From assembly GCA_031264865.1 (NCBI GenBank), contig JAISDJ010000177.1:1-36973 (forward strand): DNA of 36,973 nt, written 5' to 3'. Every line of letters starts with the position of its first letter. The stretch's first letter is position 1. The DNA is from Tannerellaceae bacterium (GTDB lineage Bacteria > Bacteroidota > Bacteroidia > Bacteroidales > Tannerellaceae). Positions 1-36,973 of the stretch are shown here, piece by piece. A program made the position numbers and the translations under genes. The notes beneath the pieces were generated by a model. It had not been told where the DNA came from. It saw nothing but the letters and a program-made list of their open reading frames with translations, and made no database searches.

Positions 1-219
1 TGTTATGTTTATTATATTTATTTTTTCTTTGCTACGAAGAAAACCATTTTCAATTAAAAAATTAGCATTCGTGTTATCACTACAACTGCTGACAGAGCCA
101 TTGTTTAAATAATCAGATAAAGCATTATATGTTTTATCGCTAATTAATATAATTTTCATTTTAGATGGAGAATATAAATATTTATATCCAAAGTCATCAT
201 TGTACAAAATCGGATCCAT
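1..219 (-). CDS. N-terminal part of a probable radical-SAM peptide maturase (truncated by window edge)
   Basis: An open frame of 73 codons starts at the ATG at 219 and runs off the left edge without a stop. It begins MDPILYNDDFGYKYLYSPSK and continues with a segment (KMKIILISDKTYNALSDYL) that resembles the N-terminal substrate-binding region of Bacteroidales radical-SAM/SPASM maturases; no CxxxCxxC cluster is reached. The position directly downstream of a GG-leader precursor peptide is where GG-Bacteroidales systems carry their maturase or pseudo-rSAM partner. Base composition matches the AT-rich genes to its right. The assignment rests on context and general resemblance. It could also be a pseudo-rSAM protein or another member of the cluster. 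That a gene is here is fairly sure; its function is tentative. Confidence 0.45.
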   Translation of the reverse strand, partial: MDPILYNDDFGYKYLYSPSKMKIILISDKTYNALSDYLNNGSVSSCSDNTNANFLIENGFLRSKEKINIINIT

Positions 220-417
220 TGTATTCAAGTATTATGATAATATATAATTATTTAATTAATAATGAGTTAATATTCATTTTTTTGCATGTTAATGGTCTTG
301 AATTTAGCTGCAATTAACAGAATAGCGACCAAAAGAATGTATTGTTGGATAATTTGATTGAAATACAGTTCAGTGGAAGTAAACCAATAACAAAATGATT
401 AACTATTATTTTGCGAA

Positions 418-454
418 ATTCGAATACGGAACGTATAGTTATCACTCTTCGAAT
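418..454. promoter_or_regulatory. Inverted repeat in the gap between precursor and maturase genes
   Basis: The gap 220-550 has no convincing gene on either strand. It holds a 7-nt inverted repeat (ATTCGAA at 418-424, TTCGAAT at 448-454) with a smaller TACG/CGTA pair inside its loop. No good TAnnTTTG promoter box was found on the minus strand here. The repeat could be an operator or RNA structure controlling the maturase gene that starts at 219. This is weak evidence from symmetry alone. Confidence 0.25.
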
Positions 455-500
455 CTCTGTAGATTACACTCTAATAGTTTATAATCGGAGACTATTAATA

Positions 501-526
501 GAAGGTGATGGAATTCCATCACCTTC
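501..526 (-). terminator. Perfect 13+13 nt palindrome after the precursor gene (terminator/attenuator or processing hairpin)
   Basis: A perfect 26-nt palindrome (arms beginning GAAGGTGATGG) lies 24 nt beyond the precursor's stop codon on the minus strand. It would fold into a strong RNA hairpin. There is no clean U-tract after it, only AU-rich sequence, so it may be a partial terminator or RNA-stabilising hairpin rather than a full terminator. Such a structure between a precursor and its maturase would make the precursor transcript more abundant than the downstream mRNA. Confidence 0.55.
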
Positions 527-550
527 CAAACTTTAATCTACCGAATCTTA

Positions 551-727
551 TTAGCCTTTAGTCACATTGTCATTCACACGATTGTATGAATAACCACTAG
601 AAAAAGCATAAGAAGATCCTACACTGCAGGAATCACAACCAGATGTGCTACATCTGTAATCACACTTGCCACCCAAAATTTTACTTTCTTCTTTTTTGGA
701 TAATTTAATTAATGACAATTTGTTCAT
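551..727 (-). CDS. GG-leader RiPP precursor peptide (TIGR04149-like)
   Basis: The 58-aa product has the leader signature of GG-Bacteroidales natural-product precursors: MNKLSLIKLSKKEE followed by SKILGG, a double-glycine site, then a 38-residue core. The core has four Cys in the order CDYRC...GCDSC and a Ser/Tyr/Gly-rich tail (SSYAFSSGYSYN). I chose the ATG at 727 because the family normally begins directly with the MNKL-type segment; an upstream in-frame ATG at 754 would add MFNNLIFLI. The gene lies 48 nt after the beta-propeller stop and is followed by a strong hairpin and the presumed maturase. The leader is probably cleaved after GG during export, as in related peptides. Whether Cys, Ser or Tyr residues are modified cannot be seen. 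The peptide class is well supported; the product chemistry is unknown. Confidence 0.8.
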   Translation of the reverse strand: MNKLSLIKLSKKEESKILGGKCDYRCSTSGCDSCSVGSSYAFSSGYSYNRVNDNVTKG

Positions 728-775
728 AATTAAAAAAATTAGATTGTTAAACATGTCCCATATATTATTATGGGC

Positions 776-1948
776 TTATTTTATATAGTGCAAAATAATT
801 ATAGGATTTGAGTCTTCATTATTTAAATAATTATGATATACTGAAGAATTCGAATTAATAATTTTATTTTCATTTAAATAGCACATCTCTTCATAGGTAC
901 AAATCTGAATTAGGATTTTTTCCTTTGGATAAATATTACATCCCCAAATAGGAATTCCTCCATCTTTATTTGGAATGCCAACAGATTGCATTTTTTGATT
1001 AAGCGATATTGCTTCAGATAGATTGATAGAGCTTTTCATCATCTGAGTTTTTTTATTTGTTTTGTCATAAGAAAATAGATACATTTCATGGTTTCGTATT
1101 GCTCGTAGATAAAAATTGTTGTTTAACTCAATGAAATCATATATGTCATATATATCTTCACTTATATCATTATCAAAAATTTCAATTGACTCTATTTTCT
1201 TATATGAAGAATTTCCTGTATTAATTGCATATGCATTACTTATTTTATCCTCAGTTAACCTAAAAATAGTATCGCAACTTGATACATAGCATAATACTTC
1301 ATTGTTTTTCGATGAGTTAGTAATAAATGTCCTCGAAAAACCTACCCTGTTGAAATCTTGTACATCTGTAGGGAAAATATCATTTTTTATTGCTATTGTA
1401 TCACCATGTAAACTGAAAATTCCTATTCCAAACATTTCAGGTACAGAATATGGTACATATTCAGCTCCTATTTCAGCAAAAGCATCATTGTTAATATGTC
1501 GTTGCCACGATATTCCTTTTTTATTAGGTACAGTTTCTAATAAATTACCCTCGAAATCGAATACTAAACAATTAAATAATTGAGATACATAAATTCTCTC
1601 TTTTTCTTCGTCAGCAGATACAGAAAGTATTAATGATGTTTCTTCCGGGCCATTTCCTGTCATTGCAAATGTACGGATATATTTACCACTTCTATCAAAT
1701 TGAAATACACCTCCTAATTTTAAAGATCGAATATAATAATATTCTTTAGTCATGCAAATATCAAGAATTCCTGCGATCAATACGCTATCGTCTAATATTA
1801 CATACTCTGTTTTTTTAAAGTTTTTTCTAATGTCGAATGTCTCATTAATAGAATTATTAATTTCAATTACATCAATTGAATTATATTTGAAATTTGACGA
1901 GCACCCCACAATAACAAATGCCATTAATACGAATGTGTAATTTTTCAT
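776..1948 (-). CDS. 6-bladed beta-propeller lipoprotein
   Basis: A 390-aa protein. The ATG at 1948 gives a classic lipoprotein signal (MKNYTFVLMAFVIVGCSS), whereas the longer frame to 2080 only adds an implausible N-terminus overlapping the upstream gene. After residue 40 it has the features of the Bacteroidales 6-bladed beta-propeller family (KNFKKTEYVILDD, FDRSGKYIRTFAMTGNGPEE), that is NHL-like blades with 'G.GPGE'-type turns. It probably sits in the outer membrane or periplasm. The start is 4 nt after the glycosyltransferase stop, so the two are co-transcribed, and the precursor peptide follows directly. Propeller lipoproteins recur beside small exported peptides in Bacteroidales; a role in binding or exporting the peptide is an inference. 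Confidence 0.75.
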   Translation of the reverse strand: MKNYTFVLMAFVIVGCSSNFKYNSIDVIEINNSINETFDIRKNFKKTEYVILDDSVLIAGILDICMTKEYYYIRSLKLGGVFQFDRSGKYIRTFAMTGNGPEETSLILSVSADEEKERIYVSQLFNCLVFDFEGNLLETVPNKKGISWQRHINNDAFAEIGAEYVPYSVPEMFGIGIFSLHGDTIAIKNDIFPTDVQDFNRVGFSRTFITNSSKNNEVLCYVSSCDTIFRLTEDKISNAYAINTGNSSYKKIESIEIFDNDISEDIYDIYDFIELNNNFYLRAIRNHEMYLFSYDKTNKKTQMMKSSINLSEAISLNQKMQSVGIPNKDGGIPIWGCNIYPKEKILIQICTYEEMCYLNENKIINSNSSVYHNYLNNEDSNPIIILHYIK

Positions 1949-1952
1949 GATT

Positions 1953-3080
1953 TTAAAATATTTTAGAATGATTATTGATATTAAATTTATTGATAAATAT
2001 ATTACGAGAGCATAAAGAATATGAATCTCTATTGCAATTGAGTAAATAATCAATTTTATTTGCAAGATCATTTTCGTCAATTGGAGGATTTTTTTCAGCA
2101 GAATAGGAGATTGAAAAACCGTTTTTATTATCTTGTATCATATCTTTAAAAGCATCTATTCTGGTTAATATAAGCGGCAATCCAAACATTAACATTTCAA
2201 TTACAACGTAATTACATTGTTCTTCGTAAGATGGAAGTACTCCAATATCTGATGATAAGTATAATTTATATAAATCATCTTGAGCTAAATTTCCCACAAA
2301 ATATATTTGATTCCAGAATCCAATAGTAAGTTTATAGAAATATGAAAAATCACCATCGCCTGCTATTATCAAAATGGCATTTGGGTTTTTCTGTGCTATT
2401 ATTTTGAATGAGTTAATTAAGTGTACCAATCCCTTGTTTATGACAAGTCGACCTACAAATAGTATAATTTTTGCATTTACTGGAAATGTTTTTTTTGCAA
2501 TTTCTTTTTCGTCATTTAATTTTTTTTGTAATAGAAAATCATTAAGTCTATTTCTTGTAAACTTTATTTTGTTTTTATCTATTTTGTACTGTACGATATA
2601 TTTTATATATGTTTTTTCTGACAATACAATTATCTCGTCAAATTTATTTAAAGATTTTTTTTTCATTTCAAATATAATATCTGAATCATCCTTTGAATTT
2701 TCACAATGTATTGTGACTAAAAAGTGAATTTTGCTTCGCTTTGATCTTAATTTTTCTATAATAGGATCACATAATAGATAGTTAAAATGGAATATAATAT
2801 TACCTGTTTTTGGAATATACTTCGATATTATATAGTATGAGTATTTGAAGTATAATTCATGGTTTTTAATTGATTTACTTTTACACGAATAATTTGGTAT
2901 GTGAATTCTGATTACATTTTTTTGATGGGAGTAAGATACCTTTTTTTCTAATGAAAATAGTATTATATGATATATGAAGTAATTACATGAAGTTAATTCA
3001 TTTATTAAATTATTAACATACGTTTTAACACCATACTTTGATGCTATGCATTCTTCGTCAATGATAAAATATGTGTTCAT
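1953..3080 (-). CDS. Family-4 glycosyltransferase of the GG-Bacteroidales peptide system
   Basis: A 375-aa cytoplasmic enzyme with a GT-B fold. The N-terminal half starts MNTYFIIDEECIASKYGVKTYVNNLINEL, the usual 'glycine/YGV..Y' acceptor-domain opening. The C-terminal half has the GT4 nucleotide-sugar site: FVGRLVINKGLVHLI near residue 215, then GVLPSYEEQCNYVVIEMLMFG with the EX7E-type pair near residues 285-295. Glycosyltransferases of this kind (TIGR04157-like) are a recognised component of GG-Bacteroidales peptide clusters. It lies between the LanC-like gene (94 nt upstream) and the propeller gene (4 nt downstream). It could glycosylate the Ser/Tyr-rich core peptide, but that target is inferred only from its place in the cluster. 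Confidence 0.75.
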   Translation of the reverse strand: MNTYFIIDEECIASKYGVKTYVNNLINELTSCNYFIYHIILFSLEKKVSYSHQKNVIRIHIPNYSCKSKSIKNHELYFKYSYYIISKYIPKTGNIIFHFNYLLCDPIIEKLRSKRSKIHFLVTIHCENSKDDSDIIFEMKKKSLNKFDEIIVLSEKTYIKYIVQYKIDKNKIKFTRNRLNDFLLQKKLNDEKEIAKKTFPVNAKIILFVGRLVINKGLVHLINSFKIIAQKNPNAILIIAGDGDFSYFYKLTIGFWNQIYFVGNLAQDDLYKLYLSSDIGVLPSYEEQCNYVVIEMLMFGLPLILTRIDAFKDMIQDNKNGFSISYSAEKNPPIDENDLANKIDYLLNCNRDSYSLCSRNIFINKFNINNHSKIF

Positions 3081-3174
3081 AATTATTTTGTATTAAATTT
3101 TATTTTGGCTTTAATTACATATGTAATAATTTGTGTTGATTGAAGTTGCATATATATTTAATACTGCATTTATT

Positions 3175-3837
3175 TTAAATATACTTATTTTTATTTTGAT
3201 ATGATCGTTTATTAAATATTATATTTAATAGGTATCCAGCACATCCATCTTTTATGCCTAATTCCCATTCATAGAATAAATTATTGCCAGGTGTATTTCC
3301 TGTTGTATTTAAGAGAATCGTGACATCATTTTGCTGCGTAAAGAATATGTTAATGTCATTCCATCCTCTAATGTACTTCTCGTCAAAAGGTGCAACAATT
3401 CTATGATTATTAGTAGAATTTATTCTTTTGCTGACGTAATGATATAATCCAGCTAAGCCGCTCTTAATACTTCGGTCTTTTATTCTACTAATATCCCATT
3501 CCATGATTTTATTATCTATTTCAACTAAAATTTCATCGGAATTTCCTTTTATAAACCCGTTTTCAATAAGATGTTCTATCCCCCATCCGATTCCACAAAG
3601 TCCATTTTCAAAATTAATTGGAACCTCATCATTAATATCATTAATTAATTCTCCAAGTAATTCATCTGCAAATTCTTCATAGATTGTTTCTCCGGTATAT
3701 CTGGCATAATGTGCAAAAGATAATACAATACCCATTTTTCCATGATATAAACTCATGTCATTAATAAAACATGAGTTTAGCATTAAATGCTGCGTCATAT
3801 TTAGTAAAAATGTATTTTCATAATATAGTTTGTTCAT
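3175..3837 (-). CDS. Short LanC-like protein of the peptide cluster
   Basis: A 220-aa protein with LanC-type repeats: YHGKMGIVLSFAHYARYTG near residue 32, NGLCGIGWGIEHL near residue 78, SGLAGLYHYVSKR near residue 125 and GIKDGCAGYLLNI near the C-terminus. Each 'GxxGxxxx' block is a typical inner-helix motif of the alpha/alpha barrel. Full-length LanC cyclases are about 400 aa and carry Cys-Cys-His zinc ligands in the C-terminal half. I see no CxG/CHG pair here, so this is probably a shortened or non-catalytic family member. No dehydratase (LanB/LanM) gene is in the window. It is the first gene of the island on the minus strand, starting only about 40 nt after the broken regulator. The fold is fairly sure; lanthionine synthesis is not implied. 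Confidence 0.65.
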   Translation of the reverse strand: MNKLYYENTFLLNMTQHLMLNSCFINDMSLYHGKMGIVLSFAHYARYTGETIYEEFADELLGELINDINDEVPINFENGLCGIGWGIEHLIENGFIKGNSDEILVEIDNKIMEWDISRIKDRSIKSGLAGLYHYVSKRINSTNNHRIVAPFDEKYIRGWNDINIFFTQQNDVTILLNTTGNTPGNNLFYEWELGIKDGCAGYLLNIIFNKRSYQNKNKYI

Positions 3838-3874
3838 CTTTGTCTTAATTTATTTTTGATATGTTTCGTCTTTA

Positions 3875-4183
3875 TCAAGAACAACTATGTTGCAAACGGA
3901 ATGTACAGGAAAAATAATCTATGTTATCCCATTTTTCTTCATCATTTTTAAGATACCGCCAAATAGCCTTGTCCATATCGCTCCACAACGACAAATCATC
4001 GGGATAAATAATTTTAGAATAAAAATCGTATCCCGACTTTAGCACATCTTCGACAGAATGGCCGCATAGAAAAAGATCATCAGGCTTGATGTAGCAAAAT
4101 TGTTTTTTCCGTATGTCCAACACATAAAAACTTTCTGCTGTGATAGAAGAAATTATATCGAAATATCGAATGTGGTGTTCCAT
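3875..4183 (-). pseudogene. Truncated PAS/LuxR-type regulator (PAS part only)
   Basis: 102 aa starting at the ATG at 4183 (a TTG at 4201 would add six residues). The sequence MEHHIRYFDIISSITAESFY...IRKKQFCYIKPDDLFLCGHS is the PAS-like sensor half of a Bacteroidales LuxR-family regulator that is normally about 230 aa. It ends abruptly after CTFRLQ with HSCS and a stop. The expected second half (rest of the PAS domain, linker and C-terminal HTH) is absent from all frames downstream, where the LanC-like gene begins instead. The break therefore coincides with the composition change at the edge of the AT-rich peptide cluster. It follows the DUF3244 gene with 18 nt between them. The stump may be untranslated or may act as a PAS-only protein. 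Confidence 0.65.
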
Positions 4184-4201
4184 CTCTATTAGACTTACCA
4201 A

Positions 4202-4564
4202 TCAGGGATTAATGAATTCGCCACTCAAAACTCCGTTGCTATGGGAAAGCTCAATGGTATAATTCCCCGACTGCTCGCTTAACCATATTGTATGAGTATA
4301 ACCATCTCCATTGGAAGAGAGACAGTCCTGATAAACGATCAAACCGCTGCTATCGATGATTACAATAGCCAGATTTTCCAAGGCGTCTGCCAGATAAATG
4401 GATAATACATTATTATTAATGTATACGATTGGACGTTCCGGAGCAGAAGAACGAACTCGCTCATTTCCCCATTCCCCTTCAACACTTATCTGTTTTTCAT
4501 CAGCATATACATTGATGGAAAAAAGAAAAGCAAATAATACTACAAGGTAATGATAGTTTTTCAT
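4202..4564 (-). CDS. DUF3244 secreted protein
   Basis: A 120-aa protein with a clear signal peptide (MKNYHYLVVLFAFLFSINVYA) followed by an immunoglobulin-like beta domain of the DUF3244 type: ISVEGEWGNERVRSS, then LSIYLADALENLAIVIIDSSGLIVYQD and a C-terminal GNYTIELSHSNGVLSGEF. Members are common in gut Bacteroidales, often beside TPR/HTH regulators as here, but their role is not known. The upstream region holds a near-consensus promoter box (CAAAGTAA on the plus strand at 4596-4603) and, farther up, three 10-bp repeats. The gene reads toward the truncated regulator and probably shares its transcript. Confidence 0.7.
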   Translation of the reverse strand: MKNYHYLVVLFAFLFSINVYADEKQISVEGEWGNERVRSSAPERPIVYINNNVLSIYLADALENLAIVIIDSSGLIVYQDCLSSNGDGYTHTIWLSEQSGNYTIELSHSNGVLSGEFINP

Positions 4565-4654
4565 GTGGTGACAAAATTAAATTTATATTCGGTGGCAAAG
4601 TAATTGAATATACATCAACGAATCATCATAAAATAGCAAATAAAAATTGAAACT

Positions 4655-4684
4655 AATTGACAGGAATTGACGGAAATTGACAAG
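4655..4684. repeat. Three tandem 10-bp direct repeats upstream of the DUF3244 gene
   Basis: Units AATTGACAGG, AATTGACGGA and AATTGACAAG follow each other without gaps, 91-120 nt upstream of the DUF3244 start and 11 nt beyond the stop of the TPR regulator. Spacing of one helical turn puts the TTGAC core on one face of the DNA, as expected for cooperative regulator binding. The partner protein is unknown; the adjacent TPR/HTH regulator is the obvious candidate. Confidence 0.4.
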
Positions 4685-4694
4685 AAACAGTCGA

Positions 4695-6431
4695 TTATTC
4701 GATTGCTTTAAACATTTCAGCTAAAAAAAGATCAAGATCTTTGGCGCTGCTCTTTTCATCGGTCAGTAGTTTGCAGAGCCGTTTCTTTTTTTGGGATATG
4801 GTCGACATTTCCACATTAAACAGGGCGCTCATTCGTTTTCCTTGTATCCCTATTTTCAGGAGGAAACACATTCTTATATCTTTTTCATCAACCTTAGGGT
4901 GCATGTTTTTCAGGAATGATCTCATATCCGGATAGAGCAGTTCTCTCCATTCGTCGAGTTTTAGCCAATCTTCTTTTTTGGGTATATTTTTGGAGAAAAG
5001 AAATAATTTACAGAGGTCGCTCTTTTCAAATTCTATATATGAGCCTTTCCGTAAGCCACGCTTTTGTTTGTCATACTCCAGTTCCATATTCAATACTTGT
5101 TCCTGAACAGCAAGCTTGTATTTTTGGTGTTTATCCGGTCCCTGCTCTTGTGCCTCTTTCAGTCGCCGGATTTCTTCTTCTTTTTCTTCAATGAATAGTT
5201 GTCCCTGTTCATATTTTTGTTTACTGATGAGCAATTCCTTATCATGATTTTTTTTCGTTAGTTGCTTTTTTCGCTGATAAAAAAGGAACCCGCTTCCGGT
5301 GATAAGGATAAGGCAAAGAATTAACGAATAGATCCAGCTTGTTTTTTGCCGGCTTTTCATCGCATGAAATACCCGCTCTTTTTCTATCAGGTTGTAATTA
5401 TACAAGCTCTCAATGTTTTTTAAGTCCCGGCTTCGTTCAGCCTTATTAATAGAATCCTGTAATTGCAGATGTTTCTCCATGTACTTAAACGCTGCCGTAT
5501 AATCCCCACGTTTTTCTTCCAGATAGCTTAAGCTATGATTGGCGCCACTTCTTATATAGATACCGGGAGAGGCCAGGCTAAGAAATAAATAAAAACAGGC
5601 CGAATCGTACTGGCCGGTTTGCCGGTAAAGATCTCCTTTATTAAGGTATACGGCAAAAGCATCATTCTTATTCATTGGCGAGACTAAAGCCGAATCAATG
5701 TATTCGAAAGCTTTTGGATATTGCTCCATGCGTTTATAAATTCCTCCTATTTCATTATAGATAGAAGAGCGATTTTGTTTGGACAAGAAAGGCATAGCCT
5801 TTGAATAATAAACGACAGCGCTGTCTAATGCTCCGTTTTTGGAATAGATCCTCCCGATATTTCGCCACGTTATACCTATATTTACGGAATCTTCCATAAT
5901 TGAGAAATGCTCTACCGCTTTTTCCTGGCAGGTTTTGGCTTCTTCCGTTAGGTTTTGATAGTTATACATTGAACCCAAATTGGCATAAATGCGTCCCAGC
6001 ATGGCATGATCATCCGATTCTTTGCCGGCTTCCAACGCCTTTAAATAGTATTCCTGTGCATGAGGAGAATCACCCATGTCGTGATAAATAACGGCATTGT
6101 AGTAATAGGCTTTCATCCGATGAGGTTTGTCATTCCTTTTCTCAAAGTAATTAACGGCTATCCGTATCAGGGAATCGGAGGGTTGTATGATGTAGTTTTT
6201 ATCTTGCGCCTGCGTCAGCAACAAACACCAGAGGGCGTATTGTTTTTTAGACATTTGGCTGCTGCCACTCTTCTTCCCTATTTCTTTCAGGATGGTTAAG
6301 GCACTATCCGGGTGGGCCTCCATCTGTTTTTCCGCCCAAACCAACTCTTCCCTAATTGTGCCGTTGGTACAGGCAAAGAAGAGAACATTTAATAAAAAGA
6401 CTGTCAATAATACATAAAATAACTTTTTCAT
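4695..6431 (-). CDS. TPR-repeat membrane-anchored regulator with C-terminal HTH-like region
   Basis: 578 aa from the ATG at 6431 (the frame extends 12 codons upstream without a signal). The N-terminus is a lipoprotein-type signal (LLNVLFFACTNG). About residues 60-350 hold tandem tetratricopeptide repeats (MGDSPHAQEYYLKALEAG, YANLGSMYNYQNLTEEAKTCQEKA, NIGRIYSKNGALDSAVVYYSKA). A single transmembrane helix lies at about 366-386 (IYSLILCLILITGSGFLFY), followed by a charged coiled coil and a cytoplasmic domain. That domain has a helix-turn-helix-like stretch near residues 525-552 (IGIQGKRMSALFNVEMSTIS). This architecture is typical of Bacteroidales envelope sensors that act directly on DNA. It lies upstream of the DUF3244 gene in the same direction and could control it through the 10-bp repeats; that link is inferred. 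Confidence 0.7.
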   Translation of the reverse strand: MKKLFYVLLTVFLLNVLFFACTNGTIREELVWAEKQMEAHPDSALTILKEIGKKSGSSQMSKKQYALWCLLLTQAQDKNYIIQPSDSLIRIAVNYFEKRNDKPHRMKAYYYNAVIYHDMGDSPHAQEYYLKALEAGKESDDHAMLGRIYANLGSMYNYQNLTEEAKTCQEKAVEHFSIMEDSVNIGITWRNIGRIYSKNGALDSAVVYYSKAMPFLSKQNRSSIYNEIGGIYKRMEQYPKAFEYIDSALVSPMNKNDAFAVYLNKGDLYRQTGQYDSACFYLFLSLASPGIYIRSGANHSLSYLEEKRGDYTAAFKYMEKHLQLQDSINKAERSRDLKNIESLYNYNLIEKERVFHAMKSRQKTSWIYSLILCLILITGSGFLFYQRKKQLTKKNHDKELLISKQKYEQGQLFIEEKEEEIRRLKEAQEQGPDKHQKYKLAVQEQVLNMELEYDKQKRGLRKGSYIEFEKSDLCKLFLFSKNIPKKEDWLKLDEWRELLYPDMRSFLKNMHPKVDEKDIRMCFLLKIGIQGKRMSALFNVEMSTISQKKKRLCKLLTDEKSSAKDLDLFLAEMFKAIE

Positions 6432-6533
6432 CCGGCTACGAAGTGTAAAGTTTACTAAAAAACCCACAAGTTAGTACTTTTATTTGAGAAAAAGGGTATA
6501 CTACAGTAGCTTTTTAACAGGTACGTTCCACCT

Positions 6534-6622
6534 TCCACCTTCCGCTGCAAACCCTTTACCGGAGCGGGGTGGAGGGTGAAACGTCGTCCTTTCACCGGCG
6601 ATAGTTTCCTTCCACCGGTTCG
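6534..6622. repeat. Left copy of an ~88-nt imperfect inverted repeat flanking the VirE-like gene
   Basis: This stretch matches, in reverse complement, 8318-8407 on the other side of the VirE-like gene. Shared blocks in order are TCCACC, AAACCCTTTAC, AGCG, a perfect 16-mer AGGGTGAAACGTCGTC (6573-6588 against 8352-8367), TTTCACC, and TTTCCTT.CACCG. The pairing has mismatches but keeps register over the full length. It could be the terminal repeat of an element or part of a structured RNA family. The rest of the 6432-6993 gap contains a tandem 22-nt array; 6623-6747 and 6850-6993 show no gene. Confidence 0.55.
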
Positions 6623-6747
6623 TAGAGGGGGAGGTTGCCGACTCGGTGAAACCGCAAAGGGAACAGAACTTCTGGCGAGTGGTAGTCGTAACGTAAACTC
6701 ATAGTTTTACTGGTTTATATGTGATTATTTATTGTTTTGCTTACCAC

Positions 6748-6849
6748 CTTTTCCATCGCTCACCACTGTGAGCGGATTCGCCTACCTCTGTGAACGGATC
6801 CGCTTACGCATGTGAACGAGTCTGACCACAAGGGTGAGCGATGGAAAAG
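6748..6849. repeat. Array of four 22-nt imperfect tandem units bracketed by a 17-nt perfect inverted repeat
   Basis: Four consecutive 22-nt units (6757-6778, 6779-6800, 6801-6822, 6823-6844) share the pattern CGCTCAC-N4-GTGAGCG, which is itself a 7-nt palindrome, most perfect in the first unit. The outermost sequences form a perfect 17-nt inverted repeat (6748-6764 and 6833-6849, CTTTTCCATCGCTCACC). The array lies 145 nt upstream of the VirE-like ATPase start. It resembles iteron or operator arrays, but could equally be a degenerate minisatellite. There are no unique spacers, so it is not a CRISPR. Confidence 0.6.
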
Positions 6850-6993
6850 AATGGCACAAATATACGAAATTATCACATACTAAATCATAAAATTACGCCT
6901 TGCGGGCAGTAGCTGATTTACTTTTCTGAAAATTTGCAATCCCCCTCATTCGGATATTATTTTCGCAGCCTCATTCTAATAAATAATAATCGT

Positions 6994-8097
6994 ATGAAGA
7001 AAGTCATTTTATTTATCAAAAGGGTTTTTTCCTTTAGCCGGAAAAACAACAACGTCCCTCAACAGGCTGTATACGGGCAGGAAGCCGTTCGGCCGGCAGC
7101 AGTAAAAAGAGAGGATATTTCGTGTGTAACGGAGCAGTTCCTGAAAGAACGCTTTGATTTCCGTATCAACCTGTTGACGGAGGCTACGGAATTTCGGCAG
7201 AAAAACGATAGCAGAAGCCGCTTCCATGCAGTGGGGCAGCGCGAGATGAACAGCCTCTGCATCCTGGCGCGCAGGGAGGGGATCGATTGTTGGGGCAAGG
7301 ATATATCGCGCTATATCAATTCGGCGGAGATAGGCTCCTACCATCCGTTCAAACAGTATATGGACGGATTGGGCGAATGGGATGGCACAGACCGCCTGAC
7401 GCCGCTGGCCCGGCGGGTGTCTGCGCAACCGTTGTGGATCGAAGGCTTTTCGCGCTGGATGCTGGCGCTGACCGCCCAGTGGATAGGTATGGACGCGATG
7501 CATGCCAACAGTGTGGCGCCGGTATTGGTCAGCCGCAAACAGGGGATGCACAAATCCACTTTTTGTAAGATGTTGCTCCCCGAAGCGTTGCAGGATTACT
7601 ATACCGACAATTTCGGCCTCACTGCCAATGCCGGGGCCGAGCAGAAACTGACGGCTTTCGGCCTTATCAACTTAGATGAGTTCGATAAACTGCCTGCCGG
7701 GAAAATGGCTTTGCTCAAAAACCTGATGCAGATGGCCGGCGTAAGCCTGCGGAAGGCGTACAGGAAAAACTATTGTACGCTTCCGCGTATCGCCTCGTTC
7801 ATCGCCACGTCCAACCAACGGGAGATACTGACCGACCCTACCGGCAGCCGCCGTTTCCTCTGCGTGGAGGTGGGGCATAAAATAGACTGCTCCCCAATAG
7901 AATACGAACAATTATACGCCCAACTGAAAAGCAAGCTCAACGCCGGTGAACGCTACTGGTTTACCACCGAAGACGAAGCCGCCATGCACAGCGTCACGCC
8001 CGGTTCCTTCGGCAAAACCCTCATGGCCTTAGGCCTCGAACGCATCCACCGAAAAGACGGCAACTACTACCGGATCGGATGCAAAACCCATTCATAA
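6994..8097 (+). CDS. VirE/VapE-type P-loop ATPase with DUF3874-like C-terminus
   Basis: 367 aa from the ATG at 6994 (the 20 upstream codons look non-coding). Residues ~50-140 match the region preceding the ATPase in VirE-family proteins (PFKQYMDGLGEWDGTDRLTPLA). The nucleotide site is RKQGMHKST with Lys187; the usual second glycine of the Walker A loop is His here. Walker B is LINLDEFDKL (Asp228-Glu229), and a sensor-like ATSNQREILTDPTGSRRF follows. The last 50 residues (SVTPGSFGKTLMALGLERIHRKDGNYYRIG) resemble the winged-helix DUF3874 end. Phage and plasmid relatives are replication helicase/primase-associated proteins of 600 aa or more, so this is a compact stand-alone ATPase. It is the only gene between two long inverted repeats and follows a 22-nt repeat array, suggesting a small mobile or domesticated replicon-like unit. 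Confidence 0.75.
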   Translation: MKKVILFIKRVFSFSRKNNNVPQQAVYGQEAVRPAAVKREDISCVTEQFLKERFDFRINLLTEATEFRQKNDSRSRFHAVGQREMNSLCILARREGIDCWGKDISRYINSAEIGSYHPFKQYMDGLGEWDGTDRLTPLARRVSAQPLWIEGFSRWMLALTAQWIGMDAMHANSVAPVLVSRKQGMHKSTFCKMLLPEALQDYYTDNFGLTANAGAEQKLTAFGLINLDEFDKLPAGKMALLKNLMQMAGVSLRKAYRKNYCTLPRIASFIATSNQREILTDPTGSRRFLCVEVGHKIDCSPIEYEQLYAQLKSKLNAGERYWFTTEDEAAMHSVTPGSFGKTLMALGLERIHRKDGNYYRIGCKTHS

Positions 8098-8116
8098 TCA
8101 ATTTCGTTTAGTTAAA

Positions 8117-8300
8117 GATTGATGCCGTAGGTATCTGATTTTGATAACCCCGGCGCGTAGCCCGGGGTATGGAGGGCTTTCTCTCTGTCTGAACTGCGTA
8201 GTCGTTCAACTCGCTACGGAGTTGAGGAGGGGGACAAGGCTTCCTTTACCCCGGGCTGCGCGCCAGGGTTATCCAAATCAGACGCTCTATGGCGTCAGTC
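8117..8300. repeat. Long GC-rich imperfect palindrome (REP-like intergenic repeat)
   Basis: Outer arms 8117-8169 and 8247-8300 pair over about 53 nt with few mismatches. Key matching blocks are CTGATTT-GATAACC, GGCGCG and AGCCCGGGGTA. The central part contains a smaller CAACTC/GAGTTG hairpin. The sequence is far more GC-rich than the surrounding intergenic DNA. It lies 20 nt after the VirE-like stop. Similar CCCGGGG-type intergenic repeats are common in Bacteroidales genomes and probably spread as non-autonomous elements. A 62-codon open frame across it is a by-product of its composition. Transcribed RNA would fold into one long hairpin that could also end the VirE-like transcript. Confidence 0.6.
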
Positions 8301-8317
8301 CTTGCATTCGTAATTGG

Positions 8318-8407
8318 AAAAAGCGGTGAAAGGAAATTTCAAGGGTGAAATGACGACGTTTCACCCTGCTTTTCGCTTCTGTAAAGGGTTTACAAGCTAT
8401 TGGTGGA
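8318..8407. repeat. Right copy of the ~88-nt inverted repeat flanking the VirE-like gene
   Basis: Reverse-complement partner of 6534-6622. It holds GACGACGTTTCACCCT at 8352-8367, GTAAAGGGTTT at 8381-8391 and GGTGGA at 8402-8407. It also contains a local hairpin AGGGTGAAA / TTTCACCCT (8342-8350 and 8359-8367). The two copies delimit a 1.87-kb unit. Confidence 0.55.
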
Positions 8408-8539
8408 GTATATAAAACCGCCTGAGAAGTGCCTGCTTGCTGAATATCGTAAGCAAATACAAGGCCACTTGCCCGATTAATCGCTGAATCGCTGCAATTT
8501 TTTTATCAATGTTTTTTGAATGTTTTAAATTTAATAAGG

Positions 8540-8579
8540 GGATGTTTTGCTTGAATAGCAAGACATCCTTTTCTTTTGT
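8540..8579 (+). terminator. Rho-independent terminator upstream of hicA
   Basis: GGATGTTTTGCT (8540-8551) pairs with AGCAAGACATCC (8557-8568), a 12-bp stem with one G-U pair and a 5-nt loop. It is followed by TTTTCTTTT. It insulates the hicAB promoter from transcription arriving from the VirE-like unit. Confidence 0.8.
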
Positions 8580-8605
8580 GAAAAATAATCTATAAAATAC
8601 TTATA

Positions 8606-8625
8606 TAATAGTAAAACTACTATTA
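8606..8625 (+). promoter_or_regulatory. Operator-like palindrome in the hicAB promoter
   Basis: TAATAGTA-aaac-TACTATTA is a perfect 8+8 inverted repeat 34 nt before the first ATG of hicA. It overlaps a near-consensus -7 box (TATCTTTA, 8623-8630). Autoregulation by the HTH-bearing HicB antitoxin through such a palindrome is normal for this family; this exact site is inferred. Confidence 0.55.
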
Positions 8626-8682
8626 TCTTTACAGTGTCAATTAAAAACAACTAGTTCTATGAAAGTTTAGAAAGTAAAAGAG

Positions 8683-8853
8683 ATGATTAGTTATATAGAA
8701 AGTGATGGCTTGTATTTCGTAACACAAAAAGGCAGTCATCGACAATTTAAACACCCAATTAAAAAAGGAAGGGTAACAGTTCCCGGAAATATAAATGATG
8801 TCTTACCACCGGGAACGGAAAACAGTATTTTAAGACAAGCGGAGTTGAAATAG
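8683..8853 (+). CDS. hicA: HicA-type mRNA interferase toxin, start region altered
   Basis: 56 aa read from the ATG at 8683: MISYIESDGLYFVTQKGSHRQF, then HPIKKGRVTVPGNINDVLPPGTENSILRQAELK. This is the double-stranded-RNA-binding-like HicA fold with the catalytic His in GSHRQF. HicA is usually about 60 aa and begins a few residues earlier. Here an upstream in-frame ATG at 8659 reads M-K-V-stop (TAG at 8668-8670), after which the frame continues K-V-K-E-M-I. Either the toxin now starts at 8683 with a slightly trimmed first helix, or the gene is inactivated by a nonsense change. The catalytic part is intact. It is followed by hicB after 24 nt, the usual order. Confidence 0.8.
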   Translation: MISYIESDGLYFVTQKGSHRQFKHPIKKGRVTVPGNINDVLPPGTENSILRQAELK

Positions 8854-8877
8854 GCCCCGCGTAAAACAAAAGAATTT

Positions 8878-9282
8878 ATGAAAAAAGTTATTGTTACAGT
8901 AGAATTAGCAGATAGTAACTATGCTGCATATCTTGAAAAACTTCCGGGATGTGTTTCTACCGGAAAAACCTTTGATGAGTTAAAAGATAATATTAGTGAA
9001 GCGGTTGCATTTCATTTAGATGGCATGCGTGAAGATGGTGATGAAATTCCATTGGTGTTTTCCGGTAAATATGAACTTGTATATCATTTTGATACACAAA
9101 ATTTACTACAACACTATAATGGAATATTCACAAATGCTGCACTTGAAAGGCTTACAGGCATTAATCAAAGGCAATTACAACATTATGTGTCTGGGGTAAG
9201 TAAGCCACGCAAAGAACAAGCAAAAAGGATAGAACAAGCCTTGCATAATCTTGGAAGGGAATTATTAGTGGTGGAACTTTAG
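8878..9282 (+). CDS. hicB: HicB-type antitoxin
   Basis: 134 aa with the two HicB parts. Residues 1-75 form the partial RNase H-like domain (KVIVTVELADSNYAAYLEKLPGCVSTGKTFDELKDNISEAV), which masks the toxin. Residues 85-134 form a helix-turn-helix (FTNAALERLTGINQRQLQHYVSGVSKPRKEQAKRIEQAL) used for operator binding. The pair is transcribed from the palindrome-bearing promoter upstream of hicA and ends at the hairpin terminator at 9315. It is a normal-looking complete antitoxin, so it would remain functional even if hicA is weakened. Confidence 0.9.
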   Translation: MKKVIVTVELADSNYAAYLEKLPGCVSTGKTFDELKDNISEAVAFHLDGMREDGDEIPLVFSGKYELVYHFDTQNLLQHYNGIFTNAALERLTGINQRQLQHYVSGVSKPRKEQAKRIEQALHNLGRELLVVEL

Positions 9283-9314
9283 TTTTTAATTGACGTTAAA
9301 CGTTGTTCAGCTAC

Positions 9315-9347
9315 ACCCCGGTATCATTCTTGGTATCGGGGGTTTTT
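9315..9347 (+). terminator. Rho-independent terminator after hicB
   Basis: CCCCGGTATC (9316-9325) pairs fully with GGTATCGGGG (9332-9341) when two G-U pairs are allowed. The loop is 6 nt and five T residues follow (9343-9347). Short open frames across 9290-9533 are not genes. Confidence 0.8.
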
Positions 9348-9486
9348 ATCTGCTTCTTCAATCTGCTCCCACAAAGCAACCGTTGTGTATGTATAAAAGA
9401 AAAAATTTGGCGAGATTTAATCAGTCTATGCTTCCGGAAAACAAATGCAGGCAGGCTTACCAAGGACAATAATATCATACGGCGCG

Positions 9487-9517
9487 TTTCGTTATTCCCA
9501 AATAATAACTATTTTTG
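9487..9517 (+). promoter_or_regulatory. Bacteroidetes-type promoter of the hybrid sensor kinase gene
   Basis: The -7 box TATTTTTG (9510-9517) fits TAnnTTTG exactly. A -33 element TTTC (9487-9490) lies 19 nt upstream, near the TTTG consensus and at the normal distance. The start codon follows 22 nt later. Confidence 0.65.
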
Positions 9518-9539
9518 TATCGAATGTATTTGAAAAACA

Positions 9540-12227
9540 ATGAACTATTTCAGATCATCTATTACAGATAGCCATCGCTGCCTTTTGGGGGTTTTGTTTA
9601 TTCTCTTTTTATTTATAGTGCTCCCTGTGTGCGCGGATGAAGAGAATCGGATACTTATTATTAGTTCTTACAATCCCAATACTAAAAATATGACGCAGAA
9701 TATCTCTGAATTTCTGGATGAATATGAACGCTTAGAGGGGAAATCGGCGATTGTAATTGAAAACATGAATTGCAAAAGTCTTTTTGAAGCGCCTGCATGG
9801 AAAACGAAAATGGAGGATATTCTGGCGAAATATACAAAAGAGAACAAGCCCGACATGATCATTATCCTCGGACAGGAAGGCTGGTCGTCTTACCTTTCAA
9901 TCAATCATAAGGAGAAAAATACGATCCCTGTTTTATGCGCGATGGCGAGCAACAATGTTGTTCTGCTTCCTGATTCTACAACATCTCTCAGAGACTGGAC
10001 GCCTGAAAGCATGGATAGCCAACATTTATTGGATGTTAATCCGAATGTGTCGGGCTATCTGTATTCATACAATATTGAAAAGAATATTAACCTGATAAGA
10101 GAACTCTATCCCGAGACAAAACATATTGCCCTTATCACCGACAATAGCTATGGAGGTGTTGCTTTGCAATCACATGTCGAGAAGGAAATGAAAAAGATAG
10201 ACGATCTGAAGCTTATCTTATTAGACGGGCGGAAAAACAGTATTTATACCATTATTGAGCAGATTGAAAAACTACCCATACATACGGCCATCCTATTAGG
10301 GACATGGCGGGTAGATATGCACGAACGCTATTATATAGGGAATGCCACTTATTCCATGATGTCGGCCCGGCCGGATCTACCTACATTCACCCTTTCCTTC
10401 ACCGGATTAGGACACTGGGCTATAGGTGGATATGTTCCCCGATACCGCATGCTTGGGAAAGACCTTGCACAGCGAGCCATCGATTTAGAGAATGGCGCGA
10501 TTCAGATGAAAGATATTAAAGCTACGCTATTGCCCAACGAATACGTATTCGACATGCAAAAAATCAAAGAGAAAGGAATCGATACGCAATTGTTGCCTGC
10601 CGACGCTGAATTTATCAATGAAGAGGCAGGTCTGTTGTCGCAGTATAAATACGAGATACTGCTTGCGGTGACATGTATCTTGCTGTTGTTCCTTATCATG
10701 CTGGCTTACTTCTTTTACCGTTCGAACAAGCTGAAAGACCGGTTGATGGATCTACAGGCAGACAACACCATTATTATGAACAATGTACGGGCTTCTATTG
10801 TATTTATCAAGCCCGACTATACGATCAAATGGCGTAATGACGTCGTTTTCGAATGTATTCCCGAATTCGGACCGAAAAACTGTTGCGTAACAGAGGATGG
10901 TATTGAACCTTACTGTACCGACTGCACAGTCATAAAGGCTATGACGACAAGGCAACAAGCAGAGGCTATCCAACATTGTATCGTTGGCCAATATATACAT
11001 GTGTTAGCTAATCCTATCACTGATAATAAAGGAGAGTTCTTAGGAGTCGTTGTCAAGAAAGAAGATATTACCTCGCTGAAAAAGACAGAACTCGAACTAA
11101 TAAAAGCAAAAGAGAAAGCAGAAGAATCAGACCGCTTAAAATCAGCCTTCCTTGCCAATATGAGTCACGAGATACGTACGCCTCTGAACGCTATTGTGGG
11201 TTTCTCTGATTTATTAGCTTCTACAGACGACCCGGATGAACGGGAAGAATACGTGGGGATTATCAATACAAACAACGAACTGCTATTGCAACTGATCAAT
11301 GACATATTAGATTTAGCGAAAATTGAAGCAGGTACATTAGATTTTGTCTTTATAAATGTAGACATCAACCAGCTATTCGCCGACATAGAACAAACCTCAC
11401 GAATAAAAGCCAAGAATACAGTACAGGTTCTATTTGAAGATAAAGTGCCGTATTGCGTTATTCGGACAGATAAAAACCGTCTCTTGCAAGTAATAACAAA
11501 CTTTTTGAACAATGCCATTAAGTTTACAAACGAAGGAAGCATCCGATTTGGTTATCATATAAGAGAAAACGATCTTTATTTTTATGTAACGGATACCGGT
11601 GTTGGCATCAAAAAAGAAGAATGTAGCAAAATATTTGAACGTTTCGTCAAGCTAAACAGCTTTGTGCAGGGAACGGGCCTAGGGCTCTCTATCTGTCAAA
11701 CAATCGTAAATAAATTAGGCGGAGAGATAGGTGTCGAATCTGAATACGGAACAGGCTCCACATTCTGGTTTACTTTACCAAAAGAGGTTTTAGTTAGTAC
11801 ACAAGAAGAAGAAAAGAAAAACCGCCAGATAGTTTATGTGGACGAATACAAGAAAAAGGCCACCTTATTAATTGCAGAAGATAATGAAAGTAATTATATT
11901 CTTTTCAGCGCTATGCTTAAAGAATATAATTTACTCTACGCCCGCGACGGGAAAGAAGCAATCGAACTATATAACAAATATTACCCCGACTTAATCCTGA
12001 TGGATATCAAAATGCCTGTCATGGACGGCTATCAGGCATTAGAAGAGATACGGAAAACAGACAAACAAATCCCAGTCATAGCCGTAACGGCGAACGCTTT
12101 TGCGGAAGACGAACAACGCGTTTACAACAGCGGATTCAACGGATATATACCCAAACCAATCAAAGCATCGGAATTAAAGAATAAAATTGCCTCTCTACTA
12201 AGCAACAATCAGGAATTCTCTACGTGA
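9540..12227 (+). CDS. Hybrid histidine kinase/response regulator with ABC-type ligand-binding sensor domain
   Basis: 895 aa. A signal-anchor (about 14-33) precedes a periplasmic domain (35-365) with the fold of ABC-transporter substrate-binding proteins ([47 protein letters not shown]). A transmembrane helix follows at ~372-397, then a PAS-like domain (~410-520) with a CNC-type Cys cluster ([16 protein letters not shown]). The kinase core has [16 protein letters not shown] with phospho-acceptor His543, the N box [21 protein letters not shown], and DTGVGI and GTGLGLSI. The C-terminus is a receiver domain with Asp822 in [13 protein letters not shown]. There is no DNA-binding domain, so a separate regulator or phosphotransfer partner is needed. 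It has its own promoter and stands alone; the ligand is unknown. Confidence 0.9.
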
Positions 12228-12244
12228 TATATTAAAATAATCTT

Positions 12245-12252
12245 TATATTTG
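12245..12252 (+). promoter_or_regulatory. -7 promoter box of pepD
   Basis: TATATTTG fits TAnnTTTG exactly, 28 nt before the pepD start. No good -33 element is seen. Confidence 0.5.
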
Positions 12253-12280
12253 AGGGAACTTTAAATTTAAAATGTAAAAT

Positions 12281-13738
12281 ATGTCGGCAGAAATTAAAAA
12301 ACTTGTTCCAAATCATGTATGGGGTTATTTCTATGAATTAACACAGATTCCGCGTCCAACCGGACATATGGAAGCTGTTACCCGTTTTGTAGTAACATTT
12401 GGTAAAGGATTAGGACTGGAAACATTGCAGGATGAGGTTGGGAATGTACTTATCCGTAAACCGGGTACTCCGGGTATGGAAAACCATAAGACCATTATAT
12501 TACAATCCCACTTGGATATGGTGCCTCAGAAAAATACTACCGTTGAGCATGATTTTTTTACAGATCCTATTGATGCTTATATAGAGGGGGATTGGGTTAC
12601 TGCAAAAGATACTACATTAGGTGCCGACAATGGTATCGGAGCGGCTCTAGCGATGGCTGTACTTTCGGACAACACATTGAAGCATGGTCCTATCGAAGCC
12701 CTTTTTACAGTGGATGAAGAAGTGGGAATGGATGGTGCTTTCGGATTAAAACCCGGTTTCCTGAGAGGCCGGACGCTTATCAATTGTGATTCGGAAGAAG
12801 AAGGAGAGTTATTTGTAGGCTGTGCCGGCGGAGCCGATTTAAATATTTCTTTCCAATATGAAAAAGATGACATGGATGTTCCGGAAGGAGATGTTGCTGT
12901 AAAAATAAGCCTTACAGGTTTGAAAGGTGGACACTCTGGCCTTGATATTGATTTAGGACGAGGTAATGCCAATAAATTGATGTTCCGCTTCTTGAAGGAA
13001 GTGGTTGCTGAGTGTGGCGCCCGTTTATCATCTATACAAGGTGGTTCATTGAGGAATGCTATTCCGCGTGAAGCCTTTGCCGTGATAACAATTCCGGGCG
13101 AAAATGCAGAGATGCTATGGGAAATGGCCTCTGATTACCAGGATTTATATTGTACCGAATATGAAGGCATAGAAACAGATATCCGGTTTGTAGCCGAAAA
13201 AGTAGAATTGCCCGAAACATTGATTCCCGAACAAATACAAGACGACTTGATTAATGCCGTGGAAGGCTGCCAAAACGGAGTATTTACCATGCTCCAGGAT
13301 TTTCAGGGAACGGTGGAATCGTCGTCGAACCTTGCAGTGGTGGCTTCCGGAAAAGGATTGATAGAAGCAAAAATATTAGTTAGAAGCTCTTCCGAAAGCC
13401 GGAAAGCTTATCTATGCTCTTGCCTTGAAAGTGTATTTGCTTTAGCGGGAGCAAAAGTAGAATATGGCGGCGCCTATAATGGGTGGCAACCGGATATCAA
13501 TTCTCCTATTCTGAAACGTATGCTCGAAACCTACGAAGACCTATACAAGAAAAAACCTTCGGTGAAAGTAATGCATGCCGGATTAGAATGTGGAATTATA
13601 CAAGGAACCTACCCCGATATGGATATGATATCTATCGGACCCGATTTACGTTCCCCTCATTCGCCGGATGAAAAAGTAAATATCCCTTCGGTAGAGAAAA
13701 CCTGGAACTTTATAAAAGCTACACTTGAAAAGATATGA
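12281..13738 (+). CDS. pepD: Cytosolic Xaa-His dipeptidase (PepD, family M20)
   Basis: A 485-aa zinc aminoacyl-histidine dipeptidase, the usual length for the family. It starts PNHVWGYFYELTQIPRPTGHMEAV. Metal and catalytic motifs are in place: QSHLDMVPQK near residue 77, TTLGADNGIGAALAMAVL near residue 112, LFTVDEEVGMDGAFGL near residue 145, NCDSEEEGELFVGCAGG near 168 and HAGLECGII near 435. The lid/dimerisation domain carries GLKGGHSGLDIDLGRGNAN. No signal peptide, so it acts in the cytoplasm, releasing free amino acids from imported dipeptides. Transcription is probably from the TATATTTG box just upstream. It is a conserved core gene and nothing in it looks unusual. Confidence 0.95.
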   Translation: MSAEIKKLVPNHVWGYFYELTQIPRPTGHMEAVTRFVVTFGKGLGLETLQDEVGNVLIRKPGTPGMENHKTIILQSHLDMVPQKNTTVEHDFFTDPIDAYIEGDWVTAKDTTLGADNGIGAALAMAVLSDNTLKHGPIEALFTVDEEVGMDGAFGLKPGFLRGRTLINCDSEEEGELFVGCAGGADLNISFQYEKDDMDVPEGDVAVKISLTGLKGGHSGLDIDLGRGNANKLMFRFLKEVVAECGARLSSIQGGSLRNAIPREAFAVITIPGENAEMLWEMASDYQDLYCTEYEGIETDIRFVAEKVELPETLIPEQIQDDLINAVEGCQNGVFTMLQDFQGTVESSSNLAVVASGKGLIEAKILVRSSSESRKAYLCSCLESVFALAGAKVEYGGAYNGWQPDINSPILKRMLETYEDLYKKKPSVKVMHAGLECGIIQGTYPDMDMISIGPDLRSPHSPDEKVNIPSVEKTWNFIKATLEKI

Positions 13739-14294
13739 CTACTATAACTTTAAGTTTTTGCTGGTAAGTCAAATTTTACACGGTGAGAAAAGTAAATACC
13801 GTGTGTGTAAAGAAAATTCATTAAGCGAGAGTGTATTGGAGTGCCTTATTGTATAAACAACTTGAGGAAGTGCAGTTGCAGAAGAAGAGTTAAAGGCTCC
13901 CATCCGAAAAAAAGCTGACACCAAAGGATAAAATGGCTTGCTGTAGAGTCTAACTGCTATAGTGTGGAGCGTGTGCCTTTTTGGAGGTTCTACGCACCAA
14001 CGGGTTGATGCTAACTCAATAATAATCAATGGAGAATTAGCTTGAAAAAGGGAAAATACCGTCAAAGTCAGGATAGGCGCCTTTTGAAAAAAGGCTTATC
14101 ATATCAGTTCTAAGGGATATGCCTCCGATCTCCGGAAAACATCTAGATTTCCTGTAATATTTTTTTAAAAATTAGCATAAAAGTGTTTTTATTCTCCCGA
14201 TAAAGAATAAATTTGTGTATTCTAATTAAATGATTACTTATACTTTAATCAAAGATTTTTTCGAGTTTTATGTGTAACTTTAAACTAAAAGTAA
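13739..14294. other. 0.55-kb intergenic region, no convincing gene; possible structured RNA or decayed sequence
   Basis: No coding region was accepted. The longest frame (minus strand, 13769-14065, 98 codons) has no start context and an unlikely composition. The stretch is rich in local hairpins: TTTACACGGT with ACCGTGT..TGTAAA (13775-13811), GCTAACTC with GAGAATTAGC (14010-14041), and GCCTTTT-gaa-AAAAGGC near 14080. That could reflect a small RNA. No tRNA, RNase P or tmRNA hallmark was recognised. The last 70 nt must hold the promoter of the susC-like gene, though no perfect TAnnTTTG box is present. Confidence 0.3.
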
Positions 14295-17200
14295 ATGACA
14301 AAGAGAGTACTATTTTCATTGACGATTACCTTGTTACTGGGCATCGCCCAATCGTTTGCGCAAACGATCAATGTAACCGGTAAAGTAACAGAAGTGGGCA
14401 ATATTCCTATCATCGGAGGAACTGTAACACTACAAGGCGCTTCTATGGGGACAGTGACCGATGCGGATGGTAATTATTCAATCAGCGCACCACGAGACGG
14501 AGTACTGGAGTTTCGGTATATCGGACTGGATACGCAGGTGATTCCTATTAACGGACGTACAACTATTAATGTAGAACTGACAAGTGCTACTATCGATATG
14601 GACGAAGTGGTAGTGGTAGGCTACGGGACGCAGAAGAAAATCAATCTTACAGGTGCCGTGACAACCGTGAAGTACAACCAGGAGCTGGAAAACCGCCCCA
14701 TCACCGATGTGTCACAGGTGTTACAGGGAAAAGTACCCGGCGTATGGGCAACGCAGTTCTCCGGTAATCCGGGCGAAGATGGCGCTACCATTCGTATCCG
14801 TGGATACGGTTCGCTGGGAACAGCCACCGATTCGCGCGACCCGAATCCGCTTGTGTTGATTGACGGTATCGAAGGGCGTATGTCGGAAGTAGACCCAAAC
14901 GCGATCGAATCGCTTACGGTGCTCAAAGACGCGGCATCGGCAGCTATCTACGGCTCGCGTGCTGCCAACGGTGTAATTCTGATTGAGACGAAAAAGGGCG
15001 AAGCCGGTCGCGTCAGGATGTCATATAACGGTTATGCGGGTGTGCAGCAACTGTCACATTCGCCTGAATTTATCACCAACAGTGCCGACTTTATGGAACT
15101 CTGGAACGAAGCGCGTGCCAATACAGGGACGTCTCAATTGTTTCCGAATGATGTGATTGCCGCTTTCCGTAACGGAACAGATCCATACAGATATCCGAAT
15201 ACCGACTTCGTAAAAGAGATTTTTCGAAATTCGTTTATCACATCGCATAATTTGACAGTTAATGTTGGAGGTCAAAATTCAAGCACGAATGTTTCGCTGT
15301 CTTACCTCAATAATAATGGTATCATGCGGAATACATCGTCGCAACGATACAGTTTGAACTTGAATAACGAGACTAAAATAAAAGACTGGTTGCGCATTGG
15401 AGCGCGTGCCCGTTTGCAACGCAGGGAGAATCTGGCTCCCGGTTACGCTCCCGCGTCTTCGATTACCGCATCTGGAAGCGGTATCGACCGCGCATTATAT
15501 CTGGCGGCTTTCGGTTATCCGTTTGCCACGCCATACCTGGAAGACGGCAAAACGTTCGGAGCAACTCAGGCGCTTTATCTTTCAGGTGATTTGGCCGGAC
15601 AGCCGGTTGTGGATACACGTAATCCTTTCCCCGACTTGTATAATGGCGAGGCAACCACACTGAATAACTTCTTCCGCGGCAATGTGTACGCATCAGTTGA
15701 TTTCACCAATTGGCTGCACCTGACGGTTAATTACAGCGGACAATATACCAATAATACACTCGATGTTTATAATACGCCAAACTATTGCTACACAGGTGTG
15801 GATGGAAGCGGATATACGAAATCACTCGACTATATCACGAATATCACAAATTCTCGCCGTGTAAACGACGAATGGTATTCTACCTTCTTTGCAAACTTGA
15901 ATTTCGACAAGACATTCAATGAGATTCATGAGATTAGTGGTGTACTTGGCTATCAACAGGAAGGACTGAATAAACGCTATACCTTGGCCCGCCGTATGAA
16001 TCCGCCGAAATCGAGCCTACATCAGGTAAGCGCCGGAACAGACAATATTGAAGGCGAAGGAAACCGTTATCAATGGAGAATGTTGTCATACTTCGGACGT
16101 GTTAATTATGCTTTGATGAGCAAGTACTTACTTGAAGTCAATCTCCGGGCAGACGCTTCGTCACGGTTTAATCCGAACAAACGCTGGGGCTACTTCCCCT
16201 CTGTCTCCGCTGCATGGCGACTCGGCGAAGAATCGTTCATTAAGAACTTGGGAATCTTTGACAACCTGAAACTCAGGGCTTCCGTGGGCCAGCTTGGCAA
16301 CCAGAATACAGGTAGCCGTAACAACCTCGATTATTTCCCGTATCTGACAATCGTAAGCCAAAACTATGAAACAAGCTACAATTACGGAAATACACTGGCT
16401 GCAGGAGCAGCCGTAACAGCTCTGTCGGAATACGACCTGACATGGGAAACGACTACAACAAGCGACGTTGGCTTAGACGTTGGCGTCTTGAACAATCGCC
16501 TGGGCATCGAAGCGGATTATTTCTATAAGAAAACTTCCGATATTCTTGTTTCTCTGCCCCTTCCTTTGGCGATGGGCGGACTGACACCTCCGACCGAAAA
16601 TATCGGCGAAGTAATCAATAAAGGATTTGAATTTAATGCAACATGGCAGGATCGCGACCGCACTTCGGGACTTTCATACCGCCTCAGCGGGAATATCACT
16701 TACGTTGATAATAAGGTGACGAAGTTCCAAGGCGGGAAATCTCCCGATCAGACATTCCTGATTCGTGAAGGCTATTCGTTCCAGTCTCTTTACGGCTATG
16801 TATGGGACGGCATATATCAAAGCGATGAGGAAGCTGCGGAACATATGAAAGACAACAGCACCAAACCGAAAGCCGGCGACTTGAGATACGTAGACGTTAA
16901 TAAGGATAACAAGATTGACAACAAAGACATGCAAGTGCTTGGCAACACGATTCCCAAATTCAATTATGGTCTGAATGGTAATTTCACCTATAAAAATGTT
17001 GATTTAAACTTCTCATTTACCGGTTCGGCAGGCTATACGTCGTATTTCAACAATTATTGGTCGCAGCCTCTGAACACATCCGGAGGTACTATCCCCAAGC
17101 GTTGGGAAAATCGTTGGACGCCTGAAAATCCGAGTACGACCTTACCGCGAATCGCCATCAACTACTCATGGTTAGGCTATGCAAGTTCATTCTGGACAGC

Positions 17201-17435
17201 CGACATGTGGTGGGTGAAGCTGAAAAATGTACAGTTGGGATACAACGTTCCGAAAACCATTGTTGACAAACTGAAACTGCAACGCCTGTACGTATATCTG
17301 AATGGTTCGGATCTCTATTGCTGGGTAGTGAAAGACTATGAAGGCTTCGACCCCGAACGCGACGGATCAGGCTCCGGAAACTTTCATTATCCGGTGCCGA
17401 GAGTCTTTACTGTAGGATTAAATATAACATTCTAA
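14295..17435 (+). CDS. SusC-like TonB-dependent outer-membrane transporter
   Basis: 1046 aa with a signal peptide (MTKRVLFSLTITLLLGIAQSFAQ) and an N-terminal carboxypeptidase-like domain (INVTGKVTEVGNIPIIGGTVTLQG, residues 25-105). A TonB box-like segment (DEVVVVGYGTQKK) and a plug with the SusC signature LKDAASAAIYGSRAANGVILIETKKG near residue 210 follow. The rest is a 22-strand barrel ending in VFTVGLNITF, the terminal aromatic needed for outer-membrane assembly. It imports a glycan or peptide captured by the lipoprotein encoded next, with which it overlaps or nearly overlaps (TAATG at its stop). No glycoside hydrolase lies beside it in this window, so the substrate cannot be predicted. No N-terminal STN domain, so no anti-sigma signalling is expected. 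Confidence 0.95.
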   Translation: MTKRVLFSLTITLLLGIAQSFAQTINVTGKVTEVGNIPIIGGTVTLQGASMGTVTDADGNYSISAPRDGVLEFRYIGLDTQVIPINGRTTINVELTSATIDMDEVVVVGYGTQKKINLTGAVTTVKYNQELENRPITDVSQVLQGKVPGVWATQFSGNPGEDGATIRIRGYGSLGTATDSRDPNPLVLIDGIEGRMSEVDPNAIESLTVLKDAASAAIYGSRAANGVILIETKKGEAGRVRMSYNGYAGVQQLSHSPEFITNSADFMELWNEARANTGTSQLFPNDVIAAFRNGTDPYRYPNTDFVKEIFRNSFITSHNLTVNVGGQNSSTNVSLSYLNNNGIMRNTSSQRYSLNLNNETKIKDWLRIGARARLQRRENLAPGYAPASSITASGSGIDRALYLAAFGYPFATPYLEDGKTFGATQALYLSGDLAGQPVVDTRNPFPDLYNGEATTLNNFFRGNVYASVDFTNWLHLTVNYSGQYTNNTLDVYNTPNYCYTGVDGSGYTKSLDYITNITNSRRVNDEWYSTFFANLNFDKTFNEIHEISGVLGYQQEGLNKRYTLARRMNPPKSSLHQVSAGTDNIEGEGNRYQWRMLSYFGRVNYALMSKYLLEVNLRADASSRFNPNKRWGYFPSVSAAWRLGEESFIKNLGIFDNLKLRASVGQLGNQNTGSRNNLDYFPYLTIVSQNYETSYNYGNTLAAGAAVTALSEYDLTWETTTTSDVGLDVGVLNNRLGIEADYFYKKTSDILVSLPLPLAMGGLTPPTENIGEVINKGFEFNATWQDRDRTSGLSYRLSGNITYVDNKVTKFQGGKSPDQTFLIREGYSFQSLYGYVWDGIYQSDEEAAEHMKDNSTKPKAGDLRYVDVNKDNKIDNKDMQVLGNTIPKFNYGLNGNFTYKNVDLNFSFTGSAGYTSYFNNYWSQPLNTSGGTIPKRWENRWTPENPSTTLPRIAINYSWLGYASSFWTADMWWVKLKNVQLGYNVPKTIVDKLKLQRLYVYLNGSDLYCWVVKDYEGFDPERDGSGSGNFHYPVPRVFTVGLNITF

Positions 17436-17461
17436 TGAATCATCATTTAAATATTTACAAA

Positions 17462-18997
17462 ATGAAAAAGATATTGACAGGTATATTAGCATTGACCATA
17501 TTAATGGGCTTTAATGCATGTAACGATTATCTGGACGTTTTGCCGGACGATCAGATTACAGACGCCACATTCTGGGAAGAACCTGCAGACGCTGAAATGG
17601 CGTTAAACGGATGCTACAGATCATTGACCGACATCTGTATGCTGGGCTACGGTCCCGGTATAGATGCCGCTACCCCGAACGGTTATCAGTGGGCAAGCTG
17701 GGAAAACCGTTTGGCTTATGTGGGCAACGGTACGATATCGCCCACCACTAACCTTATTGTTCCCCGTCGCTGGCAGTTCTGCTACCAGATGGTTTATCGC
17801 GTCAACTACCTTTTCGAAAATATCGATAAGATACCCGGTTACAACAATGCGGAAAAAGAACAAGTCATAGGAGAAGCCTATTTCCTCCGTGCGCTTGCAT
17901 ACGACCTTCTTACCCGGACTTACGGTGGCGTGCCCATTGTAACGAAAGTAATCACAACGGCCGAATCGAAGGAACTTGTGCGCGCTTCCGAAGAAGAAAG
18001 CTGGAATCAGGTTTACAGCGACTATGATGAAGCCATCAAACGACTTGCCAAAGACGGTAAAAACGGTCAGGCCACTTTAGGCTCTGCCCTCGGAATGAAG
18101 ATGAAAGCATATCTTTACAATTCACAGTGGGGTAAGGTGTTGGAATATTGTGACAAGATTGACGCGCTGGACAAGTACAGCCTCTATCCGTCTTACTATG
18201 GTCTGTTCCAGCCTGAAAACGAAGGCAACGCCGAAACGCTGTATGCTCTCAGTTTCGCAAGTGGCCCGAACAGTCAGGGTAGTTGTTTCGACCGCTACTT
18301 CCAACCTCAAAACCTGAAGTACGGCATGGACGGATCTAGTTCTACCTATCCTACTTATGCACTTGTTCGCGAATATGAAACAATAGACGGTTCGCCGATC
18401 GATCCTGAAAATCCGTACGAGAATCGCGATCCGCGTCTTGATTTTACCATCGTACGTCCCGGCGCCTATTTCCAGGGACAATTGTTCCCTACGGAGATAC
18501 GTAAGCATGCACAGGCGTTGGCCGTAAGCCTCAATATCCGCAAGTATCTTATCGAAACCCGTCAAGTAGTTGAATTTCAGTCCGACCTCGATTTCATGGT
18601 GCTTCGTTATGGCGACGTATTGCTTTGCCGTGCAGAAGCACTCATCGAAACCAATCAAAATATCGACGAAGCTATCGACCTCATCAATCGCATTCGTACA
18701 GGACGCGACGATGTGAAAATCACAGCTATCCAGCACGGTTTGGCTCAAACCGAAGCCCGCAAGGTGCTACGCCACGAACGCCGTATCGAATTAGCGTTTG
18801 AAGGACAGTTCTGGGATGACATCAAGCGTTGGAAGGCCGGCCCGGAATTCTATCCCTGCACGGTTGAGGATGACAACGGCAACAGGATTGAGATTAAATT
18901 CCCCAACGGATATAAAGTAGAAAGGGATAATTATCTCCCGATTGCCAGCAGCGAATTGGCCATCAACGAAAATCTGAAACAGAATAACGGATATTAA
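17462..18997 (+). CDS. SusD-like substrate-binding lipoprotein
   Basis: 511 aa from the ATG at 17462, which gives a proper lipoprotein signal (MKKILTGILALTILMGFNAC). A start at 17435 overlapping the susC stop would add nine residues and bury the signal. SusD/RagB features follow: YLDVLPDDQITDATFWEEPADAEMALNGCYRS at the N-terminus, a TPR-like scaffold (EKEQVIGEAYFLRALAYDLLTRTYGGVPIV near residue 145), and the C-terminal VLRYGDVLLCRAEALIETNQ and VLRHERRIELAFEGQFWDDIKRW. It covers the SusC pore at the cell surface and binds the substrate. The gene order SusC-SusD is canonical, and a Tat-exported TIM-barrel protein follows after 31 nt. Confidence 0.95.
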   Translation: MKKILTGILALTILMGFNACNDYLDVLPDDQITDATFWEEPADAEMALNGCYRSLTDICMLGYGPGIDAATPNGYQWASWENRLAYVGNGTISPTTNLIVPRRWQFCYQMVYRVNYLFENIDKIPGYNNAEKEQVIGEAYFLRALAYDLLTRTYGGVPIVTKVITTAESKELVRASEEESWNQVYSDYDEAIKRLAKDGKNGQATLGSALGMKMKAYLYNSQWGKVLEYCDKIDALDKYSLYPSYYGLFQPENEGNAETLYALSFASGPNSQGSCFDRYFQPQNLKYGMDGSSSTYPTYALVREYETIDGSPIDPENPYENRDPRLDFTIVRPGAYFQGQLFPTEIRKHAQALAVSLNIRKYLIETRQVVEFQSDLDFMVLRYGDVLLCRAEALIETNQNIDEAIDLINRIRTGRDDVKITAIQHGLAQTEARKVLRHERRIELAFEGQFWDDIKRWKAGPEFYPCTVEDDNGNRIEIKFPNGYKVERDNYLPIASSELAINENLKQNNGY

Positions 18998-19028
18998 TAT
19001 TTATTCATTCATTAAAACTATAATAACC

Positions 19029-20018
19029 ATGAATCTATCACGCAGATCATTTCTTGCCTCCGGTATAGCCGGCGTAGCTGGTGCGAGCCTTTCCGGCTTG
19101 GCGCAGGCTGCATCGCTCGAATCTTCATCCCCCGCCCCAGCCAGGAAGGCCGCAGGCGTGAAGGGACGTCCCAAACTATGTGTCTCGACTTATAGCCTGC
19201 AAAGTTTCCGCCGCGACCCTGACGGAATTGAAAAAAGTATCCTTACGGCTGCCGATTTCGGTATCGACGCCGTTGATATCCTTCACCGCAGCATGCCGAG
19301 CGAAGACAACGCTTACTGCCAGAAGCTCAAACAGACGGCCTACCGCAACGGCGTGGCGCTGGCATGCCTCTCGATTCATCAAGACTTTGTAGACCCGCAT
19401 CCCGAATACCGTCAGCGCATGGTAGAACACACGATCCGTTGCCTCGAACTGGCTTACAACATGGGTATCCCGGCTATCCGCCTCAACTCGGGTACGTGGG
19501 GTACGACCGGCTCGTTCAACGACCTGATGAAGGCGCGCGGCATCGAACCGCTCATCGAAGGCTATACACTCGACGATGGTTTCGGATGGGTGCAAGACTG
19601 TATTTATAAATGTATCCCCACGGCCGAAAAGTGTGGCGTAGTGATGGCGCTCGAAAATCACTGGGGCATTGCCGGCACGCCCGAAGGCATGATCCGTATC
19701 AAGAACAGCGTCAACTCCGAATGGTTGAAGTTCTTGCTCGACACGGGCAACTTCCTTGAAGATCCGTATGACAAGATCGAAAAGATTATCGGCGACTGCG
19801 CCTTCGTTTCCTGCAAAACCTATCAGGGAGGCGGCACATGGTATACGCTTGATCTGGACTACGACCGTATCATCAAAATCTTTTACGATGCAGACTATCG
19901 CGGATATATCACTCTTGAATTTGAAGGGAAAGCCGATCCTATCCAATCGTCTATTGAGAGTCTGAATCTGTTTAAGAAATCTATCGATAAATATTACACG
20001 GATTATCCCGTGAAGTAG
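19029..20018 (+). CDS. Tat-exported sugar phosphate isomerase/epimerase-like TIM-barrel protein
   Basis: 329 aa with a twin-arginine signal (MNLSRRSFLASGIAGVAGAS) cleaved near AQAA. The mature part is a xylose isomerase-like TIM barrel (AP endonuclease family 2 fold): KLCVSTYSLQSFRRDPDGIEKSILTAADFGIDAVDIL, IPAIRLNSGTWGTTG, GVVMALENHWGIAGTP, LKFLLDTGNFLEDPYDKIEKII and a C-terminal YRGYITLEFEGK. The Glu/Asp/His metal ligands of the barrel mouth are visible in LENHWG, LDTGN and EFEG. It is the third gene of the SusCD operon and probably isomerises or epimerises a sugar, or a related polyol, taken up by that pair in the periplasm. The exact substrate is unknown. It ends at a strong bidirectional terminator. 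Confidence 0.85.
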   Translation: MNLSRRSFLASGIAGVAGASLSGLAQAASLESSSPAPARKAAGVKGRPKLCVSTYSLQSFRRDPDGIEKSILTAADFGIDAVDILHRSMPSEDNAYCQKLKQTAYRNGVALACLSIHQDFVDPHPEYRQRMVEHTIRCLELAYNMGIPAIRLNSGTWGTTGSFNDLMKARGIEPLIEGYTLDDGFGWVQDCIYKCIPTAEKCGVVMALENHWGIAGTPEGMIRIKNSVNSEWLKFLLDTGNFLEDPYDKIEKIIGDCAFVSCKTYQGGGTWYTLDLDYDRIIKIFYDADYRGYITLEFEGKADPIQSSIESLNLFKKSIDKYYTDYPVK

Positions 20019-20042
20019 TAATACAGCCGATATTTTATTTGT

Positions 20043-20075
20043 AAAAGCCGGAAGATATATGTACCTCCGGCTTTT
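20043..20075. terminator. Bidirectional rho-independent terminator between convergent operons
   Basis: AAAAGCCGGA (20043-20052) and TCCGGCTTTT (20066-20075) form a perfect 10-bp stem with a 13-nt loop, giving a U-run in both directions. It serves the SusCD operon on the plus strand and the peptidase operon (stop at 20082) on the minus strand. Confidence 0.9.
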
Positions 20076-20081
20076 CTATAC

Positions 20082-21089
20082 TCAATCCTTGCGTATAAAC
20101 GGTTTCATTTCTTTTCCGATTCCTGTTGCCTTGACAATGGAGCTGGCTCCTTTTTCCTTGTACAGGAAACCACGAAACATTCCGTCACTATTGAACGGCA
20201 TGGCGATATGGCCGTCTCTATCTACGGCAATTAGCCCGCCATTGCCTTCCAGGGCATTCAGTTCGTGGTGGATAATGTAATGTGCAGCATCTTCTACTGT
20301 TTCTTTCAAATGGCGATATCGGGCGCAGAGGTTGTATGCTACGGCATGGCGGATGAAGTACTCACCGTGTCCGGTGCATGACACAGCACAACTTTGGTTG
20401 TCGGCATACGTCCCGGCACCAATAACCGGTGAGTCACCGATGCGTCCCCATTTTTTCTTCAACATTCCTCCGGTACTTGTGCCGGCAGCGAGATTACCCT
20501 GTTTGTCGCGTACGACGCAGCCTACGGTACCGTTTTTCCCGCTTTCCGCTTTAAATTCTTCTACCCATCTCATCGTGCGAGGCGTGGCAAAATACATGTT
20601 GTCTACGATTTCGAGTCCTTGTTCGGCAGCGAATCGCTCAGCGCCGTCGCCGCTCAGCATCACGTGCGGTGAGCTTGTAATGACGGTGTATGCTGCGTGG
20701 ATGGGATGTTTAACGGTTTTCACTCCGGCTACGGCGCCGGCGCTCAGATCTCGTCCCAGCATGATAGCTGCATCGAGCTCAAATGTTCCTTCGGCCGTGA
20801 CCGTTGCCCCTTTTCCGGCATTGAAGAGCGGATTGTCTTCGAGATAGCTAATGACGGCCATGACGGCCTTTTCACCATCACCGCCGGCAGAGAGAATCTC
20901 GTCGCCGATCATCAGGGCCGAATCCATGGCGGCATGGAAGGCTTCGGCTCTTGTGGCGTCGTTTTCCAGTCCGGATATGGCTCCTGCGCCTCCATGCACG
21001 ACGATGGCGTAGTCGCGCTCCTGCGCCGGCGAAACGAGGTATGTACCGGCAAGAAGCAGGAGGGCGATGATTTTATTTCTGTGCATCAC
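20082..21089 (-). CDS. Secreted isoaspartyl peptidase/L-asparaginase (Ntn-hydrolase)
   Basis: 335 aa; signal peptide MMHRNKIIALLLLAGTYLVSPAQ, then the plant-type asparaginase fold. The N-terminal alpha subunit contains IVVHGGAGAISG and PLFNAGKGATVTAEGTFELDAAIM. Autocleavage should occur before Thr188 in NGTVGCVVRD, which becomes the nucleophile of the beta subunit (GNLAAGTSTGGM, GRIGDSPVIGAGTYAD, CTGHGEYFIR). It removes isoaspartyl residues from peptides or hydrolyses asparagine in the periplasm. The gene overlaps the upstream M28 peptidase gene by 17 nt, so the two are translationally coupled and likely act together in peptide breakdown. The length is normal and all key residues are present. 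Either of the first two Met codons could be the start. Confidence 0.9.
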   Translation of the reverse strand: MMHRNKIIALLLLAGTYLVSPAQERDYAIVVHGGAGAISGLENDATRAEAFHAAMDSALMIGDEILSAGGDGEKAVMAVISYLEDNPLFNAGKGATVTAEGTFELDAAIMLGRDLSAGAVAGVKTVKHPIHAAYTVITSSPHVMLSGDGAERFAAEQGLEIVDNMYFATPRTMRWVEEFKAESGKNGTVGCVVRDKQGNLAAGTSTGGMLKKKWGRIGDSPVIGAGTYADNQSCAVSCTGHGEYFIRHAVAYNLCARYRHLKETVEDAAHYIIHHELNALEGNGGLIAVDRDGHIAMPFNSDGMFRGFLYKEKGASSIVKATGIGKEMKPFIRKD

Positions 21090-22701
21090 GTGCGGCTTTG
21101 TATGTGGCGTCGTCCCATTTCGGGAAATATCCGTCGTTGGCTAATCGCAATCCGATGCCGTAGTAGAGGTAGATGTCTTCGAGTGAACCGGAGACTTCCC
21201 ACGATTCATGGTATTCGTCGGTGGGCTGGTGATAGGTGCTTTTGCCACCCCAGAGCACACCTTCGGTTGCCTTGGGATTCAGAGGCTTAGTGCCTGCTGC
21301 AAGGACGACCGGAACACCTGCTTTGGCAAAGTTGAAATGATCGGAGCGGAAGAATCCTCCACCCTGATTTGTGGTTGAGAATCTTACCGGCTTGCCTTGT
21401 ATGGCGGCTGCTTCTACAACGTAGCGGTCGATGTCTTTCGACAGTCCTCCGCCCGAAGCCCGTACTTCGGAGGTACGCAGCTTGTCGCCATAGGCATCCA
21501 TATTGAGGTTGATAACTGTTTTATTGAGGGGGAACAACGGGTGCTCGACGTAGTATTCGGAGCCAAGGAGTCCCGATTCTTCGCCCGTCACCGACAGAAA
21601 CAGAATCGAGCGACGCGGCGGTTCGGGCAGTTGTCTGAATTTGTTGGCGATAACGAACAGAGCAGCGACACCAGAGGCGTTGTCGTCCGCACCGTTGTAG
21701 ATGCTGTCGCCATTGATCGGCGTGCCGATGCCCAGATGGTCCCAGTGGGCGGAGTAGACGATATACTCATCCTTCAGGTCGGAACCGGGCAGGATACCGA
21801 CTACGTTGCGGGAGTTGGCAATGCGTATGTTGTTGTTCGTTTCGATGGTCGTGGTTACGCCGAGCGGGAAGCTCTTGAATCCTTTCTGTTTGGCGGCAGC
21901 CAGCGCTTCGTCTAGTGATTTGCCGGCAATGTCGAATAGCTTTTGCGCCGCTTCGTTGGTGATCCATCCCTGTAGGGCGACCTGTTCTTTATTTCCCGTG
22001 GGCGAGTTGAGGCTAAGAATATCGCTTGCACGTCCGTTCTGTACGACACTCCAGCCGTATGCCGCAGCGGCTGTTTCGTGGAGAATCAGTGCACCGGCAG
22101 CTCCCTGACGGCTGGCTTCTTCATATTTGTATGTCCAGCGGCCATAGTAGGTCATGTAGTTCTTGCCGCGAAACAGGCTGTTGTCGTAGAATCCCGGGTC
22201 ATTTACGAGCATGACGGCGATTTTGCCTCTCACGTCAATGCTTTCGTAGTCGTTCCATCCGTATTCGGGGGCGTTGATACCGAAGCCTACAAAGACCAGC
22301 TCGGCTTTCGATACTTTCAGCTTTTCTTCGGCACGCAACGTCCAAAGAACCATGTCGTCCATTATCTTGAACTGAGCCGTGCCTTTTTTCCCTTTCATCG
22401 TGACGGCGTTGCCTTTTACATTTGTTTTGATCGAGAGCATAGGTACTTCCTGAAAGTAGCTACCATTGACGGGTTGCAGTCCCAGCGCCTTGAATTTGTC
22501 GGCGATGTAGTCTACCGTCAGATCTTCGTGCCGGGTGAGCGGCTTTCGTCCGCCGAACGAATCGTCCGAAAGTTCTTTGATGCTCGTTCTGAACAATTGT
22601 TCGTCGCTGACGCTTTCCGATGAGATATTTTCTACCTGTGCCTGAAGAACCGGGGATAGCCCCAGTAAGAATAAAAATACGGTTGATACGAATTGTTTCA
22701 T
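21073..22701 (-). CDS. Secreted M28-family zinc aminopeptidase
   Basis: 542 aa; signal peptide MKQFVSTVFLFLLGLSPVLQAQ. A protease-associated domain is inserted at about 120-265 (VFVGFGINAPEYGWNDYESIDVRGKIAVMLVNDPG). The M28 catalytic core has the expected zinc ligands and catalytic acids: YSAHWDHLGIG, YNGADDNASGVAAL, VTGEESGLLGSEYY, NLNMDAYGD and KSTYHQPTDEY. It removes N-terminal residues from peptides in the periplasm or at the cell surface. First gene of a two-gene minus-strand operon with an isoaspartyl peptidase. Upstream lies a palindrome (22727-22746) in the divergent promoter region shared with the TonB receptor gene. Nothing unusual in the sequence. Confidence 0.92.
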   Translation of the reverse strand: MKQFVSTVFLFLLGLSPVLQAQVENISSESVSDEQLFRTSIKELSDDSFGGRKPLTRHEDLTVDYIADKFKALGLQPVNGSYFQEVPMLSIKTNVKGNAVTMKGKKGTAQFKIMDDMVLWTLRAEEKLKVSKAELVFVGFGINAPEYGWNDYESIDVRGKIAVMLVNDPGFYDNSLFRGKNYMTYYGRWTYKYEEASRQGAAGALILHETAAAAYGWSVVQNGRASDILSLNSPTGNKEQVALQGWITNEAAQKLFDIAGKSLDEALAAAKQKGFKSFPLGVTTTIETNNNIRIANSRNVVGILPGSDLKDEYIVYSAHWDHLGIGTPINGDSIYNGADDNASGVAALFVIANKFRQLPEPPRRSILFLSVTGEESGLLGSEYYVEHPLFPLNKTVINLNMDAYGDKLRTSEVRASGGGLSKDIDRYVVEAAAIQGKPVRFSTTNQGGGFFRSDHFNFAKAGVPVVLAAGTKPLNPKATEGVLWGGKSTYHQPTDEYHESWEVSGSLEDIYLYYGIGLRLANDGYFPKWDDATYKAARDAQK

Positions 22702-22726
22702 TTTTCTTATGGGTTAAATTTATGTT

Positions 22727-22746
22727 TTGTAATTATAAAATTACAA
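22727..22746. promoter_or_regulatory. 8+8 nt palindrome upstream of the M28 peptidase gene
   Basis: TTGTAATT-ataa-AATTACAA is a perfect inverted repeat 26 nt before the start codon of the minus-strand peptidase. Within it a weak TAATTTTA box reads toward that gene. It could be an operator. The rest of the 22702-22930 gap is AT-rich promoter DNA. Confidence 0.35.
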
Positions 22747-22897
22747 CTTTTCAAGAGACTGACAATAGTTTTCTTTTTTTATGAAGTATATTTTAGTCAT
22801 TCATCACAAATTCTGTGATAAATAACGTTTTAATCGTTCACTTATCACATGCTCTAACCATCTGTCCCATTTATTTTACAGTTTGATTTGCTCCATT

Positions 22898-22914
22898 TAC
22901 ATTTGCAGCAAATG
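22898..22914 (+). promoter_or_regulatory. Promoter box with overlapping palindrome, upstream of the TonB receptor gene
   Basis: TACATTTG (22898-22905) fits the TAnnTTTG -7 consensus and lies 25 nt before the start codon. It overlaps a perfect inverted repeat CATTTGC-A-GCAAATG (22900-22914). A regulator bound there would block initiation. Confidence 0.5.
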
Positions 22915-22930
22915 AAACTTGATTGTTGTT

Positions 22931-25039
22931 ATGAAACGTTTTGGATGTATTTTTTTATTCATTGTATTTACAGGATATGTATCAGCGCAAAACACGATCC
23001 GGGGGATTGTTGTAGACGAATCATCCCAGCCGTTACCTTATGCCAATGTATTTATAAGGGAGACATTAGAAGGTACGAGTAGCGATGAAAGCGGGAATTT
23101 TAGTTTTACTTCCTCTGCGTCTGGCGTCGTTACGCTTTCGGCCATGATGCTTGGTTATGAAACGTATAATCAAACCTTACAATTACCCCTCTCTTCTTCT
23201 CTTACGATAAGGATGTATCCGGTAAGTGTTTCGTTAGAAGGAATAGAAATAGTGGCAAGTAGTTACCAATTAGGTGGTAATAGCCAATGGAAAAAGATGA
23301 ATGCGGTTGATTTGGTAACCACCGGAGGTTCGGTAGGCGATTTATACAAATCCATCGCTACGTTACCAGGTTCGCAGGTAAATGCAGAAAGCGGCAAACT
23401 ATTTATTCGGGGAGGCGAGAGCCGTGAAGCGCAAACCTATATAGACGATATGCACGTATTGAACCCGTATACAACAACCAGTGAAAATGAACCGGTACGC
23501 GGGCGGTACTCTCCGTTTATGTTTGAAGGGATGACTTTTTCTTTAGGTGGTTACGACCCGGAATATTCACAAGGCTTATCCAGTGTACTTCCCCTAAGTA
23601 CAAAAGACGAAAGCCCGGTAAGCAAATATGGCGTTAATATATCGTCGGTAGGAGGAGGTGGGGGAGGAACAAAGGCTTTTACCACAGGCTCTGCTTCCAT
23701 CAACCTGGATTACCAGAATCTGGGGCCTTATTATAAAGTGTTTCCAAGCCGTTATGATTGGATAAATCCGTATCAACAACTCTCGGCGGGCACACAAGTA
23801 CGATTCGAACCCACCGATAAGAGCCTTATAAAATTCTATGCCGGATACGACCATACACAGTTTAAACAACGTATAGGCAACGATTATCCGTTTCGCTTAA
23901 ATGAAAATAATTATTACATAAATACTACCTGCCGGAATGAATCAGGCAATGGATATAACGTTTTCGGCGGAATGGCTTTTTCGTTCCGCAATCAACAAGT
24001 GAACGGAGCTATGCAAGCCGATGATATGTTTGGTTTAAAAGAGTGGGAAGTTCATTTGAAAACCAAATTAAGCAAACGCTTCTCCGGTCTTTTCAGATTA
24101 CAGGCAGGAGTAGAATCAATGATTCGTTTTTTCGATACGCGATATAAACAGTCTCTTTACGTTACGGAATCCGGTATGGCCGGTGATATAAACCATTCTG
24201 TTAATGCTTTATTTGCCACCGGAAGTTTTCGCTTCTCCGATAAATTAAACATGGCGCTTTCTTCCCGTGCCGAATATACAACCATTAATAAATCCTGGAA
24301 TTATACGCCTCGTGTTGCGTTCAATTACGGACTAAACGACTATTATCTTTCAGCAATAGCCGGACGTTATACTCAATTGACGGATAATGAGTATATGATT
24401 CGATCCGCCGGCTTACCATCCGAAAGTTGCTGGCATTATATTGCAGGAGGATATCATCAAAAGAACAACCGGGTATATCGCCTCGAAGCTTATTATAAAG
24501 TATACGATAAACTAACTTGTATAGAAAATGGCCTGTTAAATGCTTCGGGCAATGGATACAGTAAGGGGATCGACGCCTTTTTTAATGACGCTGAGTTAAT
24601 AGACAACGTAGAATACCGGCTTTCTTATTCATTAAATTATTCCGAACGTAAATACAGGGATTATCCGGTAAAGGATGTGCCGCAATTTGCCTCCCGTCAT
24701 AATATATCCTTATCTGTCAAGTACAATTTACCCTTACTTAAAAGCATTATCGGAATAACGAACCGTTATGCCAGCGGACGCCCTTGGCATAATCCCGAAA
24801 AAGAAGGATTTATGAATGCACGAACCCCTCATTACAATAGCCTTGATATTAGCTGGACATTTCTTGCCGATAAGAAACTGATTGTTTTCGCTTCGGCTTC
24901 GAATGTGTTGGGTAGAAAGAATATCTATAATTATACATTGTCGAGAACACCGATGACGAATGCTTCTCAAAACTTCTTCTTTATAGGTGTATTTATCACC
25001 TTGGGAGGAAACACCGCTTATGATGTGTCCAATTTTTAA
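22931..25039 (+). CDS. TonB-dependent receptor, small type without SusD partner
   Basis: 702 aa from the ATG at 22931 (a TTG four codons upstream is less likely). Signal peptide MKRFGCIFLFIVFTGYVSAQ. A carboxypeptidase-like domain at ~21-105 (NTIRGIVVDESSQPLPYANVFIRET) leads into a plug at ~120-225 (GGSVGDLYKSIATLPGSQVNAESGKLFIRGGESREAQTYIDDMHV). The barrel ends FFFIGVFITLGGN and then ~8 residues more. Receptors of this size import small ligands such as metal chelates, cofactors or peptides; no substrate can be told. The next gene, 12 nt downstream, encodes a TPR-like periplasmic protein. The pair faces the duplicated envelope operons on the other strand. Confidence 0.9.
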   Translation: MKRFGCIFLFIVFTGYVSAQNTIRGIVVDESSQPLPYANVFIRETLEGTSSDESGNFSFTSSASGVVTLSAMMLGYETYNQTLQLPLSSSLTIRMYPVSVSLEGIEIVASSYQLGGNSQWKKMNAVDLVTTGGSVGDLYKSIATLPGSQVNAESGKLFIRGGESREAQTYIDDMHVLNPYTTTSENEPVRGRYSPFMFEGMTFSLGGYDPEYSQGLSSVLPLSTKDESPVSKYGVNISSVGGGGGGTKAFTTGSASINLDYQNLGPYYKVFPSRYDWINPYQQLSAGTQVRFEPTDKSLIKFYAGYDHTQFKQRIGNDYPFRLNENNYYINTTCRNESGNGYNVFGGMAFSFRNQQVNGAMQADDMFGLKEWEVHLKTKLSKRFSGLFRLQAGVESMIRFFDTRYKQSLYVTESGMAGDINHSVNALFATGSFRFSDKLNMALSSRAEYTTINKSWNYTPRVAFNYGLNDYYLSAIAGRYTQLTDNEYMIRSAGLPSESCWHYIAGGYHQKNNRVYRLEAYYKVYDKLTCIENGLLNASGNGYSKGIDAFFNDAELIDNVEYRLSYSLNYSERKYRDYPVKDVPQFASRHNISLSVKYNLPLLKSIIGITNRYASGRPWHNPEKEGFMNARTPHYNSLDISWTFLADKKLIVFASASNVLGRKNIYNYTLSRTPMTNASQNFFFIGVFITLGGNTAYDVSNF

Positions 25040-25051
25040 AATAATAAGAGT

Positions 25052-25684
25052 ATGAAAAAGTTTGTATGTATTTATTTAAGTGTATTTATCAACGTAGTAG
25101 CAACAACCGTTTATGCGCAAGAAGATGCGCTAAGCCAACAATTAATGACAGCTGTTACACGCTTGGACAGCGCCCATTCCACAGAAGAATTACAAGAGGC
25201 GCGTAATCTTTTCCAACGCATCCATACGGTTTATCCGGACGACTGGGCTTCGTGTTATTACCAGGCGTATATCAATATAAACCTCTTTTTCAGGAATAAC
25301 GGCCCGGATGTAAAGCAAAAACTAATAGAAGAGGCCGGAGCAAACATCGATAAACTAAAACGAATGAAAAGCTTATCAAAAGAAGTACGCTCGGAAATCA
25401 GTACGCTGAACGGTTATTACTACTATGCCATCATGTCTGTAGACCCTCAGACAAACGGGCCCAAATATTCAAATAATGTCATTTCATCGTATGCCGAAGC
25501 CCTGAAATTAAACCCGCAAAACCCACGCGCCATCCTGCTGAATGCCTATTTCCAACGAAATCTGTCTTCTTTCATGGGTAGCACCTATGCGCCTTTTGAA
25601 AGTGACAAGACAAAAGCCAAGGAGCTCTATGAACAAGAAGATAAGACATCAATAATGCCTCATTGGTGGGTGGAGATTGAGTAG
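25052..25684 (+). CDS. TPR-like periplasmic protein co-transcribed with the TonB receptor
   Basis: 210 aa; signal peptide MKKFVCIYLSVFINVVATTVYAQ. The mature part is all-helical with TPR-like pairs: EELQEARNLFQRIHTVYPDDWASCYYQAYININL, GANIDKLKRMKSLSKEVRSEISTLNGYYYYAIM and SSYAEALKLNPQNPRAILLNAYFQRNLSSF. Such proteins regularly accompany small TonB-dependent receptors in Bacteroidales. It may assist assembly or ligand handling on the periplasmic side, but no direct evidence is visible. It is separated from the receptor by 12 nt, so they form an operon. It does not resemble a named family closely. Confidence 0.7.
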   Translation: MKKFVCIYLSVFINVVATTVYAQEDALSQQLMTAVTRLDSAHSTEELQEARNLFQRIHTVYPDDWASCYYQAYININLFFRNNGPDVKQKLIEEAGANIDKLKRMKSLSKEVRSEISTLNGYYYYAIMSVDPQTNGPKYSNNVISSYAEALKLNPQNPRAILLNAYFQRNLSSFMGSTYAPFESDKTKAKELYEQEDKTSIMPHWWVEIE

Positions 25685-25708
25685 AAAGCCCAATCAATAC
25701 CTGCATCC

Positions 25709-25807
25709 ATGTTTGTTAATGATACAGAATTAGGCTTTGCTTTAGAGAAAGGCTTATTCAGGATGGATAAACAAAACAAGCTTGGCAGATACGAAAAGTT
25801 AATATAG
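25709..25807 (+). other. Possible gene remnant (32 codons)
   Basis: An in-frame stretch MFVNDTELGFALEKGLFRMD, continuing to KLI and a TAG stop, has protein-like composition and lies 24 nt after the TPR gene. It may be the tail end of a lost gene or a tiny coding region. I do not recognise it. It ends 6 nt before the convergent MauE-like gene stop. Confidence 0.25.
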
Positions 25808-25813
25808 AATCAA

Positions 25814-26731
25814 CTAATGTATAGTTGACAATTGTTGTAATAACACATATCCACTTGGCAGCACACCGTGTATTTCTAATTGGACGGTATCATTTTTGAT
25901 ATAATACGAAGTAGGGAAGCGGGTTGTTAGTTGGAAGAGTTGTTGCGGAGGGTGTTTTTTGATCTGAAAATTCGGATTAAACAGACTGTCGAATCTTTCT
26001 CCAATAGTATCGTCTGTTATAAAGGACAAAGCAACAACCTTATCTACAACCCCTAACCGTTCATATTGTTTTAGATTTTCAATTGAATTGTAGCAATGTG
26101 GGCAAGAATACGAGAAAGCAAATATTAAATACGTAGAATCAATTGAAGTTTTCACAAACTCATCGAGCCTTGAGTATCTGATATTTTTGTTTACATATTT
26201 CCCGTTTGTGATATATAATGTAGCACCATTGGGTTCATTCCTATGTTCTACATAAGTATATCCTGTAACAAAAGATACAACACACAGAATGCATAACATA
26301 ATTACTGCTTCTTTTTTGTCAATTACTTTATGCGTATTGTTGCTGTGTAGAAAGACAAAAAATAATAAGCCCATCAAAATGAAATTACGTATAAACACAA
26401 GGATAGGTGGCATATCAAGCAAAGAGAAATAGCCAAAACAACCGCAATCTGTAATGTTTATAAAAAGATATCCATACAAATAAACTACCGATATGCCTGT
26501 AACAAAGCAAAGAGCTGCCAAACTTGTTTGTTTCAACTGGAAATAGAAAAACAGGAAAAGCCCCAATACCATTTCCAGCAAGATAACAAATGGCGCTAAA
26601 AAGCTAAACCAGGCAGATCCATACAACGCTATTTTTTCAGCAAACATATAGGTTTCTAATGATTTTCCTATTCCTGATATTAAAAATATTATCCCTGTTA
26701 TAAGGGATAATATTTGTACTATTTTATCCAT
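25814..26731 (-). CDS. MauE/DoxX-like membrane redox protein fused to a thioredoxin-like domain
   Basis: 305 aa from the ATG at 26731 (MDKIVQILSLITGIIFLISGIGK); the longer frame overlaps the preceding small gene. Residues 1-135 hold four transmembrane helices of the MauE/DoxX type (SFLAPFVILLEMVLGLFLFFYF, LAALCFVTGISVVYLYGYLF) with a Cys pair in NITDCGCFGYFS. A fifth helix lies at ~150-170. Residues ~180-305 are a periplasmic thioredoxin-like domain with the active site FSYSCPHCYNS (Cys210, Cys213) and a cis-Pro-type RFPTSYYI. Electrons or disulfides could pass between CGC in the membrane and CPHC outside. It starts 10 nt after an 84-aa Cys-rich lipoprotein gene, which is the obvious substrate candidate. 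A truncated paralogue lies at 28674-28772. Confidence 0.75.
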   Translation of the reverse strand: MDKIVQILSLITGIIFLISGIGKSLETYMFAEKIALYGSAWFSFLAPFVILLEMVLGLFLFFYFQLKQTSLAALCFVTGISVVYLYGYLFINITDCGCFGYFSLLDMPPILVFIRNFILMGLLFFVFLHSNNTHKVIDKKEAVIMLCILCVVSFVTGYTYVEHRNEPNGATLYITNGKYVNKNIRYSRLDEFVKTSIDSTYLIFAFSYSCPHCYNSIENLKQYERLGVVDKVVALSFITDDTIGERFDSLFNPNFQIKKHPPQQLFQLTTRFPTSYYIKNDTVQLEIHGVLPSGYVLLQQLSTIH

Positions 26732-26741
26732 TTTCTTGCAT

Positions 26742-26996
26742 TTATAAGCTAACGCAGGAAACAGATGTTCCTCCCTCTTCCCTAAGCCACCGAGATAGTT
26801 CACCACATGAAGAAATACCTTCTTCTCTCATTTCCGATGAGCTTACGGTTTCAGTATATTTCTCCCCGCCGTAATAATACGTACATGTGCATCCTGAAGA
26901 AGCTGAAGAAGAATCGCCATCACCATCACAAGAAACACAGAAAATGCCTACTGTCATAAGACCTAAGCAGCCGATTAATAAAATTGCTTTTTTCAT
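26742..26996 (-). CDS. Small Cys-rich secreted/lipoprotein peptide
   Basis: 84 aa: signal MKKAILLIGCLGLMTVGIFC then VSCDGDGDSSSASSG. The acidic run after the Cys resembles the lipoprotein export signal of surface-exposed Bacteroidetes lipoproteins. The mature part has four further Cys (GCTCTYYYGGEKYTE..., SSCGELSRW..., SVSC near the end), enough for two disulfides. Translation is probably influenced by a hairpin 18 nt before the start codon. The next gene encodes a membrane thioredoxin-like redox protein, suggesting that oxidation or reduction of these Cys is important. It does not match a family I recognise; a toxin-like, signalling or metal-binding peptide are all possible. Signal peptide and Cys content are clear; function is open. 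Confidence 0.7.
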   Translation of the reverse strand: MKKAILLIGCLGLMTVGIFCVSCDGDGDSSSASSGCTCTYYYGGEKYTETVSSSEMREEGISSCGELSRWLREEGGTSVSCVSL

Positions 26997-27013
26997 TATC
27001 TTTTTTGTTTTAC

Positions 27014-27031
27014 GTCCGATCCTTATCAGAC
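27014..27031 (-). promoter_or_regulatory. Leader hairpin copy A, upstream of the Cys-rich peptide gene
   Basis: On the minus strand GTCTGAT-AAGG-ATCGGAC folds into a 7-bp stem with a 4-nt purine loop. It is followed by TAAAACAAAAAA and the start codon at 26996. The same hairpin precedes the start codons at 27953 and 31424. It is probably an RNA element affecting translation. Confidence 0.55.
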
Positions 27032-27046
27032 ATTAATAAAATGTAT

Positions 27047-27229
27047 TTAGAAATTAATTCCCAACGTTATTGATGGAGTAGAAGAAAATTTCAAATCCTT
27101 TCCGAGTTCATTAAAATCAGTCCCATAACTTGCCGACAAGTATAAGCGATTAAAATTCACCCCTAAACCAATTTGCAATCCAAATATATTTCCTCTTGCA
27201 TTTATGCCGACATAAGGAAATATCGAATA
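27047..27229 (-). pseudogene. C-terminal fragment of an outer-membrane beta-barrel gene
   Basis: The frame reads YSIFPYVGINARGNIFGLQI, then GLGVNFNRLYLSASYGTDFN and a terminal TPSITLGINF before the stop. This is the C-terminal end of the same protein family as the two intact barrels at 28830-30195 (whose ends read SASYGGDFNKIAKD...APSITLGVNF). Everything N-terminal to YSIFPY is missing, as is the loop between RGNI and LQIG. An in-frame TAG lies directly upstream. It sits between the 237-aa lipoprotein gene and the Cys-rich peptide gene, at the position the barrel genes hold in the sister operon. Confidence 0.8.
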
Positions 27230-27239
27230 CTATATTTAT

Positions 27240-27953
27240 TTAATGTTGTAAGAAATGTTTTTGCTTTATTATAGATTTTGTTTTTGTTGATCTATAGTCA
27301 TAATCATAAGAATCAAAATACCATTGATAATTTGCCCCGGAAGGTTTTTTACTTGTATACGTGCCTGCTTCCCCATTTCCGTTAAAAATTCCGGTATATT
27401 TCCAATATGCTAAATTCCACCCTTTTTTAAACTCCAAATCATATTTTATGTAATCATATTCATTTTCAAGTACTCCTTTAAGAGTAACATTCCTATCAAC
27501 ATAAACCCATTCGACTATGTCATATTCTTCATCACCCAAATATAGATGACCAATATAATTTTCGTCTTCATCGAGGGCCACAAACTCTTCAAGGTACCAT
27601 ATTTTAGCATTTTCATCACTTATTGTAATATCACCATCCCAATGATCTCTTTCAATTGGATACAAGTATTTAGAAGATAAAGTAGTCGGGAGTTTCAATT
27701 CAAAACCTTTATTCTTGTATGGTGCCTGAGCAATTACATCATAATAAGAATAATCCGAATAATACGGTATTGGTACTATTACTGTCGTTATGCGATTAGA
27801 ACTATTAATTACATTGGTAGCCTTAATTGTTGAGACATTGTCGTCATTCTCGTTTTTTGGGCTACTATCGTCATTCTCGCAAGAATAAAACACTGTGATT
27901 GTTAGTCCTAAGGTTAAAATAGCCCAGGTTTTTAAAAATATATTTTTTATCAT
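27240..27953 (-). CDS. Acidic surface lipoprotein of unknown function
   Basis: 237 aa; lipoprotein signal MIKNIFLKTWAILTLGLTIT ending in VFYSC, followed by ENDDSSPKNENDD, a run of acidic residues typical of surface-exported Bacteroidetes lipoproteins. The mature protein is beta-rich with many Tyr/Asp/Trp (YYSDYSYYDVIAQ, HLYLGDEEYDIVEWVYVD, GWNLAYWKYTGIFNGNGEAG) and ends KSIIKQKHFLQH. I recognise no named domain. First gene of operon 1, read from the promoter at 28290-28319 with a long leader and a hairpin before its start. A shortened, frameshifted copy of this gene remains at 30233-30372. Confidence 0.65.
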   Translation of the reverse strand: MIKNIFLKTWAILTLGLTITVFYSCENDDSSPKNENDDNVSTIKATNVINSSNRITTVIVPIPYYSDYSYYDVIAQAPYKNKGFELKLPTTLSSKYLYPIERDHWDGDITISDENAKIWYLEEFVALDEDENYIGHLYLGDEEYDIVEWVYVDRNVTLKGVLENEYDYIKYDLEFKKGWNLAYWKYTGIFNGNGEAGTYTSKKPSGANYQWYFDSYDYDYRSTKTKSIIKQKHFLQH

Positions 27954-27969
27954 TGCTTTTTTGTTTTAT

Positions 27970-27987
27970 GTCCGATTCTCATCAGAC
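27970..27987 (-). promoter_or_regulatory. Leader hairpin copy B, upstream of the 237-aa lipoprotein gene
   Basis: GTCTGAT-GAGA-ATCGGAC on the minus strand, 17 nt before the start codon at 27953. It has the same stem as copies A and C. Upstream, 27988-28070 and 28197-28330 match the leader of operon 2 (31459-31674) closely. Confidence 0.55.
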
Positions 27988-28070
27988 ATGGGTTATAACT
28001 TTGGAATTTCATTTGTCCTTTACAGTTTTGATGTACGCACATAAAAAAGCGCGGACAAAACTCCAAATAT

Positions 28071-28196
28071 TTGTTATACGAGGTTCTAGACTACCTTTGC
28101 AACCAAATAAACGAGTAAAGCCCACGCCGATTGACGTGAGCATCAACTGCTTTATTCTTGGTTGCTTTCTGAAATTGTCTAGATTTCGTATAGCAA
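28071..28196. mobile_element. 126-bp MITE-like insertion in the leader of operon 1
   Basis: Ends are imperfect inverted repeats of about 20 nt (left TTGTTATACGA then TCTAGAC; right GTCTAGA then TCGTATAGCAA). A second internal pair is GCAACCAA...TAAA / TTTATTCTTGGTTGC. The element interrupts a sequence that is continuous in the sister leader near 31535-31545, so its boundaries come from direct comparison. It encodes nothing. A 70-codon minus-strand frame spans it by chance. Confidence 0.65.
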
Positions 28197-28289
28197 GAAT
28201 AGAAGTTAACGCTTTTTCCAATATTTTAAAATGCGCGTATTCTTACGCTTTTTATTCCATAGGCAAATGATATAGAATTAGTTTATGCA

Positions 28290-28319
28290 CAAAAGTATAA
28301 AATTCTCTGATATAACAAA
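28290..28319 (-). promoter_or_regulatory. Promoter of operon 1 (lipoprotein gene)
   Basis: On the minus strand TTTG (28316-28319) and TACTTTTG (28290-28297) are exact -33 and -7 elements, 18 nt apart. The same promoter occurs in operon 2. The predicted leader of about 330 nt includes the MITE. Confidence 0.75.
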
Positions 28320-28474
28320 ATATTTATAACCTCTAACTTGCTACAACTGAATAGTCCCTGTTTTTTCGAAAGCCATTTCTAGAAAAGACTATAGGAAACC
28401 AGTACGCTATACGATTATTTTTCAGTTTTTAGCGTCCTTTCAATCAAAAAATACAGATTGACAAAAGTAAAAAA

Positions 28475-28584
28475 ATCATTACGATGTCTCTACAAAACCA
28501 TTACGAAGACTTTACAAAAGCATTGTGATGATTTTAGTAAACCATTGAGAAGACTTTAAGGAACCATCATAATGATTTGGTAAA
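28475..28584. repeat. Five tandem 22-nt degenerate repeats
   Basis: Five units of exactly 22 nt start at 28475, 28497, 28519, 28541 and 28563. The consensus begins ACCATTACGAAGACTTTA and ends in AAA; units 2 and 4 are closest to it. The array lies after the end of operon 2. The flanking stretches 28334-28474 and 28585-28670 contain no gene. The repeat sequence is unrelated to the 22-nt array at 6757-6844 but has the same period. Confidence 0.7.
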
Positions 28585-28673
28585 CACCTATTTTGATGTT
28601 TGCCCTGTAACGGAAAGGTAAGGGTTACTAACGGATATTTTTTGTTTATATTTATAGGTAAGGAAGTGGAGGA

Positions 28674-28772
28674 TTTTTCAGCAAGCATATGAGTTTTTAG
28701 TGGTTTTCCGATCCCTGATAGTATAAATATTATCCCTACAATGAGGGATAATATTTGGACTATTTTATTCAT
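28674..28772 (-). pseudogene. N-terminal fragment of a second MauE/DoxX-like gene
   Basis: Residues MNKIVQILSLIVGIIFILSG, then IGKPLKTHMLAEK, match the first 33 residues of the intact MauE/thioredoxin-like protein at 25814-26731 almost exactly. After AEK the frame continues with unrelated sequence and runs into the 22-nt repeat array. The rest of the protein, including the thioredoxin domain, is lost. It holds the same place after the barrel genes that the intact copy holds in operon 1, though the Cys-rich peptide gene is missing here. Confidence 0.8.
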
Positions 28773-28829
28773 TTTTCATCTCTGACTGAGTTTTTGGTTT
28801 CTCAGACATTAATAATGAATTTACTGTAT

Positions 28830-29483
28830 TTAGAAATTAACTCCCAGCGTTATTGATGGAGCAGAAGCCAATTCTACATCTTTTGCGATTTTATTGAAAT
28901 CGCCTCCATAACTTGCCGACAGATATAAGAAATTAAAGTTCACCCCGCAGCCAATTTGCCATCCAATTTGCAATCGTTTGAATGCCTCATCGTCCATATC
29001 ATCTTTATCAAAGACGTTGATGGATTCCTTTTCACCGCCATATGATCCGGTAATTTTCCCGGATATATTTCCCCTTGCATTTATGCCGGCATAAGGAAAT
29101 ATCGAAAAGGTTTCATTAATTGCATATTTATATCCAATATTTATTGGAACATGAATGGAGTACATATTGAAATCTATTTTTACGCCATCCTCGTCGAGAA
29201 TATTTGAGTTGAAATATTGGAAATCTGCTCCGGTTTCCGCAAAAATAGGTGATTGTGAAGAGATCGGAAAAGCTTTCACGAATCCTAGGGAAAGGCCTGT
29301 CATATCTTTCTCAAGATTATTAATGTCAATTGTCATAGGACTGTATGAAACACGAATACCGAACCATCCATCGACATCAGAACTTTGAGACATGTTAGAA
29401 CTGCTTGAATTAGTGAATTGTGCAGATACTGTTGCCGTTATACACAACAGACAAACGATTAAAATACTTGTAATCTTTCTCAT
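28830..29483 (-). CDS. Outer-membrane beta-barrel protein, paralogue 2
   Basis: 217 aa; signal peptide MRKITSILIVCLLCITATVSAQ. The mature protein is a small 8-10 stranded barrel of the OMP_b-brl/PorT type: WFGIRVSYSPMTIDI, LSLGFVKAFPISSQSPIFAETGADFQYF, MYSIHVPINIGYKYAINETFSIFPYAGINARGN and GWQIGCGVNFNFLYLSASYGGDFNKI. It ends in SITLGVNF with the C-terminal Phe used for barrel assembly. It is a close tandem copy of the gene at 29512 (28 nt upstream) with a shorter acidic loop. Function unknown; the repeated copies and the fragment at 27047 show this is the most duplicated part of the cassette. Confidence 0.8.
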   Translation of the reverse strand: MRKITSILIVCLLCITATVSAQFTNSSSSNMSQSSDVDGWFGIRVSYSPMTIDINNLEKDMTGLSLGFVKAFPISSQSPIFAETGADFQYFNSNILDEDGVKIDFNMYSIHVPINIGYKYAINETFSIFPYAGINARGNISGKITGSYGGEKESINVFDKDDMDDEAFKRLQIGWQIGCGVNFNFLYLSASYGGDFNKIAKDVELASAPSITLGVNF

Positions 29484-29511
29484 AACTGTAATAATAATGA
29501 ATTTATTGTAT

Positions 29512-30195
29512 TTAGAAATTAACTCCTAATGTTATTGATGGAGCAGAAGCCAATTCTACATTTTTTGCGATTTTATTGAAATCGCCTCCATAACTTGCCG
29601 ACAGATATAAGAAATTAAAGTTCACCCCGCAGCCAATTTGCCATCCAATTTGCAATCGTTTGAATACCTCATCGTCCATATCATCTTTATCAAAGACGTT
29701 AATGTCATAGGATTCCTCTTCATCGTCATACGCATACGATCCGGTAACTTTCCCGGATATATTTCCTCTTGCACTTATGCCGACATAAGGGAATATAGAA
29801 AAGGTTTCGTTAATTGCATATTTATATCCAATATTTATTGGGACATTAATGGAGTACATCTTGAAATCCATTTTTAATGCCTCCCCATAATCTTCATCCT
29901 TCTCGTCGAGAATAGTTGAGTTGAAATATTGAAAATTTGCTCCGATTTCCGCAAAAATAGGTGTTTGTGAAGAGATCGGAAAAGCTTTCACGAATCCGAA
30001 GGAAAGGCCTGTCATGTCTTTGTCTTCATCATCAAAGTCAATTGTCATAGGACTGTATGAAACACGAATACCGAACCATCCATTGACATCAGAACTTTGA
30101 GACACGTTAGAACTGCTTGAATTAGTGAATTGTGCAGACACTGTTGCCGTAATACACAACAGACAAACGATTAAGATACTTGTAATCTTTTCCAT
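29512..30195 (-). CDS. Outer-membrane beta-barrel protein, paralogue 1
   Basis: 227 aa; signal peptide MEKITSILIVCLLCITATVSAQ. Nearly identical to the downstream paralogue except for longer, more acidic loops (DEKDEDYGEALKMDF and YAYDDEEESYDINVF). Loops of this kind face outward and usually vary under selection. The barrel strands and C-terminal Phe are conserved. It is preceded by a remnant of the lipoprotein gene (30233-30372) and followed within 28 nt by paralogue 2, so the two are co-transcribed from the operon 2 promoter. No ligand can be inferred. Confidence 0.8.
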   Translation of the reverse strand: MEKITSILIVCLLCITATVSAQFTNSSSSNVSQSSDVNGWFGIRVSYSPMTIDFDDEDKDMTGLSFGFVKAFPISSQTPIFAEIGANFQYFNSTILDEKDEDYGEALKMDFKMYSINVPINIGYKYAINETFSIFPYVGISARGNISGKVTGSYAYDDEEESYDINVFDKDDMDDEVFKRLQIGWQIGCGVNFNFLYLSASYGGDFNKIAKNVELASAPSITLGVNF

Positions 30196-30232
30196 AACTG
30201 TAATCTTTTTTAATAATTAATACTGTTTTTAT

Positions 30233-30372
30233 TTAATGTTGTAAGAAATGTTTTTGCTTTATTGTAGATGTCTCATTTTCTGAGCCGTTGTCGTCTTTAT
30301 CACAAGAATAAAACACTGTGATTGTTAGTCCCAAGGCTAAAATAGTACAGGTTTTAAAAATATGTTTTTCAT
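30233..30372 (-). pseudogene. Shortened, frameshifted copy of the 237-aa lipoprotein gene
   Basis: The ATG at 30372 reads MKNIFLKPVLF-stop. Shifting frame by one base gives TILALGLTITVFYSCDKDDN, then KQKHFLQH and a stop. These are the two ends of the lipoprotein encoded at 27240-27953, with a single-base deletion in the signal sequence and about 190 internal codons missing. The 3' flank (TTAATGTTGTAAGAAATG) is also shared. It lies directly upstream of barrel paralogue 1. Confidence 0.8.
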
Positions 30373-30419
30373 TTTTTACCCTTGATTCGTGTCGGGCACA
30401 ACTTTTGGTTTAAACTCAT

Positions 30420-31424
30420 TTAATAGTTGAAAGTCACTCTCCAGATATTGGCAACTCCTTCCGCATTTCCTCGCTGAGAGATGAAGTAAATGTATTTTCC
30501 ATCTTTGCTCCATACCGGACTTAGATCATCTGTGGCATGATAAGTAATTTGGGTGAAATCCGTTCCATCTATACGGGCTGCGAATATGTCGGTATTCAAA
30601 AAGGAGGCTTTGGGACTTATTGGGATTTTGTTGCTTCCAACAAATAAAATCCATTTCCCATCCGGAGACAATGCCGGAGAAGTAAAACTACGGTCACGAT
30701 CAGATATAATATTTTCTTCCACTCCGGTTTCATAATTAATTTTCCAAATCTCTCCTCTTCCTTCTACATTCATGCGGGAACAGAAAAAAGAATTTGTGTT
30801 GGAAATAGGAAATGGATTAATTCCGTTGGTGTAATTAGACAAAAAATTGTTCTGGATATCGTAATTCCAGATACTGAGATTATTCTTCTCTTGACGGGCA
30901 AAAAATATGTATCTCATGTCGGCAGAATATACTGGAGAGTAATCTTGATTACCAGTGGTTATTTGACGACAAGAGTAACCACTACTGGCGCTTGTTTGAA
31001 AAATCTGATTGGTATTTCCTCTTCTTTCGGAAAAACAGATCAATGTTCCGTCCGGTGAATAAGAGAAATCTATTACATTGGAACGATTGGTGCGTTGGGT
31101 GCTTCCTCCTTGTTTTTCTAATTCTTTGATAAATATATTTGTTTCATTATTTCGATAGGAAATATATGCGATACTTTTTCCATCGGGAGAAACATCTATA
31201 ATCCGGCCGGAAAACCAATTGAGATTACTAAAGGGTTTCGAAAATGACGCGGAAGAACGTCTTACAACCGGCATGTAAAGGTAATCACTTGGAGCTGTAA
31301 CTTGCATAAAGTCGAGTCCCTTTTCTTCAGGAACGGATACAACTGAATAATCGACCCTTTGAGCAGATAGGCACTGCATCGCCAGCAAAAAGAGGACGAA
31401 TAAAATATTTTTTCGAATCAACAT
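30420..31424 (-). CDS. Secreted PD40/TolB-like beta-propeller protein
   Basis: 334 aa; signal peptide MLIRKNILFVLFLLAMQCLSAQ. Several WD40-like PD40 blades are evident: GRIIDVSPDGKSIAYISYRNNETNIFIKEL, NVIDFSYSPDGTLICFSERRGNTNQIF, QDYSPVYSADMRYIFFARQEKNNLSIWNYD, RSFTSPALSPDGKWILFVGSNK and DDLSPVWSKDGKYIYFISQRG. The whole mature protein is one propeller, with no peptidase or peptidoglycan-binding domain. Such propellers bind proteins or peptides in the periplasm. It is the first gene of operon 2, with the promoter at 31634-31663 and a leader hairpin 17 nt before its start. The sister operon has no counterpart to it. Confidence 0.8.
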   Translation of the reverse strand: MLIRKNILFVLFLLAMQCLSAQRVDYSVVSVPEEKGLDFMQVTAPSDYLYMPVVRRSSASFSKPFSNLNWFSGRIIDVSPDGKSIAYISYRNNETNIFIKELEKQGGSTQRTNRSNVIDFSYSPDGTLICFSERRGNTNQIFQTSASSGYSCRQITTGNQDYSPVYSADMRYIFFARQEKNNLSIWNYDIQNNFLSNYTNGINPFPISNTNSFFCSRMNVEGRGEIWKINYETGVEENIISDRDRSFTSPALSPDGKWILFVGSNKIPISPKASFLNTDIFAARIDGTDFTQITYHATDDLSPVWSKDGKYIYFISQRGNAEGVANIWRVTFNY

Positions 31425-31440
31425 TTCTTTTTTGTTTTAC

Positions 31441-31458
31441 GTCCGATCCTCATCAGAC
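31441..31458 (-). promoter_or_regulatory. Leader hairpin copy C, upstream of the PD40 gene
   Basis: GTCTGAT-GAGG-ATCGGAC on the minus strand, 17 nt before the start codon at 31424. The loop GAGG resembles a ribosome-binding sequence. The leader 31459-31627 also holds a 7-nt pair TTTGTCC/GGACAAA and a T-run after GTCCGCGC, so it may be an attenuating leader. The gap 31425-31732 contains no gene. Confidence 0.55.
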
Positions 31459-31633
31459 ATGAATTATAACTTAGGGATTTTATTTGTCCTTTATATGTTT
31501 TAAGGTACGCACATAAAAAAAGCGCGGACAAAGCTCTCTATAATAGAGGTTAACACTTTTTCCAATAGTTTAAAATACGCGTATTCTTACACTTTTTTAT
31601 TCCATAGGCAATAATATAGGATCAGTTTCTATG

Positions 31634-31663
31634 CAAAAGTATAAAATTCTCTGATATAACAAA
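31634..31663 (-). promoter_or_regulatory. Promoter of operon 2 (PD40 gene)
   Basis: On the minus strand TTTG (31660-31663) and TACTTTTG (31634-31641), 18 nt apart, match the Bacteroidetes consensus exactly and are identical in layout to the operon 1 promoter. Expected leader length is about 200 nt. Confidence 0.75.
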
Positions 31664-31732
31664 ATATTTCAACAATTCTTCGGAGACTTGGGGTTATATT
31701 CCTTGAGAAAGGGTTGGTATGAAATTTCATAT

Positions 31733-32620
31733 TTACATCTTTTTATAATCGCTCGGCGACATGCCCGTTTTTCGTTTAAAGTATTTTCCGAAAAAAGACT
31801 GTGAAGGGAAATTCAGTTCGTTGCTGATTTGTTGGACGGTCATATTTGTTGATTTCAGAAGCGCTTTGGCTTCGAGTATTACAGAATCTTCAATCCAGTC
31901 GGAAGCTGATTTACCTGTGGCCGACTTGATTACCTGCGACAGATATTTTGGTGTAAGGTTGAGCTTATCGGCGTAAAAGGCCGTTTCGCGTTCATGGCGG
32001 TAATTTTCACGAACAAGTTTTGTAAACTCTTCTGTCAGCAGGCCTTGACGAGTTTGCACCGTTGTTTCAACATGTTTTGGAAAATACGTATAAGCCATAT
32101 AGAAAAACATCTGTGTTAAATGTTTAACCATTTCCAAACGATAGGGATTATCGGTCATCGTTATTATTTTCTTTATCATCAAAAAATATTTTCGGACAAC
32201 CGACATATCTTTCGGATCGAGTTGAGCGTATGGCTTTTCCGTAATAGCAGTTGCCATAGACAATCGTTTGTCGATGCCGGGCAACATTTCGGGTGCGAAA
32301 TGGTTTGACACAACAAGACAATAACCTGTAAAATCGTCACTGATCTGTTCATAATGCAATATTTGATGAGGTAGAATAATGGTTACAAAAGGGGCGGTCA
32401 AACTGTAAGGCTTGAAATCAATCGTACCGCTTCCTGTTCCTTTGGTACAAAACACAATAAACAACATATCAAATTTGAAGGGATAACTAAAGATGGGAGT
32501 ATTCACATTCGTAAAATCATCGAATAAAATAATGTCGTTGCCGATGCTTGCGCTTTTTACATTGTTTATATTGTTTATTATGTCCATTTGCCACGATAAC
32601 GGCGTTACCTTCTTTTCCAT
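31733..32620 (-). CDS. AraC-family transcriptional regulator
   Basis: 295 aa from the ATG at 32620 (MEKKVTPLSWQMDIINNINN); 39 further upstream codons are open but look like non-coding DNA. The N-terminal half is a cupin-like effector domain (FSYPFKFDMLFIVFCTKGTGSGTIDFKPYSL). The C-terminal ~100 residues contain two helix-turn-helix motifs: FYADKLNLTPKYLSQVIKSATGKSASDWIED and VQQISNELNFPSQSFFGKYFKRKTGMSPSDYKK, the AraC signature. It is divergent from an RND efflux operon 221 nt away, which it probably controls in response to a small molecule. The length is normal. Confidence 0.9.
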   Translation of the reverse strand: MEKKVTPLSWQMDIINNINNVKSASIGNDIILFDDFTNVNTPIFSYPFKFDMLFIVFCTKGTGSGTIDFKPYSLTAPFVTIILPHQILHYEQISDDFTGYCLVVSNHFAPEMLPGIDKRLSMATAITEKPYAQLDPKDMSVVRKYFLMIKKIITMTDNPYRLEMVKHLTQMFFYMAYTYFPKHVETTVQTRQGLLTEEFTKLVRENYRHERETAFYADKLNLTPKYLSQVIKSATGKSASDWIEDSVILEAKALLKSTNMTVQQISNELNFPSQSFFGKYFKRKTGMSPSDYKKM

Positions 32621-32744
32621 CTTTCTTTTTTTAATAAGGTTAGAAAGATACAACTTTTCAGCGCTTTGTTCCAAAAATAATTTCTTTATTCCGGAAAATA
32701 AATCTTTTTTCCATCTTTTAGTGCAATTTTTAGGCAATATTGAC

Positions 32745-32776
32745 CTTGTGCCGTCTTAGAAACAATCCTAATTTTG
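32745..32776 (+). promoter_or_regulatory. Promoter of the RND efflux operon
   Basis: A -7 box TAATTTTG (32769-32776) fits TAnnTTTG exactly. CTTG (32745-32748), 20 nt upstream, is one base off the -33 TTTG. The adaptor start codon follows 65 nt later. Confidence 0.6.
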
Positions 32777-32841
32777 CGACCGAAAATTTAATCGTAAAAA
32801 AATGAATAAGTCGAATAAAATTAAAACACATAATTAATAAA

Positions 32842-33882
32842 ATGGATCATTATTTGAAAATAAGCCTTGCGGCACTATTGCTGTGTGCCTTTGCCGCCTG
32901 TTCCAAACAAAAAGGAACGCAAATGCAGGAGAAAATCATACCTGTGAAAGTGATGGAAATTATCGCAACGCAAACGGCAAACGAACAAAATTATGTCGGT
33001 ACGGTGGAAGAATCGGTTGCCGTTTCGCTCTCGTTTTCAAATACGGGAACGGTGGAACAGGTACTTGTGTCTGAAGGACAAAGGGTAGCCAAAGGCCAGT
33101 TGCTTGCCACGCTCAACGCCACGACGGCGCAGAATGCCTATGATGCCTCGCAGGCAAAACTCGTGCAGGCGCAAGATGCTTACGACCGACTTGTAAAAGT
33201 TCACGAGAGTGGCAGTTTGCCCGATATTAAATTTGTAGAAATAGAAACGGGCTTGCAGCAAGCGAAATCTATGGCTGCCGTTAGTAAAAAATCACTAGAC
33301 GACTGTAAAATGTATGCTCCGCGCAACGGCGTGATTGCTACCCGCAGCATTGAAGTCGGTGAAAGCGCAATGCCCGGTATGTCGGCGTTCAAACTTGTAT
33401 CGGTGGATAAAGTGAATGTAAAAATACCCGTTCCGGAAAACGAAATCGGCGGTGTTCAAACCGGACAAGCAGCAAGCATTACCGTTCCTGCACTCAACAA
33501 CGCCGTTTTTACCGGAAAAATCGAGATGAAAGGTGTTGCCGCCAATGCATTGTCGCACACTTACGAGGCGAAAATCGGAATTGATAATAATACGCAGATG
33601 AAAGATATTCTGCTGCCCGGAATGGTTTGTAAAGTCTCTCTGGCTACCGAAAGCAGTATAACGGCCTTTGTTGTGCCTAATCATGCTATCCAAATTTCAC
33701 CCGACGGCAAATGCTTTGTCTGGTTGGCAGAAGATAATACCGCCCGTCGCTGCTTTGTCAAGACAGGTAGTTTGGCCAATGACGGAATTGTTGTTACCGA
33801 AGGACTTCAGGCAGGCAGTAAAATCATTGTCGAAGGATTTCAGAAAATAAGTGAAGGAATGAAAATTTCAATTACGAACTAA
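32842..33882 (+). CDS. RND efflux periplasmic adaptor (membrane fusion lipoprotein)
   Basis: 346 aa; lipoprotein signal MDHYLKISLAALLLCAFAAC. Adaptor domains in order are a beta-barrel/lipoyl half (VGTVEESVAVSLSFSNTGTVEQVLVSEGQRVAKGQLLATLN), a short alpha-hairpin (AYDASQAKLVQAQDAYDRLVKVHES...), the second lipoyl half (CKMYAPRNGVIATRSIEVGESAMPG), a beta-barrel and a membrane-proximal domain (GIVVTEGLQAGSKIIVEGFQKISEGMKI). It links the inner-membrane pump encoded 11 nt downstream to an outer-membrane channel, not in this window. Transcribed from its own promoter opposite an AraC-type regulator. Substrate not predictable. Confidence 0.92.
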   Translation: MDHYLKISLAALLLCAFAACSKQKGTQMQEKIIPVKVMEIIATQTANEQNYVGTVEESVAVSLSFSNTGTVEQVLVSEGQRVAKGQLLATLNATTAQNAYDASQAKLVQAQDAYDRLVKVHESGSLPDIKFVEIETGLQQAKSMAAVSKKSLDDCKMYAPRNGVIATRSIEVGESAMPGMSAFKLVSVDKVNVKIPVPENEIGGVQTGQAASITVPALNNAVFTGKIEMKGVAANALSHTYEAKIGIDNNTQMKDILLPGMVCKVSLATESSITAFVVPNHAIQISPDGKCFVWLAEDNTARRCFVKTGSLANDGIVVTEGLQAGSKIIVEGFQKISEGMKISITN

Positions 33883-33893
33883 CGACAAAAGCG

Positions 33894-36800
33894 ATGCAAA
33901 AAAACAATACAATCATTGAATGGGCCATGCAAAACCGGCAAATTATTATTTTGTTGGTCGCCGCGTTGTTTATTGCGGGAATTTACTCGTTGGTGATGAT
34001 GTCGAAGCAAGAAATGCCCGAATATACCATTCGTCAGGGTGTTGTTGTCGGCGTGTATCCGGGTGCTGGTTCGCAGATGGTAGAGGAACAAATGACCAAA
34101 CCGCTCGAACGCTACCTTTTTACTTACGCTGAAGTGAAACGTGCCAAAACCACGTCCAAATCGGAAGAAGGAATTTGCTACATCTTTGTGGAATTGGCCG
34201 ACGATGTGAAAGATAAAAACGTGGTTTGGAGTAAAATCAAACATGGCCTGACACAGTTTAAATCTTCTCTACCCACTGGCGTTTTGGCAGTGATTGCCAA
34301 CGATAACTTCGGCGATGTGTCTTCGCTGCTCATCACCATGGAATCGGACGATAAAACCTACCGCGAACTCGACAATTACGCCGACGGACTGGAAGACCGC
34401 CTACGCTGCGTGCCTACAGTTGCTAATGTACGACGTTTCGGTTCTCAAAAGGAACAAATTACCATTTATGTTGACAACGAAAAACTGTCGGCTTATGGTA
34501 TCGGCTCCAAAATGCTTATGGCAAACCTCTTTGCGCAAGGTTTTACCACTACAAGCGGTACACTGGAAAACAGCCGGAATGTTATGCCGATTCATATTGC
34601 AGAGAGTTTTCACAGCGAACAAGAAATTGCCGGCCAGATTATTTTTTCCTCACCACAGGGTGATGTGGTGCGCGTGAAAGACATCGGACGGGTGGTGCGC
34701 GAATATCCCAAAGCCGACAGTTACATTACCCACAACGGGCGGAAATGCGTACTGTTGTCGGTCGAAGTTAATCCTTCAGCAAACATTATCGCTTTTGGGA
34801 AAGAAGTCAATGAGGTGTTGGACAAATTCAAAGCCGAACAACCTGAAAGCGTGAATATCAATCGAATCGTAGACCAGCCTGAAATAGTTGGTGCGTCCAT
34901 CAACCATTTTTTGATGGAACTGCTGATTGCCATTCTCGCCGTTGTGCTTGTAACGATGATTTTGTTGCCCTTCCGTGTGGCGGCGGTGGCGGCAACGTCT
35001 ATTCCCATTACCATCGGCATCACGCTTGCAGTCATGTTTATGACAGGTATTCCGTTGAATATGATTACGCTGGCAGGATTGATTGTAGTGTTAGGTATGA
35101 TTGTGGATAACTCCATTGTGGTGGTAGACAGTTACATCGACAAGCTCGACAGTGGCAAAGACCGTTGGGAATCGACTATCCGCAGCGCACAGGAATATTT
35201 CAAGTCTATTCTGTCGGCAACGCTTGCCATCAGCATTACCTTTTTCCCGCTGCTGTTTGTTACCACAGGCACTATTCACGATTTTCTGATACATTTTCCC
35301 TGGGCGATTGGAATCACGCTCACTATTTCGCTGATTGTGGCGATGCTAGTTATTCCGATTATTCAATATTTCCTGATTAAAAAAGGCCTTGTTCAACTGA
35401 AAAAGGAAAGTGGGAAACAAGATAGAAAATCTATTCTCGACTATGTTCAATCGACTTACGAGCGTCTGCTTGCTACTGTTTTTACCTATCCGAAAACCAC
35501 CCTTGCTATTGCCCTTGCGAGTGTTGTGGCAGGTGGATTGATTTTTATAAATATTCCGCAAAGAATGATGCCGATTGCCGAGCGCGATCAGTTTGCCGTT
35601 GAAATTTATTTGCCACAGGGTAGTCCGCTCGATAAAACTGCCTCTGTGTGCGACAGTTTGGAAAACATCTTACGGGCAGATGAGCGCGTCAAATCCGTTT
35701 CCGCATTTATCGGTACAAGTTCGCCGCGCTTTCATGTGGTCTATGCGCCCAATATGCCGTCGAAAGCCTACGGACAATTTATTGTCAATACCATTTCGAA
35801 TAAGGCGACCGAAGAAATGTTGGACGATTACACCAACAACTATGCCTATTATTTCCCTGAAGCCTATGTCAGGTTTAAACAGCTTGATTTTCAGGCTGTC
35901 GATGCACCGGTAGAAGTTCGGCTTATCGGCGAAAATATTGAAAGTTTGAAAACACAGGCGGAAAAAATAAGCAATTATCTGCAATCGCTCGACGAATGTT
36001 CGTGGGTGCGTACAAGTTTCGATACTCCAGTTCAGGGAGCGAAAATAGAACTCGACCTTGACGAAACTTCGCGTTTGGGAATTAACAAAACATTGGTTTC
36101 CCTGGGTATTTCATCGGGCTTGACGGGTATGAAAATCAGTGATCTATGGGAAGGAAACTATGCTGTGCCTGTGTGCATCGAGCCGGAAAAAGCCGACAAT
36201 ACAGTTTCTGATTTGCAAAATGTACAGATTTCCGGATTACTTGGAGCGGCTGTCCCCTTGCGGCAAATCGGTCATATTACGCCCGAATGGGAAGAAGGCT
36301 ATATCACGCACCGCAACGGTTTAAGAACATTGAGCGTTCTTGCCGACATAAAGCGCGGTGAATACGCTAATAAGGTTTTTGCAAAAATGAGTCGTTATGT
36401 TGATAGCGAGATAGCACCGCAACTGCCCACCGGAGTGGAATATGAATATGGTGGCTTGTCTGAGTTTGAAGACGAAACGATGTCGCCGATGTATCTGGGA
36501 ATGGTTATTTCGTTTGTCATCATGTTCTTCATTCTTATCTTCCATTTCCGCAAAATTAAAATGGCGGTTATCATTATGCTTGCCTCTTCGTTAAGCATCT
36601 TTGGAGCGGCGTTCGGCGTGTGGGTTTTGAACATTGATTTCAGCGCCTTTGCTATTTTGGGCATTATAGGACTGGTCGGTATAATCATTCGTAATGGTAT
36701 AATTATGTTCGATTACATCGAATTTCTGCGGTTCGTACGTGGCGAGACGGTTCGACAGGCCGCTTTTGAAGCCGGGAAACGCAGGATGCGCCCCATATTC

Positions 36801-36973
36801 CTTACTTCCGCCTGCGCCTCCATGGGCGTGTTGCCGATGATTATCAGTGCAAGCCCGATGTGGTCGGGTATGGCGGCAATCATCTTCTTCGGAACGCTGA
36901 TTTCGATGACGTTGATCGTTACCGTGTTGCCGGTAGTGTATTGGCTGGTTTACAGAAAGCAAGATGAAATTTA
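33894..36973 (+). CDS. RND-family inner-membrane efflux permease (3' end at window edge)
   Basis: 1026 codons are open from the ATG at 33894 to the edge, where the last codon begins TA; the gene is therefore essentially complete and may end exactly there. It starts MQKNNTIIEWAMQNRQIIIL, the usual first transmembrane helix. Periplasmic porter domains alternate with two six-helix bundles (ELLIAILAVVLVTMILLPF, MYLGMVISFVIMFFILIFHF). The proton-relay helices read GLIVVLGMIVDNSIVVVDS (Asp kept, the second Asp of AcrB is Asn) and GLVGIIIRNGIIMFDY (Arg in place of the TM10 Lys). Such DN pairs occur in other RND pumps. It forms a tripartite efflux system with the adaptor upstream and probably an outer-membrane factor beyond the window. 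Confidence 0.9.
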   Translation, partial: MQKNNTIIEWAMQNRQIIILLVAALFIAGIYSLVMMSKQEMPEYTIRQGVVVGVYPGAGSQMVEEQMTKPLERYLFTYAEVKRAKTTSKSEEGICYIFVELADDVKDKNVVWSKIKHGLTQFKSSLPTGVLAVIANDNFGDVSSLLITMESDDKTYRELDNYADGLEDRLRCVPTVANVRRFGSQKEQITIYVDNEKLSAYGIGSKMLMANLFAQGFTTTSGTLENSRNVMPIHIAESFHSEQEIAGQIIFSSPQGDVVRVKDIGRVVREYPKADSYITHNGRKCVLLSVEVNPSANIIAFGKEVNEVLDKFKAEQPESVNINRIVDQPEIVGASINHFLMELLIAILAVVLVTMILLPFRVAAVAATSIPITIGITLAVMFMTGIPLNMITLAGLIVVLGMIVDNSIVVVDSYIDKLDSGKDRWESTIRSAQEYFKSILSATLAISITFFPLLFVTTGTIHDFLIHFPWAIGITLTISLIVAMLVIPIIQYFLIKKGLVQLKKESGKQDRKSILDYVQSTYERLLATVFTYPKTTLAIALASVVAGGLIFINIPQRMMPIAERDQFAVEIYLPQGSPLDKTASVCDSLENILRADERVKSVSAFIGTSSPRFHVVYAPNMPSKAYGQFIVNTISNKATEEMLDDYTNNYAYYFPEAYVRFKQLDFQAVDAPVEVRLIGENIESLKTQAEKISNYLQSLDECSWVRTSFDTPVQGAKIELDLDETSRLGINKTLVSLGISSGLTGMKISDLWEGNYAVPVCIEPEKADNTVSDLQNVQISGLLGAAVPLRQIGHITPEWEEGYITHRNGLRTLSVLADIKRGEYANKVFAKMSRYVDSEIAPQLPTGVEYEYGGLSEFEDETMSPMYLGMVISFVIMFFILIFHFRKIKMAVIIMLASSLSIFGAAFGVWVLNIDFSAFAILGIIGLVGIIIRNGIIMFDYIEFLRFVRGETVRQAAFEAGKRRMRPIFLTSACASMGVLPMIISASPMWSGMAAIIFFGTLISMTLIVTVLPVVYWLVYRKQDEI

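What the first reader, a model, noticed from the sequence alone, without database searches (positions are those of the whole stretch)
1..3837. GG-Bacteroidales RiPP locus combining a LanC-like protein, glycosyltransferase and beta-propeller
Five adjacent minus-strand genes of uniform AT-rich composition encode a double-glycine leader peptide, a probable maturase, a GT4 glycosyltransferase, a propeller lipoprotein and a LanC-like protein. Established knowledge: GG-leader peptides, rSAM maturases and dedicated glycosyltransferases form recognised Bacteroidales systems. The combination with a LanC-like protein and a propeller lipoprotein, without a dehydratase in the window, suggests a modified, possibly glycosylated, surface-delivered peptide of unknown chemistry.
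Basis: partly seen in the sequence, partly recalled or inferred. Interest (0 to 1): 0.75.

Follow-up and report, generated by a model that had tools for sequence, protein, structure and literature searches.

The report
Peptide-modifying locus with glycosyltransferase-paired half LanC
A Bacteroidales genome carries a gene set that makes and probably sugar-coats a small exported peptide, and its "LanC-like" protein looks like a dead half-enzyme that works as a partner of the sugar-adding enzyme and not as a ring-forming cyclase.

Summary
The genes are there. On the minus strand, at 25-28% GC: half-size LanC-like protein (3175-3837), GT4 glycosyltransferase (1953-3080), propeller lipoprotein (776-1948), GG-leader peptide (551-754), and the first 75 aa of a gene cut by the contig end, most likely a radical-SAM maturase. 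A sibling locus of the same genome has half-LanC, GT4, rSAM (TIGR04148), pseudo-rSAM (TIGR04150) and TIGR04149 peptide in a row. The combination rSAM + LanC + glycosyltransferase is already in print (PMC10352776), so the locus belongs to a known kind. What I add is a role for the LanC-like protein. It covers only the N-terminal part of LanC and lacks zinc ligands. Of 45 complete half-size relatives, 38 are directly followed by a GT4 gene (2.1% of control genes are). The domain is fused to GT4 in both orders and to GT2. The pair occurs with rSAM, VKOR or LanB chemistry, and the LanB loci also hold a separate zinc-type LanC. Best reading: half-LanC plus GT4 is a glycosylation cassette acting on a GG-leader RiPP. 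Sugar, site and bioactivity are unknown; nothing was tested at the bench. The window copy may be damaged.

The parts
3..228 (-). N-terminal 75 aa of a gene cut by the contig end, most likely a radical-SAM/SPASM peptide maturase
   Evidence: TIGR04068 E 2.3e-4; own rSAM N-terminal profile E 1.5e-5 among frames of the first 12 kb and best of the frames not called rSAM among 6376, E 0.0015; pairwise not significant
551..754 (-). Precursor peptide, 67 aa from the first ATG or 58 aa from the inner ATG at 727; leader ending ...LSKKEESKILGG, Cys- and Ser-rich core
   Evidence: Sequence; TIGR04149 10.7 bits, sub-threshold, not listed in the own-genome search; alignment with 3 sibling peptides, invariant LS..E and GG
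776..1948 (-). Six-bladed beta-propeller lipoprotein, 390 aa
   Evidence: PF17170 1.7e-13; N-terminus MKNYTFVLMAFVIVGCSS read by eye; propellers, by own profile, in 24 of 79 related loci
1953..3080 (-). GT4 glycosyltransferase, 375 aa, TIGR04157-like
   Evidence: PF00534 8e-29; TIGR04157 248 bits, cut-off 400; E-x7-E and GR...KG kept in 4 of 4 copies aligned from this genome (motif meaning recalled)
3175..3837 (-). Half-size LanC-like protein, 220 aa, no zinc ligands; proposed partner of the GT4
   Evidence: PF05147 1.5e-9 on profile 3-124/350; 46-row alignment, of which 45 match LANC_like; that alignment matches parts of the LanC domains of LicM2 and LanKC, and weakly NisC (E 0.35), in solved structures
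3875..4201 (-). Truncated N-terminal part of a regulator; its 265-aa relative on C213 carries a LuxR-type HTH and lies directly upstream of a TIGR04149 peptide
   Evidence: 39% identity over residues 17-106 to C213:17556-17825; C213 layout; GerE/LuxR domain at residues 202-256 of the C213 protein

Best explanation
This is one of several RiPP loci of this genome. A GG-leader precursor peptide is modified by a radical-SAM maturase (only its start lies on the contig). It is glycosylated by a GT4 enzyme that works together with a zinc-less, half-size LanC domain. It is then exported by a C39 transporter encoded elsewhere. The propeller lipoprotein probably acts outside the cytoplasm, in delivery or sensing. 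The half-LanC is not a cyclase; it most likely binds and presents the peptide to the glycosyltransferase, or stabilises that enzyme. Shown by sequence: gene content, size and conserved part of the LanC domain, lack of zinc ligands, adjacency and fusions with glycosyltransferases, independence from rSAM chemistry. Inferred: that the peptide is the acceptor, that the two proteins form a complex, the order of steps, export and outer location.
For: The LanC search found 121 relatives and kept the best 80, 79 loci. Among these 79: GT4 within 300 bases downstream in 47 (one placed by hand), fused in 3, a GT7C-like gene between in 6, split LanC then GT4 in 1, GT2-LanC fusion with GT4 at the contig end in 1, GT2-LanC fusion without GT4 in 1, contig end in 7, masked in 1, no GT4 within 2.5 kb in 12. 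Of 45 complete half-size copies 38 are directly followed by GT4; of 717 other genes in these loci 15 (2.1%) are. Reading frames overlap in 33 of 46 measured pairs, 21 by the same 4 bases (starts taken mechanically). Fusions: LanC-GT4 (L039, L073), GT4-LanC (L094); 9 GT2-LanC frames, two also with GT7C. GT2 is by Pfam in all nine; LanC is listed by Pfam in five of them (over the cut-off in two) and by my own profile in all nine. On the LanC tree the 3 GT4 fusions need 3 changes, all forced by starred branches. LanC and GT4 distances correlate, r 0.70, 0 of 5000 permutations (40 half-size pairs). The 58 pair loci carry VKOR only (22), rSAM or pseudo-rSAM only (14), LanB only (4), a pseudo-rSAM fragment + VKOR (1), rSAM + LanB (1), none seen (16), by own profiles. 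In L028, L043, L079 and L091 a separate zinc-type LanC and LanB stand beside the pair. Zinc pattern: none of 45 half-size and none of 25 full-length relatives.
Against: 12 of 79 LanC loci have no GT4 within 2.5 kb, 9 of them among the 25 full-length relatives. Of 7 GT4 matches outside this genome, 4 show no LanC domain in the fetched flank (1.5 kb upstream, 0.9 kb in one). The correlation of distances does not control fully for shared ancestry. The window pair is atypical: 95 bases apart, and the GT4 lacks some 20-28 residues in its N-terminal half that its siblings have. The mature rSAM part is not on the contig, and no transporter was seen among the window frames read. The precursor leader is sub-threshold. 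The structure of the complex could not be predicted. No chemistry was observed.
Confidence: 0.6

Rival explanations
1. The LanC-like protein is a real, zinc-independent cyclase or thiol-addition enzyme that closes thioether rings on Cys residues of the peptide.
For: LanC homology is real (Pfam 1.5e-9; 45 of 46 half-size proteins match); the core has four Cys and many Ser.
Against: Only the N-terminal part is present; the zinc pattern is in none of 45 half-size copies; no dehydratase among eight window proteins; four lanthipeptide loci with the pair have a separate zinc-type LanC; the 12 fusions examined join it to glycosyltransferases.
Confidence: 0.08
2. The LanC-like protein is a glycoside hydrolase-like toroid (the view of PMC10352776: more similar to endoglucanases) that trims a sugar.
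For: LanC and several glycosidases share an alpha/alpha toroid (recalled); published suggestion.
Against: No glycosidase family at E up to 0.01 in 46 half-size and 24 full-length zinc-less proteins; a half toroid would lack a closed cleft (inference); linkage is to sugar-adding enzymes.
Confidence: 0.08
3. The GT4/half-LanC pair builds a surface glycan or glycolipid and is only a neighbour of the peptide genes.
For: Genes that look like a polysaccharide locus (by eye) precede the C88 copy; GT2 and GT7C partners could build a glycan chain.
Against: rSAM, VKOR or LanB genes lie near the pair in 42 of 58 pair loci; the C88 copy is in one run with rSAM, pseudo-rSAM and TIGR04149 peptide.
Confidence: 0.14
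4. The window locus is a decaying remnant and makes no product, whatever the family does.
For: Truncated regulator; relics and broken copies of the same genes elsewhere in the genome; shortened GT4; sub-threshold leader.
Against: The four complete genes are open and LanC and GT4 keep the conserved residues.
Confidence: 0.25

Closest known systems
Bacteroidales rSAM-GG RiPP system (TIGR04148 rSAM, TIGR04149 peptide, TIGR04150 pseudo-rSAM, TIGR04157 glycosyltransferase)
   Same: GT4 of TIGR04157 type, GG leader, propeller lipoprotein, probable rSAM; sibling C88 passes the TIGR04148, 04149 and 04150 cut-offs
   Different: Window peptide and GT4 score below the cut-offs; Cys pattern differs from the CCxCxC cores of the C88 sibling and of L031, L035; rSAM cut, pseudo-rSAM not on contig
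BGC3, BGC4, BGC5 of Fernandez-Cantos et al. 2023 (PMC10352776)
   Same: rSAM + pseudo-rSAM + LanC without zinc triad, with glycosyltransferase in BGC3
   Different: That paper notes carbohydrate enzymes near the LanC genes and reads the LanC as endoglucanase-like; a pairing or fusion with GT4/GT2 is not mentioned in the two sections and passages I read
Class I lanthipeptide synthesis (LanB, LanC)
   Same: LanC-like family; some pair-bearing relatives are in LanB/LanC loci
   Different: No LanB among the window proteins scanned, half-size LanC without zinc ligands
Glycocins (sublancin, glycocin F; recalled)
   Same: GG-leader Cys-rich peptide, glycosyltransferase, C39 exporter, and in many relatives a VKOR-thioredoxin protein that could form disulfides
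   Different: Glycocin enzymes are GT2-type S-glycosyltransferases without a LanC partner (recalled); here GT4 with half-LanC

Membership tests
rSAM-GG RiPP system of Bacteroidales | Precursor leader over the TIGR04149 cut-off (25 bits) | tested here: not met
   10.7 bits, E 0.39, the one match listed at E up to 1; own-genome search did not list it at E 0.1
rSAM-GG RiPP system of Bacteroidales | Radical-SAM/SPASM maturase with CX3CX2C | tested here: inconclusive
   Only 75 N-terminal aa on the contig; N-terminal profile match to maturases, pairwise not significant
rSAM-GG RiPP system of Bacteroidales | Pseudo-rSAM TIGR04150 next to the rSAM | not testable with these tools
   Contig ends; the only copy found in the genome is on C88
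rSAM-GG RiPP system of Bacteroidales | TIGR04157 glycosyltransferase over cut-off (400 bits) | tested here: not met
   248 bits; the three sibling copies with full-length matches also fall short at 361-383 bits
LanC lanthionine cyclase | Zinc triad C...CH in the C-terminal half | tested here: not met
   Match ends at profile position 124 of 350; pattern absent
Class I lanthipeptide locus | LanB dehydratase | tested here: not met
   None among the eight window proteins scanned; contig ends to the left
Glycocin | S-glycosylated Cys-rich GG-leader peptide | not testable with these tools
   Needs mass spectrometry

The most novel reading that the evidence does not exclude
A zinc-less half-LanC domain has been turned into an obligate acceptor-handling subunit of peptide glycosyltransferases. 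Together they form a portable glycosylation cassette that Bacteroidota attach to at least three unrelated RiPP chemistries (radical-SAM, VKOR/disulfide and LanB/LanC lanthipeptides), and with GT2 and GT7C partners it builds longer sugars, so a large class of glycosylated RiPPs in gut bacteria has gone unrecognised.
Probability: 0.45. Interest if true: 0.8.

Novelty: new variant of a known kind. Interest (0 to 1): 0.55.

Why it matters
The many 'LanC without LanB' calls in Bacteroidales genome mining have been a puzzle and were set aside as endoglucanase-like (PMC10352776). If the domain is a glycosyltransferase partner, these calls become a marker for glycosylated RiPPs in common gut bacteria. 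A single co-expression test (peptide, GT4, with and without half-LanC) would decide it.

Tried and rejected
Rejected: lanthionine synthesis by the LanC-like protein (no zinc ligands, half size, no dehydratase seen). Rejected: the combination as new in itself (PMC10352776). Rejected by sequence: a glycosidase role (no such family in 46 half-size and 24 full-length proteins). Tried without result: viral contigs hold no relative by tblastn (54 pattern matches, none confirmed). Plasmid records: 6 with partial matches at 27-43% identity, none covering 80% of the query. The rest of the cut rSAM gene was not found as a contig-edge fragment: TIGR04148 matches on C88, C309 and C290 only. No close copy of the locus in 17 other genomes of the genus: two short matches at E about 8e-5. 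A mixed alignment of LanC, GT4 and fusions came out badly and was redone, but its use, structure prediction, was not available.

Paper searches, all in PMC open-licence text: (10 of 10). In the listings and the passages I read I found no paper that describes the LanC-like domain as a glycosyltransferase partner; most subscription papers are not in that library. Read: PMC10352776 (passages, and sections 13 and 16 whole); PMC4573289, PMC7268733, PMC4922554 (passages only). All others: search listing only.

Limits of my counts: the 79 loci were found with motifs of LanC proteins from this genome and are the best 80 of 121, so they sample the glycosyltransferase-linked branch. Many contigs end early, so 'none seen' is a lower bound. 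Gene classes in these loci (GT4, rSAM, pseudo-rSAM, VKOR, C39 transporter, HlyD, propeller, LanB) were called with profiles that I built from a few proteins; only some were checked with Pfam or NCBIfam. L033 was put among the adjacent ones by hand (its frames overlap by more than the script allowed), and L074 has a LanC frame open at the contig start. The tree is a quick search; the split of zinc LanC from the rest rests on 4 rows with support 82, and 3 of the 7 zinc-pattern frames are not in it. Its half-size label includes fragments. L049 and L051 are two copies from one record, L060 and L061 near copies; they were counted apart, except that identical LanC copies were dropped in the 40 distance pairs.
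Full report
What is in the window. The window is contig C108 of a 4.69 Mb, 376-contig assembly, from base 1, so the left end is an assembly break. The first four 1-kb bins have 25-28% GC, the other bins 31-55%. On the minus strand, in order of reading: LanC-like protein 3837-3175, GT4 3080-1953, propeller lipoprotein 1948-776, GG-leader peptide 754-551, and a gene that starts at 228 and runs off the contig. Family scans support GT4 (PF00534 8e-29; TIGR04157 248 bits against a cut-off of 400), the propeller (PF17170 1.7e-13) and LanC (PF05147 1.5e-9, profile positions 3-124 of 350 only).

The two weak parts. The peptide gets one NCBIfam match at E up to 1, TIGR04149, at 10.7 bits (E 0.39; cut-off 25); the search of the genome with TIGR04149 listed four other peptides and not this one. 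It aligns with three sibling peptides through LS..E and GG. My leader profile from 19 distinct peptides of other loci puts it first among short frames of the first 12 kb but only at E 0.075. The cut gene matches the N-terminus of TIGR04068 at 2.3e-4. TIGR04148 starts at residue 68 of the C88 maturase, so silence of that model on 75 aa says little. With an N-terminal profile from 13 rSAM proteins the fragment scores 17.5 bits. Among 6376 frames of all loci it is 23rd (E 0.0015), behind 22 of the 30 frames that labelled rSAM, some of which built the profile, and ahead of every frame not so labelled. Pairwise against 23 rSAM proteins nothing is significant (best 0.085).

The same genome shows the whole layout. 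Contig C88 has, in one run: half-LanC, GT4, rSAM (TIGR04148, 448 bits, cut-off 300), pseudo-rSAM (TIGR04150, 365 bits, cut-off 250), peptide (TIGR04149, 45 bits, cut-off 25), then the start of a lipoprotein-like gene (by eye). C62 has half-LanC, GT4, two GG peptides (TIGR04149 22 and 17 bits, below cut-off) and a VKOR-thioredoxin protein. C230 has a frame-broken half-LanC, GT4, a C39-peptidase ABC transporter and a HlyD protein. C191 has a propeller, a broken half-LanC and a broken GT4 at the contig end. C213 has a LuxR-type regulator, a TIGR04149 peptide (50 bits) and a propeller.

Relatives. A search with the LanC alignment of this genome found 121 relatives and kept the best 80, which are 79 loci, nearly all titled Bacteroidota. 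Of 46 half-size proteins 45 match LANC_like, and all 24 full-length ones scanned do; no glycosidase family appears at E up to 0.01. Zinc ligands: the 25 full-length relatives (325-470 aa) contain no CH dipeptide; 3 of 45 half-size proteins contain a CH dipeptide but none has the C[YFNH]G...CHG pattern; seven other LanC-matching frames in these loci do have it. In solved structures the half-size profile matches parts of the LanC domains of LicM2 (1.5e-4) and LanKC (1.3e-3), and NisC residues 30-174 only at E 0.35. Invariant in 46 rows are G33, G36, G79, G82, I83 and G130; nearly so, among others, K34, W85, E88, Y89, D108, D121.

The glycosyltransferase link. GT4 within 300 bases downstream 47, fused 3, GT7C-like gene between 6, split LanC then GT4 1, GT2-LanC fusion with GT4 at the contig end 1, GT2-LanC fusion without GT4 1, contig end 7, masked 1, no GT4 within 2.5 kb 12: total 79. 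Half-size copies: 38 of 45 adjacent, 3 without, 3 at contig ends, 1 masked. Full-length copies: 8 adjacent, 6 with a gene between, 9 without, 2 at contig ends, of 25. Control: 15 of 717 other genes in the loci are followed by GT4 within 300 bases. The three half-size exceptions: L030 has GT4 pieces further down, L050 has a broken GT4 further down and a second pair on the other strand, L093 has none. Fusions exist in both orders with GT4 (L039, L073: LanC first; L094: GT4 first) and with GT2 in nine frames, in two of them also with GT7C. In the GT2 fusions the LanC part rests on my profile in all nine and on a Pfam match in five, over the Pfam cut-off in two (L036 and L094). On the tree the GT4 fusions need three separate changes. 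Against: of 7 GT4 matches outside this genome found by GT4 alone, 4 show no LanC within the fetched flank. So the LanC seems to need the GT more than the GT needs the LanC.

Independence from one chemistry. The 58 pair loci, by own profiles: VKOR only 22, rSAM or pseudo-rSAM only 14, LanB only 4, pseudo-rSAM fragment + VKOR 1, rSAM + LanB 1, none seen 16. Pfam confirms Lant_dehydr_N in L028, L043, L060, L079, L091 and Lant_dehydr_C in the same five, in L028 as a partial match of a gene in pieces. A zinc-type LanC is in the same loci by pattern, and a full-length LANC_like match was checked for L028, L043 and L079. These loci are a natural control: they own a real cyclase and still keep a zinc-less LanC next to GT4. 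In L091 that partner is full length, not half size. PMC10352776 states that LanB is absent from Bacteroidales; L060 (Bacteroides fragilis chromosome) and the assemblies L028, L043 and L091 do not fit that, and PMC4922554 (passage) had already reported LanB and LanC in B. fragilis strains.

How it most likely works. Leader-guided rSAM modification of the Cys-rich core, glycosylation by GT4 with half-LanC as acceptor-handling partner, GG cleavage and export by a C39 transporter encoded elsewhere (one is on C230), propeller lipoprotein outside the cytoplasm. Gene content, truncation, missing ligands and linkage are shown; complex formation, acceptor, order and export are inferred. In many relatives VKOR-thioredoxin takes the place of rSAM, which resembles glycocins in layout (glycocin features recalled, from no call).

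Known or new. The combination rSAM + LanC + glycosyltransferase is published: 41 of 1340 areas of interest in that paper's Table 1 carry rSAM + LanC + GlyS and 263 rSAM + LanC, with zinc-less LanC in BGC3-5. The authors note carbohydrate enzymes nearby and favour an endoglucanase-like role. The partner role proposed here, with adjacency, fusions and the lanthipeptide-locus control, was not found in the ten searches made. I therefore file the locus as a variant of a known kind and keep the bolder reading separate.

Health of the window copy. The regulator frame 3875-4201 stops where its C213 relative goes on to the HTH, LanC and GT4 are 95 bases apart and not overlapping, and the GT4 is shorter than its siblings. 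The peptide, propeller, GT4 and LanC genes are open. Function of this copy is uncertain.

Noticed in passing
window 3875-4201: N-terminal part of a LuxR-type regulator without its HTH; the 265-aa relative on C213 lies directly upstream of a TIGR04149 peptide and propeller.
   Followed up: partly
window 734-902; L006 13766-13936: 95% identical copy of the 3' end of the propeller gene on contig C134, a contig that also holds a GT4 3' fragment at its start: scattered relics of the same kind of locus.
   Followed up: partly
L177 5830-6051; L022 1208-1905; L023 773-1638: Half-LanC relic (C173) and frame-broken half-LanC genes (C230, C191) in the same genome; assembly error is not excluded.
   Followed up: partly
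L060 789-3835: Bacteroides fragilis Q1F2 carries split LanB genes (Pfam) near LanC-GT4 genes, contrary to the statement in PMC10352776 that LanB is absent from Bacteroidales; LanB in other B. fragilis strains is already in print (PMC4922554, passage).
   Followed up: yes
L070, L078, L082, L086, L092, L097: A 260-273 aa galactosyltransferase-like gene (GT7C by Pfam in the one scanned, L082) sits between full-length LanC-like and GT4.
   Followed up: partly
L021 11676-12482: IS66-family transposase (Pfam) upstream of the half-LanC of C62, on the same strand.
   Followed up: partly
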